Origin: Leucobacter chinensis
GTDB lineage: Bacteria > Actinomycetota > Actinomycetes > Actinomycetales > Microbacteriaceae
Direction of reading: 5' to 3'
Length of the DNA stretch: 64,000 nt
Assembly (NCBI RefSeq): GCF_019049105.1
Contig: NZ_JAHQZR010000006.1
Location: 248,001 to 312,000, forward strand
Under the pieces are notes generated by a model. The model was not told the origin of the DNA and made no database searches. It saw only the letters and a program-made list of their open reading frames with translations. This document shows positions 1 through 64,000 of the stretch, one piece after another; position 1 is the stretch's first letter, and each line of letters begins with the position of its first letter. The position numbers were made by a program, and so were the translations under genes.

Positions 1-227
<227 letters not shown>

Positions 228-2765
228 ATGAGAATTCCAATGAGCTGGCTCGGCGAGTACGTAGACATCGCCGAGGGGGCAACCCCTGAGACTCTGCACG
301 CCGACCTCGTGAAGGTGGGCTTTGAAGAGGAATCGGTGCGTCGCTTCGACGTGACCGGACCCGTCGTGGTTGGCGAGGTGCTCTCGCGCGAACCCGAAGA
401 GCACTCGAACGGCAAAGTCGTGAACTGGTGCCAGGTGCGCGTTGCGCCCGAGGGCACGAACGCTGCCGACGGTGGCGAAGACGTGCGCGGCATTGTGTGT
501 GGAGCGCATAACTTCGAGGTTGGCGACAAGGTTGTTGTGACGTTGCCTGGGGCAGTACTGCCCGGTGATTTCGTCATCGCCGCCCGAAAGACCTACGGGC
601 ATGTTTCTGACGGCATGATCGCTTCGCAGCGTGAGCTTGGACTCGGTGATGACCACGAGGGAATCATCGTTCTTTCGCGGCTCGGCCTCGACCCCGAAGT
701 TGGGACCGACGCGGTAAGCCTGCTCGGCCTCGACGACATCGCCGTTGAGATCAACGTGACTCCTGATCGCGGCTACGCGTTCTCGGTGCGAGGCGTTGCG
801 CGCGAGCTCTCGCACTCGACCGGAGCTGCTTTCCGCGACCCTGCAGCGGCTCCTGCTGTTGCCGACGCTTCTGGCTTCTCGGTCACCATCGCCGACGACG
901 CCCCAATTCGTGGGCGTGTGGGGGCGACCGGGTTTGTGACGCGCCTCGTGCGTGGTGTGAACCCCAATGCTGTGACCCCGGCATGGATGGTGGCCCGCCT
1001 GCAGCTGGCCGGCATTCGCCCGCTCGGCCTCGCGGTCGACATCTCGAACTACGTCATGCTCGAGATCGGCAACCCCCTGCACGCGTACGACTACGCGAAG
1101 CTGAACGGCGGCATCACGGTGCGCCGCGCCGCGCAAGGTGAGACGCTCGTCACCCTCGACGGTACCGAGCGCACGCTGCACCCCGAAGACCTGCTCATCG
1201 CCGACGACTCGGGGCCCATCGGTCTCGCTGGCGTGATGGGTGGCGAATCAACAAAGACCGATGAGACGACGACCGACATCCTTGTCGAGGCGGCGCTCTT
1301 CGATCCGGTATCGATTGCGCGCAGCTCACGCCGTCATAAGCTGCCGAGCGAGGCTTCGAAGCGCTTTGAGCGCGGAGTCGATCCGCTCGTTGCTCCCGCT
1401 GCCGCACAGCGCATGGTCGACCTGCTCGTCGAACTGGGCGGCGCAACCGCGACCGAGGTCGGTTCGTCGATCGTTGCTGAGACTTCGAACGAGGCGATCG
1501 CCCTGCCACTCGGCGCGGTCAACGGCCTCATGGGCACCGACTACTCTGACGACGAGGTGCACGACGCCCTCACAATGATTGGCTGTGAGGTGACCCGCGA
1601 GGGCGAGACGCTGAGCGTCACCGCTCCATCGTGGCGCACCGACATTACCCGCAAGGAAGACCTGATCGAAGAGGTCGGCCGCATTGTGGGTTACGACCGT
1701 ATTCCCGCGGTGCTGCCGACGGCTCCCTCGGGCCGAGGCCTCAGCCGCGAGCAGCAGCTTCGCAGGCAGGCCGCCAACGGCATCACCGCTGCCGGGCTGA
1801 ACGAGGTACAGAACTACCCGTTCGTCGGCGATGCGATGAACCGTGTGTTTGGCTCGCCAGTGGCTCCTGCCCCCGACGCCGTTCACGCGATTCGCCTCGC
1901 GAATGCGCTCGATGGCGAAGCCTCATACCTGCGCAAGTCGCTGCTGCCGGGCCTCGCTCAGGCTGCACACCGCAATCTCTCGCGTGGCGAGACCGATCTC
2001 GCACTGGTTGAGTTTGGGGCGGTGTACCTGCCACAGGAGGTTCTCGGTACTGACGAGGTGCCACCGCTTGGCACGCTCCCCTCGGCAGAGACGCTCGCAG
2101 CGCTCAACGCATCGATTCCTGAGCAGCCGCTGCACGCCGCGGTGTTGCTCGCAGGTAACGCATGGCCGAAGCAGCCCGGTGAGGCCGCTCGTCCGTTTGA
2201 CTGGGCCGACGCGCTCGACGCGGCGAAGCACCTCGCCGCTTCGGTGCACACGACGCTCATCGTGCGTCAGGGCGCTCACCAGGCCTTCCATCCGGGCCGC
2301 ACCGCTGAGCTCTTCATCGACACGGCCGATGGCCTCGTTTCGGTTGGTTTCGCTGGTGAGATGCTGCCAGAACTCGTGAGCGAGCTGCACTTCTGGGGCA
2401 GGGTATCGATTGCCGAGCTCAACCTCGGTCTCATGATCGAACACGCACCCCGTGAGCCCAAGGTCGGTCCACTCTCAACCTATCCGGCGGCGACGCAAGA
2501 CCTGACGCTCCTGGTAGCGACCGATGTCGCTGCTGGCGAGGTGCTTCGTGCAGTGACCGAGGGATCAGGGCCGTTGCTTGAGAGTGCCCGTCTCGTGGCA
2601 GACTTCCGCGGGCAGGGTGTTCCTGAGGGCGAGAAGGCGATTACGCTCGCGCTTCGCTTCAGGGCGTCAGATCGCACGCTGAAGGCTGAAGAAGCGAGCG
2701 AGGCCCGAAAGCAGGGCGCGCTCGCGGCCGAACAACAGCTTGGCGCGTATACGCGCGAAGACTAA
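228..2765 (+). CDS. pheT: Phenylalanyl-tRNA synthetase beta subunit
   Basis: This 845-residue protein is the beta subunit of phenylalanine-tRNA ligase, which holds the editing site and binds tRNA-Phe. The length matches the bacterial long form. In order it shows an N-terminal OB-fold (EMAP-type) tRNA-binding region at about residues 40-160, the central B3/B4 editing and B5 DNA-binding-like regions, an inactive catalytic-like core, and a C-terminal FDX-ACB anticodon-binding domain over roughly the last 95 residues, beginning at PLSTYPAATQDL. A GGAGG sequence inside the 3' end of pheS can serve as ribosome site. A hairpin terminator follows the stop codon. Confidence 0.97.
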   Translation: MRIPMSWLGEYVDIAEGATPETLHADLVKVGFEEESVRRFDVTGPVVVGEVLSREPEEHSNGKVVNWCQVRVAPEGTNAADGGEDVRGIVCGAHNFEVGDKVVVTLPGAVLPGDFVIAARKTYGHVSDGMIASQRELGLGDDHEGIIVLSRLGLDPEVGTDAVSLLGLDDIAVEINVTPDRGYAFSVRGVARELSHSTGAAFRDPAAAPAVADASGFSVTIADDAPIRGRVGATGFVTRLVRGVNPNAVTPAWMVARLQLAGIRPLGLAVDISNYVMLEIGNPLHAYDYAKLNGGITVRRAAQGETLVTLDGTERTLHPEDLLIADDSGPIGLAGVMGGESTKTDETTTDILVEAALFDPVSIARSSRRHKLPSEASKRFERGVDPLVAPAAAQRMVDLLVELGGATATEVGSSIVAETSNEAIALPLGAVNGLMGTDYSDDEVHDALTMIGCEVTREGETLSVTAPSWRTDITRKEDLIEEVGRIVGYDRIPAVLPTAPSGRGLSREQQLRRQAANGITAAGLNEVQNYPFVGDAMNRVFGSPVAPAPDAVHAIRLANALDGEASYLRKSLLPGLAQAAHRNLSRGETDLALVEFGAVYLPQEVLGTDEVPPLGTLPSAETLAALNASIPEQPLHAAVLLAGNAWPKQPGEAARPFDWADALDAAKHLAASVHTTLIVRQGAHQAFHPGRTAELFIDTADGLVSVGFAGEMLPELVSELHFWGRVSIAELNLGLMIEHAPREPKVGPLSTYPAATQDLTLLVATDVAAGEVLRAVTEGSGPLLESARLVADFRGQGVPEGEKAITLALRFRASDRTLKAEEASEARKQGALAAEQQLGAYTRED

Positions 2766-2770
2766 ACCGT

Positions 2771-2802
2771 GAAACGGCCGAGCATTCGTGTTCGGCCGTT
2801 TC
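2771..2802 (+). terminator. Intrinsic terminator of pheST
   Basis: An 11-bp perfect inverted repeat (GAAACGGCCGA at 2771-2781 and TCGGCCGTTTC at 2792-2802) begins five bases after the pheT stop codon. The stem is G/C-rich and there is only a short T run within the right arm, as is common in high-GC actinobacteria. Confidence 0.75.
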
Positions 2803-2916
2803 GCTGTCTGCGGGCAAAGCGATGAGCCCGTTGTTCGCCGACAAAGAATCATTTTGTGAATAGCCACTCCCCAGACTGGGGAATAGGGAATAATGGGTCG
2901 AGAAGGAGGTGTCGCA

Positions 2917-3588
2917 TTGGGCTGGTTCTCACGAATCTTTGGAGTTTCGAAAAAAGGGTCTTCCTCAGCAAAGCGGCGCCCAAGACGCCTGCCTGAGAAG
3001 GTGCTCGCACCGGTTGAAGAAATCGTTGAACAGGGCGTGCTTGTTGACGGTGTTGCGATTCGCATGAGCGTTAAGAACAGCATCATCATGAACGCGTTGA
3101 AGCGCAATGTTGACTACCAGGTAGACGAGATTCATGATCTTGTGCGCGAGCAGGCGTTCGCCCTTGTCGAAGAGCGCGAGCGCGACGCAAAGCACATTGC
3201 CCGTGTGCGCGACGAGATCAAAAAATATGGTCGCAGCGCCTGGCAAGAGACCGAGTACAGCTCACGCGACATGAAAACGCTCAAGCATCGCGAAGAGGTG
3301 TACGAGGGGCTTGCCCGCGAACTTCGCTCGCTCGCAGAGCAAGACGAGTTCGTGCACCGGTCGGCCGAGCAAGCGCGTGAGGCCGCATGGCGCGAGATTG
3401 GTGACTCGCTGAAAGAGCGGGCGTCGCACCCGTACTACAGTGGCGGATCATCTCCCGAATACCAGAGCGCACGCGACGACCGCATTCGTGAGTTTATCGA
3501 CGAAGACCTGACCGAATTGATCCGCTCACAAAAGGGGTCGGCTGGCGGCTTCTTCAAACGCAAGTCGGCAAGTTCGAAAGACCACTAG
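2917..3588 (+). CDS. Conserved hypothetical charged helical protein
   Basis: I do not recognise this protein. It has no signal peptide or membrane segment, begins MGWFSRIFGV then turns Lys/Arg-rich, and from about residue 60 onward consists of long Glu/Arg-rich helices that could form a coiled coil, ending in a basic tail. I chose the TTG at 2917 because a strong Shine-Dalgarno AGAAGGAGG lies at 2901-2909, seven bases upstream. The in-frame ATG at 2893 would place that site inside the gene. The predicted length is 223 residues. Its stop codon overlaps the stop of the convergent acetyltransferase gene in the tetramer CTAG. A cytoplasmic, perhaps membrane-touching or nucleic-acid-associated role is conceivable, but nothing proves it. 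Confidence 0.8.
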   Translation: MGWFSRIFGVSKKGSSSAKRRPRRLPEKVLAPVEEIVEQGVLVDGVAIRMSVKNSIIMNALKRNVDYQVDEIHDLVREQAFALVEERERDAKHIARVRDEIKKYGRSAWQETEYSSRDMKTLKHREEVYEGLARELRSLAEQDEFVHRSAEQAREAAWREIGDSLKERASHPYYSGGSSPEYQSARDDRIREFIDEDLTELIRSQKGSAGGFFKRKSASSKDH

Positions 3589-3917
3589 CCAAGGTAGGTA
3601 GCCCCATCGGCGAGAACACCTGGGTCGCGCCGAATGAGCCCCGCCATAAACCAGCATGATGCTTTGACTGGTCGGCCCCTCACGAGCTCGTGGCCGAGCG
3701 CATGCCGTGCGAGCACTCCCGAGAGTCCCGTGCCCCGTAACGACTCATCGACCACCGTGTGATCAAAGTTCACTCCGTCGGGCGCGAAGCGGCGGTAGTG
3801 TGCGATGCCGCGTACGGTATCGGTCTCGTCAAGCAGCACAAACCGCTCATTTGCTGCCTCGTGCACGATGCGAAAGCCTGCCTCAAGTGCTGCTTCTTCG
3901 CTCACAAACCTCGTCAT
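3585..3917 (-). CDS. Small GNAT acetyltransferase, YidJ/YjdJ type
   Basis: This 110-residue protein belongs to the very short GNAT-like acetyltransferases of the COG2388 (YidJ/YjdJ) class. It shows a beta-hairpin core followed by FDHTVVDESLRGTGLSGVLARHAL, which contains the RGTGLSGVL segment that corresponds to the acetyl-CoA pyrophosphate-binding loop of the family (Q/RxxGxG/A). The length is normal for this subgroup. There is no Shine-Dalgarno site. Instead TATCCT lies on the minus strand six bases before the ATG, so the mRNA is probably leaderless. The substrate cannot be read from sequence, and small amines or protein termini are possible. It is convergent with the preceding charged protein and divergent from a lipoprotein gene. 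Confidence 0.85.
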   Translation of the reverse strand: MTRFVSEEAALEAGFRIVHEAANERFVLLDETDTVRGIAHYRRFAPDGVNFDHTVVDESLRGTGLSGVLARHALGHELVRGRPVKASCWFMAGLIRRDPGVLADGATYLG

Positions 3918-3923
3918 ACCGAC

Positions 3924-3933
3924 AGGATATAGT
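3924..3933. promoter_or_regulatory. Overlapping divergent -10 boxes
   Basis: On the minus strand TATCCT (3929-3924) lies six bases before the acetyltransferase ATG. On the plus strand TATAGT (3928-3933) lies ten bases before an in-frame GTG (3944) and thirteen before the ATG (3947) of the lipoprotein gene. The two hexamers share bases 3928-3929, so the promoters should exclude each other. Confidence 0.55.
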
Positions 3934-3946
3934 GGAGCGTGTTGTG

Positions 3947-4492
3947 ATGGTAAAGGTGAGACGTAAGCGAAACGTGGCGGGCTTTGGCGCGGCGCTCTGT
4001 GCTACCGCCATAGTTCTGACCCTGAGTGCCTGCAGCCAGGAACCCGAGCCTGAACCCGAACCGCTCACTCTGTCGCAAGCCGGTGAAGCGTATGCAAGGG
4101 TGATTTGTCCCGTGAACGAGGCCTGGGACGAGGTTGACGGACAAGTTGACGATATGCGTAGTGCGCTCGTCTTGCAGCCTGCTGACCTGGCACTCCGCGA
4201 AGAACTTCTCTCATCGTCGCTTGAAGATCTTGCGAAAACGAGCAAGCGCGCGGCCGACAAACTTGCCGATCAACGGGACGTGATGCCCGAAGCAGCGCGT
4301 GAGCCGGTCCAGAAAATGATCAAGACCTTGCGCGATGATGCTGAGCAAGCCCGTGACGTGTCAGAACTGCCAGCGGCGAAGATCGTAGAGCACGAATGGC
4401 AGGGTGTCGAGGCGTCTACTGAGGCCACGAATGAGGTGCGTCAAGGACTCGGAATCGAAGCTGGGCAATCGCTGGCATGCGCTGAAGAATAA
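3947..4492 (+). CDS. Putative lipoprotein
   Basis: This is an exported lipoprotein of about 181 residues. The N-terminus has basic residues (MVKVRRKRN), a hydrophobic stretch, and a lipobox LSAC whose cysteine would carry the lipid anchor, followed by an acidic, proline-rich linker of repeated Glu-Pro pairs. The mature part is mostly helical, with alternating Glu, Lys and Ala and two further cysteines near its ends (ICPVNEAW and SLACAEE) that could form a disulfide. I do not recognise a family. The start is ATG 3947, or GTG 3944 one codon earlier, and GGAG at 3934-3937 is the likely ribosome site. It shares a promoter region with the divergent acetyltransferase gene. Confidence 0.8.
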   Translation: MVKVRRKRNVAGFGAALCATAIVLTLSACSQEPEPEPEPLTLSQAGEAYARVICPVNEAWDEVDGQVDDMRSALVLQPADLALREELLSSSLEDLAKTSKRAADKLADQRDVMPEAAREPVQKMIKTLRDDAEQARDVSELPAAKIVEHEWQGVEASTEATNEVRQGLGIEAGQSLACAEE

Positions 4493-4496
4493 GCCG

Positions 4497-4502
4497 TAAG
4501 AT
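4497..4502 (+). promoter_or_regulatory. -10 box TAAGAT of a leaderless transcript
   Basis: TAAGAT fits the actinobacterial -10 consensus TANNNT and lies exactly six bases before the ATG at 4509, with no ribosome-binding site between. Transcription would therefore begin at the start codon. Confidence 0.55.
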
Positions 4503-4508
4503 TGGCGT

Positions 4509-6038
4509 ATGACCACGTCAATTCCACATATTCCAACCCTTCAAGATGCAAAGGCGAACGAGGCTCAGAGCAGAGCTCCCTATGCCGAAGCATTGCAAAA
4601 GCACGTTGCGAAGAAACCAACCCAAATCATGGTTCCGGGGCACTCTGGTCGCGGTGACGATATGGGGGCAAGGCTCGCCTCGTTCTTCGGAGAGCGGGCC
4701 GTTGAACTCGATTTGCCGCTCATGCTGAACGGCATCGACCTGGGGCCAGACTCGCCAATGCAAGAGGCCCAGCAACTTGCGGCTGAGGCATGGGGTGCAA
4801 AGCGTACCTGGTTCATGACGAACGGAGCCTCGCAGGCGAACCGCACCGCGGCAGTCGCAGCGCGTGGGCTTGGCGAGCGCGTGCTGGTGCAACGCAATTC
4901 GCACTCGAGCTTTAGTGACGGAATCTTGCTCACGGGCCTCATTCCTCGGTTTATTACCCCGAGTATCGACGAAGAACACGGTATTTCGCACGGCGTCACC
5001 CCGAGCGAAATTGCGGCAGCGCTGCAGAGCGCGGTCGAAGAAGACCGTCCGATCGCGGCGGTGTACATCGTGAGCCCGAGCTACTTTGGCTCTGTTTCAG
5101 ACGTGAACCGTATCGCTGAGGTATGCCACCGGTACGAAGCAGCCCTCATCGTCGATGGTGCCTGGGGCGCTCACTTTGGTTTTCATGAAGACCTGCCCGA
5201 GTCGCCCGTGCGCCTTGGCGCAGACCTCGTGATCTCGAGCACGCATAAGCTTGCGGGCTCGTTCACGCAGTCGGCGATGCTTCACCTCGGGTACGGTCCT
5301 TTTGCCGACGAACTTGAAACCCTCATTCAGCGTGGGGTGAATATGACGGCATCGACCTCAGCGAGCGCCTTGCTTATGGGGTCGCTCGATATCGCCCGCC
5401 AATCGATGGTCGCTGAGACCGAGCTCATTGGCCAGTCGATCGAACTCGCGCGGGAGTTTCGAGAACTTGTCGAGGCTGACGGCCGCTTCTCGCTCATCGA
5501 TACCGGGTTCTCTGAGTTTGGTGACATCGTCGATAACGACCTGCTGCGCGTAGCAATCGATGTATCGAAGCTGGGCCAGTCAGGGCACTGGGTGCGAGAC
5601 CGACTCATCGAAGACCACAGCGTCTACTTCGAGATGGCGACCGCAACCACGATCGTCGCGGTGCTCGGGGCAGGGCACCTGCATCCTATTGCCGACATCA
5701 TGGCTTCTTTGCAGGCAGTAGCCGACGAAGCCCAGACGCTTCCTCCTGCCACGCTCTCGTTCCCTCCACTGCCAGAGCCCGGCGACCTTCGCACGCTGCC
5801 TCGTGATGCTTACTTCGGTGAGTCAGAGATCGTCTCGGCCGATGAAGCAGTGGGGCGTATCTCGTGTGACTCGCTCGCGGCATACCCTCCTGGCATTCCC
5901 AATCTCATTCCGGGTGAAGAGATTACCGCTGAGACCGTCGCGTTCTTGCAAGCGGTCGCGACCTCGCCGACCGGGTATGTGCGCGGTGCTGTCGACCCCT
6001 TTGTCACCCGCTTCCGGGTACGCCGCATGTACGGCTAG
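4509..6038 (+). CDS. Orn/Lys/Arg decarboxylase family PLP enzyme
   Basis: This 509-residue protein is a fold-type I, PLP-dependent basic amino acid decarboxylase, producing a polyamine (cadaverine, putrescine or agmatine). The major domain shows the early GHSGRGDD segment, IVDGAWGAHFGFH with the aspartate that contacts the pyridine nitrogen, and the cofactor lysine K247 in SSTHKLAGSFTQ. The C-terminal Orn/Lys/Arg decarboxylase domain is present, with the usual YPPGIPNLIPGE segment near residue 460. It lacks the N-terminal wing domain of the large inducible enterobacterial enzymes and matches the shorter Bacillus/actinobacterial form. Substrate specificity is unresolved. The mRNA appears leaderless (TAAGAT six bases upstream). 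It is monocistronic and ends in two consecutive hairpins. Confidence 0.92.
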   Translation: MTTSIPHIPTLQDAKANEAQSRAPYAEALQKHVAKKPTQIMVPGHSGRGDDMGARLASFFGERAVELDLPLMLNGIDLGPDSPMQEAQQLAAEAWGAKRTWFMTNGASQANRTAAVAARGLGERVLVQRNSHSSFSDGILLTGLIPRFITPSIDEEHGISHGVTPSEIAAALQSAVEEDRPIAAVYIVSPSYFGSVSDVNRIAEVCHRYEAALIVDGAWGAHFGFHEDLPESPVRLGADLVISSTHKLAGSFTQSAMLHLGYGPFADELETLIQRGVNMTASTSASALLMGSLDIARQSMVAETELIGQSIELAREFRELVEADGRFSLIDTGFSEFGDIVDNDLLRVAIDVSKLGQSGHWVRDRLIEDHSVYFEMATATTIVAVLGAGHLHPIADIMASLQAVADEAQTLPPATLSFPPLPEPGDLRTLPRDAYFGESEIVSADEAVGRISCDSLAAYPPGIPNLIPGEEITAETVAFLQAVATSPTGYVRGAVDPFVTRFRVRRMYG

Positions 6039-6052
6039 TTGCAGGTGTTCAC

Positions 6053-6087
6053 GCGCTTCAGGTGGCGCTGAGAAGCGCCTGAAGCGC
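6053..6087 (+). terminator. Hairpin 1 downstream of the decarboxylase
   Basis: A 10-bp inverted repeat (GCGCTTCAGG at 6053-6062, CCTGAAGCGC at 6078-6087), with further pairing of GCGCT and AGCGC inside, forms a strong hairpin just after the decarboxylase stop. There is no T tract. Confidence 0.55.
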
Positions 6088-6096
6088 TGAACGACA

Positions 6097-6143
6097 TATA
6101 AGAATGCCCGCCCCGCGAAACGCGTGGGGCGGGCATTCTTATA
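6097..6143. terminator. Bidirectional terminator between convergent genes
   Basis: An 18-bp perfect inverted repeat (left arm 6097-6114, right arm 6126-6143) with an 11-base loop lies between the decarboxylase and the convergent crotonase. The outer stem bases are A/T and the inner ones G/C, so each strand can give a hairpin with a short weak tail. It probably serves both genes. Confidence 0.85.
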
Positions 6144-6175
6144 CAGTGTTGTGTTGGCCAGAACCGTCTCGCAGC

Positions 6176-7030
6176 CTAGCGGCCGCTGAACGAAGGCTTT
6201 CGCTTCTCGACAAATGCTGAGGTGCCTTCGCGCATGTCGTCGGTGCTGAAGCAATCGGCAAAGAATTCAAGCTCCACCTGCAAGCCGTCGAGGGTTGAGA
6301 GGTGGGCGGTTGCGTTGATCGAACGCTTTGCCTCGGCAACAGCAAGGGGTGACTGCTTTTTCACGAGCTCAAGGTACTCGGTTGCACCCGAGAGGAGTTC
6401 TTCTTGTGAGGCGTAGACCCTAGCTGCAAGCCCGTACTCTCGTGCTTCCTGCGCCGTGATGTGGCGTGCACTCAAAATAAGGTCTTTAGCGATTTGCGGG
6501 CCGACTGCCTTCTGCAAACGAACGGTGCCGCCAAACCCTGGGATGAGGCCGAGTGCGACTTCAGGCTGGCCGAAGAGAGCTCGTTCCGAAGCAAAAATCA
6601 TGTCGCAGGCGAGTGCAATTTCGCAGCCGCCGCCGAGGGCAAAACCGTTCACCGCGGCAACCACGGGAACGGGAAGAGCCTCGAGGTGTGCAGTGAACGT
6701 TTGCGCACGGCCCGCGTAGGCACGCACATCATCGGGGGTCATCGTGCTCATTTCAGAGATATCGCCACCAGCGACAAACGATTTTTCACCGTCGCCGGTG
6801 AGAATGACTCCACGAATAGACCAGTCGGCCTTGCCCTCATCGTTAACCTCACCGAGTCGGCTGAGGTGTTCGGTGACCTGCGTGAGTTCGCTGATCACTT
6901 GCTGCGAGAGCGCGTTGAGCGCCTTGGGCCGTGCAATGGTGATGGTGAGAATCTCATCTGCAATGTTTAGACGAAGTGTCTCGAACGCAGAAGTCGACAG
7001 TGACGAGGCGATCGATGAGGGCAGTGACAT
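6176..7030 (-). CDS. Enoyl-CoA hydratase/isomerase (crotonase family)
   Basis: This 284-residue protein belongs to the crotonase family, which hydrates 2-enoyl-CoA in fatty-acid or branched-chain beta-oxidation. The oxyanion-hole segment GEKSFVAGGDI is near residues 81-91, and FALGGGCEIALACD carries E137. The second catalytic glutamate is E157 in GQPEVALGLIPGFGG. Both glutamates of true hydratases are present, so this is probably a hydratase and not just an isomerase. It has an N-terminal extension of about fifteen Ser-rich residues. A ribosome site (AAAAAGGA) lies upstream of the ATG. The small membrane protein gene just upstream ends two bases from this start, so they form an operon. Chain-length specificity is unknown. 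Confidence 0.93.
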   Translation of the reverse strand: MSLPSSIASSLSTSAFETLRLNIADEILTITIARPKALNALSQQVISELTQVTEHLSRLGEVNDEGKADWSIRGVILTGDGEKSFVAGGDISEMSTMTPDDVRAYAGRAQTFTAHLEALPVPVVAAVNGFALGGGCEIALACDMIFASERALFGQPEVALGLIPGFGGTVRLQKAVGPQIAKDLILSARHITAQEAREYGLAARVYASQEELLSGATEYLELVKKQSPLAVAEAKRSINATAHLSTLDGLQVELEFFADCFSTDDMREGTSAFVEKRKPSFSGR

Positions 7031-7032
7031 GG

Positions 7033-7263
7033 TTAATCCTTTTTCTCGAAGAGGTTTCCTACAAGCTGTGAAGCACCGATAACGACGATGAGTAGAACAA
7101 GCATCACGATTGAGATTGCGACGATGTCAACTGGAGTGCCGGCGGTCGAGTACTGAGCCGTGCCAACGTGTGTCTGTGGCTCTGCTGCGAGTGCTGGAGT
7201 CGCCACGAAAAGGGTTGCAACGACGGCGGTAATCGCCGCGGCGATGCGAGTGCGAATCTTCAC
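7033..7263 (-). CDS. Small membrane protein with signal peptide
   Basis: This protein of 76 residues has an N-terminal signal peptide (basic start, hydrophobic core, likely cleavage after ATPALA), a short polar segment of about 20 residues, and one membrane helix at about residues 48-70, ending in a charged tail FEKKD. The predicted topology is a short extracellular N-terminus with a cytoplasmic tail. I do not recognise a family. The start is GTG at 7263, preceded by a strong AAGGAG six bases away. The gene is followed at two bases by the crotonase gene, so it is the first gene of a two-gene operon. Whether the two products cooperate is unknown. Confidence 0.75.
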   Translation of the reverse strand: MKIRTRIAAAITAVVATLFVATPALAAEPQTHVGTAQYSTAGTPVDIVAISIVMLVLLIVVIGASQLVGNLFEKKD

Positions 7264-7388
7264 GAATGCTCCTTAGGTACAAACGGAATTGATGACAATA
7301 CCTGGCCAGTCTATCGTGAGAAGCGGCGTGTCGGTGGCCCAGGCTACTCTGGTGTTCTCACCCACCGAGAACTGACGGAGGAAGACGT

Positions 7389-10300
7389 ATGTTTCTGTTA
7401 GAAGGCGACATCATCGTCAGTGCGAGTGATATTACGCAGGCCGGGAGCTGCGAGTTTGCTTTCTTGAGACGTTTCGATGCGATGCTTGGGCGTGATGTTA
7501 CGGTGCCGCGTCTCGAAGACCCGATGCTCGACCGTGCATCGAAGCTCGGCGATGAGCATGAAGAGCGGCAGCTCGTGCGATATCGAGATGAGTTTGGTCC
7601 CGAGAGGGTGCAAGAGATTGCCCGTCCCGAACCGTTCACCAGGGCCGGTATCGAGCAACGTGCGGCTGAAACAAGGGCCGCCTTGCAGAGCGGCGCAGAA
7701 ATCATCTTCCAAGCGACTTTCTTTGACCCGGCGCTTCGGCCTGCCACGAGTGCTGCTGAGCCCACGATTGGTTTTATCGGCTTCGCAGACTTCTTGAAAC
7801 GAGAGGCCGACGAAGCTGGACGGCCAGCGTGGCAAGTGCAAGACACCAAGCTGGCGCGAACGGCGCGAGTTCCAGCGCTGCTCCAAATTGCGGCCTACGG
7901 TGAGCAAATCGAACGAGTCGGAGCACACACCACAGCTCACGCTGTTCTGCTGTTAGGTGACGGCTCACAGAGCGAGCACCGTTTGAGCGAGGTCGCACCG
8001 GTGTACCGGTCAAGACGGGCCAGACTCATGGAGATCGTGCTGCGTACCTGGGGGCGTGGCGAAACCATCACCGAGTGGGGCGACCCTGACGTGTTTTGTT
8101 GTGCAAAATGTGAGGTGTGTCAGCCCGAGATCGAGCGCACCCGTGACCCTCTGCTCGTTGCAGGCATGCGTCAGGGGCAGCGCCAAAGGCTCATTGAAGG
8201 GGGCGTTAAGACCATTGATGAGCTTGCAAGCCTCAGGCCAGATACCGAGGTGCCCGGGGTCGGTTCCGCAGTGCTCGAACGGCTCCGGGTACAGGCAGCG
8301 GCACAGGTGGCAAGCGAAAGCGGCGAGGCGCCTTCGGTGACAGTGCGTGAGGCTGCCGCACTCAGTGCGATTCCTGAGCCAAGCGAGGGAGACCTGTTTT
8401 TTGATTTTGAGGGCGATCCGATGTACCAGGAGCGCCTAGCCGACGGAACACCCCGGTGGGGGCTTGACTACCTCTTCGGCATGATTGATTCTGATGAGCA
8501 TTTCACGGCGCTCTGGGCTCATACGCATGATGAGGAGCGAGCCGCGCTCGAAGCATTTCTCGATCTGGTTGCAGAGCGCCGTGCTGCGCACCCTCATATG
8601 CACGTTTACCACTACGCTCCGTATGAGCGAAGCCACTTGCTCAGCATTGCCGCGAGGCACGGGGTTCGTGAGGCTGATGTCGATGTGCTTCTGAGAGACG
8701 GGGTGCTCGTTGACCTGTATCCGATTGTGCGTGAGGCGCTTACGGTCGGGAGCCGTTCGTACTCGATTAAAAAACTCGAGCCGCTCTACATGGGTGACGA
8801 ACTGCGAGACGCTGAAGGGGTGACTGACGGTGCGCAGTCGGTCACCGAGTACGCCGAGGCCAGACGCATGCTCGAGTCGCCTGAAAGAAGAGAACGCGAC
8901 GAAGCACAGCGCATTCTCGATGGCATAGCCGACTACAACCGTTACGACTGCGTCTCGACCCTCAGGCTTCGCGAGTGGCTGCGCGCTATCGCTGCAGAGC
9001 ACGGCGTCGGGGCAGCGCCTGTCACTGAGCCCTCTGTCGAACGTGACACACCTGAGTCAGAGGTGAGTAAGCTCGGCGAGCGACTCCTCGCACTCGCCGC
9101 AGCAGAACAGGAACCCCGTGAAGCGCGCGCCTTACGTCTCGCAGCGAGCGCCATTGACTATCACCAGCGTGAACAGAAATCATTCTGGTGGGCTCACTTC
9201 GCGCGGCTTGTCGACCCCATCGAAGACTGGGCCGACACCCGTGACGTGTTTGTCGTCGAGCCTGGGAAGCATCGAGTGCTCGAGACATGGCACACTCCAC
9301 CACGAGCGAGAAAGCAGCGGCGCGTCATCATGCTGGGTGGTGTGCTTGCGCCCGGCAGTAGCTTGAAAGAGGGGCAAAGCGTCTTTGCTATCTATGCCGC
9401 GCCCGCGCCGTTCGCTCGCCCTGGGTCACCGCTCACCGAGCGAGGGGCTCGCCAGGTGACGGTTCTTGAGCGTGACGGTGACCGTGTGGTCGTGCAAGAG
9501 ACCCTGCCAGATGAGACTGCCGAGTGGCACGAACTGCCCATCGCGCTCACCCCGGGCCCACCACCCAATGCGGGGGCGCAGAAAACAGCGATCGAGACGT
9601 GGGGCAGCGCGATCGCTGCGGCAACAGAGCAGGGAGAACCCGTCTCTGACCCGGTGTTTGACATGCTGCGGCTTGCCCCTCCGAGATTTCTCGACCGGCC
9701 CGGCCCGGTTGCGACCGATGACCCGCTTGCACTTCGTACCGGAGGCGGAGACCCAGAGGCTGCGACAATTGGTGCTGTGGTGGCCTCGCTTCGCTCGCTC
9801 GACCATTCGTATCTTGCGGTGCAGGGACCTCCCGGCACGGGAAAAACATACCTGGCCTCGAGAGTCATCAAACAGCTGGTCGAGCAAGACGGCTGGCACA
9901 TTGGCATCGTCGCCCAATCGCACAAGGTAGTCGAGAATGTGCTCGACGGCATTATCTCGGCTGGCCTTGACAGCGATCTCGTGGCCAAGGTTCCCCAGGG
10001 CGGTCGTATTCACGATGAAGCCGAGGCGCCAGAATGGCGGGTGCTGCGAAGCAACGGCCATGCAGCATTTCTGTTCGAGGCGCGTGACGCGGGTCGGGGC
10101 GCAGTTATCGGCGGTACTGCATGGGACATGAGTCATGAGGGTCGCATCGAACCTGGGTCCCTCGACTTGCTCGTCATTGACGAAGCCGGGCAATTCTCCC
10201 TTGCCCCAACGATCGCGGCATCTCAAGCGGCAGCAAACCTGTTGTTGCTGGGCGACCCGAGCCAGCTTCCGCAGGTCTCTCAGGGCAATCATCCCGAACC

Positions 10301-11006
10301 GGTCGATAGCTCGGCGCTCGGGTGGCTCATCGGCGACCACGACACGCTTCCTGAATCACTCGGCTACTTTCTTGAGGTAACGCGTCGCATGCGGCCGGAA
10401 CTCGCTAGCGTCGACTCGGCGCTGTCATACGAGGGCAAGCTCCATGCGCACGAGAGTACTCTCGACCGTGAACTTGACGGGGTCGGCCCAGCAGGGCTCA
10501 CCTGGCACCCTGTTCCTCATCGGGGCAACGCGACCTTCTCGCCAGAAGAGGCCAGTGCCGTTGCGGCGCTCGCAGCCACGATGGTTACGGGCACGCTACG
10601 GTATGCCGGCGCAGAGGCTCGCGCCATCACACAGGCCGACATTATTGTCGTCGCTGCCTATAACGCTCAGGTAGAGTGCGTCACGAAGGAGCTTGAGCGA
10701 ATGGGGCTCGGAGCAATTCGTGTCGGCACCGTCGACAAGTTTCAGGGGCAGGAAGCGGCCCTCGCGATTGTCACGCTCGCTGCTTCGAGCCCCTATGACG
10801 TGCCTCGAGGGCTCGACTTCTTGCTTATGCGCAACAGGCTCAACGTGGCGATTAGTCGAGCACAGTGGGCGGCACACCTGATCTCGTCACCGAGTCTTAG
10901 CGGGGTAGGACTCCCCGCTTCGGTTGCTGAGGTGACAGCGCTGTCTGGTTACCTTTCACTCATCGAACGAGCGCACCTCGCCCCCGAACTAGGCGTGACG
11001 AGGTAG
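7389..11006 (+). CDS. TM0106-type RecB-like nuclease fused to SF1 (UPF1/AAA_11-12-type) helicase
   Basis: This 1205-residue protein joins three modules. Residues 1-250 resemble a RecB/Cas4-like PD-(D/E)XK nuclease of the TM0106 family, with GFIGFADFL and the catalytic-like VQDTKLA (D152, K154), followed by ALLQIAAYGEQI. C21 in the N-terminus and the cluster C237, C238, C241, C244 resemble the Cas4/AddB iron-sulfur ligands. Residues about 335-540 are an RNase H-like (YprB-type) exonuclease-like region starting DLFFDFEGDP (D339, E341). Residues about 770-1190 are a superfamily 1 helicase with Walker A GPPGTGKT (813-820), Walker B VIDEAGQ (D931, E932), the SQLPQVSQG motif III region and a C-terminal VDKFQGQEA motif. 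The likely role is DNA or RNA end processing. GAGGAAG precedes the ATG. Confidence 0.9.
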   Translation: MFLLEGDIIVSASDITQAGSCEFAFLRRFDAMLGRDVTVPRLEDPMLDRASKLGDEHEERQLVRYRDEFGPERVQEIARPEPFTRAGIEQRAAETRAALQSGAEIIFQATFFDPALRPATSAAEPTIGFIGFADFLKREADEAGRPAWQVQDTKLARTARVPALLQIAAYGEQIERVGAHTTAHAVLLLGDGSQSEHRLSEVAPVYRSRRARLMEIVLRTWGRGETITEWGDPDVFCCAKCEVCQPEIERTRDPLLVAGMRQGQRQRLIEGGVKTIDELASLRPDTEVPGVGSAVLERLRVQAAAQVASESGEAPSVTVREAAALSAIPEPSEGDLFFDFEGDPMYQERLADGTPRWGLDYLFGMIDSDEHFTALWAHTHDEERAALEAFLDLVAERRAAHPHMHVYHYAPYERSHLLSIAARHGVREADVDVLLRDGVLVDLYPIVREALTVGSRSYSIKKLEPLYMGDELRDAEGVTDGAQSVTEYAEARRMLESPERRERDEAQRILDGIADYNRYDCVSTLRLREWLRAIAAEHGVGAAPVTEPSVERDTPESEVSKLGERLLALAAAEQEPREARALRLAASAIDYHQREQKSFWWAHFARLVDPIEDWADTRDVFVVEPGKHRVLETWHTPPRARKQRRVIMLGGVLAPGSSLKEGQSVFAIYAAPAPFARPGSPLTERGARQVTVLERDGDRVVVQETLPDETAEWHELPIALTPGPPPNAGAQKTAIETWGSAIAAATEQGEPVSDPVFDMLRLAPPRFLDRPGPVATDDPLALRTGGGDPEAATIGAVVASLRSLDHSYLAVQGPPGTGKTYLASRVIKQLVEQDGWHIGIVAQSHKVVENVLDGIISAGLDSDLVAKVPQGGRIHDEAEAPEWRVLRSNGHAAFLFEARDAGRGAVIGGTAWDMSHEGRIEPGSLDLLVIDEAGQFSLAPTIAASQAAANLLLLGDPSQLPQVSQGNHPEPVDSSALGWLIGDHDTLPESLGYFLEVTRRMRPELASVDSALSYEGKLHAHESTLDRELDGVGPAGLTWHPVPHRGNATFSPEEASAVAALAATMVTGTLRYAGAEARAITQADIIVVAAYNAQVECVTKELERMGLGAIRVGTVDKFQGQEAALAIVTLAASSPYDVPRGLDFLLMRNRLNVAISRAQWAAHLISSPSLSGVGLPASVAEVTALSGYLSLIERAHLAPELGVTR

Positions 11007-11036
11007 CCTAGAATCATGGTTCATGTACAAGGCCCA

Positions 11037-12251
11037 ATGAAGACGCCGCCACCAGGACTCAAACGCCTCGAAAGCCACGGTTTGCAAGCTGCTGAACGCT
11101 CGCACATTCCCGCGTTCGAAGTGATGCGCATTACCGGCGAAATCGCCGAAGCGCGCGCCGCTGGCCGAGACGTCGTGTCATTGTGTGCCGGCGAGCCCAG
11201 TGCGAGACCCGCGCCCAACAACATCACGGCGGCGGGGTACACGAGCCCGCTCGGCACGATCGAGCTTCGCGAAGCGATCGCTGGGCACTACGACCGCTGG
11301 TACGGTGCAAAGGTCGACCCGGCCCGCATCGCCATTACGACCGGTTCGTCAGGGGCCTTTCAGCTCGGGTTTCTCGCGGCGTTCAATCCGGGAGACCGGG
11401 TGGCGCTCGCAAGCCCCGGTTACCCGGCGTACCGAAACATTCTGACGGCTCTCGGCATCGAGGTCGTTGAGTTGCCGACAACCCTCGAATCCCGGTACCA
11501 GCCAACACCGGCAATGCTCGACGCGGCTGCCCGCGACGGTGGCCCGCTTGCCGGGCTCATCGTTGCTTCACCCGCAAACCCCACCGGTAGCATGCTGACG
11601 CGCGACGAGCTGCGCGCACTGCACAGCTGGTGTGCGCGAAACTCGACACTCTTCGTGAGCGACGAGATTTACCACGGCATCACCTACCCAGAAGCGGGAG
11701 CGATTGACCCTCGCGGCACCTCTGCCATGCAGTTCGGCGATGATTCGCTCGTTATCAACTCGTTCTCGAAGTACTGGGGCATGACCGGCTGGCGCCTCGG
11801 CTGGGCAATACTGCCCGAATACCTCGTTGCGCCCTTCGAAGCGCTGGCAAGCAACTTCGCCCTGAGCGCACCGTCGCCAGCGCAGGAGTTTGCGCTCGAT
11901 GCGTTTAGCGAAGAAACCTACGCCGAACGTGAAGCGGTTGTCGCCGGCTTCGCACGCTCGCGCGAACTCATTCTCGAGGCCGAAGCGAGCCTCGGCTGGG
12001 GAGCCTCGTCGCCCGCTGACGGGGCCTTCTACTATTACGCCGACCTTGGCCCACAACTCGAATGGTGTGGCGACTCAGTCACCTACGCCAAACGATTGCT
12101 CGACGAGGCCGATGTCGCGATCGTTCCCGGCGTTGACTTTGACCCCGAGGCTGGCAACCGCACGGTGCGACTGTCATTCGCAGCGGGAGTTCCCGCCGTG
12201 GAAGAAGCGCTCGCACGCATCATTGCTTTTCAAGACAAGGTTGCGCGCTAG
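11037..12251 (+). CDS. Class I/II PLP aminotransferase (aspartate aminotransferase-like)
   Basis: This is a fold-type I aminotransferase of about 404 residues. It shows GEPSARPAPNN near the N-terminus, ITTGSSGAFQLGF, the SPANPTGSML segment with the asparagine that contacts the cofactor, DEIYHG with the aspartate that binds the pyridine nitrogen, and the Schiff-base lysine K245 in NSFSKYWGMTGWRLGW, followed by a substrate arginine near the C-terminus (NRTVRLSF). The subgroup is AspAT-I-gamma-like and the amino acid is unknown. The start is uncertain. ATG 11016 lies only one base after TAGAAT (11009-11014), a plausible -10 box, so I prefer ATG 11037, which has AAGG at 11029-11032. pncA follows 39 bases downstream, suggesting co-transcription. 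Confidence 0.9.
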   Translation: MKTPPPGLKRLESHGLQAAERSHIPAFEVMRITGEIAEARAAGRDVVSLCAGEPSARPAPNNITAAGYTSPLGTIELREAIAGHYDRWYGAKVDPARIAITTGSSGAFQLGFLAAFNPGDRVALASPGYPAYRNILTALGIEVVELPTTLESRYQPTPAMLDAAARDGGPLAGLIVASPANPTGSMLTRDELRALHSWCARNSTLFVSDEIYHGITYPEAGAIDPRGTSAMQFGDDSLVINSFSKYWGMTGWRLGWAILPEYLVAPFEALASNFALSAPSPAQEFALDAFSEETYAEREAVVAGFARSRELILEAEASLGWGASSPADGAFYYYADLGPQLEWCGDSVTYAKRLLDEADVAIVPGVDFDPEAGNRTVRLSFAAGVPAVEEALARIIAFQDKVAR

Positions 12252-12290
12252 CCCAATCATCCTCACGAAACCCAAGACGAATGGAGAACC

Positions 12291-12872
12291 ATGAAGCGGG
12301 CACTGCTCATCGTTGATGTGCAAAATGACTTTACCGAGGGCGGCGCCCTTGGCGTAGAGGGCGGCCACGAGGTCGCACACGGCATCGCACAGCACCTCGC
12401 CGATGAAACCGTGCGTTACGACCTGGTCGTCGCCTCACGCGACTGGCACCACGCCAACGACGACAACGGCGGTCACTTCGCGGCGCCGGGCGAGGCACCA
12501 GACTTCGTTGACACCTGGCCCGACCACTGCGTGCAAGGAACCGAGGGGGCCGAGTACCATAAGGCGCTCGATCTCGAACGCATCGATGTGCACGTGCGAA
12601 AAGGCATGGGCATTCCCGCATACTCGGCATTTGAGGGCGAGACCACCGACGGCCGGAACCTGGTCGACGTGCTCAAAGAGGCGGGTATCACCGACCTCGA
12701 CGTGGTCGGTATCGCCACCGATCACTGCGTTCGAGCGAGCGCGCTCCACGCACGCGAGGCGTCACTCAACGTGCGCGTGCTCACCGGCCTGATCGCGGGC
12801 GTCGCCCCAGAACCCTCGGTCGCAGCCCTCAAAGAGCTCGCTGAGCGCGGCTGCACCATCGAAGCCGCCTAG
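12291..12872 (+). CDS. pncA: Nicotinamidase
   Basis: This 193-residue cysteine hydrolase converts nicotinamide to nicotinate and ammonia in NAD salvage. The catalytic triad is visible as D9 (LIVDVQNDF), K104 (HVRKGMG) and C146 (IATDHCVRAS). The metal site is D51, H53 and H62 in SRDWHHANDDNGGHF, with WPDHCVQGT giving the usual fourth segment. Length and motif order match PncA of Mycobacterium and E. coli. GGAGAACC immediately before the ATG is the ribosome site. It lies downstream of the aminotransferase in the same direction and is convergent with the antiporter gene. Pyrazinamide activation is known for the family but not demonstrated here. Confidence 0.95.
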   Translation: MKRALLIVDVQNDFTEGGALGVEGGHEVAHGIAQHLADETVRYDLVVASRDWHHANDDNGGHFAAPGEAPDFVDTWPDHCVQGTEGAEYHKALDLERIDVHVRKGMGIPAYSAFEGETTDGRNLVDVLKEAGITDLDVVGIATDHCVRASALHAREASLNVRVLTGLIAGVAPEPSVAALKELAERGCTIEAA

Positions 12873-12895
12873 CTGAAGCTCTGCAGTATGTCCCG

Positions 12896-14668
12896 CTAGC
12901 CCTTTTTCGGCGGGGCATACCGCAGCTCGAAGATATCGATCGACCGAGAGGCGAGTTGCAGCGCCGGCGAGCTATACATGCCGATCGTACGCAGCTCGAG
13001 CAACTCTTCGCGGCTCGCCTCGATGCCGAGCAGGGTGAGCTCGACCAGCTTGTCGGTCTCGGTTTGACCCGTCAACGCGCCCGGCTCGCGCGATCCGCCG
13101 TCGAGCGAGGTCGCGAGCAGGAGCGGCGCGATTGCCGCTGCCGAGGCAACCTTCGCCTGCTTGATGACCGACTCGCTGAGATCGCCACTACCGTCGCCAC
13201 TGACATCGGCCTCGGTCACCGCCTGATCGATCGCGTGCTCGGCTGCAATGAGCAACTCTTCGTGCAGCGTATGCAGCTCTTCGAGGTGCCCGTCAGAAGC
13301 CGGGTCAGCCGGCTTCAGTGCACGCACGAGCGGTGGCAGAGTGAAACCGTGCACCAGGAGCGATAGCGTCGCAGCACCGAAGGCGATGAGAATAATGTGG
13401 GCCCTAAACGGTACGTTTTCTGGAATAGTCTGCGCCGCAGCGAGCGTCACTACGCCACGCATCCCGCTCCACCCGAGCAAAACACTACCTCGCCAGTCGA
13501 GGCCTTCCTCGCGCGCATAGTTCATATCGGCTTCGACGCGGCGGCTCGCGCGGGCGAGCCAGGAGGCATACTGCATTTCTTTCGTGCTGGGCTCGGCATC
13601 GTCGCCGTTCTCGTAACGGTCTTTATGCGAGCGTTTGGCTCGCATGATGCGCTCTTGCATTGCCTCGTAGCGCTCGGTGCTTTTGCGCACCTGCCACACG
13701 ACGGGAAACATTGCGATCATGCGAATGGCGACGAGCACGACGAAGACCAAGAGTGCGAGCAACGCGACGTGATGAATAGGGAAGCTCTCGTCTTGCACCT
13801 CGTTGATGAGGGCGTGGGTTTCAAGACCCATGATGAGAAACACGCCGTTTTCGAGCACGAACTTCACGGTGCGCCAGTTCATGCGCTCGTTAATGCGCGA
13901 GGTGGCCGAGAAGTGCTGCGGTGCGTGGTGCCCGGTGTAGAGACCGGCGATGACCACCGCGAGCACGCCAGACGCCCCGAGCTCTTCAGCCGGAATAAAA
14001 GCGATGAACGGCACGATAAACGAGATCATCGTGTCGTGAACCGGGTTCGAGAGGTGCGAGCGGATCCACACCGTGGCCGCGCCAACGACAAAGCCGACGG
14101 CGGTCGCGACGGCAACCGCGTAGACAAAGCTGCCCAACGCGTCCCAGAAGAAGAATGAGCCGGCCATGGCGGCGATCGCGGTGCGCAAGAGCACGAGCGA
14201 CGTCGCATCGTTCAAGAGACTCTCGCCCTCGAGAATTGTGACGAGGCGGGCTGGCATGCCGACGCGCTTACCAACCGAGGTTGCCGCAACCGCGTCTGGC
14301 GGGGCGACGACTGCGCCGAGCGCGATAGCGGCGGGCAGCGGAATCGCGGGAACGATCCAGTGCAAGAGGAAGCCAATAATGAGCGCCGTCACCACGACGA
14401 GCACGAACGACAACCAGAAAATAGGTTTTCGGTTGCGGCGCAGGTCGATCACCGGGAGGTTGACCGCGGCGCCGTAGAGCAGGGGAGGGAGAACTCCAAT
14501 GAGAATGATCTCTGGGTTGAGAATCGTCGGTGGTACGCCGGGAATGTAGCCGATGCCAATGCCGATGAGGAGTAGCAGAAGCGGGGCTACGATACCGATT
14601 CGGCTCGCGAGCATTGAGGTCGCGGTCAGCAGCACGAGGCCTCCGACGACGATGAGCAGTATCTCCAT
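12896..14668 (-). CDS. Monovalent cation:proton antiporter, CPA1/NhaP family
   Basis: This 590-residue integral membrane protein has about twelve hydrophobic helices over residues 1-440 and a cytoplasmic, Ala/Glu-rich C-terminal tail of about 140 residues. CPA1 hallmarks are visible: LGAVVAPPDAVAATSV and LEGESLLNDATSLV, where the aspartates take part in ion exchange across the plasma membrane, exchanging Na+ or K+ for H+. The segment AMQERIMRAKRSHKDRY between two membrane blocks is a basic cytoplasmic loop. There is no Shine-Dalgarno site. TAAACT lies six bases before the ATG, so the mRNA appears leaderless. It is divergent from the DUF3516 helicase gene, with only 59 bases between. Ion specificity cannot be read from sequence. 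Confidence 0.92.
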   Translation of the reverse strand: MEILLIVVGGLVLLTATSMLASRIGIVAPLLLLLIGIGIGYIPGVPPTILNPEIILIGVLPPLLYGAAVNLPVIDLRRNRKPIFWLSFVLVVVTALIIGFLLHWIVPAIPLPAAIALGAVVAPPDAVAATSVGKRVGMPARLVTILEGESLLNDATSLVLLRTAIAAMAGSFFFWDALGSFVYAVAVATAVGFVVGAATVWIRSHLSNPVHDTMISFIVPFIAFIPAEELGASGVLAVVIAGLYTGHHAPQHFSATSRINERMNWRTVKFVLENGVFLIMGLETHALINEVQDESFPIHHVALLALLVFVVLVAIRMIAMFPVVWQVRKSTERYEAMQERIMRAKRSHKDRYENGDDAEPSTKEMQYASWLARASRRVEADMNYAREEGLDWRGSVLLGWSGMRGVVTLAAAQTIPENVPFRAHIILIAFGAATLSLLVHGFTLPPLVRALKPADPASDGHLEELHTLHEELLIAAEHAIDQAVTEADVSGDGSGDLSESVIKQAKVASAAAIAPLLLATSLDGGSREPGALTGQTETDKLVELTLLGIEASREELLELRTIGMYSSPALQLASRSIDIFELRYAPPKKG

Positions 14669-14674
14669 GACCGT

Positions 14675-14680
14675 AGTTTA
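14675..14680 (-). promoter_or_regulatory. -10 box TAAACT of the antiporter
   Basis: Read on the minus strand, TAAACT is followed by six bases (ACGGTC) and the ATG at 14668. It fits TANNNT, and no ribosome-binding site is present. Confidence 0.5.
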
Positions 14681-14727
14681 CGGGGCGCCCACGCCTTGTA
14701 CCCGGATGAATATGCCAGAGTTAAGAG

Positions 14728-17280
14728 GTGAAACCTTTCAACTGGGACGACCCGCAGCTCGCAGACGACGTTATTGGAGTGTTCTCGGAGTGGGTTCGTG
14801 AAACCCGCGGAATTGATCTGTACCCGGCGCAAGAAGAGGCCGCACTTGAGCTTGCGGTGGGCAACAACGTGATTCTCGCGACGCCCACGGGAACCGGCAA
14901 ATCGCTCGTCGCCCTCGCGGCCCACGTGATCGCCCTCGCCGAGGGTAGGCGCACCGTGTACACGGCTCCCATTAAGGCGCTCGTGAGTGAAAAGTTCTTC
15001 GAGCTTGTGGCGACGTTCGGCCCCGAAAAGGTGGGCATGATCACCGGTGACGGGGCGATCAACGCCGACGCTCCCATCATTTGCTGTACCGCAGAGATTC
15101 TTGCGAATATCGCCCTGCGCGACGCCGATGCCTGGGGCATCACCCAGGTGGTGATGGACGAGTTTCACTTTTACGCAGAGCCTGACCGTGGCTGGGCCTG
15201 GCAGGTGCCGCTGCTCATCATGCCGAACGCGCAATTCTTGCTCATGTCGGCGACGCTCGGCGACATGACCGATCTTCAAGAAGACCTCAGTGAGCGTACG
15301 GGGCGAGAGACGGCGCACGTCACGAGCGCCGTGCGTCCCGTGCCGCTCAGCTTTCGCTACGAGACAAGCAGCATTCACGAGTCGGTCGAGAAGGTGCTTG
15401 GCGATCGTGAGACGCCCGTGTACATCGTGCACTTCGCGCAGGCTCAAGCCGTCGAGACGGCTCAGGCGCTCGCGAGCATGAAGCTCGTCACGAGAGAAGA
15501 ACGCGACGAGATTGCCGAGCACCTGGGCGCGTTCCGTTTTTCAGCGGGCTTCGGCCAAACCCTCTCGCGACTCATCAGGGGCGGCATCGGAGTGCATCAC
15601 GCCGGCATGCTGCCCAAGTACCGAAGGCTCGTCGAGACGCTCGCGCAGAAAGGTTTGCTCAGGGTTATTTGTGGCACCGACACCCTCGGGGTTGGCATCA
15701 ACGTTCCGATTCGCTCGGTCATGTTTACCGCGCTTACGAAGTTCGATGGGGTGAAGATGCGGCTGCTCTCGGCCCGCGAGTTTCATCAGATCGCGGGCCG
15801 CGCGGGTCGGGCGGGCTTCGACACCGAGGGCGACGTGATCATTCTCGCGCCAGAGCACGAGGTCGAAAACGCGAAGGCCGTTGCCAAGGCTGAGGCTAAG
15901 GCAGCGAAGGGTGGCAAGGCCGCGAAGAAGCCCGCGAAGAAGTCGGCACCGCAGGGCTTCGTGACGTGGAACGAAGCGAGTATGGAACGCCTCGTCGCCA
16001 AAGAACCCGAAGCGCTCGTGAGCCGCATGCGGGTGAGCCACTCCATGGTGCTCGCCATCATCGGGCGTGAAGAGCAGCGCGAGGGCGAGGCGCTCGAGAC
16101 GATGCAGACCCTCATTTTTGGCAGCCACGAGCCGAAGGCTAAGCAGTTCGCCCACGCGAGAACCGCGCTGCAGATCTTGCGCACGCTGAGACAGGGCGGT
16201 GTGGTGACGCTCGAGCAGGGCCCCGGTGGGCAGAATCTCCTGAGACTCACGGTCGAACTGCAAGACGGCTTCGCCTTGAACCAGCCGCTCTCACCGTTCG
16301 CGCTCGCCGCCATCGAACTGCTCGACGAGGCCGCCCCAGATTATGCGCTCGATGTCATCTCGATGATTGAGGCGACGCTCGAGGATCCGCGGCAAATCTT
16401 GCGTGAGCAAGAGCACCGCGCTCGCGGCGAAGCGGTCGCCGAGATGAAAGCCGAGGGCATCGAGTATGACGAGCGCATGGAGAAGCTCGAAGAGATTACC
16501 TACCCGAAGCCACTCGAAGAGCTGCTGACCGCGGCGTTTGAGGAGTATGCCGCCGAGGTGCCGTGGGCGAGGGACTATGAGCTTCGGCCGAAATCGGTCG
16601 TGCGCGACATGATTGAACGGGCCTTCGGGTTTCGCGATATGGTCTCGGCCTACGGGCTCGGGCGGGCCGAGGGAGGGGTGCTCCGGTACCTCAGCGACGC
16701 GTTTCGCGCGCTCAGCCAGACCGTTCCCGACGAGAAGAAAACCGAAGAGCTCGACGACCTCATCGACTGGCTCGGCGAGCTCGTGCGGCAGGTCGACTCA
16801 AGCCTCATCGACGAGTGGGAGCGGCTGCAAAACCCCGAGGCCGTGCTCGAAGCCGCCGACTCGGTGGGGGACGTCGAATCGCTTGCGCCGCCCGTGCGAA
16901 GCATCGTGCACAACACGAGGGCGTTTACCATGATGGTGCGCAACGCCCTCTTCATGCGGGTGCAGCACTCGGCCTTCGACCGGGTTCGCGAACTCGGTCA
17001 GCTCGACGGCCCGCACGGATTCTCAGAACAGCAGTGGGACGAAGCGCTCGAGCGTTACTATAACGACTACGAATCAATTTCGGTCGACGGTGAAGCGCGC
17101 TCGCCGAAGTACTGTGTGATCGATACCTCGCGGGCCGCAGAGGGCACCTGGCAGTTTCGGCAGGTGCTCAGTGACCCAGAGCAAAATCACGACTGGGCGA
17201 TCATGGGCGAGGTCGATCTGCGTGAGTCAGAAGAGCAGGGCGAGGCCGTGATTCGCGTGCAGCGTGTTGGCGAAATTTGA
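14728..17280 (+). CDS. DEAD/DEAH-box (Ski2-like) helicase with DUF3516 C-terminus
   Basis: This 850-residue superfamily 2 helicase is of the actinobacterial DUF3516 type. It shows a Q-like motif (YPAQEEAAL), Walker A ATPTGTGKS with K58, motif II DEFH (144-147), motif III SAT (174-176), motif V-like GTDTLGVGINVPIR and motif VI HQIAGRAGRAGF near residues 353-363. An Ala/Lys-rich linker of about 30 residues sits near 385-412, followed by the all-helical DUF3516 region. The Ski2-like layout suggests RNA or structured nucleic-acid unwinding, but the cellular role is not established. The GTG start at 14728 has no clear ribosome site. deoC begins 16 bases after the stop codon. Confidence 0.93.
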   Translation: MKPFNWDDPQLADDVIGVFSEWVRETRGIDLYPAQEEAALELAVGNNVILATPTGTGKSLVALAAHVIALAEGRRTVYTAPIKALVSEKFFELVATFGPEKVGMITGDGAINADAPIICCTAEILANIALRDADAWGITQVVMDEFHFYAEPDRGWAWQVPLLIMPNAQFLLMSATLGDMTDLQEDLSERTGRETAHVTSAVRPVPLSFRYETSSIHESVEKVLGDRETPVYIVHFAQAQAVETAQALASMKLVTREERDEIAEHLGAFRFSAGFGQTLSRLIRGGIGVHHAGMLPKYRRLVETLAQKGLLRVICGTDTLGVGINVPIRSVMFTALTKFDGVKMRLLSAREFHQIAGRAGRAGFDTEGDVIILAPEHEVENAKAVAKAEAKAAKGGKAAKKPAKKSAPQGFVTWNEASMERLVAKEPEALVSRMRVSHSMVLAIIGREEQREGEALETMQTLIFGSHEPKAKQFAHARTALQILRTLRQGGVVTLEQGPGGQNLLRLTVELQDGFALNQPLSPFALAAIELLDEAAPDYALDVISMIEATLEDPRQILREQEHRARGEAVAEMKAEGIEYDERMEKLEEITYPKPLEELLTAAFEEYAAEVPWARDYELRPKSVVRDMIERAFGFRDMVSAYGLGRAEGGVLRYLSDAFRALSQTVPDEKKTEELDDLIDWLGELVRQVDSSLIDEWERLQNPEAVLEAADSVGDVESLAPPVRSIVHNTRAFTMMVRNALFMRVQHSAFDRVRELGQLDGPHGFSEQQWDEALERYYNDYESISVDGEARSPKYCVIDTSRAAEGTWQFRQVLSDPEQNHDWAIMGEVDLRESEEQGEAVIRVQRVGEI

Positions 17281-17283
17281 CAG

Positions 17284-17289
17284 TATCCT
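17284..17289 (+). promoter_or_regulatory. -10 box TATCCT before deoC
   Basis: TATCCT lies seven bases before the deoC ATG in the 16-base gap after the helicase gene. No ribosome-binding site is present, so deoC may have its own leaderless transcript. Confidence 0.5.
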
Positions 17290-17296
17290 TAGAGCC

Positions 17297-18010
17297 ATGA
17301 CGAACGCCGAAGCTACCCCCAAGCAACCGCTCGACGCCGAACGCTTTGCTGAGATTGCCGACCATACGCTGCTCGCAGGCGGGACCACGATGCCCGAGCT
17401 CGACCGTTTCCTGGCCGAGGCGAGGGAACTCGGCGTGAAGCGCGTTTGCGTGAGCCCCTCGCTCTTGCCAGTCGACAAGCATGGCCTTGAGATCGTGACG
17501 GTGATCGGCTTTCCTTCGGGAGCTCACCACGCCGAGATCAAGGCTGCCGAGACGACGCGTGCCGTGCGTGACGGCGCCGACGAGATTGACATGGTCGTGA
17601 ACCTGGGCCTCGTGCACGTGCGCGACTACGCCGCCGTCGAGGCCGAGGTGCGCATGGTTCGTGAGGCCTGCGGCGGCAAGGTGCTCAAGGTGATTCTCGA
17701 GACGGCAGAACTTGCCGACGACGAGATCGTTGGCGCATCGCTCGCGGCAGCGCGCGGTGGGGCAGACTTCGTGAAAACCTCAACCGGCTTCAGCAAGGCT
17801 GGCGGCGCGAGCGTGCACGCCGTTTCCCTCATGAGCGGCGCCGTCGGCGACACGGTCGGGGTGAAGGCCTCGGGCGGGGTGCGCACGGCGAGCGAGGTCG
17901 AGGCGCTGTGGCAGGCGGGAGCGACCCGCTTTGGCGTTTCGGGAACCGCGTCGATCATCGCCGAGCTGCGAGGCGAAAGCCCCGCCGAATCGAGTGGCGG
18001 GAGCTACTGA
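17297..18010 (+). CDS. deoC: Deoxyribose-phosphate aldolase
   Basis: This 237-residue class I aldolase splits 2-deoxyribose-5-phosphate into glyceraldehyde-3-phosphate and acetaldehyde in deoxynucleoside catabolism. The Schiff-base lysine is K160 in DFVKTSTGF. The proton-relay residues are D98 in ADEIDMVVN and K190 in VGVKASGGVR. The phosphate-binding segment FGVSGTASII is near the C-terminus. The length fits the family. The start is ATG 17297 because residues from MTNAEATP align in position with family members and a -10 hexamer sits seven bases upstream. The stop codon overlaps the ATG of the Ppx/GppA gene (TGATG), so the two are translationally coupled. No other deo genes are nearby. Confidence 0.96.
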   Translation: MTNAEATPKQPLDAERFAEIADHTLLAGGTTMPELDRFLAEARELGVKRVCVSPSLLPVDKHGLEIVTVIGFPSGAHHAEIKAAETTRAVRDGADEIDMVVNLGLVHVRDYAAVEAEVRMVREACGGKVLKVILETAELADDEIVGASLAAARGGADFVKTSTGFSKAGGASVHAVSLMSGAVGDTVGVKASGGVRTASEVEALWQAGATRFGVSGTASIIAELRGESPAESSGGSY

Positions 18011-18978
18011 TGCGCCTCGGCATCATTGACGTCGGATCAAACACCGTACACCTGCTCGTCGTCGACGCGAGACCAGGCTCGAGCCCGGTTCCGTATCACT
18101 CGCAGCGCTCGGTGTTGCGGCTCATGCGCTACCTCGCGCCCGACGAGTCGATCACCGAAGAGGGCGTCGCGCTCATTCTCACGTCACTGCGTGAGGCGGT
18201 CGCACAGGTCGAAGAGATTCAGGTCGACGATCTCATCGTGACCGTTACGAGCGCCATTCGCGAGGCCGCGAACGGCGAAGAGGTGCTCGCCCGCGTCGAA
18301 CGCGAGACGGGACTTCGGCCCCAGGTACTCTCGGGCGAAGACGAGGCTCGCATCACGATGCTCGCGGTGCGCCGCTGGCTCGGCTGGTCTGCAGGCGAGA
18401 TTCTGCTCTTTGACATTGGCGGCGGATCGTTCGAAATCGCCCAGGGAGCCGACGAATACCCCGACGTGCAGGTCTCACTACCGCTCGGCGCAGGGCGCAG
18501 CACCATTAATTACCTCATCGAAGACCCGCCGCCGCAGGAAGCGATTCTCGACCTTCGGGAGCACGCGACCCAGGTGTTCACCGAAGTGCGCGACACCACC
18601 TTTGCCGAGCGGCCGAAGCCAAAGCGGGTTGTCGGTACCTCGAAGACGATCCGCTCGCTTGCCCGGCTCATTGGCGGGCCGCCAGACCCAGACACGGGCG
18701 ATCTCGCGCCGCTGCACTACGCGGGTCTCAGGGAGTGGGAGCCGGTCATGGCTCGCATGCCCTCTGACGTGCGCAAGTTTTTGCCCGGCATCACGCCGGA
18801 GCGTGCCTACCAGATCATGGCTGGCGCGGTCGTGCTGCGCTCGGCCATGAAGGTGTTCAAGGTGCCCACGCTCACGATTTCGCCCTGGGCGCTGCGCGAG
18901 GGCATCGTGCTGCGATACATCGACTCGCTCGATTCGACCGGGGCAGAGCCGCCGCTGCAAAGCTCGATGCAGCCCTGA
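18010..18978 (+). CDS. ppx: Ppx/GppA phosphatase (exopolyphosphatase-like)
   Basis: This 322-residue protein has the ASKHA (actin/Hsp70-like) fold of the Ppx/GppA family, which removes terminal phosphate from polyphosphate or from pppGpp. The N-terminal GIIDVGSNTVHLLV and the central LLFDIGGGSFEIA are the two phosphate-binding loops. SAIREAANGEE carries the likely catalytic glutamate. It is the short actinobacterial form (as in Mycobacterium Ppx1/Ppx2) without the C-terminal HD-like domain of E. coli GppA. The ATG overlaps the deoC stop. Whether it acts on polyphosphate or on guanosine nucleotides cannot be decided from sequence. A small hairpin follows the stop codon, before tRNA-Gln. Confidence 0.92.
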   Translation: MRLGIIDVGSNTVHLLVVDARPGSSPVPYHSQRSVLRLMRYLAPDESITEEGVALILTSLREAVAQVEEIQVDDLIVTVTSAIREAANGEEVLARVERETGLRPQVLSGEDEARITMLAVRRWLGWSAGEILLFDIGGGSFEIAQGADEYPDVQVSLPLGAGRSTINYLIEDPPPQEAILDLREHATQVFTEVRDTTFAERPKPKRVVGTSKTIRSLARLIGGPPDPDTGDLAPLHYAGLREWEPVMARMPSDVRKFLPGITPERAYQIMAGAVVLRSAMKVFKVPTLTISPWALREGIVLRYIDSLDSTGAEPPLQSSMQP

Positions 18979-19001
18979 TCAAGCCGCGAATCGCCGATGG
19001 C

Positions 19002-19020
19002 CGAACGCGTTTTGCGTTCG
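19002..19020 (+). terminator. Weak hairpin after ppx
   Basis: CGAACGC (19002-19008) and GCGTTCG (19014-19020) form a 7-bp hairpin with a five-base loop (GTTTT), without a T tract. It may end the deoC-ppx transcript before the tRNA promoter region, where the A/T-rich TAATATTATTT at about 19036-19046 could supply a -10 box. Confidence 0.4.
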
Positions 19021-19093
19021 CTGGGGCGTTGCGCTAATATTATTTCTTGGTGCTCCTCGGAGCAGTAAAGATTTCGCCTCGCGAGATCGCCAT

Positions 19094-19165
19094 TGGGATA
19101 TGGTGTAATTGGCAACACAACGGTTTCTGGTACCGTCATTCTAGGTTCGAGTCCTGGTATCCCAG
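19094..19165 (+). tRNA. tRNA-Gln (CUG anticodon)
   Basis: A complete cloverleaf is visible. The acceptor stem pairs TGGGATA (19094-19100) with TATCCCA (19158-19164), followed by discriminator G. The D arm contains GGTGTAATTGGCAACAC. The anticodon stem ACGGT/ACCGT encloses the seven-base loop TTCTGGT with anticodon CTG, specifying glutamine. The T arm has GGTTCGAGTCC. CCA is not encoded. The T-U/G start and loop are normal for tRNA-Gln. A strong terminator follows directly. Confidence 0.96.
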
Positions 19166-19171
19166 CGATTG

Positions 19172-19209
19172 ATGCCCTTGATTTTCTGAGAAAATCAAGG
19201 GCATTTTTG
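19172..19209 (+). terminator. Terminator of tRNA-Gln
   Basis: A 15-bp perfect inverted repeat (19172-19186 with 19190-19204) with a three-base loop is followed by TTTTT. This is a textbook intrinsic terminator, six bases after the tRNA. Confidence 0.9.
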
Positions 19210-19487
19210 CTTGTAGTGGGCAGCTCAAGCGCCGCGATCGGGGCTCAGGGGTGGCAGCCAGCTGCGATCCGCCGGATCACAACGCGACGATCGTTACTCG
19301 TTAGCTGCCGAGCCCGCTGGACCACGTTCGGTGAGCTCTTGCTTTGCCTGGCTTGAGACGGACGATGCGCTACTTAAGCCGCCGATACCGAGAACTCAGA
19401 GCAACCGGGGCAAAACCCCGATGGGTATTGAGAGACTTGCTTCCACCGTAGTTTGGGTTGCTCAGAGTGCTTCATGATGCAACCTCG
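19210..19487. other. Non-coding gap with an imperfect stem-hairpin
   Basis: No gene is supported here. The only structure is at 19394-19468. An outer 13-bp pair (ACTCAGAGCAACC at 19394-19406 and GGTTGCTCAGAGT at 19456-19468, one mismatch) encloses a short hairpin CGGGG-caaaa-CCCCG (19406-19420). It lies twenty bases beyond the 3' end of the minus-strand methyltransferase gene, so it could be a terminator, a small structured RNA or a recombination relic. Confidence 0.4.
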
Positions 19488-20231
19488 TTAGATTTTGGTT
19501 CCGTAAATCCTAAAACGGCGCTGGGTAACTTGGATTGGGCGGTTAGCGTCAAGTACAGCGAGCTTTTCTTTCTGCTCGTCAACAGAAAAACCCGGCGCAT
19601 CCCAGGGAACGAGCGCAAGGTAGGTGACTAACGCGGTGACATCTTTGAACTCCATTGTCCCGCGCCAGTCGTCTACGACGTCGACTCGGAGTCCGGCTGC
19701 TTCGAAAGCCTCAACGTACTGTTGTGAGCTTACGTGCGGATACTCATACGGTTCGCCAAACCACTCATGAATTTCTTCAGCGTCATGCCCATCGACCTGC
19801 TGCGTGAGGAGTCGTCCTCCTGGAGAGAGTGTGCGTGAGGCCTCCGCCACATCGATCGATTCGTGGCGGGACATGATGAGATCGAGGCTGTTGTCAGCGA
19901 AGGGCATTCGCTGGTCACGCTCTGATTCGTACCTGTGCACCTCAACGTCCCAGGCGGCGAGTGCCTCTCTCGCAACGGGGATATTCGGGTCCCATCCCTC
20001 GGTGGCGGTGACCTGCTTGCCTGACCAGTCAACTTCTTTGAGGAGAGCGCGTAAGCGCTCTCCTCCGCCCGTGCCTAGATCTGCGACCACATGGGCACTC
20101 GATAAGGCCGATCGGCAGTCTTCTTCGAAGTTCCACCAGGGCTCGTCGGCATGCAAGCGCCCTTCGAGTGCCGAGAAATCCCAGCCGATCATCTTCGACT
20201 GCTCATGCGCCAGTTTCCATGCGTTAAACAC
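19488..20231 (-). CDS. Class I SAM-dependent methyltransferase
   Basis: This 247-residue cytoplasmic protein has the Rossmann-fold methyltransferase core. Motif I VVADLGTGGGERLRALL (around residue 48) binds S-adenosylmethionine, an acidic residue at the end of beta-2 follows in VTATEGWDPN, MPFADNSLDLIMSRHE is the motif II/post-I region, and LSPGGRLLTQQV is the motif III-like strand. The C-terminal half holds a substrate lid. Similar proteins are annotated only as methyltransferase domain (Methyltransf_11-like), so the substrate is unknown. The start is GTG at 20231, with TAGGCT six bases upstream and no ribosome site. Its A/T content is higher than that of housekeeping genes upstream, and it opens the atypical 19-24 kb stretch. 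Confidence 0.88.
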   Translation of the reverse strand: MFNAWKLAHEQSKMIGWDFSALEGRLHADEPWWNFEEDCRSALSSAHVVADLGTGGGERLRALLKEVDWSGKQVTATEGWDPNIPVAREALAAWDVEVHRYESERDQRMPFADNSLDLIMSRHESIDVAEASRTLSPGGRLLTQQVDGHDAEEIHEWFGEPYEYPHVSSQQYVEAFEAAGLRVDVVDDWRGTMEFKDVTALVTYLALVPWDAPGFSVDEQKEKLAVLDANRPIQVTQRRFRIYGTKI

Positions 20232-20237
20232 TCGTCT

Positions 20238-20243
20238 AGCCTA
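20238..20243 (-). promoter_or_regulatory. -10 box TAGGCT of the methyltransferase
   Basis: On the minus strand TAGGCT is followed by AGACGA and then the GTG start codon. It is the same hexamer and the same six-base spacing as before the genes starting at 37133, 57960 and 62581. Confidence 0.55.
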
Positions 20244-20357
20244 TGTGTTTCTGTTGCGCTGCTGCAAGCCCTCTGTCAGAAGGCGCAGAGGTGGTGGAAT
20301 TCGTGAAAAGTGTGGCAGCCGTTTGTTGGTCGCACCTTGTTTACCGGTGCTCTAGAG

Positions 20358-21200
20358 CTATTCAGATGTGTCTGGGAAAGTATGGGCAGCCGGGCTCCCG
20401 TGCGCAGTGAGGGGAGCCCAATCTCGATATAAGGGGTTCTCAACTTGGGCTGATAAGGAACGCCACTGTTTAGCCCACATTGAGCGCGTTTGGCTTGGTG
20501 GCCACGGTGATGTGCGTAGCTCGAGCGGGAGAAGGGGATCCGCTCTGATGGCCTCTTCAAGAGCGTCTGCAAGTAGAAGTAGGCGAACAATGGGCGGTGT
20601 GTGCGCCTCCAAGCCGGCGTGCCGAGTGGTGGTATCGAGTGTGGAGTAGGCTGCGAGAACCGGCTGGCTTGGCCATAGTGTTTCGGCAATTTCGAGGGGT
20701 GCACTGATTCCTCTGAAGTTGAGGTCCTGAGTTGTCGCAGTCGAAAGGTAAGGTCTCATGTCCTTAGGTAGCTCATTCTCAAGGTCGTGAGGGCTTATGT
20801 AGAGGCCCGCTGAAATGGCGACAGCCCCGAGGCCATGGAGTTCGCGTCTTAGCATGTCGCGGTTTGTTCGTTCCTGTTCTGGAACGCTCACGGCGATGAG
20901 TCGCCATTGTTTGTCCCATGGCGCATCGCCCCTATCTTGGGCGGAGGCTAGAGCGAGGCTCATGCGATCTTGCTCTAGCCTGATCCTGCCGACGTCGGTA
21001 AGGGTGAGGGTTCCTGCTCGTCCTCGGCCAGCCTGCTCAATATCGCCGTTAGCGATTAAGCGTCGGATCGCTAACCGTACCGGCTGATCGCTCAGGCCGA
21101 CAAGGTTCGCCGCCTCATAGATATCAGCTAATGAGGCTGAGCCTGTAAAAGGTAGAAATGCCTCAATGATGGTGCGTGGTGTGATCTGTTGTTTCATCAT
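20358..21200 (-). CDS. PaaX-family transcriptional regulator
   Basis: This 280-residue protein matches the PaaX family of repressors (known for phenylacetyl-CoA response). It has an N-terminal winged helix (residues about 10-75, ending in the wing-like GRGRAGTLTLTDVGR), then the diagnostic WDKQWRLIAVSVPEQERTNR segment, LRRELHGLGAVAISAGLYISPHDLE, and a C-terminal helical ligand/dimer domain with HAGLEAHTPPIVR. No paa genes are in the window, so the ligand is unknown. Its ATG overlaps the stop of the upstream acetyltransferase gene by four bases, so the two are one operon. It may regulate that operon or the divergent hydrolase gene. Confidence 0.8.
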   Translation of the reverse strand: MMKQQITPRTIIEAFLPFTGSASLADIYEAANLVGLSDQPVRLAIRRLIANGDIEQAGRGRAGTLTLTDVGRIRLEQDRMSLALASAQDRGDAPWDKQWRLIAVSVPEQERTNRDMLRRELHGLGAVAISAGLYISPHDLENELPKDMRPYLSTATTQDLNFRGISAPLEIAETLWPSQPVLAAYSTLDTTTRHAGLEAHTPPIVRLLLLADALEEAIRADPLLPLELRTSPWPPSQTRSMWAKQWRSLSAQVENPLYRDWAPLTAHGSPAAHTFPDTSE

Positions 21201-21784
21201 CTAACGTTGAGTTCCATTCTGGTGTAGCCGTTGAATCCGTATAGGGCTGCGAGTGGCCCTAAACGTTCGTGGCCTGTGGCTCTGAACCCATGGCGCTCAT
21301 ACAGGGCGCGAGCTCGAGGGTTTTCATCGATGACGGAAAGTTTGACAGTTTTCGCCCCTGCTTGTCGAGCCTTGTTCGCAGCCGCCTCGAGGAGGGACGA
21401 ACCGATCCCTCGTCCGCGAGCCGTTTGGCCAACACAGATGCCGTCGAGCACGAGTGCGTCAGGATCCCCTCTGCGTTCGAGAAGTGACAGTACGAAGCTT
21501 GCACGAAGTGCAGCAGGGATTGAGAGCGACTGTCTGAGGTTGGCCCAGCTGAGATTAGCGGCACCGGTTTCGCCTTGATGAAAGCCGCAGATACCCAAGA
21601 TGTGACCTTCTTCACGAGCGACGAGCATGTGAGTTTTGCGGAGTGCGTTTTGTAACGTTGCAAGCCCAGTTGCTTCGTTAATGAACCCATGTTGAAGCTT
21701 GCGCCCAAAAGCCTCCCAGTACAGTGCACTGACGCTGCCTCGCTCTGGCTCAGTGAAGCCCTCATTAATGCGTACATTTCCCAT
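21197..21784 (-). CDS. GNAT family N-acetyltransferase
   Basis: This 195-residue protein is a GNAT acetyltransferase. The core motif A is at LVLDGICVGQTARGRGIGSSLLEAA, where the GRGIGS part is the acetyl-CoA pyrophosphate loop. VIDENPRARALYERHGFRATG is the motif B region with the usual Asn and Tyr. The first half (residues about 10-60) has an extra helical segment. The ATG at 21784 lacks a Shine-Dalgarno site, and TATATT is seven bases upstream on the same strand. It overlaps the PaaX-type regulator by four bases and is divergent from the alpha/beta hydrolase. The acceptor substrate is unknown. Confidence 0.9.
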   Translation of the reverse strand: MGNVRINEGFTEPERGSVSALYWEAFGRKLQHGFINEATGLATLQNALRKTHMLVAREEGHILGICGFHQGETGAANLSWANLRQSLSIPAALRASFVLSLLERRGDPDALVLDGICVGQTARGRGIGSSLLEAAANKARQAGAKTVKLSVIDENPRARALYERHGFRATGHERLGPLAALYGFNGYTRMELNVR

Positions 21785-21791
21785 AAAAGTA

Positions 21792-21808
21792 AATATATCG
21801 AATATAAT
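21792..21808. promoter_or_regulatory. Divergent -10 boxes for acetyltransferase and hydrolase
   Basis: Minus strand: TATATT (21797-21792) lies seven bases before the acetyltransferase ATG. Plus strand: the consensus TATAAT (21803-21808) lies six bases before the hydrolase GTG at 21815. The two start codons are only 30 bases apart, so the two promoters overlap almost completely. Confidence 0.65.
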
Positions 21809-21814
21809 ACGACC

Positions 21815-22840
21815 GTGAAGAAAAAGATACTTAGTTGTGTTGTGATTCCTCTGTTGAGCTTTGCCGTGGTTGCGGCGATCCTCATATCTGTTGCGTTAAT
21901 TGGCAATAGTTTCCGCTTCACGCAAAGAGCTGTGACGATCCCCGGGCCCGATGGATTGCTCAACGGGGTGCTGACATTGCCGCGTGACGAGGCAGCCCAG
22001 GGATTAGTCGTTATGGTCCATGGCGACGGGCCAGTAGACGCGACCCAAGGCGGCCTCTACTCGCCATGGTTTGAGGGGGCATCGGATGCAGGCTTCGCTA
22101 CACTTTCTTGGAGCAAACCCGGCGTCGACGGTTCATCGGGTGACTGGCTTTCTCAATCGATGAGCGATCGAGCGGAGGAAGTTTCAGCGGTGATCGACTG
22201 GGCCAAGGCGCACAATGATGTGCCGTCAGAAATGATTGTGCTTTGGGGAGCGAGCCAGGCAGGGTGGGTGCTGCCCAAAGTGGTCTCAGGACGACACGAT
22301 ATTGACGGTGTGGTCGCTGTCGGCACCGCAATTAACTGGCTTCGTCAAGGGCGGTTTAACCTCTTAGCTGAGTTGGATCACGAGGGCGCGACCGCCGAAG
22401 AGCGAGAATGGGCCATCGTTGAGAGTGACCAAACTCTCGATCTCCTTGAGAAACAAGCTACATATGAGGAGTACCTCATTGCCGCCGACAGTGCCGAGCT
22501 CATGGAAGAAGCCCGTTGGGGGTTCGTGCTTCAAAACTTCGAATCTGATGCAACTGGCGACCTCGTTGACGCTGCTGGTTGTTCGATACCGTGGCACCTC
22601 ATGGTCGGCACGCAAGATCGCAACGTGGACGTCTTAGAAACAGAACAGGTCTACCGATCGATATTCGGTTCTGAGCTCACTGTGAGCCACGCAAATGGTG
22701 CCCATTCCTTGGCCCGAACCGTGGTTGAAGACAACGGTTTTGTTGGCCTCGTCACAGGTATTTTCTGGCCACGGGCACTGCTGGCGCCTGAAGTTATTGA
22801 CGATTACGGTTCGTTCTTATCCCGTCTTGCACAAGACTGA
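21815..22840 (+). CDS. Membrane-anchored or exported alpha/beta hydrolase
   Basis: This 341-residue protein begins with a basic N-terminus (MKKKILS) and a hydrophobic segment of about 25 residues, so it is anchored to or secreted across the membrane. The alpha/beta hydrolase core shows VVMVHGDGPVDATQGG as the oxyanion-hole strand, WGASQAGWVLPKV with the nucleophile serine in GxSxG-like GASQAG, and SHANGAHSLART with the likely catalytic histidine. The acid residue is probably in MVGTQDRNVDV. The class resembles dienelactone-hydrolase/peptidase-like members, and the substrate is unknown. The GTG at 21815 is chosen because a consensus -10 TATAAT lies six bases upstream, and an earlier in-frame ATG would sit inside the divergent gene. 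Codon use is more A/T-rich than in flanking core genes. Confidence 0.85.
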   Translation: MKKKILSCVVIPLLSFAVVAAILISVALIGNSFRFTQRAVTIPGPDGLLNGVLTLPRDEAAQGLVVMVHGDGPVDATQGGLYSPWFEGASDAGFATLSWSKPGVDGSSGDWLSQSMSDRAEEVSAVIDWAKAHNDVPSEMIVLWGASQAGWVLPKVVSGRHDIDGVVAVGTAINWLRQGRFNLLAELDHEGATAEEREWAIVESDQTLDLLEKQATYEEYLIAADSAELMEEARWGFVLQNFESDATGDLVDAAGCSIPWHLMVGTQDRNVDVLETEQVYRSIFGSELTVSHANGAHSLARTVVEDNGFVGLVTGIFWPRALLAPEVIDDYGSFLSRLAQD

Positions 22841-23265
22841 CGTTGTCTATGGGATAACTGCGCATTCACAACAGCAAGTATTGCTGGTTTCAGGGTGTAA
22901 GTAAGGGCCTCCAAAGCAGGGATAGTGTCTGAGGTAAGTGGAGTTTATAGCTTCTTCTCATGAGGTTGGGGTGCGGTGCATAATGTTTTGCGCTTTCTCC
23001 CAGCGCAAGGGGAATTCTTGCGCCTCGGAAGTGGCGCGGTGGTGGTGGATAGCTTTTGAAATGCGGCGCTTCGCGCCTTATCCCGGCGGGGCATTTTCGA
23101 CCGCTTGGAATTTGCGGCGTCCAGCAAGCACGAAAACTATCTGAGAAATGCTGTCACGGGTAGTGGCACTTGAGACTTAAACCCAGCGTGAACGCAAATC
23201 TGTAGTCTAGTCATTGGGTTGGGAAACAATAACGAGTTTTTAGCTCGCCTATGAAAGGTCCCGAT
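22841..23265. other. A/T-richer intergenic stretch without a supported gene
   Basis: Short open frames occur on both strands, but none has a convincing ribosome site, codon bias or recognisable product. The stretch is part of the compositionally atypical 19-24 kb region and may be decayed sequence. A promoter for the following lipoprotein probably lies near its right end. Confidence 0.4.
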
Positions 23266-23730
23266 ATGAAGAAGTACTTTGTAAGTGTTGCAGCAGTTGT
23301 GTTATTGCTTTGCACGGCTTGCGGCAAATCGAATCTTCAAATGAACCCAGATTCAACCCAAGATCGTCCGGACACCATCGAACAGCAATCAGTTGAAGTA
23401 GGCTCTGAAAGCTGCAAGGCTTCAACGCTGGAATCGATCGATCTTCTCGACGCAGCCCTTGACCGTACGGATAGAGCTTCTTCTGAAGCGGAGATGCAAG
23501 AACTTGCAGAAGAGGTGGAAACTCTGTTTGGCGATGCTGGCGAATCTATGGGAGTGAATTGCAGCCAGGCAGAAGCAGGTGGAGCCGTATCGGAACTTAT
23601 TCTGTGGTCTTCTAAAGCTGCTAGTAGTCGCCCTCTGCAAAGTGCTGCTTTCGCTGAGGGCTTCTTGGCTGGAATATGCAATGTTGACGTGGAACTTACG
23701 CCCCCTGCTCAAATTGCATGCTCTCAATAG
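23266..23730 (+). CDS. Putative lipoprotein
   Basis: This predicted exported lipoprotein has 154 residues. MKKYFVSVAAVVLLL is followed by the lipobox CTAC, whose cysteine would be lipid-modified. A polar, Gln/Ser-rich linker precedes a helical domain with three further cysteines (SCKAST, VNCSQAE and GICNVDVE) and a C-terminal ACSQ, so disulfides are likely. No family is recognised. The start is ATG 23266 because AAAGG at 23253-23257 is eight bases upstream. An in-frame ATG at 23251 would include that site. The A/T-rich third positions set it apart from core genes nearby and fit an acquired region. Confidence 0.75.
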   Translation: MKKYFVSVAAVVLLLCTACGKSNLQMNPDSTQDRPDTIEQQSVEVGSESCKASTLESIDLLDAALDRTDRASSEAEMQELAEEVETLFGDAGESMGVNCSQAEAGGAVSELILWSSKAASSRPLQSAAFAEGFLAGICNVDVELTPPAQIACSQ

Positions 23731-24043
23731 CATTCTTGTTGGAAGTCGTTTTCACTAGTTTCCGCTATCGCTGTAATTCAGTTCCGGTGGATTAGAGATT
23801 GCAAGTCAACATCCGATGCGGGCGTGTGGCGCTCACTCCTAAAGCCTCGATCTCGGCAGCGGTAGCCACGTTCTCATCCATGCTGCTTTCTGTCCGCCAC
23901 AGTGAGACAGGAGTCGGAAGAAGCTCGATGCCTCGCAAATGACATAGTACCGTCCTTGTTGCCCTGGTCTTTTCGGGGCGTTTTCTCTGCTTTTAGCAGC
24001 ACTTGGGTCTTTACTCGATCGGTGACCGTCCGGGGTAGAGGCC
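23731..24043. other. Intergenic stretch, possible decayed coding sequence
   Basis: No intact gene is supported. On the minus strand two frames in succession look mildly protein-like, one containing RYYVICEASSFFRLL and the next, after a one-base shift, containing PTPVSLWRTESSMDENVATA, stopping near 23805. This could be a frameshifted remnant, but I do not recognise it and it may be chance. It forms the right edge of the atypical 19-24 kb stretch. Confidence 0.25.
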
Positions 24044-24529
24044 TCAGGCGGCCGCAAACGCGTACCACGAGACCACGCCAGCGATCGCGATCGCGGGAAG
24101 CCAGACCAAAACGAGCAGGGTCGCCACCTTCAGTCCACGGGCAGGTCGCGGTGAGCGGTAGATGGCAGCGGCGGGGTAGACGAGGGGCAGTAACAGCATC
24201 ATCCAGAGCTTCACCGTGCCCACAAGCGAGGTCGGGTTAAAGAAGCTGCCGAGCATCATCCAGATCCACGAGCCGAGAAAGAAGCAGGTGATGAGCCCCA
24301 ACACCGCGATGACGGTTATTGCGGTTCGCGACACGAGCCAGGCGCCGTTTGTGGTGCGCTTTGCGATGGCGACGTGGTTTAGCGCGGCGAAGACGAGCAT
24401 CGAGAGTGGCAACACGAGCTTTCGTATGACCGGTGCACCTTCGCTGCCGCCGCTTGACAGGAGAAAGATGCAACTGAAAACGAGCGCCGCATAGAGCAGA
24501 GCTGCGGCCACGGTCACGAAGCGTTGCAT
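24044..24529 (-). CDS. Hypothetical integral membrane protein
   Basis: This 161-residue protein has about five hydrophobic helices: residues near 5-27, 38-55, 68-90, 103-120 and 135-158. It is rich in Leu, Val and Ala with short basic loops (AIAKRTTNG, YRSPRPARGLK), suggesting cytoplasmic loops there. No signature is recognised. The ATG at 24529 is preferred to longer options because GAAAGG lies a few bases upstream and the longer version would add an arginine-rich non-membrane leader. It is divergent from the small cupin gene, with 167 bases between. Confidence 0.75.
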   Translation of the reverse strand: MQRFVTVAAALLYAALVFSCIFLLSSGGSEGAPVIRKLVLPLSMLVFAALNHVAIAKRTTNGAWLVSRTAITVIAVLGLITCFFLGSWIWMMLGSFFNPTSLVGTVKLWMMLLLPLVYPAAAIYRSPRPARGLKVATLLVLVWLPAIAIAGVVSWYAFAAA

Positions 24530-24696
24530 GGGAGCCTTTCTCTGGTGCTGTTTTGAGTGTAGCGGTGGGCCGCGATGATGACACGAACAAAAAACTCTCG
24601 CGTGATCGGGGCAACGGCGGCCGCTGCCCCTGCGGGTGACAATAAAGAGCTGGGCCCTGGCAGCCGCCATTGCCCGAAGAACTTCAGAAAGGCGCC

Positions 24697-25029
24697 ATGA
24701 CCGAGATTTCACTCACCACGCTCACCGACGAACTTCGAGCCGAGGCCGTTGCCGAGGGTGCTCTCCGAGCCTCTCGAGTACTCAAAGGAGACGGCCGTTT
24801 GCGGCAGGTCGCGATCGTGCTCTTGCCGGGTGGCGAGCTGCCCGAGCACGGCAACCCTGGCGAGGCTCGATTGATCGTCATGAGCGGATCGGTGCGCTTT
24901 ATCGAGGCCGCAACCGAGGTAACGCACGTGCTGACCGCCGGTGATTACTTTGTCGTGCCCGACGCGTTGCACAGCGTCGAGGCCGACGCCGAGAGTCTTT
25001 TGCTGCTGAGTTTCGCGCCAGTGCAGTAG
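24697..25029 (+). CDS. Small cupin-domain protein
   Basis: This 110-residue protein consists of one cupin beta-barrel. The first cupin motif is visible as LLPGGELPEHGNPGEARLIV, with one histidine and a glutamate, and the second as VPDALHSVEADAESLLL with histidine, so a metal site (H, E, H) is plausible. The usual G(X)5HXH form is degenerate here, with GGELPEHGN giving only one His. Such small cupins are often metal-dependent dioxygenase-like or sensory proteins. The function is unknown. AGAAAGG six bases before the ATG is the ribosome site. It is convergent with the Crp/Fnr-type regulator. Confidence 0.85.
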   Translation: MTEISLTTLTDELRAEAVAEGALRASRVLKGDGRLRQVAIVLLPGGELPEHGNPGEARLIVMSGSVRFIEAATEVTHVLTAGDYFVVPDALHSVEADAESLLLLSFAPVQ

Positions 25030-25038
25030 CCAGGTGGG

Positions 25039-25779
25039 TTACTCGGAGGCCGTCGCGACCGCCTGCTCGTCGCGCAGGGCGAAGGCGTTGCGGTGATAGT
25101 CGATCATGCCGTCGTGTTTCATGCGGGCGAGTTCGCGTGACACGGCGGCTCGGTCGGCGTGCAGGTACTGGGCGAGTTCGCCCCGTGAGAGCGGAATCGT
25201 GAACTGGCTTTTGCCTCGCCGCTGCGATTCAACGAGTAGGTAGTTCGCGATGCGCCCTCGCAGCGAACGGTGCCGCAGGATCTCAAGCTTGGTGCGTAGT
25301 CGCTCCTGCTTGTGCAGCACCGAGTTGAGCAGGTTCGTGTGCACGATGGCTTTTGCGGGGCAGGCGACCGTCGGGTCTGAGAGCCTCGCGGGGTCGAGTA
25401 GCAGCACGGTTCCCGCGGTCGCACCGATCACGGCGCGCTCTCGTGGTACCTCGGGAGCGGCCCAGGCCCTCGGCTGCCACCCCTCGCCAAAGAGATCGCC
25501 CGGTTCGATGACGTCGACCAGGGTCTGATCGCCGTTGGGATGCTGCCTGACATCAAAGCCAGTTCCGCTCACGAGCACTCCGTAGTGGGGGCGTGCCCCC
25601 TGGCAGGCCAGCACCTGCTCATCTTTCTCGAACGAGAAGGCCTGAATGCCGAGGCACGAGGTCGCGCAGGTGAACTGTTCTTCGCTGAGGCCGGCAAAGA
25701 GCAGGCTAGCGCCAGCACTGCCTGCCTGCGCCTGACGGCCACCCGTTGGGGGCCAGAACTGTAAGGGGGCTGCGCGCAT
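25039..25779 (-). CDS. Crp/Fnr-family transcriptional regulator
   Basis: This protein of 246 residues has an N-terminal cyclic-nucleotide-binding-like beta-barrel (about residues 25-135, with PGDLFGEGW in the place of the CRP phosphate-binding cassette), a dimerisation helix, and a C-terminal winged helix with the recognition region LSRGELAQYLHADRAAVSRELARMKHDG. The cAMP-contacting residues are not conserved. Four cysteines (C38, C42, C59, C140) could hold a metal or redox centre as in FNR, though the spacing differs. I chose the ATG at 25779, with GGAAGG just upstream. It is divergent from a transporter/monooxygenase operon and probably controls it through the CTAAGT palindromes between them. 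Confidence 0.9.
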   Translation of the reverse strand: MRAAPLQFWPPTGGRQAQAGSAGASLLFAGLSEEQFTCATSCLGIQAFSFEKDEQVLACQGARPHYGVLVSGTGFDVRQHPNGDQTLVDVIEPGDLFGEGWQPRAWAAPEVPRERAVIGATAGTVLLLDPARLSDPTVACPAKAIVHTNLLNSVLHKQERLRTKLEILRHRSLRGRIANYLLVESQRRGKSQFTIPLSRGELAQYLHADRAAVSRELARMKHDGMIDYHRNAFALRDEQAVATASE

Positions 25780-25819
25780 TGTTCCTTCCCGTTGCCGTGG
25801 CAACGAAGTTGCCCGTTGC

Positions 25820-25885
25820 TCACTGTCACACTAAGTGTACAAACTTAGCCAAGCCTAAGTTGCAGCAGATGAAAAGTGACAGTGA
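25820..25885. promoter_or_regulatory. Compound operator between the Crp/Fnr regulator and transporter operon
   Basis: Three alternating copies of one half-site, CTAAGT (25831-25836), ACTTAG (25843-25848) and CTAAGT (25855-25860), are each separated by six bases. They make two overlapping perfect palindromes with the N6 spacing typical of Crp/Fnr dimers. They are bracketed by a ten-base inverted pair TCACTGTCAC (25820-25829) and GTGACAGTGA (25876-25885), centred within one base of the second palindrome. A minus-strand -10 TAGGCT (25857-25852) and a plus-strand TAAGTT (25856-25861) lie inside it. Confidence 0.7.
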
Positions 25886-25895
25886 AAGGTAACTC

Positions 25896-26903
25896 GTGAA
25901 GAGTCCCGCAACAAAGAACATATCGTTGAGCCTCTCGGCGCTCGGCATCGTTGGCGCACTCCTGCTCACCGGGTGCAGCACCCAGAGCGAAGAGCCTAAA
26001 ACGCCGAAAGAGCCGGCGGCCGAGGTCGAAGCCCCAGCCGAGGTGCACGTCAGCGGCCCAGCCTCGCCACCCAGCCTACCCATCTTGCGCATGATCGAGA
26101 CTGACGCGCTCGGCGAGACCGACATCGTGTTCGAGCGGTGGGAGAGCGCCGACCAGCTGACCGCCGCTGTCACCGGAGGCACCGAGTTCGTTGCCGCACC
26201 GCTCACGACGGGTGCAACCCTCGCGCAGGGCGGGGCAGACCTGCAACTGCTGAACGTGAGCGCTTGGGCGGTCATGGGGCTCGTTACCAACGACGACGCT
26301 ATTGAGACGATCGACGATCTTGCGGGCCAGACGATCCACGTCGCAATGCGGGCTTCAGCGGTCGACTACACGATGCAACTCGTGCTCGCGGCCCACGATC
26401 TCACCGACGACGTGACGATCGAATACGTTGATCCGCTGAACGGCCCCGAGCAGTTTCTCGCAGGCCAGATTTCGACGCTCGTCACGGTCGAGCCGCAGGT
26501 GACGATGCTGCTCGCCAACAGTGAGGGAGCGCGCAGCGTCGTCGACTTCGAAGCGGAGTGGCGCGAGCTCACCGACTCGGCGCTGCCGTTGCCGACAGCG
26601 GGAACGTTCGTGAACGGGACCTTCGCGGGCGAGCACACCGAAACCGCCAAGGCGTTCCGTGAGGCATACGCCGAGGCTGCCGAGTGGGTCGCTGAACACC
26701 CAGACGAGGCTGGGCAGCTCGCGAACGAGAAGCTCGGCATGCCGGCTCCCATCGTTGCAGCGTCGATTCCGAAGATCTCGTGGGAGGCGCAGGGCGCAGC
26801 CGAGGCGAAGCCAGCGGTTGAGCTCTACTTCACCCAGCTCTTCGAGACCTGGCCAGAGAGCGTCGGCGGGGCAATGCCCGAGGCGAGCTTCTACCTGCAG
26901 TGA
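25896..26903 (+). CDS. ABC transporter substrate-binding lipoprotein (SsuA/NMT1-like)
   Basis: This 335-residue lipoprotein is the solute receptor of an ABC importer, with a signal peptide ending in the lipobox LLTGC. The mature protein is of the SsuA/ThiY/NMT1-like type: TAAVTGGTEFVAAPLTTGAT is the first ligand loop, IETIDDLAGQTIHVAMRASA the conserved hinge segment, and VEPQVTMLL the second lobe. Members bind sulfonates, nitrate, taurine or thiamine precursors. Ligand identity is not visible. The GTG at 25896 is preceded by GAAAGG at 25884-25889. The stop codon overlaps the next gene's ATG (TGATG), so receptor and transporter are coupled. Confidence 0.92.
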   Translation: MKSPATKNISLSLSALGIVGALLLTGCSTQSEEPKTPKEPAAEVEAPAEVHVSGPASPPSLPILRMIETDALGETDIVFERWESADQLTAAVTGGTEFVAAPLTTGATLAQGGADLQLLNVSAWAVMGLVTNDDAIETIDDLAGQTIHVAMRASAVDYTMQLVLAAHDLTDDVTIEYVDPLNGPEQFLAGQISTLVTVEPQVTMLLANSEGARSVVDFEAEWRELTDSALPLPTAGTFVNGTFAGEHTETAKAFREAYAEAAEWVAEHPDEAGQLANEKLGMPAPIVAASIPKISWEAQGAAEAKPAVELYFTQLFETWPESVGGAMPEASFYLQ

Positions 26904-28486
26904 TGAAGCGTGCAACCGGCGGCGCGGCGGGCGGGCTCAGGCCCTCTGCCGCGCCGCTCGCGTGGTCGCTGAGCGGTATCGCACTTCTCGCGGGAGCGTG
27001 GGCGCTCGCCGCGCGCAGCCTGCCAGAGATCATTCTGCCGGGACTCGGCACGACCCTTCGGGCCTTCGCTGCCCTCGTTTCTGAGCCTGCAACGTATCTC
27101 GCGCTCGGCGAATCGCTCTCGACGTACGTCATCGGGCTCACCATCGCTGCCGTGCTCGGGGCACTACTCGGTCTCGTTTCTGGACTCAATGCGAGTGCGA
27201 ACGCAGCGCTCGCACCGCTGTTTGCCCTGTTGAACGCCGTGCCGACGGTCGCGTGGATGGGGCTCGCGATGATCTGGTTCGGGCTGGGAGCGGGACCCAC
27301 CGCCTTTCTCATCGTCGTCACGACGACGCCGATTCTCGCGGCGGCGCTCCGCAACGCGCTTCGCGAGCGCGATCGGCGATACGAAGAGCTTGCCGAAGCC
27401 TACGAGCTGGGCCGGGGCGAGCGGCTGCGCCACGTGACGGTTCCACCGCTTGTCGGGCCTGCCCACGCGGCGCTCGTCTCGATGGCGGGGCTCGGGTGGA
27501 AACTCACGGTCATGGGCGAATTTCTCACCGCCTCGCGCGGCCTCGGCGAACAGCTCGTGATCGCGAAGGCGCACATGCAAACGAGCCGCGTGATCGCGAT
27601 CACGATACTGCTCGTGCTCGTGTGGGTGCTCGTCGAAGCATTGCTGCGCGTCATCGCGAGGTGGTGCGCACCGCGGCCGAGCAAGCGAAGCGCCGCGGGC
27701 GTGGGCAGGGGCGAGAGCCCGGCTGCGGCTGGGGGAGAGCGGGCGGGGGCGATCCGCTGCGAAGGTATCGCACTCGGCCATGACGGCGAACGAATCGCGC
27801 AAGAGATCAGCTTCGCGGCCACACCGGGCAGCGTCACCGCGATTTTAGGGCCCTCAGGCATCGGAAAATCGTCGCTCTTGCACGTTCTGGGCGGTATTGC
27901 CGAGCCGTTCGAGGGCGCAATCGAGCGGAGCGAGGGGCTGCGTTGCTCGTACGTGTTCCAGGACGACCGGCTGTTGCCATGGCGCAGCCTCGGAGAAAAC
28001 GTGGCGCTGTGCGCTGGGGTTTCGCTCGAGCGGGCATGCGATCAACTCGCGCAGCTCGGGCTCGGCGACGCCTGCGCACGCATGCCCCACGAACTCTCTG
28101 GCGGAATGCGTCGTCGCGGAGCGCTCGCCCGCGGTTTTCTGCGCGACGCCAGCCTCCTGCTGCTCGACGAACCCTTCGCGGGCCTCGACGTGCGCAGGCG
28201 CGTCGCCCTCATCGAAGACATCGAGCGCATGCGACGGCTGAGCGGAAAAACCATCATCTTTGTCACGCACGACGTCGAAGACGCGCTGCTCTTGGCAGAC
28301 CAAGCTATCGTTCTCGGCGGATCGCCGGTGGCGAGCGTGGCCGCGCGAGTCGACCTGACCCCGTTTGGTCGGGAGCGAGCGCTCGAAGACCCAGCGATGG
28401 CCGAGCCGCGGAGTCGTTTGCTCGCGGCACTACTCGACGAGAACATCGCGGCGGGCGTCACTGAACATCACACACTGAAGGCATAA
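26903..28486 (+). CDS. Fused ABC transporter permease-ATPase (SsuC-SsuB-like)
   Basis: This 527-residue protein joins two components that are normally separate. Residues 1-255 are a BPD-type permease with about six membrane helices and the EAA loop EAYELGRGERLRHVTVPPL, which contacts the ATPase. A Gly/Ala/Arg-rich linker (about 255-285) leads to a complete ATPase: Walker A GPSGIGKSS (316-324, K322), Q-loop FQDDRLLPW, signature LSGGM (398-402), Walker B LLLLDEPFAG (D422, E423) and the H-loop THD. An importer would need two copies, giving a homodimer with both halves duplicated. It is probably driven by the adjacent receptor lipoprotein. The fused order, permease first, is unusual. Confidence 0.9.
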   Translation: MKRATGGAAGGLRPSAAPLAWSLSGIALLAGAWALAARSLPEIILPGLGTTLRAFAALVSEPATYLALGESLSTYVIGLTIAAVLGALLGLVSGLNASANAALAPLFALLNAVPTVAWMGLAMIWFGLGAGPTAFLIVVTTTPILAAALRNALRERDRRYEELAEAYELGRGERLRHVTVPPLVGPAHAALVSMAGLGWKLTVMGEFLTASRGLGEQLVIAKAHMQTSRVIAITILLVLVWVLVEALLRVIARWCAPRPSKRSAAGVGRGESPAAAGGERAGAIRCEGIALGHDGERIAQEISFAATPGSVTAILGPSGIGKSSLLHVLGGIAEPFEGAIERSEGLRCSYVFQDDRLLPWRSLGENVALCAGVSLERACDQLAQLGLGDACARMPHELSGGMRRRGALARGFLRDASLLLLDEPFAGLDVRRRVALIEDIERMRRLSGKTIIFVTHDVEDALLLADQAIVLGGSPVASVAARVDLTPFGRERALEDPAMAEPRSRLLAALLDENIAAGVTEHHTLKA

Positions 28487-28508
28487 GGGCTTGAGAGGAA
28501 GACCGAAC

Positions 28509-29717
28509 ATGACACATCGAGAAGAACCGTTGCGGCTGAGCATCGAGAAGGCCGAGGCGGTTGTTACCGCGCTCGCCCCGCACGAGGAAGCGCTGCGGGA
28601 AGACGCGGCGAGATCTGACGTAACCGGAGCGATTGGCGAGCAAACGCTCGACATCGTGCGGGCGGCGGGCGGCTATCGGCTCTCGGAACGAGCCGAGATG
28701 GGGGCCTCAGGGCTCGTGCGATTTGGAATGGGGCTTGCGAGTCTGCACCCCGCCGCGGCATGGAACGCGGTCGTATCGCAGACCAACAGTCTGCTCGCGC
28801 AGACCTTCGCGGCGCTGAGCGGGTTTACGCTTCCTGAAGACCCTGACGTGCAGTGGTGCGGCGTGTTTTCGAGTGGTGAAACGAGCGCGCGGCGCAGTGA
28901 GAGCGATGCGAATACCCATCTGGTGACGGGCACCTGGCGGTACGCCTCAAACAGCGATCTCGCCGAGTGGGCGCTGTTGAACATTGCGCACCCCGAGTTC
29001 GGCCCGGCGTTCATCGCGGTTCGGCGTGATGAGCTTCAGCTCGGCGGCTCGTGGAACGCTCTTGGGCTCCGCGCAACCGGCAGCCACACGCTGACCGCGA
29101 GTGAACTCGCGGTGCCCGACAGCCACCTGCTTCCGGCAAGCGTGCTCTTTGCCGACGCCCCAGACGCGCCCTTCGGGCTGCGCGTGCCAAGCCGCCTGCG
29201 CACCGCACTCGGGCTCTCTGCCGTGATGGTTGGCGCTGCAGAGGCGATGACCCGTGAACTCGTTGGTTCGATCAGGGTGAGCTCTGAGCGTCAGCGAGCG
29301 GCCGGCATGCCGGGCCGCGGTCTCGATAAGCCCGGTGTCTCACTCGCGATCGGAGATACTGTCTCTCGGGTTGAGGCGGCGAAAGCGGTACTCTGCTCGG
29401 TCGCCGACAGTCTCGACGCGACCGTGAGTGACGGCTCGCCGCTGTCTGCCACGCAGCTCACGGGCGCTCGCATGATGCTGAGCCGCGTCACCGAAGACAT
29501 CGCTCAGGCCGCCCACGAGGTGAGCCTCATCGCGGGGTCGAGGGCGTGTCTCGAAGGCGATGCGGTGGGCAGGCTCTGGCGTGACACTCACATGGCTGCC
29601 CGTCACGCGGCGCTTGCGCCAGCAATGGGCTTCGACCTCGGTGCGAAGGGGCTTGTGGGGCCGGGCGACGGCGACGTTGCGGCGGCCGTGGGGCCGCTTG
29701 CGCCAGGGGTTCGCTGA
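28509..29717 (+). CDS. Flavin-dependent monooxygenase, acyl-CoA dehydrogenase-like (DszC/SfnC type)
   Basis: This protein of 402 residues has the acyl-CoA dehydrogenase fold. Strands around VTGTWRYASNSDLAEWALL form the beta-domain flavin pocket, GLRATGSHTLTASELAVP is the characteristic substrate/flavin turn, and the C-terminal four-helix domain ends in LWRDTHMAARHAALAP (Acyl-CoA_dh_2-like). The catalytic glutamate of true dehydrogenases is not evident, which fits FMNH2-dependent hydroxylases such as DszC, SfnC or HpaB-like oxygenases. It is downstream of an SsuABC-like importer, so oxidation of an imported sulfur or nitrogen compound is a reasonable inference. No flavin reductase gene is nearby. 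The ATG at 28509 has AGAGGA upstream. Confidence 0.8.
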   Translation: MTHREEPLRLSIEKAEAVVTALAPHEEALREDAARSDVTGAIGEQTLDIVRAAGGYRLSERAEMGASGLVRFGMGLASLHPAAAWNAVVSQTNSLLAQTFAALSGFTLPEDPDVQWCGVFSSGETSARRSESDANTHLVTGTWRYASNSDLAEWALLNIAHPEFGPAFIAVRRDELQLGGSWNALGLRATGSHTLTASELAVPDSHLLPASVLFADAPDAPFGLRVPSRLRTALGLSAVMVGAAEAMTRELVGSIRVSSERQRAAGMPGRGLDKPGVSLAIGDTVSRVEAAKAVLCSVADSLDATVSDGSPLSATQLTGARMMLSRVTEDIAQAAHEVSLIAGSRACLEGDAVGRLWRDTHMAARHAALAPAMGFDLGAKGLVGPGDGDVAAAVGPLAPGVR

Positions 29718-29808
29718 TGCGTGGCTCTGTGCCGGTGAGCGAGGGGGTGTTCCTGACGCGCTTTCGGCGTTCACAGGGGTAACTCGCGCACGGTTGATTT
29801 GAAAGCTG

Positions 29809-29839
29809 GGGGCGCCGGGCCGTGAAGGCTCGGCGCCCC
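29809..29839 (+). terminator. Probable terminator of the transporter/monooxygenase operon
   Basis: GGGGCGCCG (29809-29817) and CGGCGCCCC (29831-29839) form a nine-base perfect stem with a 13-base loop about 90 bases after the monooxygenase stop. There is only a weak T-containing tail. Confidence 0.6.
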
Positions 29840-29854
29840 TTAGCGTTACTCTCA

Positions 29855-29865
29855 CGAGCGTTACT
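29855..29865 (+). repeat. Direct repeat CGAGCGTTACT, left copy
   Basis: CGAGCGTTACT occurs here and again at 34279-34289, just outside both ends of the long FHA/FtsK gene. A shortened copy AGCGTTACT also lies at 29842-29850. Confidence 0.6.
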
Positions 29866-29912
29866 GGCTCTGGTGAACCAGGGCAGGCGAAGAGAGGAAC
29901 GAAGCCCGATGC

Positions 29913-32900
29913 ATGACCGTGCCAGAGAGCAACCCGCGAGGCGGCGTGATGCGCATCGTCGTTGATCCGCCCCGGGGTGAGACGAACATTTTCGAGTTGG
30001 AGAGCTGGGCTCCCGGCGCGACCGTGCGTGATCTGCTCGACGCTTTGCGCGCGCACGGCATACGTGGCTGGCTGAGCGTGTCACTCGACGGTGTTCCGTT
30101 GACGCCGCTGCTGAGGCTCGCTGATCTTGCCCTGGTTGAGGGAGCACGCCTCTCCGAACACCCTGTGAACGCGGTGCGGCCTTTCGCCGGCTGGGTGCTC
30201 TCGGTCGCTGCGGGCTCCAGGGCCGGCGCTGTCGTGGGTCTCGCCAAACATCGGGTGGTGACCGTGGGAAGCGACCCTGGCTGCGACCTTGTGCTTGAGT
30301 GCCGGGGCGTGGCAGCCCGGCACTGCACCCTGGAACGTGAGGCCGATGGGGTGCGCATTCGTCATACCGCTGAGGGGAAAGAGACACTGGTCGACGAAGC
30401 CTTGGTTGGCTCCGAGGGACTGTTGCTGCGAAGCGAAGCCACGATCACGGTGGGGCAGACTCGCTTGAGGGTGCGACCCTCGCTGCGCGAGCAGCGAGCG
30501 CAACTCCCCGAGCTTGAGAGAAGGGGAGCGGAGGGGGTGACAGTGGCGTTTAGCCGTTCACCCGTGGCCCGGCAGGAGCCTGCGCAGCAAGTGCTGGAAC
30601 CGCCTGAACCTCCAGTCGAACGTGAGGGGCGTACCGCGAAGCCGGCCGTACTGATGCTCGTCGCCCCGATCGTCATCGCCGGTGTCTTCGCGGTGATGCT
30701 TGGCGACGCTCGTATGATGCTGTTCGCCGCATTCGGGCCAGTGACTTCGTTGCTCGGATATCTGGGCCAAGCCTTCAAAGCTCGTCGCAGCCGTGGGGAA
30801 GTGAAGCAGCAGGAGATTGATCGCGTGGCACAGTTTTTCGGTGCTGTACATAAGGCCGCCACGATGCATCGGAGGGGTCTCGAGTCACTCGCCCCTGACC
30901 TCTCGGTGGTATTGCGGCGGGCGATGATGCCGAGCGTTGAACTGTGGAAGCGCCGTGCCGGAGAGCCTCACTTCGCCACGGTAAGACTCGGGGTAGGCGA
31001 TGTGGTCTGGCGACCGCCGCTTGGGAAAATGGGAGGGCGCTGGAACGACAGGCCCTCGCAGGAAGCCCCGGTGCTGTGCCACAGGCAGCACGCGCTTCCC
31101 ATCACCGTTGACCTCGGCGAACTGCAAAGCGGCATGCTCGGCATCGTGGGCGACAGGGAGACCTCGGTGGCACTCGTGCGCGGTATTCTCGCTCAGCTCG
31201 CGGTGCACTGCGGGCCGGCAGATCTCCTTACGGCGGTGGTGAGTGACCCGCAGCATGAGCGAGACTGGAGCTGGGTGAGCCTTTTGCCCCATGCTTCCCG
31301 CGGCAAGCATTCAGGGCAAGCCTTCTGGTGTGTGTCGGGGCCCGAGGCGGCGAGAACGCAATTTGCGCAGCTGTGCTCGCAGCAGCAAGCAGAATCGACG
31401 CGCGTGAGCATCACGATCATTGATACCGACACCCTGCGCGAAGCAGGGTGGGCTGGCATGCGACAGCTTGTTGCGCTTCAGCCCGGTGAGAAAGTACGAA
31501 ATATCGTGCTGGTTCTTGCCGAGAGTGGCGACGCCTTGCCAGCGCAGTGTGAGACGACCGTGAGCATCGGGCGCGATGGAAAAGCTTGGCTTCGGCAGGG
31601 CACTTCGCACAGCGAAATTGAGCCTTTTACCGTGAGCGGAATGGGCGGGAACGAAGCGCTCGAGTGTGCGCGCTCGCTCGCGAGGTTGCGCGACCCTGAA
31701 CAGCAAGAGGCCGCACACACCATTCCAAGCCAAGTGAGGCTCGCTGAGGTGCTCCAGGGTACGCAACCGCGAAGCCATGCTCAGAAACAAGCCGTGCAAC
31801 AGGTAACGGTCACGGTGCAGCGGGTGCATGAACTCTGGAGCACGAGTGAGGGTGTTGGGGCCCCGGTGGGTATGCGTGCCGGGGCGATACAGCACATTGA
31901 CCTGGTGCGCGACGGACCGCACGCTCTGGTGGCCGGAACCACTGGGTCTGGAAAGTCAGAGTTCTTGAGAACGCTCGTCATCAGTCTCGCACTGCACCAC
32001 AGCCCCGAAGAGCTGAATTTCATACTCGTTGATTTCAAGGGTGGGGCGGCGTTTGCTGACTGCGAGCAGCTACCGCACACGGTCGGCACGCTCAGCAACC
32101 TTGACGCACAGCTCGCAGCGAGAGCGATTACCGCGCTCGAGGCAGAGATCGTGCGACGGCAGCGGCTCTTCGCAAGCGCCGGTCACACCATCGACACGCT
32201 CGACGCATACCGCGCAACGAAACCCGCAGAGCCGATGGCGCGAATCGTGCTCGTGGTCGATGAGTGTGCGATGCTCGCGCAACAGCTGCCCAGTGTTTTG
32301 GCCTCGTTCGTGAGCATTGCCGCGGTCGGAAGGACGCTTGGCATTCACCTAGTGCTTGCGACCCAGAGACCCGCTGGAGTTGTGACCGAAGATATTCTCG
32401 CAAACACGAACTTGCGGGTTGCGCTTCGGGTGCAAAGCCCCGAAGATTCGCTGCAGGTTATTGAATCCTCTGCCGCAGCGAACCTCTCCCGGCACCAGAC
32501 AGGCAGGGCACTGCTTCGCTTAGGAAGGGGCGAGGTGGTCGAGGTGCAAACCGCAATGGTGCGCGGCAAAGCGACCCGTGAGGTCTGTGAAACCGTGAGT
32601 GTGAGCGAAGCAGATCCGTTTAGGCCCGTGTCATCTGAGAGAGCCACCATAAAGAACAGAACGGAACAGCAGCGTTCAGCGGTCGAGCAAGGAACAAAAA
32701 AGCCGGGCAGCGCCGATGGCGCGCAACACACGATTTCGGTGATCGCCCTCGCCGCCGAGCGCCTTGGGTTGGGTCGACCCCGCAGGGTATGGCCCGAGCC
32801 TCTGCCCGGCCAGCTTTGCCGAGAACAGCTCGACCTCGCTGCATCGACTGAGAACAGCGTTGAGGCACCGCTTGTGGTGGCGCTCGCTGATGATCCGCCT

Positions 32901-34259
32901 CGGCAAAGGCAGTATGCGGGTGGGTGGCACATGACCGAAGGAAACCTTCTGCTACTTGGGCTGCCAGGGAGTGGAACGAGTAACGCGCTCGTGCAGCTGG
33001 CGATGGCGTCACTGCATCGTTCACGGCAAAGCCCGTGTCAGCTGCTCTTTCTTGAGATGGGCAGAGGCACGTTCGATGCTTTTGATGCATCACACGCTAC
33101 GCGCACGCTTGTGGCGTCGGGGCCCGACGCGGCTGAGCAGCGCAGCCGGCTCATTCGCTTTTTGCATCGCGAGCTGCAGGCTAGGCAAGCGAGCAACCGG
33201 GAGCACGAACCGATGCTCATCTACGTCGACGGTTTCACCGAGCTCAGAGAGGAGTACCAAGACCATGATGGGCAGATGCTGCTCGACATGTTTATGCGCG
33301 TTTATGCTGACGGGCCAAGCGTTGCGATGCACACGGCGATGTCGGCGCACCGCGCGGCCTCGGTTCCTGCGGCGATTGATGCGCTCACCAAACAGCGGTG
33401 GGTGTTTCGCCTTGCCAACGTTCACGATTATGCGGCCTTGGGTATTCGGCCCGCCGATATGCCCGCTGATACCCCTGGGCGATGCATCGATACGGCGTCT
33501 GGGCACCACCTACAGGTCGTGAAACCGTCGAAGAACATTGAGGTCACGGTGCGAGCGCTCAATGAGGGGCGGCGAGGCCAGAGGCCCCCAGACCCGGCGG
33601 CCGTCATGCCTGGCGAAGTGATGGCTGCGAGCCTCGAAAGGATCTTCAGGCTGAGTGGGGAATCGATCGAGCTTCCTGTAGGCATCGACGAAGAGACGCT
33701 CGCCGCCTTCGTGGCGAGGCTGAAACCAGGACAGCACGTACTCGTTGCTGGGCCGTCACGGTCGGGTAAAACAACGTTTCTTGGGGCGCTTCGAGAAATG
33801 TGCGAGAGAGCGCTGGCTGTGTTTGTCGTCTGCTCGCATTCATCACCGCTCAGGGATATGGGCGATGCACGAGTCGCGGTCACGACCGAAGCGATCAGCG
33901 GGCTCGTGCGGTTTCTTCGAAGTCAGAGCACCCCGTCGCTTCTCCTCATCGATGATGCCGACGAAATCGATGATGAGTGCGGCGAATTAGAGCAGCTCTT
34001 GCGACAGACTCCCGTGGGCCTCACGATCATTGCCGCGGGGCACAGCTCGAGGCTGAGGCAACGCTACGGTCACTGGAGTGCCGGGGTGCGCGACTCGCGG
34101 TGCGGCCTGCTGCTGCAACCAGACGCCGATTACGACGGTGAACTGCTGGGCGTTCGGCTGCCGCGCTCGCCGCCTATCGCGATGACTGAAGGAAGGGGCT
34201 ACTGGTGCGAGCAGGGTCAAGCGACGCTCGTGCAGAGCATGCGTTCGGGCACTCCGTGA
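29913..34259 (+). CDS. FHA domain-containing FtsK/SpoIIIE ATPase, EssC-like (type VII secretion class)
   Basis: This 1448-residue protein resembles EssC/EccC, the membrane motor of type VII secretion. An N-terminal beta-grasp-like segment (about 13-90) is followed by an FHA domain with GSDPGCDLVL (from G119) and AARHCTLE (R136, H137). Two membrane helices span about 245-287. Three FtsK-type ATPase modules follow. The first is intact, with GTTGSGKS (675-682, K681) and LVVDEC (D783, E784). The second is degenerate, with GLPGSGTS (1016-1023), a threonine replacing the lysine, and a weak VDGFTE. The third has GPSRSGKT (K1286) and LLIDDADE (D1347). No WXG100 substrate or Ecc partner is in the window. 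ATG 29913 or ATG 29949 (GAGGCGG upstream) may be the start. Confidence 0.88.
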   Translation: MTVPESNPRGGVMRIVVDPPRGETNIFELESWAPGATVRDLLDALRAHGIRGWLSVSLDGVPLTPLLRLADLALVEGARLSEHPVNAVRPFAGWVLSVAAGSRAGAVVGLAKHRVVTVGSDPGCDLVLECRGVAARHCTLEREADGVRIRHTAEGKETLVDEALVGSEGLLLRSEATITVGQTRLRVRPSLREQRAQLPELERRGAEGVTVAFSRSPVARQEPAQQVLEPPEPPVEREGRTAKPAVLMLVAPIVIAGVFAVMLGDARMMLFAAFGPVTSLLGYLGQAFKARRSRGEVKQQEIDRVAQFFGAVHKAATMHRRGLESLAPDLSVVLRRAMMPSVELWKRRAGEPHFATVRLGVGDVVWRPPLGKMGGRWNDRPSQEAPVLCHRQHALPITVDLGELQSGMLGIVGDRETSVALVRGILAQLAVHCGPADLLTAVVSDPQHERDWSWVSLLPHASRGKHSGQAFWCVSGPEAARTQFAQLCSQQQAESTRVSITIIDTDTLREAGWAGMRQLVALQPGEKVRNIVLVLAESGDALPAQCETTVSIGRDGKAWLRQGTSHSEIEPFTVSGMGGNEALECARSLARLRDPEQQEAAHTIPSQVRLAEVLQGTQPRSHAQKQAVQQVTVTVQRVHELWSTSEGVGAPVGMRAGAIQHIDLVRDGPHALVAGTTGSGKSEFLRTLVISLALHHSPEELNFILVDFKGGAAFADCEQLPHTVGTLSNLDAQLAARAITALEAEIVRRQRLFASAGHTIDTLDAYRATKPAEPMARIVLVVDECAMLAQQLPSVLASFVSIAAVGRTLGIHLVLATQRPAGVVTEDILANTNLRVALRVQSPEDSLQVIESSAAANLSRHQTGRALLRLGRGEVVEVQTAMVRGKATREVCETVSVSEADPFRPVSSERATIKNRTEQQRSAVEQGTKKPGSADGAQHTISVIALAAERLGLGRPRRVWPEPLPGQLCREQLDLAASTENSVEAPLVVALADDPPRQRQYAGGWHMTEGNLLLLGLPGSGTSNALVQLAMASLHRSRQSPCQLLFLEMGRGTFDAFDASHATRTLVASGPDAAEQRSRLIRFLHRELQARQASNREHEPMLIYVDGFTELREEYQDHDGQMLLDMFMRVYADGPSVAMHTAMSAHRAASVPAAIDALTKQRWVFRLANVHDYAALGIRPADMPADTPGRCIDTASGHHLQVVKPSKNIEVTVRALNEGRRGQRPPDPAAVMPGEVMAASLERIFRLSGESIELPVGIDEETLAAFVARLKPGQHVLVAGPSRSGKTTFLGALREMCERALAVFVVCSHSSPLRDMGDARVAVTTEAISGLVRFLRSQSTPSLLLIDDADEIDDECGELEQLLRQTPVGLTIIAAGHSSRLRQRYGHWSAGVRDSRCGLLLQPDADYDGELLGVRLPRSPPIAMTEGRGYWCEQGQATLVQSMRSGTP

Positions 34260-34278
34260 GGCACGGGTGGCGGTCTTG

Positions 34279-34289
34279 CGAGCGTTACT
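34279..34289 (+). repeat. Direct repeat CGAGCGTTACT, right copy
   Basis: The second perfect copy of CGAGCGTTACT lies twenty bases after the FHA/FtsK stop, in the same orientation as the copy at 29855-29865. Confidence 0.6.
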
Positions 34290-34291
34290 CC

Positions 34292-35272
34292 CTAGCGAGT
34301 TGAGGGGCGGCGCTCGTCAGCACGTGCCTGGGCCGCGAGGTATGCGTTGTACTCGTCGAGCTCGGCGTCTTCAGCCTCCTGGCGACGCGATGCCGTCTTC
34401 ATATCGCGGTTGCGCCACTTCGAGAGGGTCACCGCAAGAACGATGAGCAGCGGAATCTCGCCGTAGCTCCAGGCGAGGGTTCCGCCGATTGATTCGTCGG
34501 CCGCCCGCGTGAGATCCCAGCCCGAGGGGTCACCCGAGTACCAAGAGAAGAGGTCACCATCGCCGAGAATGAGAATGAGACCAAAGAGCGCGTGAATCTG
34601 AATTTCGACAAATACCTCGACAAGGCGCACGGCATACGAGGGCGTTCGCGGCAGAGGGTCTCGCGCCCAGAGTGGCGCCGCCGCGATGGTGCCGAACACC
34701 AAGATTGCGGTGAGCAGCATCGCGTGGCCGCCAGGCAGCGCGAGCACGAGGCTGATGGCATCGGTAAAGTACAGAGCCGGGAAGAAAATGAGCGGAACCA
34801 CGATGACCATGATCGGGTGCAGCAGCACGTATGCCGTGCGCGAGCGGTAGGCGCCGAGCGCCGCCCGCAAGATCGAGCCGCCAAGACCCGTGTGCGGCAT
34901 AGCCTTCAGCAACAGCCTGCCCGGTGAACCCATGAGCAGAAGCGGGGGAACAAAGACGAGAAGGGTGAGCTGCTGAAAGATGAGCACCGAAACGAGTGAA
35001 TCAGCGAACCCATTCATCGAGGTGCCGGTCACGAAGAACCACACGGCGCAGCCGAGCAGGAACGAGATGCTTGAGGCAGCGTTCCACTTCTTCCGTTTGC
35101 GCCTGAGCGAAACGACGCCCGCGAGATACACAAGGAACACAAGCACCGAGGCCCAAGCGAGCGGGGTGATCGTGTCGGGACCGATCCTGACGAACTCTGC
35201 GGGGTCGAACATCGGCGCGATGTTCGAACGCGTCAAAACGGACATTGCTGCCAGGAACGGCGTCGCGGTCAT
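34292..35272 (-). CDS. caa3-type cytochrome c oxidase assembly factor CtaG-like membrane protein
   Basis: This protein of about 326 residues belongs to the caa3_CtaG family of integral membrane proteins, linked to copper delivery or cytochrome oxidase assembly. It has about seven to nine helices. Recognisable segments are TPLAWASVLVFLVYLAG, then FFVTGTSMNGFADSLVS, QQLTLLVFVPPLLLMGSPG, LLHPIMVIVVPLIFF and EIQIHALFGLILILGDGDL, with conserved Met and His residues in or near helices (M, H in PALYF/ALPGGHAML and IQIHALFG) that could bind copper. The C-terminus is charged and cytoplasmic. The start is not certain: a TTG at 35281 and ATGs at 35272 and further in are possible, and I chose 35272. No oxidase genes are adjacent. 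The 284-base gap to the next gene shows no other feature. Confidence 0.87.
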   Translation of the reverse strand: MTATPFLAAMSVLTRSNIAPMFDPAEFVRIGPDTITPLAWASVLVFLVYLAGVVSLRRKRKKWNAASSISFLLGCAVWFFVTGTSMNGFADSLVSVLIFQQLTLLVFVPPLLLMGSPGRLLLKAMPHTGLGGSILRAALGAYRSRTAYVLLHPIMVIVVPLIFFPALYFTDAISLVLALPGGHAMLLTAILVFGTIAAAPLWARDPLPRTPSYAVRLVEVFVEIQIHALFGLILILGDGDLFSWYSGDPSGWDLTRAADESIGGTLAWSYGEIPLLIVLAVTLSKWRNRDMKTASRRQEAEDAELDEYNAYLAAQARADERRPSTR

Positions 35273-35556
35273 TGAGGGCAACCCTTATTTTCTTGCGGCT
35301 TCTGATCCACCCAGATCATGCGGATCGCTCACAGTGGTTGCTTTTCGTGACCAGCGCACAAAGCGCACTCTGGTCACGATCGAAGGCCCTGCCGCGATGA
35401 ACGTCCGTGGCATAACCCGAGGGGTCTCGGTTCGGAACACGACAGAAAGGAATCACCGGGTGAAAACGGTTCACCCCATACTTCCCGCCGTAGTCAGCCC
35501 CAACCGTAGCAGTCTCTGTAAGGGCATGCCAGCCGGGCACCGCGGCAGAGCGGGCT

Positions 35557-36009
35557 TTAGAGCGCCTCTGGCTCAGCTGCTGGGCTGCCGCCTGCCGCTT
35601 TCTGGTCACGCTTCGGCACGATGAAGTCAAAGAGCCACGAGAATACGAAGGCGTAGACTAAGAAGAAGACCATGAGGCCGATGTCGAGCAAGAAAGCCTC
35701 GACGAGCCCCACGCCGAGCAGCAAAGCCATGGCCGGCACCAGGAACAGGACGAGGCCGGCCTCGAAGCCGAGCGAGTACGCGATGCGGCGCGGCACCGTT
35801 CGCGTTTGTGATGGCTGGCGCCGCTCCCACGCCTCAAAGAGGCTCGTCCAAATAAAGTTCCAGGTCATGGCGATGACCGACGACACCACGGCCGTCGCCA
35901 TCGCGCTCGAGCCGCTATGGCCGAGGGCTGAAAAGGTAAATGCCACGAGTGAGATGGCGAGCAGCTCGAAAACGAGCACGTAGACGATTCGACGCACGAT
36001 GGGCGACAT
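35557..36009 (-). CDS. PACE-family efflux pump-like membrane protein
   Basis: This 150-residue protein matches the proteobacterial antimicrobial compound efflux (PACE) architecture of two tandem bacterial transmembrane pair domains, giving four helices. Segments of note are IVRRIVYVLVFELLAI in the first helix, AMTWNFIWTSLFEAWERR, the repeat-like RRIAYSLGFEAGLVLF in helix three, and LVYAFVFSWLFDFIVPKR in helix four, with the paired Arg/Glu pattern typical of the family. PACE members export biocides such as chlorhexidine or short diamines, but function here is inferred only. ATG 36009 is preferred over an upstream ATG because GGGAGGAAC lies directly before it. It is downstream of the LysR gene on the same strand, 182 bases away. 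Confidence 0.82.
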   Translation of the reverse strand: MSPIVRRIVYVLVFELLAISLVAFTFSALGHSGSSAMATAVVSSVIAMTWNFIWTSLFEAWERRQPSQTRTVPRRIAYSLGFEAGLVLFLVPAMALLLGVGLVEAFLLDIGLMVFFLVYAFVFSWLFDFIVPKRDQKAAGGSPAAEPEAL

Positions 36010-36191
36010 GGTTCCTCCCGAGTGTTGAGCATGGGAAGTCCTTGCGGGTTCACGTCCATGGCACATGAAACATGGTGTGGCTGAGCCACGGGCGAAGCGC
36101 TGAGGCGGTTCGTTCAGGAAATCTTAGCAACGTTCTGCTGGGCACGTGCACAGGCAAGCGTCGGCAAAACCGGGGCGACGCGGGCGGGCGA

Positions 36192-37133
36192 TTAAGCGGT
36201 TTGCACGAGGTGCTCGGTCGCTGCTCCCGGCGCTGTAAAGCGGGCGGCAACATCGTGAATGAGAGCTTGCAGGGCGGCTCCCGCGTGGGTCGGTGCCATG
36301 TCGGTGCGCCTCGCGAGGCTCACTGTGCGAGTGAGGTCTGGCTCGACGAGTGGGGTGACGCGAAGACTTGGCCGGTCAACCGTGATCATCGCGGGCACGA
36401 CCGCGACGCCGAGGCCGCGTTCGGTGAAGCGCAAAGCGGCGTCCATCTCAGCGCCCGTCAGCGCAACACTCGGCGTGAGGTCGGCTGCCATCATCGCGGT
36501 GTCGATGGCTCCGCGAAGGTCGTAGTTGTCGGGAAACATGAGTTGCGGAACGGTTGCGAGCTCTCGAAGGGTGACCCGCTGCTCGCTCTCAAACGGCGTG
36601 GGGAGTGCGCCACCTGAGACAACGACGAGACGCTCGAGCAGGAGTGGTTCGAGCTCGAGCACCGCGCGGTCAGCTCCAGAAGAAAGACTTGTCACGATGA
36701 GTGCGAGATCGAGTGACCCCTCGATGAGCGCCGAGATGAGGCTGCGCGAACCGCTCTCGACAATCTCTAGGTCGATGCCCGGGTGGCTCGCCTGAAACTC
36801 CGTGAGCACTTCGACCACGAGGCTCGTGCACAGCGTCGGGGTTGCCCCGAGGCGAATGCGACCGCTTCGAAGGCCGGCGAGCTCGGCCATTTCGTGGTGG
36901 GCCGTGTCGGCATCGGCGAGCATGCGGCGTGCGATGGGCAGCAGTCGTTCGCCGGCAGCAGTGAGAGTGACATTGCCGCGCACCCTGTTAAAAAGCTCAA
37001 TGCCGAGGTTCTGTTCGAGCGATGCGATCTGCCTGCTGAGTGACGGCTGGGCGAGGTGCAGTTGGTCTGCGGCCCGCGTAAAGTTGCCGGTTTTGGTGAT
37101 CGCCACGAAACCACGCAGCTGTTCAAGATTCAT
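36192..37133 (-). CDS. LysR-family transcriptional regulator
   Basis: This 313-residue protein has the standard LysR layout. The N-terminal winged helix-turn-helix covers MNLEQLRGFVAI through GNFTRAADQLHLAQPSLSRQI, with LGIELFNR following as the wing, and the linker helix ends near residue 85. The periplasmic-binding-like effector domain begins at GRIRLGATPTLC and extends to the C-terminus. It faces the FrdA/SdhA-like flavoprotein gene across 77 bases and presumably controls it. There is no ribosome site. TAGGCT lies six bases before the ATG. The near-perfect palindrome at 37151-37170 overlaps its own -35 region, so autoregulation is likely. The effector is unknown, but a dicarboxylate would fit the neighbour. 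Confidence 0.93.
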   Translation of the reverse strand: MNLEQLRGFVAITKTGNFTRAADQLHLAQPSLSRQIASLEQNLGIELFNRVRGNVTLTAAGERLLPIARRMLADADTAHHEMAELAGLRSGRIRLGATPTLCTSLVVEVLTEFQASHPGIDLEIVESGSRSLISALIEGSLDLALIVTSLSSGADRAVLELEPLLLERLVVVSGGALPTPFESEQRVTLRELATVPQLMFPDNYDLRGAIDTAMMAADLTPSVALTGAEMDAALRFTERGLGVAVVPAMITVDRPSLRVTPLVEPDLTRTVSLARRTDMAPTHAGAALQALIHDVAARFTAPGAATEHLVQTA

Positions 37134-37139
37134 ATCAAT

Positions 37140-37203
37140 AGCCTAAGCGTATTGTTCTCATGAAAACAATGCATTGGAGTAATTAAAAGATCAGATCTAG
37201 CGT
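37140..37203. promoter_or_regulatory. LysR operator and divergent promoters
   Basis: Three elements are visible. TAGGCT on the minus strand (37145-37140) is the -10 of lysR, with TTGTTT (37169-37164) 18 bases upstream as -35. TAGCGT (37198-37203), with TTGGAG (37174-37179), is a candidate promoter for the flavoprotein gene, seven bases before its ATG. Between them the 20-base sequence ATTGTTCTCATGAAAACAAT (37151-37170) is palindromic except for one pair, and lies at about -60 to -40 relative to the flavoprotein start. Confidence 0.65.
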
Positions 37204-37210
37204 GGGGGCC

Positions 37211-38962
37211 ATGGAAAAAGAGACACCACAACCAGAGAGAATGATGACCACCGCGGTGCTCGTCATTGGCACCGGCGGCGCGGGGCTTCGCGCGGCCATC
37301 GAGCTTTCAGAACAGGGAGTGCAGGTACTCGCGGTCGGCAAGCGTCGCAAGCACGATGCGCACACCACCCTCGCGGCCGGCGGCATCAATGCCGCGCTTG
37401 GCACGATGGATCCTGAAGACAGCTGGCAGCAGCACGCGGCCGATACGCTGCGCGAGTCGTACATGCTCGCTGATCCGCACATCGTCGAAATCGTCGCCAA
37501 GAATGCGGCGCAGGGAATCGACGATCTCGATCGCTGGGGCATGCCCTTCGCACGAGAGGAAGACGGGCGCATCAGCCAGCGCTTCTTCGGCGCTCACCTC
37601 TACCGCCGCACCTGCTACTCGGGCGACTACACGGGCCTCGAGATTCAGCGCACCCTGCTTAGGCGCGCGCAGGAGCTGCAGGTTCCCATCATCGACAGCG
37701 TGTACATCACCCGCCTGCTCGTAGCCGACGGGCGAATCTTCGGCGCCTACGGCTTCGACATCGTTGACGGAACCCCCGTCGTCATTCACGCTGACGCTGT
37801 TATTCTCGCGGCCGGTGGCCACACCCGCATCTGGCGTCACACCTCGAGCCGACGCGACGAGAACACGGGCGATTCGTTCCGCCTCGCAGCCCTTGCCGGC
37901 GCCAGGATTCGCGACGCCGAGCTCGTACAGTTTCACCCGTCGGGGCTGCTCGAGCCCTCAGACGCTGCTGGCACCCTCGTCTCAGAGGCGGCCCGCGGTG
38001 AGGGCGGCGTGCTGCGCAACAGCGAGGGTGAGCGCTTCATGGAGCGCTACGATCCCGTTCGCAAGGAGCTCTCGACCCGCGACCGCGTAGCACTCGCGAA
38101 CTACACCGAGATTGCCGAGGGGCGCGGCACCGAGAAGGGCGGCGTGTACCTCGACGTGTCGCACCTGCCGCGCGAGCAGATTCTCGAGAAGCTGCCCCGC
38201 GTGTACCGCAACCTCATCGACATGCAGATGCTCGACATTACGAAGGAGCCCATCGAGGTCGCACCGACCGCTCACTATTCAATGGGTGGCGTTTGGGTGA
38301 GTGCCGACGAGCACCGCACCGGTGTTGACGGTCTCTGGGCGATCGGCGAGGCTGCGAGCGGCCTGCACGGCGCAAACCGTCTCGGAGGCAACTCGCTCAT
38401 CGAACTGCTCGTCTACGGCAGGCTCACGGGTGGCGACGCCGCGCAGTATGTGCAGGGGCTCACCGAGGTGAAGCGTGACCCGGCCATGGTGCACGAGGCG
38501 CGTGAAGAGATGCAGGCACTGCTCACGGGCGGCGGCGAAGAGAGCCCGAGGCTCTTGCAGCGCCAGCTTCGCGACCTCATGACCGAGCACGCTGGCGTCG
38601 TGCGAAGCGAAGAAGGGCTGCTCGAGGGCCTGCGCAAGCTCGCCGAGCTCGAGACCCGCGCGGGGCACGTGACGGCTCACCCCGACATCGCAGGCTTCGA
38701 CGACCTCGCCCACGCTTTCGACCTCTACGGCTCGCTCCTTGCTGCCCGTGCGACCCTCGAGTCAGCGCTCGAGCGACGAGAGACGCGCGGCTGCCACAAC
38801 CGCTCAGACTTCCCTGAGCAAGATGATGCGCTGAAGGGCAACATGGTCTGGAGCCCGTCGACCGGCGTGGTCTTCGAGCCCGCGGCCGAGGCCCCCGAGT
38901 GGCTGAACAAGCTCGCAAATGAGTGGATCGACGACTCGCCCGAGGGCAAGCTCGCCGAGTAA
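37211..38962 (+). CDS. Succinate dehydrogenase/fumarate reductase/L-aspartate oxidase family flavoprotein
   Basis: This 583-residue FAD protein has the dinucleotide fold at VLVIGTGGAGLRAAIE. AHTTLAAGGINAAL contains H51, the position of the histidine that binds FAD covalently in SdhA/FrdA. The substrate and catalytic residues are also present: RDRVALANYTEIAEGRG, TAHYSMGGV and HGANRLGGNSL, and the C-terminal capping region has ARATLESALERRETRG. No iron-sulfur or membrane subunit genes are adjacent, which sets it apart from a standard complex II. It may be an orphan soluble reductase/oxidase or a subunit whose partners lie elsewhere. The start is ATG 37211, with TAGCGT upstream, and GTG 37202 is also possible. 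LysR-divergent, single-gene unit with a strong terminator. Confidence 0.88.
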   Translation: MEKETPQPERMMTTAVLVIGTGGAGLRAAIELSEQGVQVLAVGKRRKHDAHTTLAAGGINAALGTMDPEDSWQQHAADTLRESYMLADPHIVEIVAKNAAQGIDDLDRWGMPFAREEDGRISQRFFGAHLYRRTCYSGDYTGLEIQRTLLRRAQELQVPIIDSVYITRLLVADGRIFGAYGFDIVDGTPVVIHADAVILAAGGHTRIWRHTSSRRDENTGDSFRLAALAGARIRDAELVQFHPSGLLEPSDAAGTLVSEAARGEGGVLRNSEGERFMERYDPVRKELSTRDRVALANYTEIAEGRGTEKGGVYLDVSHLPREQILEKLPRVYRNLIDMQMLDITKEPIEVAPTAHYSMGGVWVSADEHRTGVDGLWAIGEAASGLHGANRLGGNSLIELLVYGRLTGGDAAQYVQGLTEVKRDPAMVHEAREEMQALLTGGGEESPRLLQRQLRDLMTEHAGVVRSEEGLLEGLRKLAELETRAGHVTAHPDIAGFDDLAHAFDLYGSLLAARATLESALERRETRGCHNRSDFPEQDDALKGNMVWSPSTGVVFEPAAEAPEWLNKLANEWIDDSPEGKLAE

Positions 38963-38968
38963 CAGACC

Positions 38969-39016
38969 GTTCCCGTGCGAAAGTTCCTCCTCAGAGCGTT
39001 CGCACGGGAACATTTT
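38969..39016 (+). terminator. Terminator of the flavoprotein gene
   Basis: GTTCCCGTGCGAA (38969-38981) and TTCGCACGGGAAC (38999-39011) form a 13-bp perfect stem followed by ATTTTC. Confidence 0.85.
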
Positions 39017-39074
39017 CATTCGTGCGGCTAGCGTGTGATGAGCACGACGACAATCGAGACACCCGAGGAGTGAC

Positions 39075-39530
39075 ATGTCGCCGAGAACCCTCTTCCGCAT
39101 CTTTGCCAACGTCGAGATGGTGACCTGGGCGGGACTTATCGTGGCCCTGGTGCTTCGGGCTACCGGTGTCACCGCTGCCGCCGTACCGATCGCGGGAGGC
39201 GTTCACGGGTTCGTGTTTCTCGCGTATTGTGTCTCGACGGTGCTCGTGTGGGTGAACCAGCGTTGGCGAGCCAGGCTTGGCATCGTGAGTCTCGTTATCT
39301 CGGCGGTGCCTTTTGCGACCGTTCCTCTCGAGATAGCGATCAACAAGCGCGGGCTGCTCAGCGGCCCGTGGCGGCTTGCTCCCGGAGGCGACGAACCACG
39401 AGGCCTCATTGAACGTGCGCTAGCGCTCGTCTTGCGCAGGCCTCTCGTCTCGATGCTCGTGCTCATCGCGGTCGTCATCGCGGTCTTTTTCGCGCTTCTA
39501 TATGTCGGGCCGCCGGTCTCTCGCGATTAG
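39075..39530 (+). CDS. DUF3817 integral membrane protein
   Basis: This 151-residue protein has about four membrane helices. The DUF3817 core is visible: FRIFANVEMVTWAGLIVALVL, GVHGFVFLAYCVSTVLVW and IVSLVISAVPFATVPLEI, and a fourth helix lies near the C-terminus (SMLVLIAVVIAVFFALLYV). The family is widespread in actinobacteria and has no known function. GAGGAG five bases before the ATG is the ribosome site. The stop overlaps the stop of the convergent response-regulator gene by three bases, so the two genes are packed end to end. Confidence 0.85.
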   Translation: MSPRTLFRIFANVEMVTWAGLIVALVLRATGVTAAAVPIAGGVHGFVFLAYCVSTVLVWVNQRWRARLGIVSLVISAVPFATVPLEIAINKRGLLSGPWRLAPGGDEPRGLIERALALVLRRPLVSMLVLIAVVIAVFFALLYVGPPVSRD

Positions 39531-40150
39531 TCGATGAAGCCTCGCGCCCGTGCCTCATGCACGGCCTTTGATCGGGTGTCGACCTGCAGCTTGGTAAACA
39601 GGTGCGAGAGATGGCTCTTGACCGTCGCCTCGGTCACAAAGAGTGCCTTGGCAATTTCACGGTTGGTCGCTCCCGTGGCGAGAAGTGCGAGCACATCAAT
39701 CTCGCGCTCGGTGAGTTTGGGCGGCGGGTTACGCACCCCGTGCAACACCCGCGTCGCGTGCTCGGGTGAGAGCACGATCTCACCGCGCGCTGCTCGCTCG
39801 ATTGCCTCAGCGATGCTTTCTGGCTCGGCATCTTTGAGAAGGTAGCCGGCGGCCCCCGCCTCGATGGCGCCGATCACCTCGGCGTCGCGATCGAACGTGG
39901 TGAGCATGAGCACAATCGGGGCATCGTCGAGTGCGCGCAGTTGTTTCGTCGTTTCAATGCCGTCGATTCCGTCACCGAGCCGTAGGTCGCACAGGACGAC
40001 TGCGGGGGTGAGGTGTTGCGCAAGGCTGAGCGCTTCTTCGCCCGTTGCCGCCTCGCCGACGATCGTGAGTGAGGGGTGTGCACTCAGGACGGCCCTCAGC
40101 CCGCTGCGTACGACGGGGTGGTCGTCGACGAGAAGAACGGTGATGCTCAT
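39527..40150 (-). CDS. NarL/LuxR-type response regulator
   Basis: This 207-residue cytoplasmic regulator has a receiver domain with acidic pocket VDDHP (D9, D10), phosphorylation site D55 in LCDLRLGDG, the switch threonine in MLTTFDRD and lysine in LLKDAEPES. A C-terminal LuxR helix-turn-helix follows: LTEREIDVLALLATGATNREI, then ALFVTEATVKSHLSHLF. Its ATG overlaps the upstream histidine kinase stop by four bases, so it is the cognate regulator. Probable targets are the MMPL operon in which it sits and perhaps the nearby divergent genes. Confidence 0.95.
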   Translation of the reverse strand: MSITVLLVDDHPVVRSGLRAVLSAHPSLTIVGEAATGEEALSLAQHLTPAVVLCDLRLGDGIDGIETTKQLRALDDAPIVLMLTTFDRDAEVIGAIEAGAAGYLLKDAEPESIAEAIERAARGEIVLSPEHATRVLHGVRNPPPKLTEREIDVLALLATGATNREIAKALFVTEATVKSHLSHLFTKLQVDTRSKAVHEARARGFID

Positions 40151-41418
40151 AATGACCCTTTCGAGGTGAGGCGGTGCATGGGAAGAAACGCTGAGAGCGC
40201 CGTGCCTTCGCCCGGCGTGCTCTCGATCTCGAGACCGCCGCCCAGTTCGCGCAGTCTCGTGCGCATGAACCGCAGACCGAAGCTCGCGGTGCTGCCGTGG
40301 GGCTCATCGTCTCGTGCGGCCCAGAGCTCGTGATTGAAGCCCCGGCCGTCGTCGATGATGTCGAGGCGAACGGTGTCACTCGCGTCGATAAGGCTCACGA
40401 CAACGCGTGAGGCTTGGGCATGTTGCCGAACGTTCGCGAGGGCTGACTGGGCGGTGCGCAGCAGTGCGATTTCGGTCTCGGGCGGCAGCGCGGGGAGGGA
40501 CTCATCGACCGTGAGGTGTGTCGCCAGATCGGCTTCTTCGGCGAGTCGGTCGAGCATGCGACGAAGTGCTCCCGGGAGGGCACCCTGCTCGAGCTCGACT
40601 GGGCTGAGCGCTGCGACGATACGCCTGACATCGGCGAGGCTTTCGCTCGCGAGGGCTTCGATTTGGCCCAGGGCCTTTGCCGTGCCACTCGTTTCATTGA
40701 GCGGATCGCCTGCCGCGTGCGCGATGAGTTTGACCGATGAGAGCGACTGCGCAACGGTGTCGTGTAGATCGCGTGAGATTCGGGTGCGCTCTGCGATTGC
40801 GCCTGACTCGCGCTGAGCCTGGGCGAGTTCGTCTTGCAGAGAAGCCATTTCTCGTTGTGCCTCGGTGAGCGTGCTCACGAGTCGTTCTCGTTCTTCGGCA
40901 TCGTGCAACAACTGGAGGTAGCCGCGAGAGATGCCGAGCGCGAAGGTGCCGCCGACGAGGGGGCCAACGATGTTTGCGAGCGAGATGGTGCCGTGGTGGG
41001 CGAGTGGGGCGCCGACTGTGACGATGAGAACGCACGCCGAAAAGGTGAGTGCAGCGCCGAGCGAAAAGAGGTGGCCGGCGAGCAACCAAAGAAGGAAAGC
41101 GAGCCAGACGAACTCGGGCGAGAGTGCGACGGTGGCGACCCAGATGAGGGCGAAGCTCACGAGCCACCAGGTGAGGGGAGCGCGCCCGGTGTCGCCAGTG
41201 GGAAGAAAGCCGCCTGCCGCGTGCCATGCCAAGAGCGTGAAACCGGCGGCGAGAGCCCAGCCGATGGGTGTTCCCGTCTGCACCGCCCTCATGATGCCGA
41301 CAGTCGTGAGCAGCAGGGCCATCCCGTGCTGCCCGAGCTCCATGGCTCGCACCGTTCGAGCAGACGGTGATGAGTCGTCTGGTTCAAACGGTGCGAGCGG
41401 AGTGCGAACGAGGGCCAT
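40147..41418 (-). CDS. Sensor histidine kinase (HisKA_3 type)
   Basis: This kinase of about 423 residues has five or six N-terminal membrane helices (residues about 30-160), a coiled coil (DAEERERLVSTLTEAQREM), the HisKA_3 phosphoacceptor box RISRDLHDTVAQSLSSVK with H219, and a C-terminal ATP-binding domain with N box RQHAQAS and G1 box IDDGRGF. There is no large extracellular sensor, so it may sense membrane stress or a small lipophilic signal. The ATG at 41418 is preferred because the longer frame would begin inside the MMPL gene. It follows the MMPL gene by four bases. It is paired with the overlapping NarL-type regulator. Confidence 0.93.
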   Translation of the reverse strand: MALVRTPLAPFEPDDSSPSARTVRAMELGQHGMALLLTTVGIMRAVQTGTPIGWALAAGFTLLAWHAAGGFLPTGDTGRAPLTWWLVSFALIWVATVALSPEFVWLAFLLWLLAGHLFSLGAALTFSACVLIVTVGAPLAHHGTISLANIVGPLVGGTFALGISRGYLQLLHDAEERERLVSTLTEAQREMASLQDELAQAQRESGAIAERTRISRDLHDTVAQSLSSVKLIAHAAGDPLNETSGTAKALGQIEALASESLADVRRIVAALSPVELEQGALPGALRRMLDRLAEEADLATHLTVDESLPALPPETEIALLRTAQSALANVRQHAQASRVVVSLIDASDTVRLDIIDDGRGFNHELWAARDDEPHGSTASFGLRFMRTRLRELGGGLEIESTPGEGTALSAFLPMHRLTSKGSL

Positions 41419-41422
41419 AGCC

Positions 41423-43495
41423 CTATTCTCTCGCCTTCTGCGCGGGGCTACCAGGCCACCACACCTTCTCACCCACGATGCTGAACACCGCGGGAACGAT
41501 GACCGTGCGCACGACGAGGGTATCGATTACGACGCCGAGGCCCACGATGAGGCCGAGCTGGCCGAGCGTGACGAGTGGGAGTACACCGAGGGCGGCAAAC
41601 ACCGCGGCAAGAACGATGCCCGCGCTCGTGATCACGCTGCCGGTATGGGTGACGGCCTCGACCATCGCGTTTCTCGTGCCGAGTGTCCCGGCCTCAGAAC
41701 GGGCACGGTGCACGAGAAAGATTGTGTAGTCGATACCGAGCGCCACGAGAAAGAGGAAGGAGAGCAGCGGCACCTGTAGGTCGAGCGCCTGCTGCTCGAA
41801 GAGCGTGCGACTGAGCCAGGCTCCCGCTCCCACCGCCGCGACCGCGCTCGCGATGTTGATGACGATGAGCAGGAGCGGAGCGACGAACGAACGCAGCAAC
41901 ACGAGGAGCACCAAGAAACTCACGGCGAGAATGAGCGGTGCAATGACGAGCAGGTCTCGTGCGTTGCCGTCGCGCGCATCGACGTCGGTTGCCACCGCGC
42001 CGCCGACAAGGGCGTCTGCCTCAGGCACCGCGTGCACGGCCTCGCGCAGCTCACGAATCTGTTCGAGGCTCTCGGTGGTACCGGGAACGTGCTCGCTCGT
42101 GACCATGACTTTGACCATGCCGGCCTCGCTCGGCTCTCCCACCGGGTGAGCACGGACGATGCCGTCAACATTCGCAGCGGCCTCGACGACCTGCGGGGTG
42201 GTATCGGTCTTCGCGACAACCCAGATGGGCTGCGCTTCGCCAGCGGGAAAGTGATCGCTGAGCGTTTCAAGCCCCTCGGCCGATTCAGACTGCACGCGAA
42301 ACTTTTCAACCTGGTTGAGCCCGACGCTCGTTCCAAGAAGCCCCGTCGTCATGATGCCGAGCAGGCCGAGCCCAGCGACAAGGCTCACCACTGGGCGACG
42401 ACTCACCGTGGTAGCGATCACTCGCCAGGCGTTGCGTTTTGCAGGCGCAGACGAGCCGGAAGTAGCCGGGTGCGGCACGAATGGCCAGAAGATCTTGCGA
42501 CCGCTGAGCGAGAGAATGGGAGGCAACAGGAAAAGCACGGCGCCGAGCGCGATCGCGAGACCGAGCGCCGACGAGATGCCGAGCCCCTGGGTGCCTGGAA
42601 TAACCGCGAGCAGGAGCGTGAGGAGCGACAGTACGACGGTGACATTTGAGGCGAGGATCGCGGGCAGCGTTGCCCGCCAGGCTTCCTGCAGCGCGGTTCG
42701 GTGATGCTCGTGCCGCGTGAGTTCTTCGCGGTATCGAGAAATGAGCAGGAGCGCGTAGTTGGTGCCCGCGCCAAACACGAGCACGCTAATGATGCCCGCG
42801 TCAAACTGCAGATTCCAGGCGCTTCCCGCGGCCGCGGTCACACGACCGGCCAAGCCATCGGCAAGGGCGACAACGACCAGCGGAATGAGCCAGAGCACCG
42901 GCGAACGGTAGGTCACGATGAGCAGCACCGCGACGATGATGATCGTGACGAGGAGGAGTGTGAAGTCGGCTCCGTCAAAGGCCGAGGCAATATCGGCGCC
43001 AAAGGCTGGCCCGCCAGTCACGAGCAGTGTCACCTCGTCTGGGGAAACGGGAGCGATCGCCTCACGTATCGAGCCGATGGTCTCGGCCGTCTCAGCGTTC
43101 GAATCGCCCGTCGTGATGGGCACGATCATGAGGGCTGCTTCACCGTCAGCACTGGTAAGGGGCCCGGTGATCTCATCGGCTGCGTAAGGCTCAAGCACCG
43201 GTGAGAGCAGTTCGATCCCTTCCAACTGCTCTTCGCTGAGGGGGCCTGCGCCGTTCGCGGTAGCGACGACCATAACGCTCTGCCGGTCTGCGTTCTCAAA
43301 CTCGGTAAGGAGTGCGGCGACCTTGGCTGACTCAGAGTCTTGAGCCGACGAGGCATTGAGCGATGGCGCTGTGCTCGAGCCGAATAGGCCGAACAGTGCG
43401 ATGAACACGCCGAGCATGACGGCGAGTGACAGCCACGATGCCCGCGGGGTTGCAATGAAGGCTGCGCGTCTGGCGCGAGGGGGAATGTTTTTCAT
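41423..43495 (-). CDS. MMPL/RND-family transporter
   Basis: This 690-residue plasma-membrane protein has the MMPL duplication: a membrane helix, an extracytoplasmic domain of about 150 residues and five helices, then repeated. Segments include FGAGTNYALLLISRYREEL in the first half and LVALGIDYTIFLVHRARSE in the second, both containing the GxxTDY-like loop of RND exporters. The family moves lipids or drugs using the proton gradient. The start is ATG 43495, with GAGGTGG six bases upstream. It is the first gene of a three-gene operon with the kinase and regulator, suggesting its own two-component system senses its substrate or an envelope signal. Confidence 0.92.
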   Translation of the reverse strand: MKNIPPRARRAAFIATPRASWLSLAVMLGVFIALFGLFGSSTAPSLNASSAQDSESAKVAALLTEFENADRQSVMVVATANGAGPLSEEQLEGIELLSPVLEPYAADEITGPLTSADGEAALMIVPITTGDSNAETAETIGSIREAIAPVSPDEVTLLVTGGPAFGADIASAFDGADFTLLLVTIIIVAVLLIVTYRSPVLWLIPLVVVALADGLAGRVTAAAGSAWNLQFDAGIISVLVFGAGTNYALLLISRYREELTRHEHHRTALQEAWRATLPAILASNVTVVLSLLTLLLAVIPGTQGLGISSALGLAIALGAVLFLLPPILSLSGRKIFWPFVPHPATSGSSAPAKRNAWRVIATTVSRRPVVSLVAGLGLLGIMTTGLLGTSVGLNQVEKFRVQSESAEGLETLSDHFPAGEAQPIWVVAKTDTTPQVVEAAANVDGIVRAHPVGEPSEAGMVKVMVTSEHVPGTTESLEQIRELREAVHAVPEADALVGGAVATDVDARDGNARDLLVIAPLILAVSFLVLLVLLRSFVAPLLLIVINIASAVAAVGAGAWLSRTLFEQQALDLQVPLLSFLFLVALGIDYTIFLVHRARSEAGTLGTRNAMVEAVTHTGSVITSAGIVLAAVFAALGVLPLVTLGQLGLIVGLGVVIDTLVVRTVIVPAVFSIVGEKVWWPGSPAQKARE

Positions 43496-43602
43496 ACCTT
43501 CCACCTCACCAGCTGAGCGGCGATACCTCATCGGGGGTGCGGCGGGTTTTCATCTCAGCCAAAAGGTTGAGACGGTCGCGGGCTGCTCGCGGCAGAACAC
43601 GG

Positions 43603-43608
43603 TAACGT
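43603..43608 (+). promoter_or_regulatory. -10 box TAACGT and GGTA-N3-TACC palindrome
   Basis: TAACGT lies six bases before the ATG of the second histidine kinase, without a ribosome site. It sits within GGTAACGTACC (43601-43611), an inverted repeat that could be an operator. Confidence 0.45.
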
Positions 43609-43614
43609 ACCCGT

Positions 43615-44820
43615 ATGACCCGAGCCGAAAACGCGCACAAGGCACCGCGTACCCGCATCGTCGACGCGCTCATCGCGTTGGTGCTCTGGGCCGCTTCGAC
43701 GCTCTCACTGCTCGTTTTTGCTGATGGTGGGTTCTCGCTGCGAGCCATCGTGATCGTTGGAGGGCTCTCGGCGCTACTCACTCTTCCCGTGGCGTTTCGG
43801 CGAAGCCACACTGTTGCATCGAGCGCTTTGGTCGCGGCACTCTTTCTCGTGCAGGCGGCTATCGGCTTCCCGCTACTGCCAGCAAATGTCTCGCTGCTCA
43901 TCGTCGTGCACGCCCTCGCGTACTATGCACCGAGGTGGGCGAGCCTCGGCGGCCTCGGGCTTGCATACCTCGGCGTCGTCATCGCCTTCTTCCGGTACGA
44001 CTCGCTGCTCTTCGTCAACGAGATGAACACGCTCATGCGTGCCATGGTGTGGCTGCTCACGGCAGCGCTCATCTCGGCGGCATGGCTGCTGGGCAACGTG
44101 CAACGGTCGCGCGCAGCCCTTGTGCGCGAACTCACCGAGCGGGCGAGAAGGCTCGAGTATGAGCAGCAGCAGGAGCGGGCGCTCGCCGCAGCCGAGGAGC
44201 GCGCCCGCATCGCCCGCGAGATGCACGACATTGTTGCGCACTCGCTCTCGGTTATTGTGACGCAGGCAGACGGTGCGCGGTACGCCGCTGTGAACCAGCC
44301 CGAGATCGCCCCGCAAACGCTTGGAACCATTGCCGCGACGGCCCGCGAATCGCTGCAAGAGATGCGGAGGCTGCTTGGAGTGCTGCGCCAGGACGAGGTC
44401 ATGGCGATGGGCCCAGCGCCAGACCTTGCGACGCTTGATTCACTCGTCGCCGAGCTTGCAGCCTCTGGCCTCAGCGTGAGCCTCGCGAAGGGAAGTACGC
44501 GTAGCGCTCCGCACCGCTTGCCAAAGGGCGCCGAGCTTGCGGTGTACCGCGTGGTGCAAGAGGCGCTCACGAACGTGCTCAAGCATGCCGGGCCAGGGGT
44601 GACCGTAGCGGTAAGCCTCGATTGGGAACCGAGGGGCCTGCTCATCGCGATCATTGACGATGGCCGTGGCGCTGGCGCAGACCCGACGCCCGAGGGCGGA
44701 GGCCACGGAATACGTGGCATGCAGGAGCGTGTGGCACTCTATGGTGGAAGCGTCGTCGCGCAGCCGCGTCTTGGCGGCGGGTTTGCGGTGCACGCCTGGG
44801 TCCCGTTTGAAGAACGGTAA
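43615..44820 (+). CDS. Sensor histidine kinase (HisKA_3 type)
   Basis: This 401-residue kinase has five membrane helices in residues 15-150, a coiled-coil linker (RARRLEYEQQQERALAAAEE), and phosphoacceptor H204 in RIAREMHDIVAHSLSVIV. The ATP-binding region shows the N box LTNVLKHAG and G box IDDGRGAGADP, and GHGIRGMQERV is the G2 region. It resembles the actinobacterial DesK-like group with an N-terminal membrane sensor. The ATG at 43615 is probably leaderless (TAACGT six bases upstream). It is divergent from the MMPL operon and directly upstream of its response regulator and an ABC exporter operon. Confidence 0.93.
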   Translation: MTRAENAHKAPRTRIVDALIALVLWAASTLSLLVFADGGFSLRAIVIVGGLSALLTLPVAFRRSHTVASSALVAALFLVQAAIGFPLLPANVSLLIVVHALAYYAPRWASLGGLGLAYLGVVIAFFRYDSLLFVNEMNTLMRAMVWLLTAALISAAWLLGNVQRSRAALVRELTERARRLEYEQQQERALAAAEERARIAREMHDIVAHSLSVIVTQADGARYAAVNQPEIAPQTLGTIAATARESLQEMRRLLGVLRQDEVMAMGPAPDLATLDSLVAELAASGLSVSLAKGSTRSAPHRLPKGAELAVYRVVQEALTNVLKHAGPGVTVAVSLDWEPRGLLIAIIDDGRGAGADPTPEGGGHGIRGMQERVALYGGSVVAQPRLGGGFAVHAWVPFEER

Positions 44821-44875
44821 CCCCGCCGTCAGTGACGAACCGCGACGAGCAGCGACGAGCAGTGAGGAAACCGAG

Positions 44876-45601
44876 ATGAGCGACGACACCACCGGGCAAG
44901 AGCGCACCCCCATTCGGGTTGCGCTTGTCGACGACCAGCAGCTCGTGCGCGGCGGTTTTCGCATGCTCATACAGTCTCAGCCCGACCTCGAGGTTGTCGC
45001 AGAGGCCGCCGATGGCCGCGAAGCGCTCGAGATACTCTCTCGCGTGACGGCCGATGTCGTGCTCATGGACGTTCGCATGCCAGAGGTCAACGGGATTGAA
45101 GCGACATGGCAACTGCTCGAACGCGGCGAGGCCGCACCGAAGATCATCGTGCTCACGACCTTCGATCTTGATGAGTACGTGCTTGACGCGATCCGCGCCG
45201 GGGCAAGCGGGTTTTTGCTCAAAGATGCCGCTCCAGAAGAGCTGCTCACGGCGATTCGGCGGGTGCACCGCGGCGACGCGGTCATTTCGCCGGCCATGAC
45301 GAGGCGACTCTTGCGCCACGTGCAGCCGATGCTGACAGCGCCGCGTCAGGACGCTCCGGTGTCAGGTGAAAAGGAGGGCCGTGCCGCACTGCAAGAGCAG
45401 CTGGCGAGCCTCACCCAGCGCGAAATCGAGGTGCTCAACCACATCGCGCAGGGGCTCTCGAACCAAGAGATCGCCGAGGCGCTCGTCATCTCTGAGCCAA
45501 CCGTGAAAACGCACGTTGCGCACCTCTTGCAAAAGACCGCCTCGCGAGACCGAGTGCAAGCGGTCGTCTTCGCTTATGAGTCGGGTCTCGTCGTTCCCTG
45601 A
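44876..45601 (+). CDS. NarL/LuxR-type response regulator
   Basis: This 241-residue regulator has the receiver pocket VALVDDQQLV (D19, D20), phosphorylation site D65 in LMDVRMPEVNG, switch residues in VLTTFDLDEYV and KDAAPEELL, a linker of about 40 residues, and a LuxR HTH: LTQREIEVLNHIAQGLSNQEI then EALVISEPTVKTHVAHLLQK. The start is ATG 44876, because GAGGAAA precedes it and the receiver domain begins just after. It lies 55 bases after the kinase gene. The ABC transporter genes begin 165 bases downstream and are its most likely target. Confidence 0.94.
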   Translation: MSDDTTGQERTPIRVALVDDQQLVRGGFRMLIQSQPDLEVVAEAADGREALEILSRVTADVVLMDVRMPEVNGIEATWQLLERGEAAPKIIVLTTFDLDEYVLDAIRAGASGFLLKDAAPEELLTAIRRVHRGDAVISPAMTRRLLRHVQPMLTAPRQDAPVSGEKEGRAALQEQLASLTQREIEVLNHIAQGLSNQEIAEALVISEPTVKTHVAHLLQKTASRDRVQAVVFAYESGLVVP

Positions 45602-45766
45602 CCCCACTCGGGGTTGCCGGTGGTACCAGGGTGCCGGGGTCGAGCGCGGCACTCATCCCTGAGGATGATGCTGCGAAACACGGCCCCATAAAGTTCATCA
45701 CTGCGGCCGAGAGACCCCGCTATCGCACTCGGCGAAACTGGAATCTGACACACTCAGGAGGATTCC

Positions 45767-46531
45767 ATGGCACAGTTGCAGCCCACCACGCTTCGCGAGA
45801 GCGCCCCGTACCCGGCGGTGCGAGCGCAGGGCCTCGCGAAGCACTATGGCGCGGGTGAAACCGCCGTTGAGGCGCTTCGCGGCCTCGACATCGAGTTTGC
45901 ATGGGGCGAATTCAGCGCCATCATGGGGCCCTCGGGTTCGGGCAAGTCAACGCTCATGCACACGCTCGCCGGCCTCGACACCGCGTCGGGCGGCAAGGTT
46001 TTCATCGGCGGTAAAGAGATCACCGGGCTCAAAGACGCCGAGCTCACCGCGCTGCGTCGCGAGCACGTTGGCTTCGTGTTTCAGTCGTTTAACCTCGTGC
46101 CCACCCTTACCGCCGAGCAGAACATCCTACTGCCGTCAGAACTCGCCGGCACGAGCGTGGACCGGGCATGGTTCTCGAACATCGTCTCGGTCTTGGGCCT
46201 CGAGGCTCGCCTTGCGCACAAGCCGTCAGAGCTCTCGGGCGGTCAGCAACAGCGTGTAGCCATCGCGCGGGCTCTGCTCCAGAGGCCCGACGTGATTTTC
46301 GCCGATGAGCCCACGGGCAACCTCGACTCACGCTCGGGCGCCGAGGTGCTCGCGCTGCTTCGCCGCAGCGCGCGTGAGATGGGCCAGACCATCATCATGG
46401 TCACGCACGATCCGCTCGCCGCATCGTATGCCGACCGTGTGATTCTCATTGCCGACGGTGCGATCGCTGGGGAGCGTCGCGAGGCGAGCCCCGAAGAGAT
46501 TCTCGCCGCGCTCGGAAGCCTGGGGGCGTAA
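45767..46531 (+). CDS. ABC transporter ATPase (LolD/MacB type)
   Basis: This 254-residue protein is the nucleotide-binding subunit of a type VII (MacB-like) ABC system. Walker A is GPSGSGKST (K60), the Q loop is [11 protein letters not shown], the signature is [15 protein letters not shown], Walker B is [12 protein letters not shown] and the H loop is VTHDPL. The sequence between Q loop and signature is typical of LolD/FtsE-like mechanotransducing ATPases. It is followed by the FtsX-like permease three bases downstream, so they form one complex at the plasma membrane. An AGGAGG site lies just before the ATG. Confidence 0.95.
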
Positions 46532-46534
46532 CCG

Positions 46535-49141
46535 ATGAAACTCGTTACCCTCGCGGGCCTCAAAGCTCACTGGTCGCGGCTCGTCGCCGTTGGTGTTGCG
46601 GTCATTCTCGCCGTGGCCTTCATGGCCGCAACGCTGCTGCTTGACGCGTCGTCGAAAGCAACCCTCAAAAGTACGGTCGGTGCATCGTATGCTGCCGCCG
46701 ATGTCGTGGTCGAAAACACGACCCAAGAAGGCGCGGGGTTTTCGCTCTCTGCAGACACCGTTGATACCGTGACGCAAACGCCCGGCGTCGAACTCGCTGC
46801 AGGGTACGTCGAGACGATGGTCGCCATCGAGAGCGACGCGGGCGAAGTGCCCACGGCAATGCTCCGAGAGCGGTTACCAGACAAGTTAGAACCCGGTGAG
46901 GTCGCTGATGGCAGGCTGCCCGAGCACGCGGGAGAGGTCGCGATCGATGCAGACTCTCTGAAACGTCTCGGCGTGGGCATGGGTGATGAACTGCGGGTGA
47001 GGGTCGAGACTTATGGCGATGACGGGGCGGCGACCACTTCGCGCTACCCGCTGACCATCGTAGGCATCACGAAGCCGTCACAAAACCCGGCACCTGCGGG
47101 GCTTGTGAACCTGATCGCAACCGTCGAGGGAGTCGAAGCGACGGTTGGCGTGACCGACCCTCAGCGGGTGCTCGTGCTGCTCGATGAGACAACGACGAAG
47201 GCTGACTTTGCCGCTGCGCTCGGGCAGCTCGAAGTGCCGATCTTCAGTGAAGAAGAGGGCGAAGAGCCCGAGACCGAACTCGTATACCCCCGTGTCTCGA
47301 CACCAGACGAGATGGTTGATCGAGCCGTCAACAGTATGACGAATGACACGGCCATGCTCACCGCCGTGCTGCTCGCCTTCGCGGGCATCTCGCTCTTTGT
47401 GGCGGGCCTCGTGATCTCGAATACCTTCTCGGTGCTCGTCGCCCAGCGCTCGCGAGAGCTCGCACTCTTGCGCTGCGTCGGGGCTTCGTCGAGGCAGGTG
47501 CGCGGTGCGGTACTCGTTGAGGCACTCGTCATGGCGGTCACCGCTTCGGTTATTGGAGTTGCCCTTGCTTTTGGCCTCATGTCGGGGCTTGTATGGGCTG
47601 CCGGTGCTATGGGAATTGCCGGCGGGGTCGGGGTTTTTGCGTGGTCGTGGATCGCGATCGTTGCTCCCATCGTCGCTGGCGTGCTCGTCACCCTCATCGC
47701 CGCCCAAGGCCCGGCCCGCGAGGCCACCCGTGTTGCGCCGCTCGAGGCGCTTCGCTCGCGAGAAGCAGAAACCGGCACGCGAAGGGGTAGCCGGGTGCGA
47801 TTCAGCCTCGGCTTGGTGCTTGTCCTTGCGGGGCTCGCCGTGGTGATCGTCGGTGTGCGCTTTGATGACCCGATGATGTCGCTCGGCGCGGTGCTTGCCG
47901 GATCGGCTGTGAGCGCTGTGGGGCTCCTGATGCTCATCGTGTTCATTGTGCCTCCCATCGCGCAGCTGCTCGGACGTATCTTCTTTTCGAAGGGTGTTCC
48001 TGGCAAACTCGCCGCCGCCAACTCGGTGCGCAACCCGAAGCGCACGGCCGCGACCGCGAGTGCGCTGCTCGTGGGGGTTACTCTCGTCGCGACCGTCTAC
48101 ACCGGGGCCGAGGTTGCGCGCACCACGCTCTCTACCGAGCTTGAAAACTCATTTCCAGTCGACCTCGTCGTTGTGTCATACCCGCAGGATCTCCCTGGCG
48201 TTGAACTGCGAGAAGACGGTGAGGCGCAGAGCGAGGCCGAAAAACAGAAGGCCGAGGAATCGTTCGGCGAGGTCGTGAAGTACCTCTCTGAGTCGAGCGG
48301 GGTTACCCGCGTTACCCAGGCTCAGCTCCAGAGTTTGGGCGAGGGGAGCACGCCTCCGTTGCTTGAGCTCTGGGGCATCGACAGCGAATCATTTTCGCTC
48401 GTGACGCGAGACAAGAAAGCAGTGCTTAAGGCCGGTGAAGCACTCATCGGGTCAGAGGTTGAATCGCCAACGGTCGATCTCGTGGGGCCCGCGAGCGAGG
48501 TCACCGTTCCAGCGTCACACGGGGGAGCGCCAACCTCGACCGCGGTTGTAACGCCGGAGCTCTTTACCGAGATCGTTGGCGACGGGTTTCCCGAACGGTT
48601 CGCTGCCCTCATCACCATCGAAGACGGGCTCACGAACGAGCAGCTCGTGCAGTTGCGCGATGAGCTGTCGCACATAGTGGGGGTGAGCTACGTCGAGGGC
48701 GAGGTCTTCGAACGCCTCATGTACGATTCGATCATCACGACGCTCCTGCTCATTGTCACCGGGCTGCTCGCCGTCGCCGTCATCATCGCGGTGATTGGCA
48801 TTGGTAACACCCTCTCGCTCTCGGTGCTCGAGCGAACCCGAGAGAACGCCCTTTTGCGGGCCCTCGGGCTTACGAAGGGGCAGCTCAAAGGCATGCTCGC
48901 GATCGAAGCGCTCATCACCGCATTCGCCGCATCGGTGCTCGGGGTGCTGCTCGGCGTCGGGTACGGCTTTGCCGGGGCAACGGCCGTTCTTTCGCCGTTC
49001 GGGCACGTCGAGTACGTGGTGCCGTGGGTGGCGATCGCCGTGATCGTGGTCGCTGCCCTACTCGCGGGTCTCGCTGCCTCGGTGCTGCCGGCGAGGCGCG
49101 CGGTTCGGCTCTCACCCGTCGAGGGTCTGGCGGTCGTCTAA
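46535..49141 (+). CDS. FtsX-like ABC transporter permease
   Basis: This 868-residue membrane protein is the permease of a MacB-like mechanotransduction ABC system. An N-terminal membrane helix (about residues 12-38) precedes a large extracellular domain (about 40-270). Then comes the first FtsX domain with three helices (about 275-395), two additional helices (430-480), a second extracellular domain (about 500-730), and the second FtsX domain (about 740-865) with [20 protein letters not shown]. The final helix is followed by [15 protein letters not shown]. The full-length duplicated form (like actinobacterial antimicrobial-peptide transporters) may expel envelope-acting compounds or lipoproteins. 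A terminator follows. Confidence 0.92.
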
Positions 49142-49158
49142 CGACACCGCTCGAAGAG

Positions 49159-49193
49159 CGAGGGTCCGCACCGATCACCGGTGCGGACCCTCG
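49159..49193 (+). terminator. Terminator of the ABC exporter operon
   Basis: CGAGGGTCCGCACCG (49159-49173) pairs perfectly with CGGTGCGGACCCTCG (49179-49193) around a five-base loop. It lies 18 bases after the permease stop codon. Confidence 0.85.
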
Positions 49194-49229
49194 TGCGTTC
49201 ACGCGTGAATGCGTGAAGCATGCACGTCG

Positions 49230-49496
49230 TTATGCGTCTTTCTTGCGTCCTGTGAGCAAGCCCCAGATGAGCAAGACGACGATTGATCCGCCGATTGCGA
49301 GCGCCCAGCTTTGCAGCGACCAGAAGTTCTCGAGCGATGCATCAAAGATGATCGAGCCGAGCCAGCCGCCAACGACCGCTCCGATGACACCGAGCAGGAG
49401 CGTAGCGAACCAGCCGCCCCCGTTACGGCCAGGAAGAATCGCCTTCGCGATTGCTCCCGCGATGAGCCCCAGAATGATGAATGAGAAAAAGCCCAT
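49230..49496 (-). CDS. GlsB/YeaQ/YmgE-family stress-response membrane protein
   Basis: This 88-residue protein has three hydrophobic helices: GFFSFIILGLIAGAIAKAIL, then the glycine-rich FATLLLGVIGAVVGGWLG, then SIVVLLIWGLLTG, with the family hallmark GRNGGGWFATLLLGVIGA (the 'transglycosylase-associated' label is historical). The members are small general-stress or acid-stress membrane proteins of unknown mechanism. The start is ATG 49496, with AGAGGGG upstream. The upstream sequence also carries a CACACGG/CCGTGTG inverted pair (49517-49545) in the leader. It is convergent with the FtsX permease operon. Confidence 0.9.
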   Translation of the reverse strand: MGFFSFIILGLIAGAIAKAILPGRNGGGWFATLLLGVIGAVVGGWLGSIIFDASLENFWSLQSWALAIGGSIVVLLIWGLLTGRKKDA

Positions 49497-49672
49497 GATG
49501 TTACCCCTCTCTTTCGCACACGGAATCCGCCTTGGACCCCGTGTGGTTTCAGTGTTTCGTAGCTCAGGGCGAATGGGTAGGGGGTAGCGCAAAATGTCAT
49601 CGAAATGATGCAGTTTGCCCGCCTAGAACGGGGTATATTTCTCGAATACTGACGAAAAAGATCGCTCAGCGT

Positions 49673-50329
49673 CTAGATTTCGAGGCGTCCGACCGAGGTG
49701 ATTGGTGCAACCTTGCCGTCGGCCAGTTGGTACTGGCAGCCAACGATGCTCAGTGAGCCGTCGGCGACGGCATCGCTGATAATGCGCGAGCTGCGCATGA
49801 GCGCGTGAATGGTCTCGTCAAGGTGACGACGCCCGACCGCGTCGGCGTCGATGAGTGAGGCATCAACGTAAGGGGTTTCTTTGTGCTCGCTGAGCCACTC
49901 CTGCTGCACGGCAGGCTGAATGTGTTCGAGCTCGGCCTCGATCGCGGGAGAGAGCTTCGTGGGCGAAGCGCTCGTTTGGTCGATTGCTGCTGCGACCGCG
50001 CCGCATGAGCCGTGAGCGAGTACCACGATCACCGCGACACCGAGCACGGCGACGGCGTACTCCATCGTCGCGGTCGTGTTCGCGTTAGCGATTTGACCGA
50101 TGTTGCGCACAACGAACAGGTCGCCAAGGCCGCAGTCGAAAAGAATCTCGGCGGCGACTCGCGAGTCTGAGCAGCCGAGAAAGGCCGCGTTCGGGGCTTG
50201 GCTGTCGGTAATCGCGTGACGCCTTGCTGCGTTCTGCTGCGGGTGCAGCAGCGATCCGCTCATAAATCGTTCGTTGCCCTCAGCGAGTGCTTGCCAGGCT
50301 TCTTGCGGTGTTACTCGTACGTGAGTCAT
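49673..50329 (-). CDS. Beta-class carbonic anhydrase
   Basis: This 218-residue zinc enzyme interconverts CO2 and bicarbonate in the cytoplasm. The zinc ligands are visible: C53 and D55/R57 in LGCSDSRV (the CxDxR motif), H106 and C109 in LAHGSCGAV. NIGQIANAN supplies the usual loop near the active site. The length is typical of the bacterial beta class. Its ATG overlaps the stop of the upstream MFS gene by four bases, so the two are translated together. The pairing with an MHS-family solute transporter hints at bicarbonate supply or pH homeostasis, which is an inference. Confidence 0.95.
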   Translation of the reverse strand: MTHVRVTPQEAWQALAEGNERFMSGSLLHPQQNAARRHAITDSQAPNAAFLGCSDSRVAAEILFDCGLGDLFVVRNIGQIANANTTATMEYAVAVLGVAVIVVLAHGSCGAVAAAIDQTSASPTKLSPAIEAELEHIQPAVQQEWLSEHKETPYVDASLIDADAVGRRHLDETIHALMRSSRIISDAVADGSLSIVGCQYQLADGKVAPITSVGRLEI

Positions 50330-51642
50330 GCGGCTTCCTTACTGTGCTGCGTCTCGCAAGAGTGTACTCCCCCTGGGGCAAGTCGCGCGGCGAGAAAGCC
50401 GCCCAGCGCCGTCATGAGCCCAAAGAGTGCGAAGAGGAGGGCAGGGCCCCATGAGGCGCCGCCCGAGCGGGCGAGCGAGAGCTGGGCGAGAAACGGCAAG
50501 AAGCCGCCGACGACCGCTGCGAGGTTGTAGCCGAGGCTCACGCCCGAGTAGCGAAGCTCGGTGGGGAAGAGTGAGGTGAGGGTGGTGCCGGCGATACCAT
50601 ACGCGAGGATCACGCACGAGAGGGCGAGGCATACGGCAATCACCGCGGCAACCGGTTCGCGGGTGTCGAGGAGCCAGAAGACCGGCAGCGCACACAGCGC
50701 GGTTGCAAGACCGCCCCAGAGGGTGATGCGGCCGGGGCCAAAACGTTCAGCAAGTCTGCCGCTCAGGAGGGTGACGAACACCTGGAACACGGCTGCAATG
50801 AGTGTCGCGTTGACCATGAGCTGGCGGTCGATGCCTCGCTCTGAAGAAGCAAAGTTGACCATAAAGGTGTTGACGAAGTAGAAGCCACCCACACCGAGCA
50901 TCGAGACGAGAATGGCGACCGCGAGACGTCCGGGAGCACGGCGGAAGACCTCGAGGGCGGGAATGCGCACGGGCTTCTGCTCGCTCAGTAGCTCGAGGAA
51001 GGCCGGTGATTCTTCGATCTTGCTGCGCAGCACGACGACGACGGCGAGCAGCGGGAGTGCGGCGAGGAAGGGCAGTCGCCAACCCCACGCATCGAATGAA
51101 TCACTGGGTAAGAGCAGTACGAGCGCGAAGGCGCCGCTCGACATAAACGTCGCGATGGGTGACGAGAGCTGAACGAGCGCGGCAAATCGGTTGCGGTGCT
51201 CTGCCGGGGCATGCTCGATGGCGACGGTCATGGCACCGCTCCACTCGCCGCCAACCGCGACGCCCTGCAGAAGGCGAAGGAGTACGAGCAAGAGGGGCGC
51301 TGCGACGCCGATGGCAAAGAAGTCGGGAAGGAGGCCGATGAGCGCTGTCGCTGAGCCGATGAGGGTGACACTCATGATGAGGGCGGGCCTTCGCCCCATG
51401 CGGTCGCCGATCATGCCAAACAGTACGGCTCCTGCGGGGCGTGCCACGAAGCCGATGCCGAAGGTGGCGAATGCTGCGAGTGAGGCGGCCCAGGGGTCGA
51501 GCTCGGTAAAGAACAGGCGGTTGAACACGAGTGCCGAAGCAAGGCCAAAAAGGTAGTAATCGTACCACTCCATCGCGGTGCCCGCGAGGGCAGCAAACGC
51601 AACTTTGCGTGCCTCTGTGAGGTTGAGCTGTTTATCGGTCAC
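50326..51642 (-). CDS. MFS transporter, metabolite:H+ symporter (MHS) type
   Basis: This 438-residue transporter has twelve predicted helices. MHS-type features are the N-terminal AMEWYDYYLFGLASALVFNRLFF, the signature GMIGDRMGRRPALI between helices two and three, and VGGEWSGAMTVAIEHAP near the fourth and fifth helices. Related members import betaine, proline, citrate, shikimate or alpha-ketoglutarate, and the substrate is unknown. The start is GTG at 51642. The carbonic anhydrase ATG overlaps its stop. It is divergent from the endonuclease/exonuclease/phosphatase-family gene. Confidence 0.9.
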   Translation of the reverse strand: MTDKQLNLTEARKVAFAALAGTAMEWYDYYLFGLASALVFNRLFFTELDPWAASLAAFATFGIGFVARPAGAVLFGMIGDRMGRRPALIMSVTLIGSATALIGLLPDFFAIGVAAPLLLVLLRLLQGVAVGGEWSGAMTVAIEHAPAEHRNRFAALVQLSSPIATFMSSGAFALVLLLPSDSFDAWGWRLPFLAALPLLAVVVVLRSKIEESPAFLELLSEQKPVRIPALEVFRRAPGRLAVAILVSMLGVGGFYFVNTFMVNFASSERGIDRQLMVNATLIAAVFQVFVTLLSGRLAERFGPGRITLWGGLATALCALPVFWLLDTREPVAAVIAVCLALSCVILAYGIAGTTLTSLFPTELRYSGVSLGYNLAAVVGGFLPFLAQLSLARSGGASWGPALLFALFGLMTALGGFLAARLAPGGVHSCETQHSKEAA

Positions 51643-51802
51643 TGGGCGCTCTATCGCTGCCGAAAAAGGTCATGCGCTCGAGTCTAAAGCAGACAGTATT
51701 CCGAACAGGTGCTGAACGCTCTCTGTCGATTTTGCGAGGGGGCGTGACTTTCACAGTCGATGCGCGTACATTACGAATGAAAGACCTCATGAAAGGGCAC
51801 GT

Positions 51803-52489
51803 TTGAAACTCATTAGCTACAACCTGCGCAAGAACAAAGCCGCGCGAGAGTTGAGTGTCCTAGCAGAACGGCACGACATCGACGTGCTGTGCCTGCAAGA
51901 GGCAGACACCGAGTCGCTCGCTCCCGAAATTGGTGAGCTGCGGCTCATCTCGGCCACGACGCAAAACCGACTCGGTCTTGCTCTCTATGCCAGGCACGAG
52001 CGCTTCACGATTCATGAGGCGCGTTCGTTCTCGCTCAAGAAGTCGATGCACGACCGTATTCTTCAGCCAGCGCACGAGCGGTTGCTTGCCGCGAGGGTGA
52101 CCGACACTGAAAAGGGTCACGACTTCGTTGTCGCCTCGTTTCACGCAGCCCCGCTGACCGCGCTCAACTCGCTGCGTCGTCACCAGATCAACGCGGCCCT
52201 CGAGCGACTCGATCTCCTGGGGCCCGGCCTGCCCTCGCTCATGGTGGGCGACTATAACTACCCGGTGTTTCAGCAGCGGCTCATGCTCGAGATGAGCGAC
52301 CTCGGTTACGACCTCAGCCTCAGCGATGCTCGAACCTACGCCAGGTATCGCATGTTCACGGGTCACTACGACTTCGCGACTTCGACGGGCTTCGCTGTCA
52401 ACGGCGTGAACACGTTGCCACAGGGGGTCAGTGACCACCTGCCAATTCTCATTGAAGCAGAACCAAAACTCGTTCCTATTGCTGCATAA
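51803..52489 (+). CDS. Endonuclease/exonuclease/phosphatase (EEP) family hydrolase
   Basis: This 228-residue protein has the DNase I-like EEP fold. The opening segment KLISYNLRKNKAARELSVL carries the first metal-site asparagine. DVLCLQEADT has the glutamate, VASFHAAPLTALN has the histidine, SLMVGDYNYP has the Asp/Asn pair, and GVSDHLPIL has the catalytic histidine near the end. Cutting of a phosphodiester or removal of a phosphate is likely, but the substrate is unknown. It lacks a signal peptide, so it acts in the cytoplasm. A TTG start at 51803 is chosen because GAAAGGG lies five bases upstream. Confidence 0.85.
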   Translation: MKLISYNLRKNKAARELSVLAERHDIDVLCLQEADTESLAPEIGELRLISATTQNRLGLALYARHERFTIHEARSFSLKKSMHDRILQPAHERLLAARVTDTEKGHDFVVASFHAAPLTALNSLRRHQINAALERLDLLGPGLPSLMVGDYNYPVFQQRLMLEMSDLGYDLSLSDARTYARYRMFTGHYDFATSTGFAVNGVNTLPQGVSDHLPILIEAEPKLVPIAA

Positions 52490-52529
52490 AGCAGGTATTT
52501 CACATCTGATGTTGCATAACCCGTCATCA

Positions 52530-52548
52530 CAAGGTTAGGCTTACCTAA
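52530..52548 (+). promoter_or_regulatory. DtxR/IdeR iron box overlapping a -10 TAGGCT
   Basis: The 19-base site reads CAAGGTTAGGCTTACCTAA and matches the DtxR/IdeR iron-box consensus at 16 of 19 positions. It encloses the hexamer TAGGCT (52536-52541), which fits a -10 box, so iron-loaded repressor would cover the promoter of the siderophore operon. The start site would be near 52548. Confidence 0.8.
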
Positions 52549-52583
52549 GTTAGTGATTGCGGTGCAGCTTTCACTCAGTGACC

Positions 52584-52614
52584 AACGCCGGTGGCTCCTC
52601 CCACCGGCGTTTTA
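52584..52614 (+). terminator. Leader hairpin before the siderophore operon
   Basis: AACGCCGGTGG (52584-52594) and CCACCGGCGTT (52601-52611) form an eleven-base perfect stem followed by TTTA. It lies in the leader, between the iron-box promoter and the first gene. Its loop CTCCTC can pair with the ribosome site AAGGAG (52629-52634), so it could act as an attenuator or thermosensor-like element rather than a simple terminator. Confidence 0.6.
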
Positions 52615-52638
52615 CTTGTGAAAATACGAAGGAGCGAT

Positions 52639-53646
52639 GTGACGATTCGAATGAACAAGTTTGCGGGGGCTACCGCCCTTGCACTGACCGCTGGGCTTGT
52701 GCTCTCAGCGTGCTCGAACACTGCCGACAACTCGGCAAACACCGATGACGCCAAAGATAAGGCGCCCGCCACGGTAACGATCACCGATAACCACGGTGAA
52801 GTTGAAGTTCCCGTGAACCCAGAGACCGTTGTCGCGCTTGACAACCTCGTCTTTGACACCCTTTCAGACTGGGACATCAAGCTTGCCGCTGCGCCCAAGG
52901 GCGTCATGGGCTCGGCGTGGCCCGAGTACACCGACGACGAGAGCGTTGCTGACGTGGGCAACCACATCGAGCCAAACCTCGAGGCCGTCGTTGCTGCTCA
53001 GCCCGACCTCATCATTGGTGGCTACCGCTTTGGCTCGTACTACGACGACCTGAAGGCCCAGAACCCCGACGCGGTGGTCATCGAGATCGCACCTCGCGAT
53101 GACGAAGAAGAGTTCTCAGAGCTCAAGCGCCAGACCGAGATTCTCGGCCAGATCTTCGATCACGAAGATGAGGCAGCTGAGCTCACGAAGCAGCTCGACG
53201 ACGCCATTGCTGGCGCAAAGGATGCCTACAACGGCACCGACAGCGTCATGGCCGTCAACACCTCGGGTGGCAAGATTGGCTACCTCGCTCCGGTCGTAGG
53301 CCGCGCGCTTGGCCCGGTCTTCCCGGCACTTGACCTCGTCGCAGCGCTTGAGGCTGAGGGCGATAACGACCACAAGGGTAACGACATCGGCGTTGAAGCA
53401 ATCGCGCAGTCAAACCCCGACTGGATTCTCGCGCTTGACCGCGACGCTTCGTTTGCACCTGAAGATCGCGAAGAGGGATCAGCGCCGGCTGAAGAGCTCA
53501 TCAAGAAGTCTGAGGCACTTGCGAACGTGACCGCTGTGAAGGAAGATAAGGTCGTTATTCTCGACCCCAACTTCTACCTCACCGAGGGTATTCGGGCCTA
53601 CACCACCCTCTTCAATGAGATTAAGGATGCCTTCGCTAACGCATGA
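52639..53646 (+). CDS. Siderophore ABC transporter substrate-binding lipoprotein (FecB/FhuD-like)
   Basis: This 335-residue lipoprotein captures ferric siderophore at the cell surface. A signal peptide ends in the lipobox LVLSAC, followed by an Asn/Asp/Ala-rich linker. The class III fold shows VTITDNHGEVEVPVNPETVV at the start of lobe one, PDLIIGGYRFGSYYDDLK, the long connecting helix DEAAELTKQLDDAIAGAKD, and QSNPDWILALDRDASF in lobe two. The GTG at 52639 is preferred, because AAGGAG at 52629-52634 is at the right distance, whereas the ATG at 52651 would be 16 bases away. Its promoter carries an iron box, so it should be expressed under iron limitation. Confidence 0.93.
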   Translation: MTIRMNKFAGATALALTAGLVLSACSNTADNSANTDDAKDKAPATVTITDNHGEVEVPVNPETVVALDNLVFDTLSDWDIKLAAAPKGVMGSAWPEYTDDESVADVGNHIEPNLEAVVAAQPDLIIGGYRFGSYYDDLKAQNPDAVVIEIAPRDDEEEFSELKRQTEILGQIFDHEDEAAELTKQLDDAIAGAKDAYNGTDSVMAVNTSGGKIGYLAPVVGRALGPVFPALDLVAALEAEGDNDHKGNDIGVEAIAQSNPDWILALDRDASFAPEDREEGSAPAEELIKKSEALANVTAVKEDKVVILDPNFYLTEGIRAYTTLFNEIKDAFANA

Positions 53647-54722
53647 GTCATCGAATGAAGCCCACCCAGCCGGGTGAAGCACAACCGACCGGGGCGTCCA
53701 CCAACACAGGTGGGCGCCCCGGTCGGGGGTTTACGCACCAAACGGGCGGAAAGCCGGTAGCACCAGAGCTCAAACCTCGCAGGCGTTCACCGCTGTGGTT
53801 CATTCTCGCGGTGCTTGGAACGCTCGCGCTGCTCGTCGCTTCGCTCTCGGTGGGGGCCTTTGACATTTTGGGCGACGAGTTTGGTTCAGAGATGTTCTGG
53901 ATCACGAGGGTGCCGCGCACGCTCGCTCTCGTGCTCTCAGGCGCTGCGATCGCGACGAGCGGTCTCGTGATGCAGATGCTCACGCAAAACCGTTTTGTTG
54001 ACGCAACCACGTCGGGAACGACGGAGTGGGCGGCGCTCGGGCTGTTGCTGACCGCCATCTTCTTTCCCAATATGGGGCTCATGGGGCGCATGATCACCGC
54101 GAGTGTGTTCGCATTTGTTGGCGCCATGGTCTTCATGCTCATTCTGCGCCGTATCGTCATTCGCACGACCCTCGTTGTTCCCCTCATCGGCATTATGCTT
54201 GGCGCGATTATTAGCGCCCTCACGACGTTTCTTGCGGTGCAATTCAACCTTCTGCAGATGGTTGGTACCTGGTTTATGGGCAGCTTCACCGAGATCGTTC
54301 GCGGTCGGTACGAGGTGCTCTGGGTGGTTGCGGCCGTAACCGTGTGCGTCTTTTTGATTGCCGATCGCATCACCGTCGCCGGCCTTGGGAAAGACGTGGC
54401 GACGAGCGTGGGGCTTCGCTATGACGCGATCGTCGTTGGTGGCACCGTGCTCGTGGCCATTGCCGCTGGTGTGACGGTTGTCGTGGTCGGCTTCTTGCCC
54501 TTGCTTGGGCTCGTTGTGCCGAACGTTGTGTCGCTCATTCGTGGCGATAACGTGAGGAGTAACCTGCCCTGGGTGTGCCTCGGCGGTATCTCGCTCGTGA
54601 CGGCCTGCGATCTGCTCGGCAGAACGATCAACATGCCCTTCGAAGTGCCGGTTTCAATGGTGCTTGGTGTCGTCGGTGCATTCGTGTTCATCACGCTGCT
54701 GCTACGGCAGCGGAAAGCGTAG
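53643..54722 (+). CDS. FecCD-family iron-siderophore permease
   Basis: This 359-residue protein is one half of the membrane channel of the siderophore importer. After a Pro/Gly-rich N-terminal tail of about 50 residues it has nine or ten helices of the BtuCD/FecCD type. Landmarks are ITRVPRTLALVLSGAAIATSGLVMQ near the N-terminus, TVGLRYDAI-like segments (TSVGLRYDAIVVGGTVLVAI) and VGFLPLLGLVVPNVVSLI, where the conserved Gly-Leu loop meets the ATPase. The first ATG overlaps the stop of the lipoprotein gene by four bases. The unusually long N-terminal tail may be cytoplasmic and disordered. Confidence 0.94.
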   Translation: MSHRMKPTQPGEAQPTGASTNTGGRPGRGFTHQTGGKPVAPELKPRRRSPLWFILAVLGTLALLVASLSVGAFDILGDEFGSEMFWITRVPRTLALVLSGAAIATSGLVMQMLTQNRFVDATTSGTTEWAALGLLLTAIFFPNMGLMGRMITASVFAFVGAMVFMLILRRIVIRTTLVVPLIGIMLGAIISALTTFLAVQFNLLQMVGTWFMGSFTEIVRGRYEVLWVVAAVTVCVFLIADRITVAGLGKDVATSVGLRYDAIVVGGTVLVAIAAGVTVVVVGFLPLLGLVVPNVVSLIRGDNVRSNLPWVCLGGISLVTACDLLGRTINMPFEVPVSMVLGVVGAFVFITLLLRQRKA

Positions 54723-54728
54723 GGTCTC

Positions 54729-55757
54729 ATGACCAGTATTGTGCGACTTGCGAGCTCTGGTGATCTCCCAGAGAGCGCAGAAGCGTCATTACCGTGGTGG
54801 CGAAGGGCGCTGCCACTCACCATCGTCTATCTGGCGGCGGCCCTTTTTGCCATTGGCATCGTTGTCTACGGCAACCCCGTTCCTTTCGGTCAGCCCGGTT
54901 TCTGGGTCATCGTGCAAACCCGCCTCGGGTCACTCGGAACGATCGCGCTGGTCGCGGTGGCTCAAGCCGTCGCTACCGTCATGTTTCACACGGTCACCTC
55001 GAACCGTATCTTGACCCCATCAATTCTTGGCTTCGATGCCCTCTACGTGCTCAGCCAGACGCTCCTCGTGTTTTTCTTCGGCACCTCGGCGTCGAGCATG
55101 GAGGGAATACCGAAGATCATTGCGCAAAGCGCACTCATGGTCGCCTTTGCGACCGTGCTCTACGGCTGGCTCTTCTCGGGGAAAAACGCGAACCTGCACC
55201 TTCTGCTGCTCGTTGGCATTGTGCTTGGCATCGGCTTTGGATCGATCTCGACCTTTATGCAGCGAATGCTCACGCCGAGCGAGTTCGATGTGCTGAGCGC
55301 ACGGCTGTTCGGCAGCATCAGCAAGGGCAACACTGATTACCTTCCCATTGCCGCCGTCATTGTTTTTGGCATTCTTGCCTACTTCTGGTCACGACGCCGC
55401 ACCTTCGATGTCGTTGCGCTCGGTCGTGACGTATCGGTTGGCTTGGGCGTGCGATACCAGCGTGAGGTCGTGACGACACTCGTGCTCATCGCGGTGCTGG
55501 TTTCAGTCTCGGCCACGATGGTCGGCCCCATGACCTTCTACGGGTTTCTCGTCGCAACCCTCGCGTATCAGTTCGCGAAGGGCGACACCCACGGGCATAT
55601 TTTGCCCCTCGCGATTGGCATCGCACTCGTGACGCTTCTGGGCGCTACCTTTGTTCTGCGTCACATCTTTTCGGCGGCTGGCCTCGTCACCGTCATCATT
55701 GAATTTATCGGCGGTCTGCTCTTCTTGATCGTCTTGTTGCGAAAAGGAATGCGTTGA
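54729..55757 (+). CDS. FecCD-family iron-siderophore permease (second subunit)
   Basis: This 342-residue protein is the partner permease. It has nine or ten helices, with VIVQTRLGSLGTIALVAVAQ near the start, TPSILGFDALYVLSQTLLVFFFG and the conserved GPMTFYGFLVATLAYQ coupling loop that touches the ATPase. The two permeases are similar but not identical and probably pair as a heterodimer, as in FecC-FecD. It starts seven bases after the first permease gene, and its stop codon overlaps the ATPase start (TGATG). Confidence 0.94.
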   Translation: MTSIVRLASSGDLPESAEASLPWWRRALPLTIVYLAAALFAIGIVVYGNPVPFGQPGFWVIVQTRLGSLGTIALVAVAQAVATVMFHTVTSNRILTPSILGFDALYVLSQTLLVFFFGTSASSMEGIPKIIAQSALMVAFATVLYGWLFSGKNANLHLLLLVGIVLGIGFGSISTFMQRMLTPSEFDVLSARLFGSISKGNTDYLPIAAVIVFGILAYFWSRRRTFDVVALGRDVSVGLGVRYQREVVTTLVLIAVLVSVSATMVGPMTFYGFLVATLAYQFAKGDTHGHILPLAIGIALVTLLGATFVLRHIFSAAGLVTVIIEFIGGLLFLIVLLRKGMR

Positions 55758-56548
55758 TGAATGCAGCGACTGCGACCGGAATCGAACTTCGTGGAATCTC
55801 GAAGAACTATGACGGCAGGCACGTTCTCGGGCCCATCGACCTGACAATCGAGCATGGCGGTGTGACCGCCTTGATCGGCCCGAACGGCGCCGGCAAGTCG
55901 ACGATGCTCACGATCATTGGTCGCTTGCTCGACGCCGACAGTGGGCGGGTGACGGTCGGTGGCCTTGACGTGCGTCACACGAAGTCGAAAGAGCTCGCGA
56001 AGGTCGTCTCGATCTTGAAGCAGGAGAACCATTTCATGGCGCGCCTCACGGTGCAGCAGCTCGTGACCTTCGGCCGCTTCCCGCACTCTGCGGGCCGGCT
56101 CACCGAGACCGACCAACGGGCAATTCACGCGGCGATCGCCTTTCTTGACCTCGCGGGCATGGAAGATCGCTTTATCGACGAGCTCTCGGGCGGCCAGCGC
56201 CAGCGAGCGTTTGTCGCGATGGTGCTCGCGCAAGACACCGACTACGTGCTGCTCGACGAGCCGCTCACGGGCCTTGACATGCGGCATGCAGTCGGCATGA
56301 TGGGGCAGGTTCGAGCGGCCGCTGACGCGCTCGGCAAGACCGTCGTGCTCGTGATTCACGACGTGAACTTTGCCGCGGCCTACGCCGACCGTATTATCGC
56401 TCTTGCCGAGGGGCGCGTCGTTGCGAGTGGAACGCCCGAAGAAATCATCACCCCCGAGGTGCTTGAGCGTGTGTTTGAAACCCCGGTTGAGGTCGTCGAA
56501 CACCACGGCAAACGGGTCGCGATCTACTACCGCCACCCGGAGGCCTAG
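55757..56548 (+). CDS. Siderophore ABC transporter ATPase (FecE-like)
   Basis: This 263-residue cytoplasmic ATPase powers ferric-siderophore import with the two FecCD permeases. Walker A is LIGPNGAGKSTML with K47. The Q loop is ILKQENHFMARL, the signature is LSGGQRQRAFVAMVLAQ, Walker B is YVLLDEPLTGLDM, and the H loop is VIHDVNF. The residues around the signature are those of FepC/FecE. It is the last gene of the four-gene iron operon and overlaps the second permease stop by one base. The convergent acetyltransferase ends 60 bases downstream. Confidence 0.95.
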   Translation: MNAATATGIELRGISKNYDGRHVLGPIDLTIEHGGVTALIGPNGAGKSTMLTIIGRLLDADSGRVTVGGLDVRHTKSKELAKVVSILKQENHFMARLTVQQLVTFGRFPHSAGRLTETDQRAIHAAIAFLDLAGMEDRFIDELSGGQRQRAFVAMVLAQDTDYVLLDEPLTGLDMRHAVGMMGQVRAAADALGKTVVLVIHDVNFAAAYADRIIALAEGRVVASGTPEEIITPEVLERVFETPVEVVEHHGKRVAIYYRHPEA

Positions 56549-56608
56549 AACCGGCGAAGGAGCGCTGGAAAGTGGGCAGCGGATCGGCCTAGTCTGCGGC
56601 CCGAGCGG

Positions 56609-57139
56609 CTAGTCGAGCGGGAGCCGGTACGTGAGCAGGGTGAACGAGCTGCCATCGCTGCGAAACACCTCTTCATCGCGCTCGCTGAGCCTCGTGAACC
56701 CAAGCCGTTCGTAGAGGGCAATCGCGCCGCGCATCTCGGGGCCCGTGTTCAGCAAAACTGCGTTTGCGCCACGCGAGCGCGCAAGTGCGACCGTCGAGGT
56801 CATGAGGTATTCGCCGATCCCGCGTTTTCGTGCAGACTGTCGCACCGCGAGCAGCCGTAGGTCGAATTCACCCTCGGCGGCAAGCCCGGTGATCGACTCG
56901 CCAGGGTTGCCTGTCGTGACGGTGCCGAGCAACTGTCCGGTCTCGCGTTCCTCGCACACCCACACCTGGTGATTCTCGGCTCGTGACTCGACATCGGCGA
57001 TGTCGGCGGCATAGGTCTCGTCGATCCACGAATAGTCGCCAAGATAGGCGTCGAGACACAGCTCGCGCACCGCCTCGATTTCGTGGTCACGCATGCGCCT
57101 GAAGCGCAACTCATCGCGGGTGTTGGTTACTTCGTTCAC
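56609..57139 (-). CDS. GNAT family N-acetyltransferase
   Basis: This protein of about 176 residues shows a GNAT fold: LRFRRMRDHEIEAVRELC at the N-terminus, the strand EFDLRLLAVRQSARKRGIGEYLMTS with the pyrophosphate loop QSARKRGIG, and LLNTGPEMRGAIALYERLGFTRL in the C-terminal half. The substrate is unknown. The start is GTG at 57139, within the stop codon of the upstream ATPase gene (GTGA overlap), so it is translated by coupling without its own ribosome site. A long upstream extension in the same frame would lie inside the ATPase gene and is rejected. Confidence 0.88.
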   Translation of the reverse strand: MNEVTNTRDELRFRRMRDHEIEAVRELCLDAYLGDYSWIDETYAADIADVESRAENHQVWVCEERETGQLLGTVTTGNPGESITGLAAEGEFDLRLLAVRQSARKRGIGEYLMTSTVALARSRGANAVLLNTGPEMRGAIALYERLGFTRLSERDEEVFRSDGSSFTLLTYRLPLD

Positions 57140-57960
57140 TTGCTCATGGTACCGGCCGCTGCCCGTGCCTGCCAGCGCCCATCGTGGTACGAAATGGCGA
57201 TTGGGTAGGCAAAGCACTCGGTCACGAGTTGTGTTGTGAGCACCTCGGTGACGGGCCCCTGCGCACTGATGCGGCCGTCGGTAATCAGCGCCGCGTGCGT
57301 GGTCGATTCGGGGAGCTCTTCGAGGTGGTGTGTGACGAGTACGGTTGCGAGCTCAGGGCGCGAACGGTGCAACTCGTCAAGCGTCGTCAGGTACTGTTCG
57401 CGTGCTGCAACGTCGAGGCCCGTCGAGGGCTCGTCGAGTAGCAGCAGGCTGGGGTTCGAAAGGAGTGACCTCGCGATGAGTGCACGACCGCGCTCGCCCT
57501 GAGACATGGTGGGCCAGGTCGCATGCTCTTTGCCTTCGAGCCCCAGGAGCGCGATGAGTTCGCGGGCGCGTTCGACTGTCTCGGCTTCGGGATGCCAGCG
57601 GGGAACCCACTCGATGGTGCCGGTCGCCCCGGTGAGCACGACCTGCTCGATCGTGAGCGATGAGGTGAGCGGGTGCCTGGGGTTCACGTGGCCGATGCTG
57701 CGGCGCAACTCACGCATGTCGACTCGGCCGAGCTGCTGGCCGAGCACGTGCACGGTGCCGCGAGTCGGGTGTTCGTTCGCCCCGCACATGCTGAGAATGG
57801 TGCTTTTGCCGGCACCATTTGCGCCGATGAGTGCCCAGTGTTCGCCGGCACGAATCGTGAGGTTAATGTCGCTCAAGATGTCGCGTGCATTGCGTACGAA
57901 GGCAAGATCGGTGAGGGTGAGCACCGCTTCGGTCGTGGGGGTGGCCTGGGCTTGAATCAT
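57136..57960 (-). CDS. ABC transporter ATPase (YlmA/ModF-like, stand-alone)
   Basis: This ATPase has 274 residues and one nucleotide-binding domain. Walker A is LIGANGAGKSTIL (K52), the Q-loop region is VNPRHPLTSSLTIEQV, the signature is MSQGERGRALIARSLL (not the usual LSGGQ), Walker B is LLLLDEPSTGLD, and the H loop is VTHHLEELP. The C-terminal segment ends AAAGTMSK. The pattern resembles YlmA-type ATPases linked to metal or molybdate uptake, but no permease gene is adjacent, so the partner is unknown. TAGGCT lies six bases before the ATG, and no ribosome site is visible. The acetyltransferase gene overlaps its stop by four bases. Confidence 0.88.
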   Translation of the reverse strand: MIQAQATPTTEAVLTLTDLAFVRNARDILSDINLTIRAGEHWALIGANGAGKSTILSMCGANEHPTRGTVHVLGQQLGRVDMRELRRSIGHVNPRHPLTSSLTIEQVVLTGATGTIEWVPRWHPEAETVERARELIALLGLEGKEHATWPTMSQGERGRALIARSLLSNPSLLLLDEPSTGLDVAAREQYLTTLDELHRSRPELATVLVTHHLEELPESTTHAALITDGRISAQGPVTEVLTTQLVTECFAYPIAISYHDGRWQARAAAGTMSK

Positions 57961-57966
57961 GAAGCA

Positions 57967-57972
57967 AGCCTA
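57967..57972 (-). promoter_or_regulatory. -10 box TAGGCT of the stand-alone ATPase
   Basis: On the minus strand TAGGCT, six bases TGCTTC, then the ATG at 57960. It is the same hexamer and spacing as at three other start codons in the window. Confidence 0.55.
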
Positions 57973-58151
57973 ACAACTCCTCAGACAAGTGCGAAATGTG
58001 TGGCTGGAGCGCGCGAATCACCGTGTGGATCACCCCGCTCACGAGGCTCACGGGAGAGTCGCCCGTGGTCGCGCAGCTCGGTGGGCGATAATAATGGTGA
58101 CGCTGCTCGCCTGAGCTGGCGCGACACACATCGACAGCAAGGTGGTGCCCC

Positions 58152-58823
58152 ATGACACAGATGCCCCGCGCATCACTCGCAGACCGGGCGGCAGCGCTCC
58201 TCGAAGAGCGCATTCGGGCCGGCGAGTGGCAGGTCGGTGAGCGTCTGCCGGGCGAGACCACCCTCGCTCCAGAACTTGGCGTTGGGCGCTCGACGGTTCG
58301 CGAGGCGATTCGTCAACTCGCGGGCAAGGGGCTTGTGCAAAGCAGGCAGGGCTCTGGCGTATACGTGACCGCGCTCGAAACGCAAGACGAACTCACCGAG
58401 GTGCTCGCGAGGGCCGACGTGATCGCGGTCATCGAAGCTCGCATCGCGATCGAGTGCGAGGCGGCCTCGCTTGCGGCGGCTCGCAGAAGCCCCGAGGCGC
58501 TCGCGGTCATTCACCAGGCGCTCAACCACCGCCACCCCGAGATTGACGAGCTTGAGGCGTATGTCGACGCCGACATGGAATTTCACCGGGCGGTCGTGCT
58601 CGCGGCCGACAACCCGGTATTGCTCGAAATGTTCGATGCCTTCGTGCCGCGCCTGCGTGGCTCGATGATCGAGATGCTGCGCATGACCGTTGACTTTGAT
58701 ACTGAGCTCGACCACGAGCGGCACCAGCGCGTCACCGAGCGCATCGCCGAATCAGACCCCGAGGGGGCAGCACGCGTGAGCCGCGACCACCTTGAGGTGC
58801 TGCGTCGCGAGGTCTGGCAGTAG
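58152..58823 (+). CDS. FadR-subfamily GntR transcriptional regulator
   Basis: This 223-residue regulator has a GntR winged helix (about residues 10-75: LEERIRAGEWQVGERLPGE, then LGVGRSTVREAIRQLAGKG and the wing SRQGSGVYV), and an all-helical FCD effector domain. Metal-ligand histidines are visible in DADMEFHRAVVLAADN, in the later helix ERHQRVTERIAE and in RDHLEVLRRE, giving the H-H-H pattern typical of FCD metal sites. The effector is likely a small carboxylate, but it is unknown. It is divergent from the ATPase gene. AAGGTGG precedes its ATG. No target operon can be assigned. Confidence 0.92.
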   Translation: MTQMPRASLADRAAALLEERIRAGEWQVGERLPGETTLAPELGVGRSTVREAIRQLAGKGLVQSRQGSGVYVTALETQDELTEVLARADVIAVIEARIAIECEAASLAAARRSPEALAVIHQALNHRHPEIDELEAYVDADMEFHRAVVLAADNPVLLEMFDAFVPRLRGSMIEMLRMTVDFDTELDHERHQRVTERIAESDPEGAARVSRDHLEVLRREVWQ

Positions 58824-58873
58824 CTTGAAAATGTAGCCTCTTGGGCTTTCGCGCGGCGCGATCCACACCCTGC

Positions 58874-58904
58874 TTGACCTTGACGTAACGTCAAGCTTTA
58901 CAGT
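58874..58904 (+). promoter_or_regulatory. MerR-type promoter with 19-bp spacer and palindromic operator
   Basis: TTGACC (58874-58879) and TACAGT (58899-58904) are separated by 19 bases, the over-long spacer typical of MerR-controlled promoters. The 17-base palindrome CTTGACGTAACGTCAAG (58879-58895, eight-base arms and a single central A) fills the spacer. TACAGT lies seven bases before the regulator's ATG, so the gene is probably leaderless and autoregulated. Confidence 0.8.
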
Positions 58905-58911
58905 GATCATC

Positions 58912-59670
58912 ATGGAATGGTCAATACAAGAAATCGCGAAGCTTGCCGGCACAACGAGCCGCACCCTGCGTCACTACGACGAGATTGGGCTGCTGCAGCC
59001 GTTGCGCATCGGGCCAAACGGCTATCGGTATTACGGCGAGGTCGAGCTGCGCACCCTGCAACGCATCATGCTGCTGCGTGATCTTGGCATGGCGCTCGAT
59101 GCGATCGGGCGCGTTATTGCAAGTGACCTCGAAGAACGTGAGGCGCTTGCGATGCACCTCACCCTGCTCACCGAGCAACACGACCGCATCGCGCAGCAGA
59201 TCGCCGGGGTGCAACACACCCTTCAGGCGCTCGAAGGGAAGGAAGAACTCATGGCAGAGACCATGTTTGAAGGATTTGATCACGCAGAGTATCGTGACGA
59301 GGTCGAGCAGCGCTGGGGCGCGAAGGCTGCGGCAGCAAGCGAAGCGTGGTGGTCTGGACTCTCTGATGCCAACAGACACTCGTGGCAGGCCCAGGTCGAA
59401 ACACTGAATGCCGATTGGCGAGCCGCCTTCGAAGCGGGAGAAAAGCCCAGCGGCACTGTGGGGCAGGCGCTTGCGCAACGTCACGTCGCCTGGCTCCGAT
59501 CGGTGCCGGGCACCCCGATGCAGTCGGCTGGGGCCGCGAAGTCATACATCGAGGGGCTCGGTGAACTGTACGTGTGTGATGAGCGTTTCGCAGCAAATTA
59601 TGGTGGTGCCGAGGGCGCAGCGTTCGTGCGAGATGCTCTCGCTGAGCACGTGCGGGGCGGTCTTGCATAA
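58912..59670 (+). CDS. MerR-family regulator with TipAS antibiotic-recognition domain
   Basis: This 252-residue protein resembles TipAL, the thiopeptide-responsive regulator of actinobacteria. The N-terminal MerR HTH is EWSIQEIAKLAGTTSRTLRHYDE, followed by GYRYYGEVELRTLQRIMLL and a long dimerisation helix (LTEQHDRIAQQIAGVQHTL). The C-terminal helical TipAS region (about residues 120-252) contains QRWGAKAAAASEAWW and ends YVCDERFAANYGGAEGAAFV, with one cysteine at a position where TipAL-type proteins may react with drugs. ATG 58912 is chosen because the -10 lies seven bases upstream and the operator surrounds the promoter. The GTG at 58903 would be inside the -10. Confidence 0.93.
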   Translation: MEWSIQEIAKLAGTTSRTLRHYDEIGLLQPLRIGPNGYRYYGEVELRTLQRIMLLRDLGMALDAIGRVIASDLEEREALAMHLTLLTEQHDRIAQQIAGVQHTLQALEGKEELMAETMFEGFDHAEYRDEVEQRWGAKAAAASEAWWSGLSDANRHSWQAQVETLNADWRAAFEAGEKPSGTVGQALAQRHVAWLRSVPGTPMQSAGAAKSYIEGLGELYVCDERFAANYGGAEGAAFVRDALAEHVRGGLA

Positions 59671-59763
59671 GCGCGTGGCACCCTAGCCCTCGGCCCGCCC
59701 GCACGCATACGATAGAACCGCAAGCGGCGCGTGGCCGAGGGGTCGCGGGAACGGAGTGACTCG

Positions 59764-61308
59764 ATGATTGAGCGGCACGAGGCGAAGGCCCCGGCAGGAA
59801 CCTTCGTGGGAACGCGCGATGGCGACGCAACGGTGTGGCGTGGCATCAGATATGCAGAACCTCCCGTGGGCCAGCTGAGTTGGCGGGCTCCGGTTGCCAA
59901 AGCCGACGACCCAGGCGAGGTCGAGTGCTTCGAGTACGCGCCGGTGTGCCCGCAACTGCCGAGCATCATGGTGACGTTGCCCGATGACATCCTGATGGGG
60001 CCAGACTGTCTCGCCCTCAATGTTTGGGCGCCACGTGAGAGACCCGGTGCCGAAGCGTTGCCGGTCATGGTGTGGGTGCACGGCGGCGCCTACATGTTTG
60101 GCGCCTCGAACCAGCAGGAGTATGAGGGTGCGCACCTCGCGGCAGCGGGCGACGTCATCGTTGTGAGTCTCAACTACCGGCTCGGCCCCTTCGGGTTTCT
60201 CGACCTCACCCGCTGCGGTGAGCCTGGCGATTTCGACGCGAACCTCGCGCTGCGAGATGTCATGCTCGCCCTTGAGTGGGTCAAGCGCAACATCGCGGCC
60301 TTTGGCGGTGACCCAGACCGGGTCACGCTCTTTGGCGAATCGGCCGGGGGAGCGATTGTCACGACACTGCTCGCGGTGCCGAGCGCCGAGGGCCTCTTTC
60401 ACCGCGCCATTGCTCAGTCGGCTCCCGCGTCGAGCGTGTACGGCCCCGACCGCGCCTTTCAGATCTCGCGGAGGCTCCTCACGGCGCTCGGCATCTCAGC
60501 GAGAGACGCGGCCGAGCTGCGCGACGTGCCCGTCGACGAGGTGCTGCGCGTCGCAAACGACATTCACGACCGCATTCCGAGCGAGGTTCCTGGCACCCTC
60601 GCCTTCGTTCCCGTCATTGATGGCGAGCTGGTTCCCGAGTCACCGGCAGAGGCTCTGCACGCAGGCCGGGGCCTGCCCGTGCCGCTCATTATCGGCACGA
60701 ACCACGACGAGGCGGCCCCATTTCGCTTCATGCGCACCCCGTTGCTCCCTATCTCCCGCGAGAGTATCGAGCAGATGCTCGAGGGCGTGCAGCAGGCGCA
60801 CCCAGACCGCCCCGTGCCCTCGATCGACGAGTTGCAAGAGATCACTGAGGGCATGCGGCTGCAAACGCTCGGCGTTGGCATCGCGCGCGACATCGGCTTC
60901 AGATTGCCTGCCCTGTGGATCATCGAGGGGCACTCCCGTATCGCACCGAGCTGGCTATACCGCTTTGACTACGCGACGCCGCTGCTCGTCGCCCTTGGGC
61001 TCGGCGCGGCTCACGCGACCGAGCTGGCCTACGTGTGGCGCACCCTCGACGCACCCTCGAGCGAACTCATTCTTGCGCTCGGTGGCAAGCGCACCTCCCG
61101 CAGCATCTCTGCGCGCATGAGCGGTCGCTGGGCAGCCTTCGCGCACGGCAAAGACCCGAACCCTGAGACTGAAACTGGCCCGGTCTGGCCTCGGTACGAC
61201 GAAGCAGAGCGTGCAAGCCTCATCATTGACCGCCTCGACCGGGTCGAGCACGATCTCGATGCTTCGCTGCGTGACGGCTGGGGCGACGGCGTACTCTCAT
61301 TCTCATGA
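59764..61308 (+). CDS. Type B carboxylesterase
   Basis: This 514-residue serine esterase has the carboxylesterase/lipase type B fold. YAEPPVGQLSWRAP follows the N-terminal strands, VMVWVHGGAYMFGAS is the oxyanion hole, and the nucleophile is S193 in LFGESAGGAIV. The acid is the glutamate in GTNHDEAAPF, and the histidine is likely H in GAAHATELAYVW. There is no signal peptide, so it is cytoplasmic. The ATG at 59764 has GGAG seven bases upstream, and earlier in-frame starts are not supported. Its stop overlaps the downstream MFS gene by four bases, suggesting detoxification by hydrolysis and export, which is an inference. Confidence 0.92.
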   Translation: MIERHEAKAPAGTFVGTRDGDATVWRGIRYAEPPVGQLSWRAPVAKADDPGEVECFEYAPVCPQLPSIMVTLPDDILMGPDCLALNVWAPRERPGAEALPVMVWVHGGAYMFGASNQQEYEGAHLAAAGDVIVVSLNYRLGPFGFLDLTRCGEPGDFDANLALRDVMLALEWVKRNIAAFGGDPDRVTLFGESAGGAIVTTLLAVPSAEGLFHRAIAQSAPASSVYGPDRAFQISRRLLTALGISARDAAELRDVPVDEVLRVANDIHDRIPSEVPGTLAFVPVIDGELVPESPAEALHAGRGLPVPLIIGTNHDEAAPFRFMRTPLLPISRESIEQMLEGVQQAHPDRPVPSIDELQEITEGMRLQTLGVGIARDIGFRLPALWIIEGHSRIAPSWLYRFDYATPLLVALGLGAAHATELAYVWRTLDAPSSELILALGGKRTSRSISARMSGRWAAFAHGKDPNPETETGPVWPRYDEAERASLIIDRLDRVEHDLDASLRDGWGDGVLSFS

Positions 61309-62546
61309 CGGGGCATGACGACTCGAAGGGGTTCTTGCGTCGGTACGCGCCCATGATTTACGGCCCCTCAGCCCTCTTCTCGATGGGCGAGGGTGCGGTG
61401 GTGCCGGTTATCCCGCTCATTGCCATCGAGCTCGGCGCGAGCCTCGCGACGGCGGCGCTCGCGGCCGCCGCTCTTGTTGTCGGTCACTTCGTTGGCAATT
61501 TGCCGGCAGGGTGGCTCGTGGCGAGGCGCGGCGAACGGGCGACGATGGTCATTTCTGGCTCACTCGCGAGCCTTGGCGTGCTCGGCATGGCCTTGTCGCC
61601 CTCGCTCGCCCTCTTCATGCTCGCCGTGTTCTGGGTAGGGGTGTGCGCAGCCGCCTTCAGTATCGCCCGCCATGCTTTCATGACCACGAATGTTCCCGTG
61701 ACGCATCGGGCAAGGGCCCTTTCGATGCTTGGCGGGGTGTACCGCTTTGGGGTGTTCGTGGGGCCCTTCATTGGTGCCGCGGCGATTTCCCTCCTTGGAA
61801 CGAACCGAGCCGTCTGCTGGTGGTTTCTCGTGGCGCTCGCCGCAACGGTGCTGCTCGTCGCGCTCGGTCCCGACCCCGAGGGGCGGCCCCTCGCTGCGGC
61901 CGGTCCCGGCGTTCCCTCCGCTCCTGCCCAGCGGCTCGAGGCGGCTCGTCCCGGCGTCTTTCGCACGATAGCCGATCACCGTGAGGTGCTCGCGAGGCTC
62001 GGGAGCGCGGCCGCCTGCATGGCCGCGGTGCGGGCAGCACGTCAGGTCGTGTTACCGCTCTGGGGCGAATCAATCGGGCTGCAGGGCAGCACGATTCTCG
62101 TCGTGGTCGGAGTCTCAGGCGCGCTCGATTTCGGGCTCTTTTACCTCTCGGGCCAGGTTATGGACCGGTACGGCAGACTCTGGGCCGCCGTGCCCGCCCT
62201 CGTCACCATGGGGGTGGGTTTCGCGGTGCTCTCGGCCACGCACGACGCCGGGGGCGCTGCGACCTGGTTCACCGCCTGCTCGATGCTCGTTGGCGTGGGC
62301 AACGGGCTCTCGAGTGGCATTCTCATGACCATCGGCGCCGACCTCGCGCCTCAGAGGTCTCCCGGCCCGTTCCTGGGTGCGTGGCACACGATTACTGATG
62401 GCGGATCGGCCGCGACTCCCGTGCTCTTTTCAGCCCTCGTCGCGGCAAGTAGCATCTCGGTGGCGACCGGTGCGATCGGTGTGATTGCCCTCGCGGGGGT
62501 GCTGGGCTTTGTGCGCTGGGTGCCTCGCTACGTACACGAACGCTAG
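61305..62546 (+). CDS. Major facilitator superfamily transporter
   Basis: This 413-residue membrane protein has about twelve helices. Features are the motif-A-like LPAGWLVARRGERATMVI between helices two and three, LGGVYRFGVFVGPFIGA and the C-terminal half with VMDRYGRLWAAVPALV and MTIGADLAPQRSPGPFLGAWH. The pattern resembles drug/sugar efflux MFS carriers. The direction of transport is not shown by sequence. The ATG overlaps the esterase stop (ATGA), so the two gene products are probably made together. A TAGGCT -10 for the next gene lies just downstream. Confidence 0.9.
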   Translation: MTGHDDSKGFLRRYAPMIYGPSALFSMGEGAVVPVIPLIAIELGASLATAALAAAALVVGHFVGNLPAGWLVARRGERATMVISGSLASLGVLGMALSPSLALFMLAVFWVGVCAAAFSIARHAFMTTNVPVTHRARALSMLGGVYRFGVFVGPFIGAAAISLLGTNRAVCWWFLVALAATVLLVALGPDPEGRPLAAAGPGVPSAPAQRLEAARPGVFRTIADHREVLARLGSAAACMAAVRAARQVVLPLWGESIGLQGSTILVVVGVSGALDFGLFYLSGQVMDRYGRLWAAVPALVTMGVGFAVLSATHDAGGAATWFTACSMLVGVGNGLSSGILMTIGADLAPQRSPGPFLGAWHTITDGGSAATPVLFSALVAASSISVATGAIGVIALAGVLGFVRWVPRYVHER

Positions 62547-62568
62547 GAGAGAATGAAGCGTCAGTTGG

Positions 62569-62574
62569 TAGGCT
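62569..62574 (+). promoter_or_regulatory. -10 box TAGGCT before the LOG-family gene
   Basis: TAGGCT, six bases TGGCGC, then the ATG at 62581. The identical hexamer and spacing occur at 20231, 37133 and 57960 (minus strand). Confidence 0.55.
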
Positions 62575-62580
62575 TGGCGC

Positions 62581-63639
62581 ATGAGCCAGACGCCAGAGAA
62601 CGAAGCAGTACAACAGAAGATTGACGAGCTCATTGAGGTTGCGGGCATCACCGAAAACCAGGCGCTCATTCGCAGCATTGTGAGCACGGGCATTGGCCTC
62701 GGTGAAGACGGCGCCGATCGCTTGAACCTCAAGATCACCTCGGCAGCGGTTGAGGAGATGCGAAATGCCTTCAGGCTTTTCGCGCCGCATCGTGGCGAGC
62801 ATAAGGTGACGATTTTTGGGTCGGCTCGTACCCAGCGTGAAGATCCGCTGTGGTTGCTCGCTGAAGAGGTGGCCACGAAAATGGCCGAGCACGACTGGTT
62901 TGTCGTGACGGGAGCCGGTCCCGGCATCATGGAGGCGGCTTCGCACGGTGCTGGTGAGCAGCACGCCCTCGGCGTCTCGATCAGGCTGCCCTTCGAGGAA
63001 TCGCCCAACATGGTCATTGCTGCCGATGACCGTCAGGTCTCGATGAAGTACTTCTTTACCCGCAAACTCATGCTTGTGAAGGAGTCACGGGGCTTCGTGT
63101 GTCTGCCCGGCGGCTTCGGCACCATGGACGAGCTGTTCGAACTGCTCACCCTGCAGCAAACCGGCAAGATGATTCCCGTGCCCATCGTGCTTGTCGACCA
63201 CCCCGACGGTACGTTCTGGTCACGCTTCAAGACCTACATCGAACAAGAGCTTGACGCGGCCGGCATGATTTCGCCCAATGACCTTGACCGGGTGCTCATC
63301 ACGAGCGACGCCGATGCCGCTGCCGACGAGATCACCGGCTTTTGGCGCAACTACGATTCGCTGCGCTGGTTCGGCACAGAACTCGTGTTGCGACTGCGGG
63401 CCGAACCCACTGACGAAGAGGTTGCCTCGCTCAACGAGCAGTTTGCCCACCTCATCGCCGATGGCAGCTTCGAGAAGACGACCGCGAGGCCCGCAGAGGT
63501 GCGCGACAACGACGTGCCAGAGGCGCCGCGGCTCGTGTTCACGCCGGCCCAGCGCCGCATCGGCGAGCTGCACCGCATCATTCGGGCGCTGAACGCGCTC
63601 GAGAGTGCGCCTCAGCGTGCTGCGAAGCCCAGCCAATAA
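62581..63639 (+). CDS. LOG-family (TIGR00730-like) Rossmann-fold protein
   Basis: This 352-residue protein belongs to the LOG/TIGR00730 group of nucleoside 5'-monophosphate phosphoribohydrolase-like enzymes. The hallmark PGGFGTMDELFELLTLQQTG (near residue 180) and the earlier GAGPGIMEAASHGAGE are both present. It is about twice the length of single-domain LOG enzymes, with an N-terminal helical extension of about 75 residues and a C-terminal extension of about 100 residues, as in COG1611 long forms. Nucleotide cleavage or salvage is inferred. The mRNA looks leaderless, with TAGGCT six bases before the ATG and no ribosome site. Confidence 0.9.
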   Translation: MSQTPENEAVQQKIDELIEVAGITENQALIRSIVSTGIGLGEDGADRLNLKITSAAVEEMRNAFRLFAPHRGEHKVTIFGSARTQREDPLWLLAEEVATKMAEHDWFVVTGAGPGIMEAASHGAGEQHALGVSIRLPFEESPNMVIAADDRQVSMKYFFTRKLMLVKESRGFVCLPGGFGTMDELFELLTLQQTGKMIPVPIVLVDHPDGTFWSRFKTYIEQELDAAGMISPNDLDRVLITSDADAAADEITGFWRNYDSLRWFGTELVLRLRAEPTDEEVASLNEQFAHLIADGSFEKTTARPAEVRDNDVPEAPRLVFTPAQRRIGELHRIIRALNALESAPQRAAKPSQ

Positions 63640-63711
63640 GCCGCGCAAGCGAACCACAGACCACGATTCAGGTGCCGCAATCGGCACGGTTTTACGAAGG
63701 AGAGACTGCCC

Positions 63712-64000
63712 ATGACCGATGACCTCACCAAGAAGCTCTCGGCGATTGTCGACCGCGATTTTGAGCAGACGGTGAGCGAGCTCGAAGCGCTCGTTCGCAT
63801 TCCCTCGGTGTCTTGGCCGGCCTTCGACCCCAAGCACCTTGACGAGAGCGCTGCGGCGGTTGCCGAGATGCTGCGCGAGACCGGCGTATTCGAGACCGTC
63901 GACGTGCGCCGTGCTCGCGAGGGCGACACCGAGGTGTGGGGCAAGCCCGCAATCGTCGCGCACCGTCCCGCAAAGAATGGCAAGCCGACCGTGCTGCTCT
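63712..64000 (+). CDS. M20-family dipeptidase, 5' end (partial)
   Basis: Only the first 96 residues are in the window: a helical start with VSELEALVRIPSVSW, the conserved entry segment of M20 metallopeptidases, followed by AAAVAEMLRETGVFETVDV. The zinc-binding residues lie beyond the end of the window. The family removes N-terminal residues or splits dipeptides in the cytoplasm. GAAGGAGAG lies about ten bases before the ATG. The frame is open to the last base. Confidence 0.85.
   Translation, partial: MTDDLTKKLSAIVDRDFEQTVSELEALVRIPSVSWPAFDPKHLDESAAAVAEMLRETGVFETVDVRRAREGDTEVWGKPAIVAHRPAKNGKPTVLL

Follow-up and report, generated by a model that had tools for sequence, protein, structure and literature searches.

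The locus raises the question of what joins an uptake system, a flavin-type oxygenase and a Crp/Fnr-type regulator in the window (the whole stretch of 64,000 nucleotides of Leucobacter chinensis DNA that was analysed), and which compound they might handle. The unit put forward in the original prediction, consisting of a receptor lipoprotein, a fused importer, a flavin-type oxygenase and a divergent Crp/Fnr regulator, was found together in four of four genomes, and the observation of a five-gene importer-oxygenase cluster, which includes a small cupin gene, is confirmed as real. We read it, with a probability of roughly 0.6, as an accessory module that imports and oxygenates a single small organic compound.

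Composition and conservation of the unit

The features of the unit are given in Table 1. The cupin gene, absent from the original prediction but occupying the corresponding position in each of the other three unit-bearing genomes, stands tail-to-tail with the regulator gene and is counted in the conserved unit, while the regulator gene falls outside the interval originally proposed (25820-29717). The regulator and receptor genes are divergent with 92 bases between them, the ATG of the fusion overlaps the receptor stop (TGATG), and the gap between the fusion and the oxygenase gene is 22 bases. No sigma-70-type promoters were found in 24500-30000.

Table 1. Features of the importer-oxygenase unit (positions in the window).
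Feature	Position	Strand	Details
Small cupin-domain protein	24697..25029	+	110 aa from ATG; Cupin_2 27.6 bits vs cut-off 27.2
Crp/Fnr-type regulator, Lmo0753/HcpR-like	25039..25803	-	254 aa from TTG
Candidate operator between the divergent regulator and receptor genes	25831..25861	.	CTAAGT-N6-ACTTAG-N6-CTAAGT
Receptor lipoprotein, NMT1/SsuA-class	25896..26903	+	335 aa, GTG start
Fused permease-ATPase, type I ABC importer	26903..28486	+	527 aa from ATG
Oxygenase component, group D flavin monooxygenase-like	28509..29717	+	402 aa

The order cupin, divergent Crp/Fnr regulator, receptor, fusion and oxygenase was identical in the window, in a second genome of its genus (G051) and in the loci L013 and L014, which come from two Leucobacter genomes (Leucobacter sp. 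7(1) and L. chromiireducens subsp. solipictus). The dN/dS values against G051 were 0.075 for the cupin, 0.027 for the regulator, 0.068 for the receptor, 0.061 for the fusion and 0.089 for the oxygenase; against the two Leucobacter genomes they ranged from 0.18 to 0.30 for the five genes, with synonymous sites near saturation. Because the surroundings of L013 and L014 are also alike beyond the unit (approximately 81% identity over 8.1 kb), the four unit-bearing genomes represent two contexts only.

The receptor was detected in both genomes of the window's genus (2/2, E ≤ 1e-30). In the Leucobacter genus to which L013 belongs, two of the 54 genomes carried it (E ≤ 1e-60). The fusion was present in 2 of 199 genomes of the family sample (E ≤ 1e-70) and in 1 of 394 genomes of the class sample, namely the window's own (E ≤ 1e-50). 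The oxygenase was found in 3 of 40 near relatives (E ≤ 1e-20), the third at 23% identity, and again solely in the window's own genome among the 296 of the phylum sample (E ≤ 1e-28). These low counts mark the unit as sporadic, a pattern that both horizontal spread and repeated loss fit. A gene for a 169-residue protein (35557-36066, minus strand) has relatives in L013 (12992-13492) and L014 (13099-13497), approximately 2 kb downstream of the oxygenase and in the opposite relative orientation compared with the window; given this shared downstream gene, common ancestry of the locus followed by its loss in other genomes stands on an equal footing with horizontal spread. Carriage of the unit by plasmids was rejected: no plasmid encoded the fusion at E ≤ 1e-40, and the 84 plasmid records matching the oxygenase were all below 60% identity, with 23-28% in the best 40 of 84. 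Among four plasmid oxygenase neighbourhoods, for which the gene table is incomplete, two contained a flavin reductase and none had an NMT1-class importer listed.

The fused importer

The receptor carries a lipobox (LTGC, by eye), and the prediction that it is SsuA/NMT1-like held for its NMT1 part (PF09084, 1.5e-9), whereas SsuA_fam, its best NCBIfam model, scored 70.9 bits, below the cut-off of 163.5. For the importer, the SaoP model gave 102.5 bits, below its cut-off of 295, and it is from this match under the cut-off that a likeness to the Sec-assisted organometallic (SAO) importer, as presented in PMC13188914, derives. The predicted receptor structure had a mean pLDDT of 36.7, was unusable and was left out of the analysis.

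The fusion, which would be 528 residues long if started from GTG 26900, holds both domains in a single frame (BPD_transp_1 at 87-254 and ABC_tran at 301-427), with 29 residues separating the edges of the permease and ATPase domain models. Its ATPase motifs are intact (GPSGIGKS, LSGGM, LLLLDEP and THD). The features of a type I ABC importer are present, namely a receptor, a BPD_transp_1 permease and an ATPase that shows the Walker A, Walker B, signature and H-loop motifs. Sulfonate, taurine and nitrate importers supplied the three best ATPase models, all with scores far under their cut-offs, and the best solved matches include CmpC/CmpD and nitrate importer ATPases. The SsuABC, TauABC, NrtABCD and CmpABCD systems accordingly have the same receptor class and the same permease and ATPase domains, but here the latter two lie on one chain and the model scores are far below the cut-offs. 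For the aliphatic sulfonate importer SsuABC in particular, neither is the SsuA_fam cut-off reached nor are the permease and ATPase genes separate.

The possibility that the fusion is a sequencing artefact, named in the original prediction as what would refute it, was checked and rejected, with permease and ATPase lying in one frame in all four unit-bearing genomes, identities to the window of 98% (G051) and 62 and 60% (Leucobacter sp. 7(1) and L. chromiireducens subsp. solipictus, respectively) and the dN/dS of 0.061 against G051. The claim that such an importer is special was weakened, as 10 of 29 distant relatives proved to be fused too. Moreover, PMC2991359 describes the DPL-family iron-siderophore importers of Arthrobacter arilaitensis as having fused permease and ATPase components, so one-chain importers are already known; the DPL-family importers belong to another ABC family, and they are likened to the present fusion by description alone. 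A 553-residue open frame of the window's genome (L004) was considered as another fusion and discarded, as reading that stretch from stop to stop gave individual genes for a receptor, a permease, an ATPase and a further permease. The same genome also encodes an ordinary importer of NMT1-class appearance at G000:C19:214000-225000 (L094), where the receptor, two permeases and ATPase are separate genes.

Relatives of the importer in other classes

A profile built from three receptors retrieved 30 of 396 genomes of the phylum sample at E ≤ 1e-20, comprising the window's own and 29 from other classes, which we would guess to be Coriobacteriia-type anaerobes. Permease and ATPase were in one frame in 10 of these 29 relatives and apart in 18; for the remaining one (L045), the ATPase was not seen within the short stretch examined. 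The ten fused relatives (L039-L042, L044, L048, L061, L063, L064 and L066) have the receptor gene followed by the permease-ATPase frame, and the inter-domain stretch between the models comes to 19-41 residues.

In a midpoint-rooted FastTree phylogeny of permease plus ATPase, the ten fusions grouped together (support 0.973), whereas the Leucobacter-type fusion grouped with unfused relatives across a split of support 0.997. Support for the group of ten fell to 0.687 when the receptor was added, and the ten did not form one group in the receptor-only tree, which argues against a single origin of these fusions. The Leucobacter-type importer stood apart from the ten fused relatives in all three trees, and we therefore read at least two fusion events; judging from these trees, the Leucobacter-type and other-class fusions apparently represent separate lineages. 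The oxygenase profile had no match in the 20 neighbourhoods fetched for the 29 other-class relatives, nor was a unit-type oxygenase found in the wider neighbourhoods fetched around four of the ten fused ones.

The genes adjoining these relatives are diverse. CoaE adjoins L055 and L056 and, by eye, also L057, L058 and L060. In L068, a Crp-type gene (cNMP_binding plus HTH_Crp_2) with 21% identity to the window's regulator immediately precedes the receptor gene. L050 and, by eye, L051, L052 and L054, all of one family, adjoin genes for [NiFe] hydrogenase and its maturation, and the importers there may be connected with the supply of a metal or cofactor.

Such neighbourhoods bear on the reading that the importer takes up a cofactor or precursor, for example thiamine pyrimidine, and that the oxygenase is unrelated to import. 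The receptor is of the NMT1/THI5 type, and the association of the other-class relatives with unlike genes, such as CoaE (two tested) and [NiFe] hydrogenase genes, agrees with this reading; however, importer and oxygenase remain together in all four unit-bearing genomes, and no Rfam riboswitch reached the gathering score in the window, L013, L014 or the loci of 18 relatives. The only Rfam match in the window at that score was a tRNA (19094-19165), with nothing in the 20 other loci, and a thiamine link through a riboswitch was rejected. We regard cofactor or precursor uptake as very improbable.

The oxygenase

The oxygenase matched PF08028 at 5e-17 (62.9 bits vs a cut-off of 22.7, for the 408-residue form starting from TTG 28491), and its C-terminal WRDxH region aligned with that of solved relatives. 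The best solved sequence matches were XiaF (4.1e-19), a putative Rhodococcus hydroxylase, an HsaA-type enzyme (1.2e-16), Rv3094c and HpaH-C2 (6.4e-11), and identity to the solved chains of the XiaF/HsaA/HpaH-C2 kind was 14-20%. The predicted structure was a weak model (mean pLDDT 61.5, best TM approximately 0.5), in whose fold ranking XiaF, HsaA and HpaH-C2 came first, followed by acyl-CoA dehydrogenases mixed with TdsC (rank 18) and DszC (rank 39). Sequence and weak model agree on an acyl-CoA dehydrogenase-like fold, which, like the PF08028 C-terminal domain, is expected of a group D enzyme. The enzyme is probably of the group D two-component flavin monooxygenase kind with predicted use of oxygen. 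No flavin reductase gene was found within the unit; elsewhere, three are present in the window's genome and two in G051.

The proposed DszC/SfnC-like character of the oxygenase was not borne out. By sequence and fold it is nearer to aromatic hydroxylases than to DszC or TdsC, the sequence match to TdsC reaching only E = 0.12 and DszC not appearing within E ≤ 1. The SfnB model scored 55.3 bits (5.1e-15) against a cut-off of 430.9, which places the protein outside that family, and the HsaA model tied with it at approximately 55 bits, likewise far under its cut-off. The idea of an organosulfur substrate, also part of the original prediction, is thereby reduced to a loose likeness.

In that reading of organosulfur scavenging, the oxygenase would begin sulfur release from an imported sulfonate, sulfone or thiophene-type compound. 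It draws on SsuA_fam as the receptor's best NCBIfam model, on the sulfonate and taurine importers as the two best ATPase models, and on the SfnB match, but all these matches are far under their cut-offs, HsaA equals SfnB in score, TdsC is remote, and the kin of the regulator are of the redox/NO kind. Nothing in the evidence selects sulfur over aromatic or nitrogen compounds as the substrate, and we consider organosulfur scavenging doubtful. A further likeness, by description alone, is to SadA and SadB of 'Candidatus Leucobacter sulfamidivorax', which PMC6868719 presents as group D enzymes of sulfonamide breakdown with XiaF among their nearest structures; their gene surroundings are other than those of this unit.

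Regulator, operator and cupin

The regulator matched HTH_Crp_2 above the cut-off and the cNMP-binding model below it (20.7 vs 27.5 bits), and its best solved match was Listeria Lmo0753 (7t8o, 2.1e-16). It bears a likeness to the Lmo0753/HcpR family. The regulator profile retrieved 9 of 296 genomes of the phylum sample at E ≤ 1e-25, that is, the window's own and eight from other classes. In all six of these eight that were tested (G682 and G766 were left out), an Hcp gene (PF03063) lies 158-215 bases from the regulator relative, measured between match edges, and identity of the window's regulator to three aligned Hcp-linked regulators was 27-29%. An HcpR-type protein usually has Hcp as its neighbour, but Hcp was neither adjacent to the regulator nor found anywhere in the genome in any of the four that carry the unit (the two Leucobacter genomes, G051 and the window's own).

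Four cysteines (C46, C50, C67 and C148) are invariant in three Leucobacter-type regulators. Five of six more distant proteins have cysteines that align with C50 and C148, and none has one at C46 or C67; within the nine-protein alignment, two of the four are thus confined to the Leucobacter-type regulators, a difference from HcpR/Lmo0753. HcpR of C. difficile is tied to nitrosative stress (PMC12915319), and that of P. gingivalis is described as a heme sensor with a Met68 ligand (PMC12750200). Kinship to Lmo0753 and the Hcp-linked regulators suggests that the present protein senses redox state or NO rather than sulfur, and we infer that it may be an Fe-S or heme sensor. Control by a Crp/Fnr-type protein thus survives from the original prediction, the divergent regulator being kept in four of four genomes, but the kin point to redox or NO, of which that prediction had said nothing.

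These kin also bring up a stress function, in which a nitrogen-containing or redox-active compound would be taken up or salvaged under nitrosative or redox stress and converted by the oxygenase. The Hcp genes beside six of six tested regulator relatives, Lmo0753 as the best solved match and the four invariant cysteines are in line with this, but with Hcp in none of the four unit-bearing genomes and an importer being an odd part for a detoxification system, such a function appears unlikely.

The palindrome between the divergent genes is a candidate operator. Its part AACTTAGC is invariant in the four genomes, while the last (second) CTAAGT half-site occurs only in the window's genus and is not kept in L013 and L014. 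The palindrome AACTTAG-N6-CTAAGTT was found at two places in the window at ≤2 mismatches vs 0.02 expected, the query having been taken from the operator site itself and that site being counted among the two. Relatives of the cupin adjoin varied genes (by eye); one of them (L106) has an MFS gene upstream that resembles, by eye, a nitrate/nitrite transporter gene.

Proposed function and significance

In the uptake-and-oxygenation module that we favour, the receptor lipoprotein would deliver the substrate to a half-transporter carrying permease and ATPase on a single chain, two copies of the fusion presumably making the whole transporter. The oxygenase would draw reduced flavin from a reductase encoded elsewhere, and the substrate would most likely be a small organic anion, perhaps aromatic or heteroaromatic. 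The regulator might answer to redox state or NO, perhaps via its cysteines, by acting on the palindrome that lies between it and the receptor gene. Several points count against this module: the absence of a reductase gene from the unit and of Hcp from the four genomes, the low identity of the regulator to its Hcp-linked kin, the weak oxygenase model and the loss of the second operator half-site in L013 and L014.

In a bolder version, a regulator of the Hcp/nitrosative-stress type and an importer most closely related to those of other, possibly anaerobic, classes would have been rewired to control an O2-dependent monooxygenase, the homodimeric one-piece importer bringing in one specific, perhaps nitrogen-containing, compound when oxygen/NO conditions allow; we hold this to be quite unlikely.

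The individual parts all belong to known kinds; the unusual features are that a sporadic unit keeps them combined and that the fusion has recurred. The unit offers a compact arrangement of uptake plus oxygenation with a divergent sensor, and the trees suggest that NMT1-class importers underwent permease-ATPase fusion more than once within one phylum. No cluster of this composition was found in the literature searched, and publication elsewhere remains possible. If its substrate were found, the unit would add a pathway; for now, it counts as one more orphan cluster of a familiar type, for catabolism or scavenging.

Surroundings of the unit

The genes directly downstream of the oxygenase differ, being FtsK/SpoIIIE-like in the window, TetR and MFS in L013, and MFS in L014, and the window genes upstream of the cupin had no match in the 5-6 kb flanks of L013 and L014. 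The protein encoded by the downstream gene in the window (29913-34259, plus strand) has 1448 residues, is of the FtsK/SpoIIIE kind and carries an FHA domain, which makes it EssC/EccC-like; by eye, no further type VII secretion genes were recognised beside it. The 169-residue protein encoded further downstream is a membrane protein, PACE-type efflux-like by eye. At 52591-56548 (plus strand), a lipoprotein, two permease-like genes and an ATPase form what looks, by eye, like an iron-siderophore importer.
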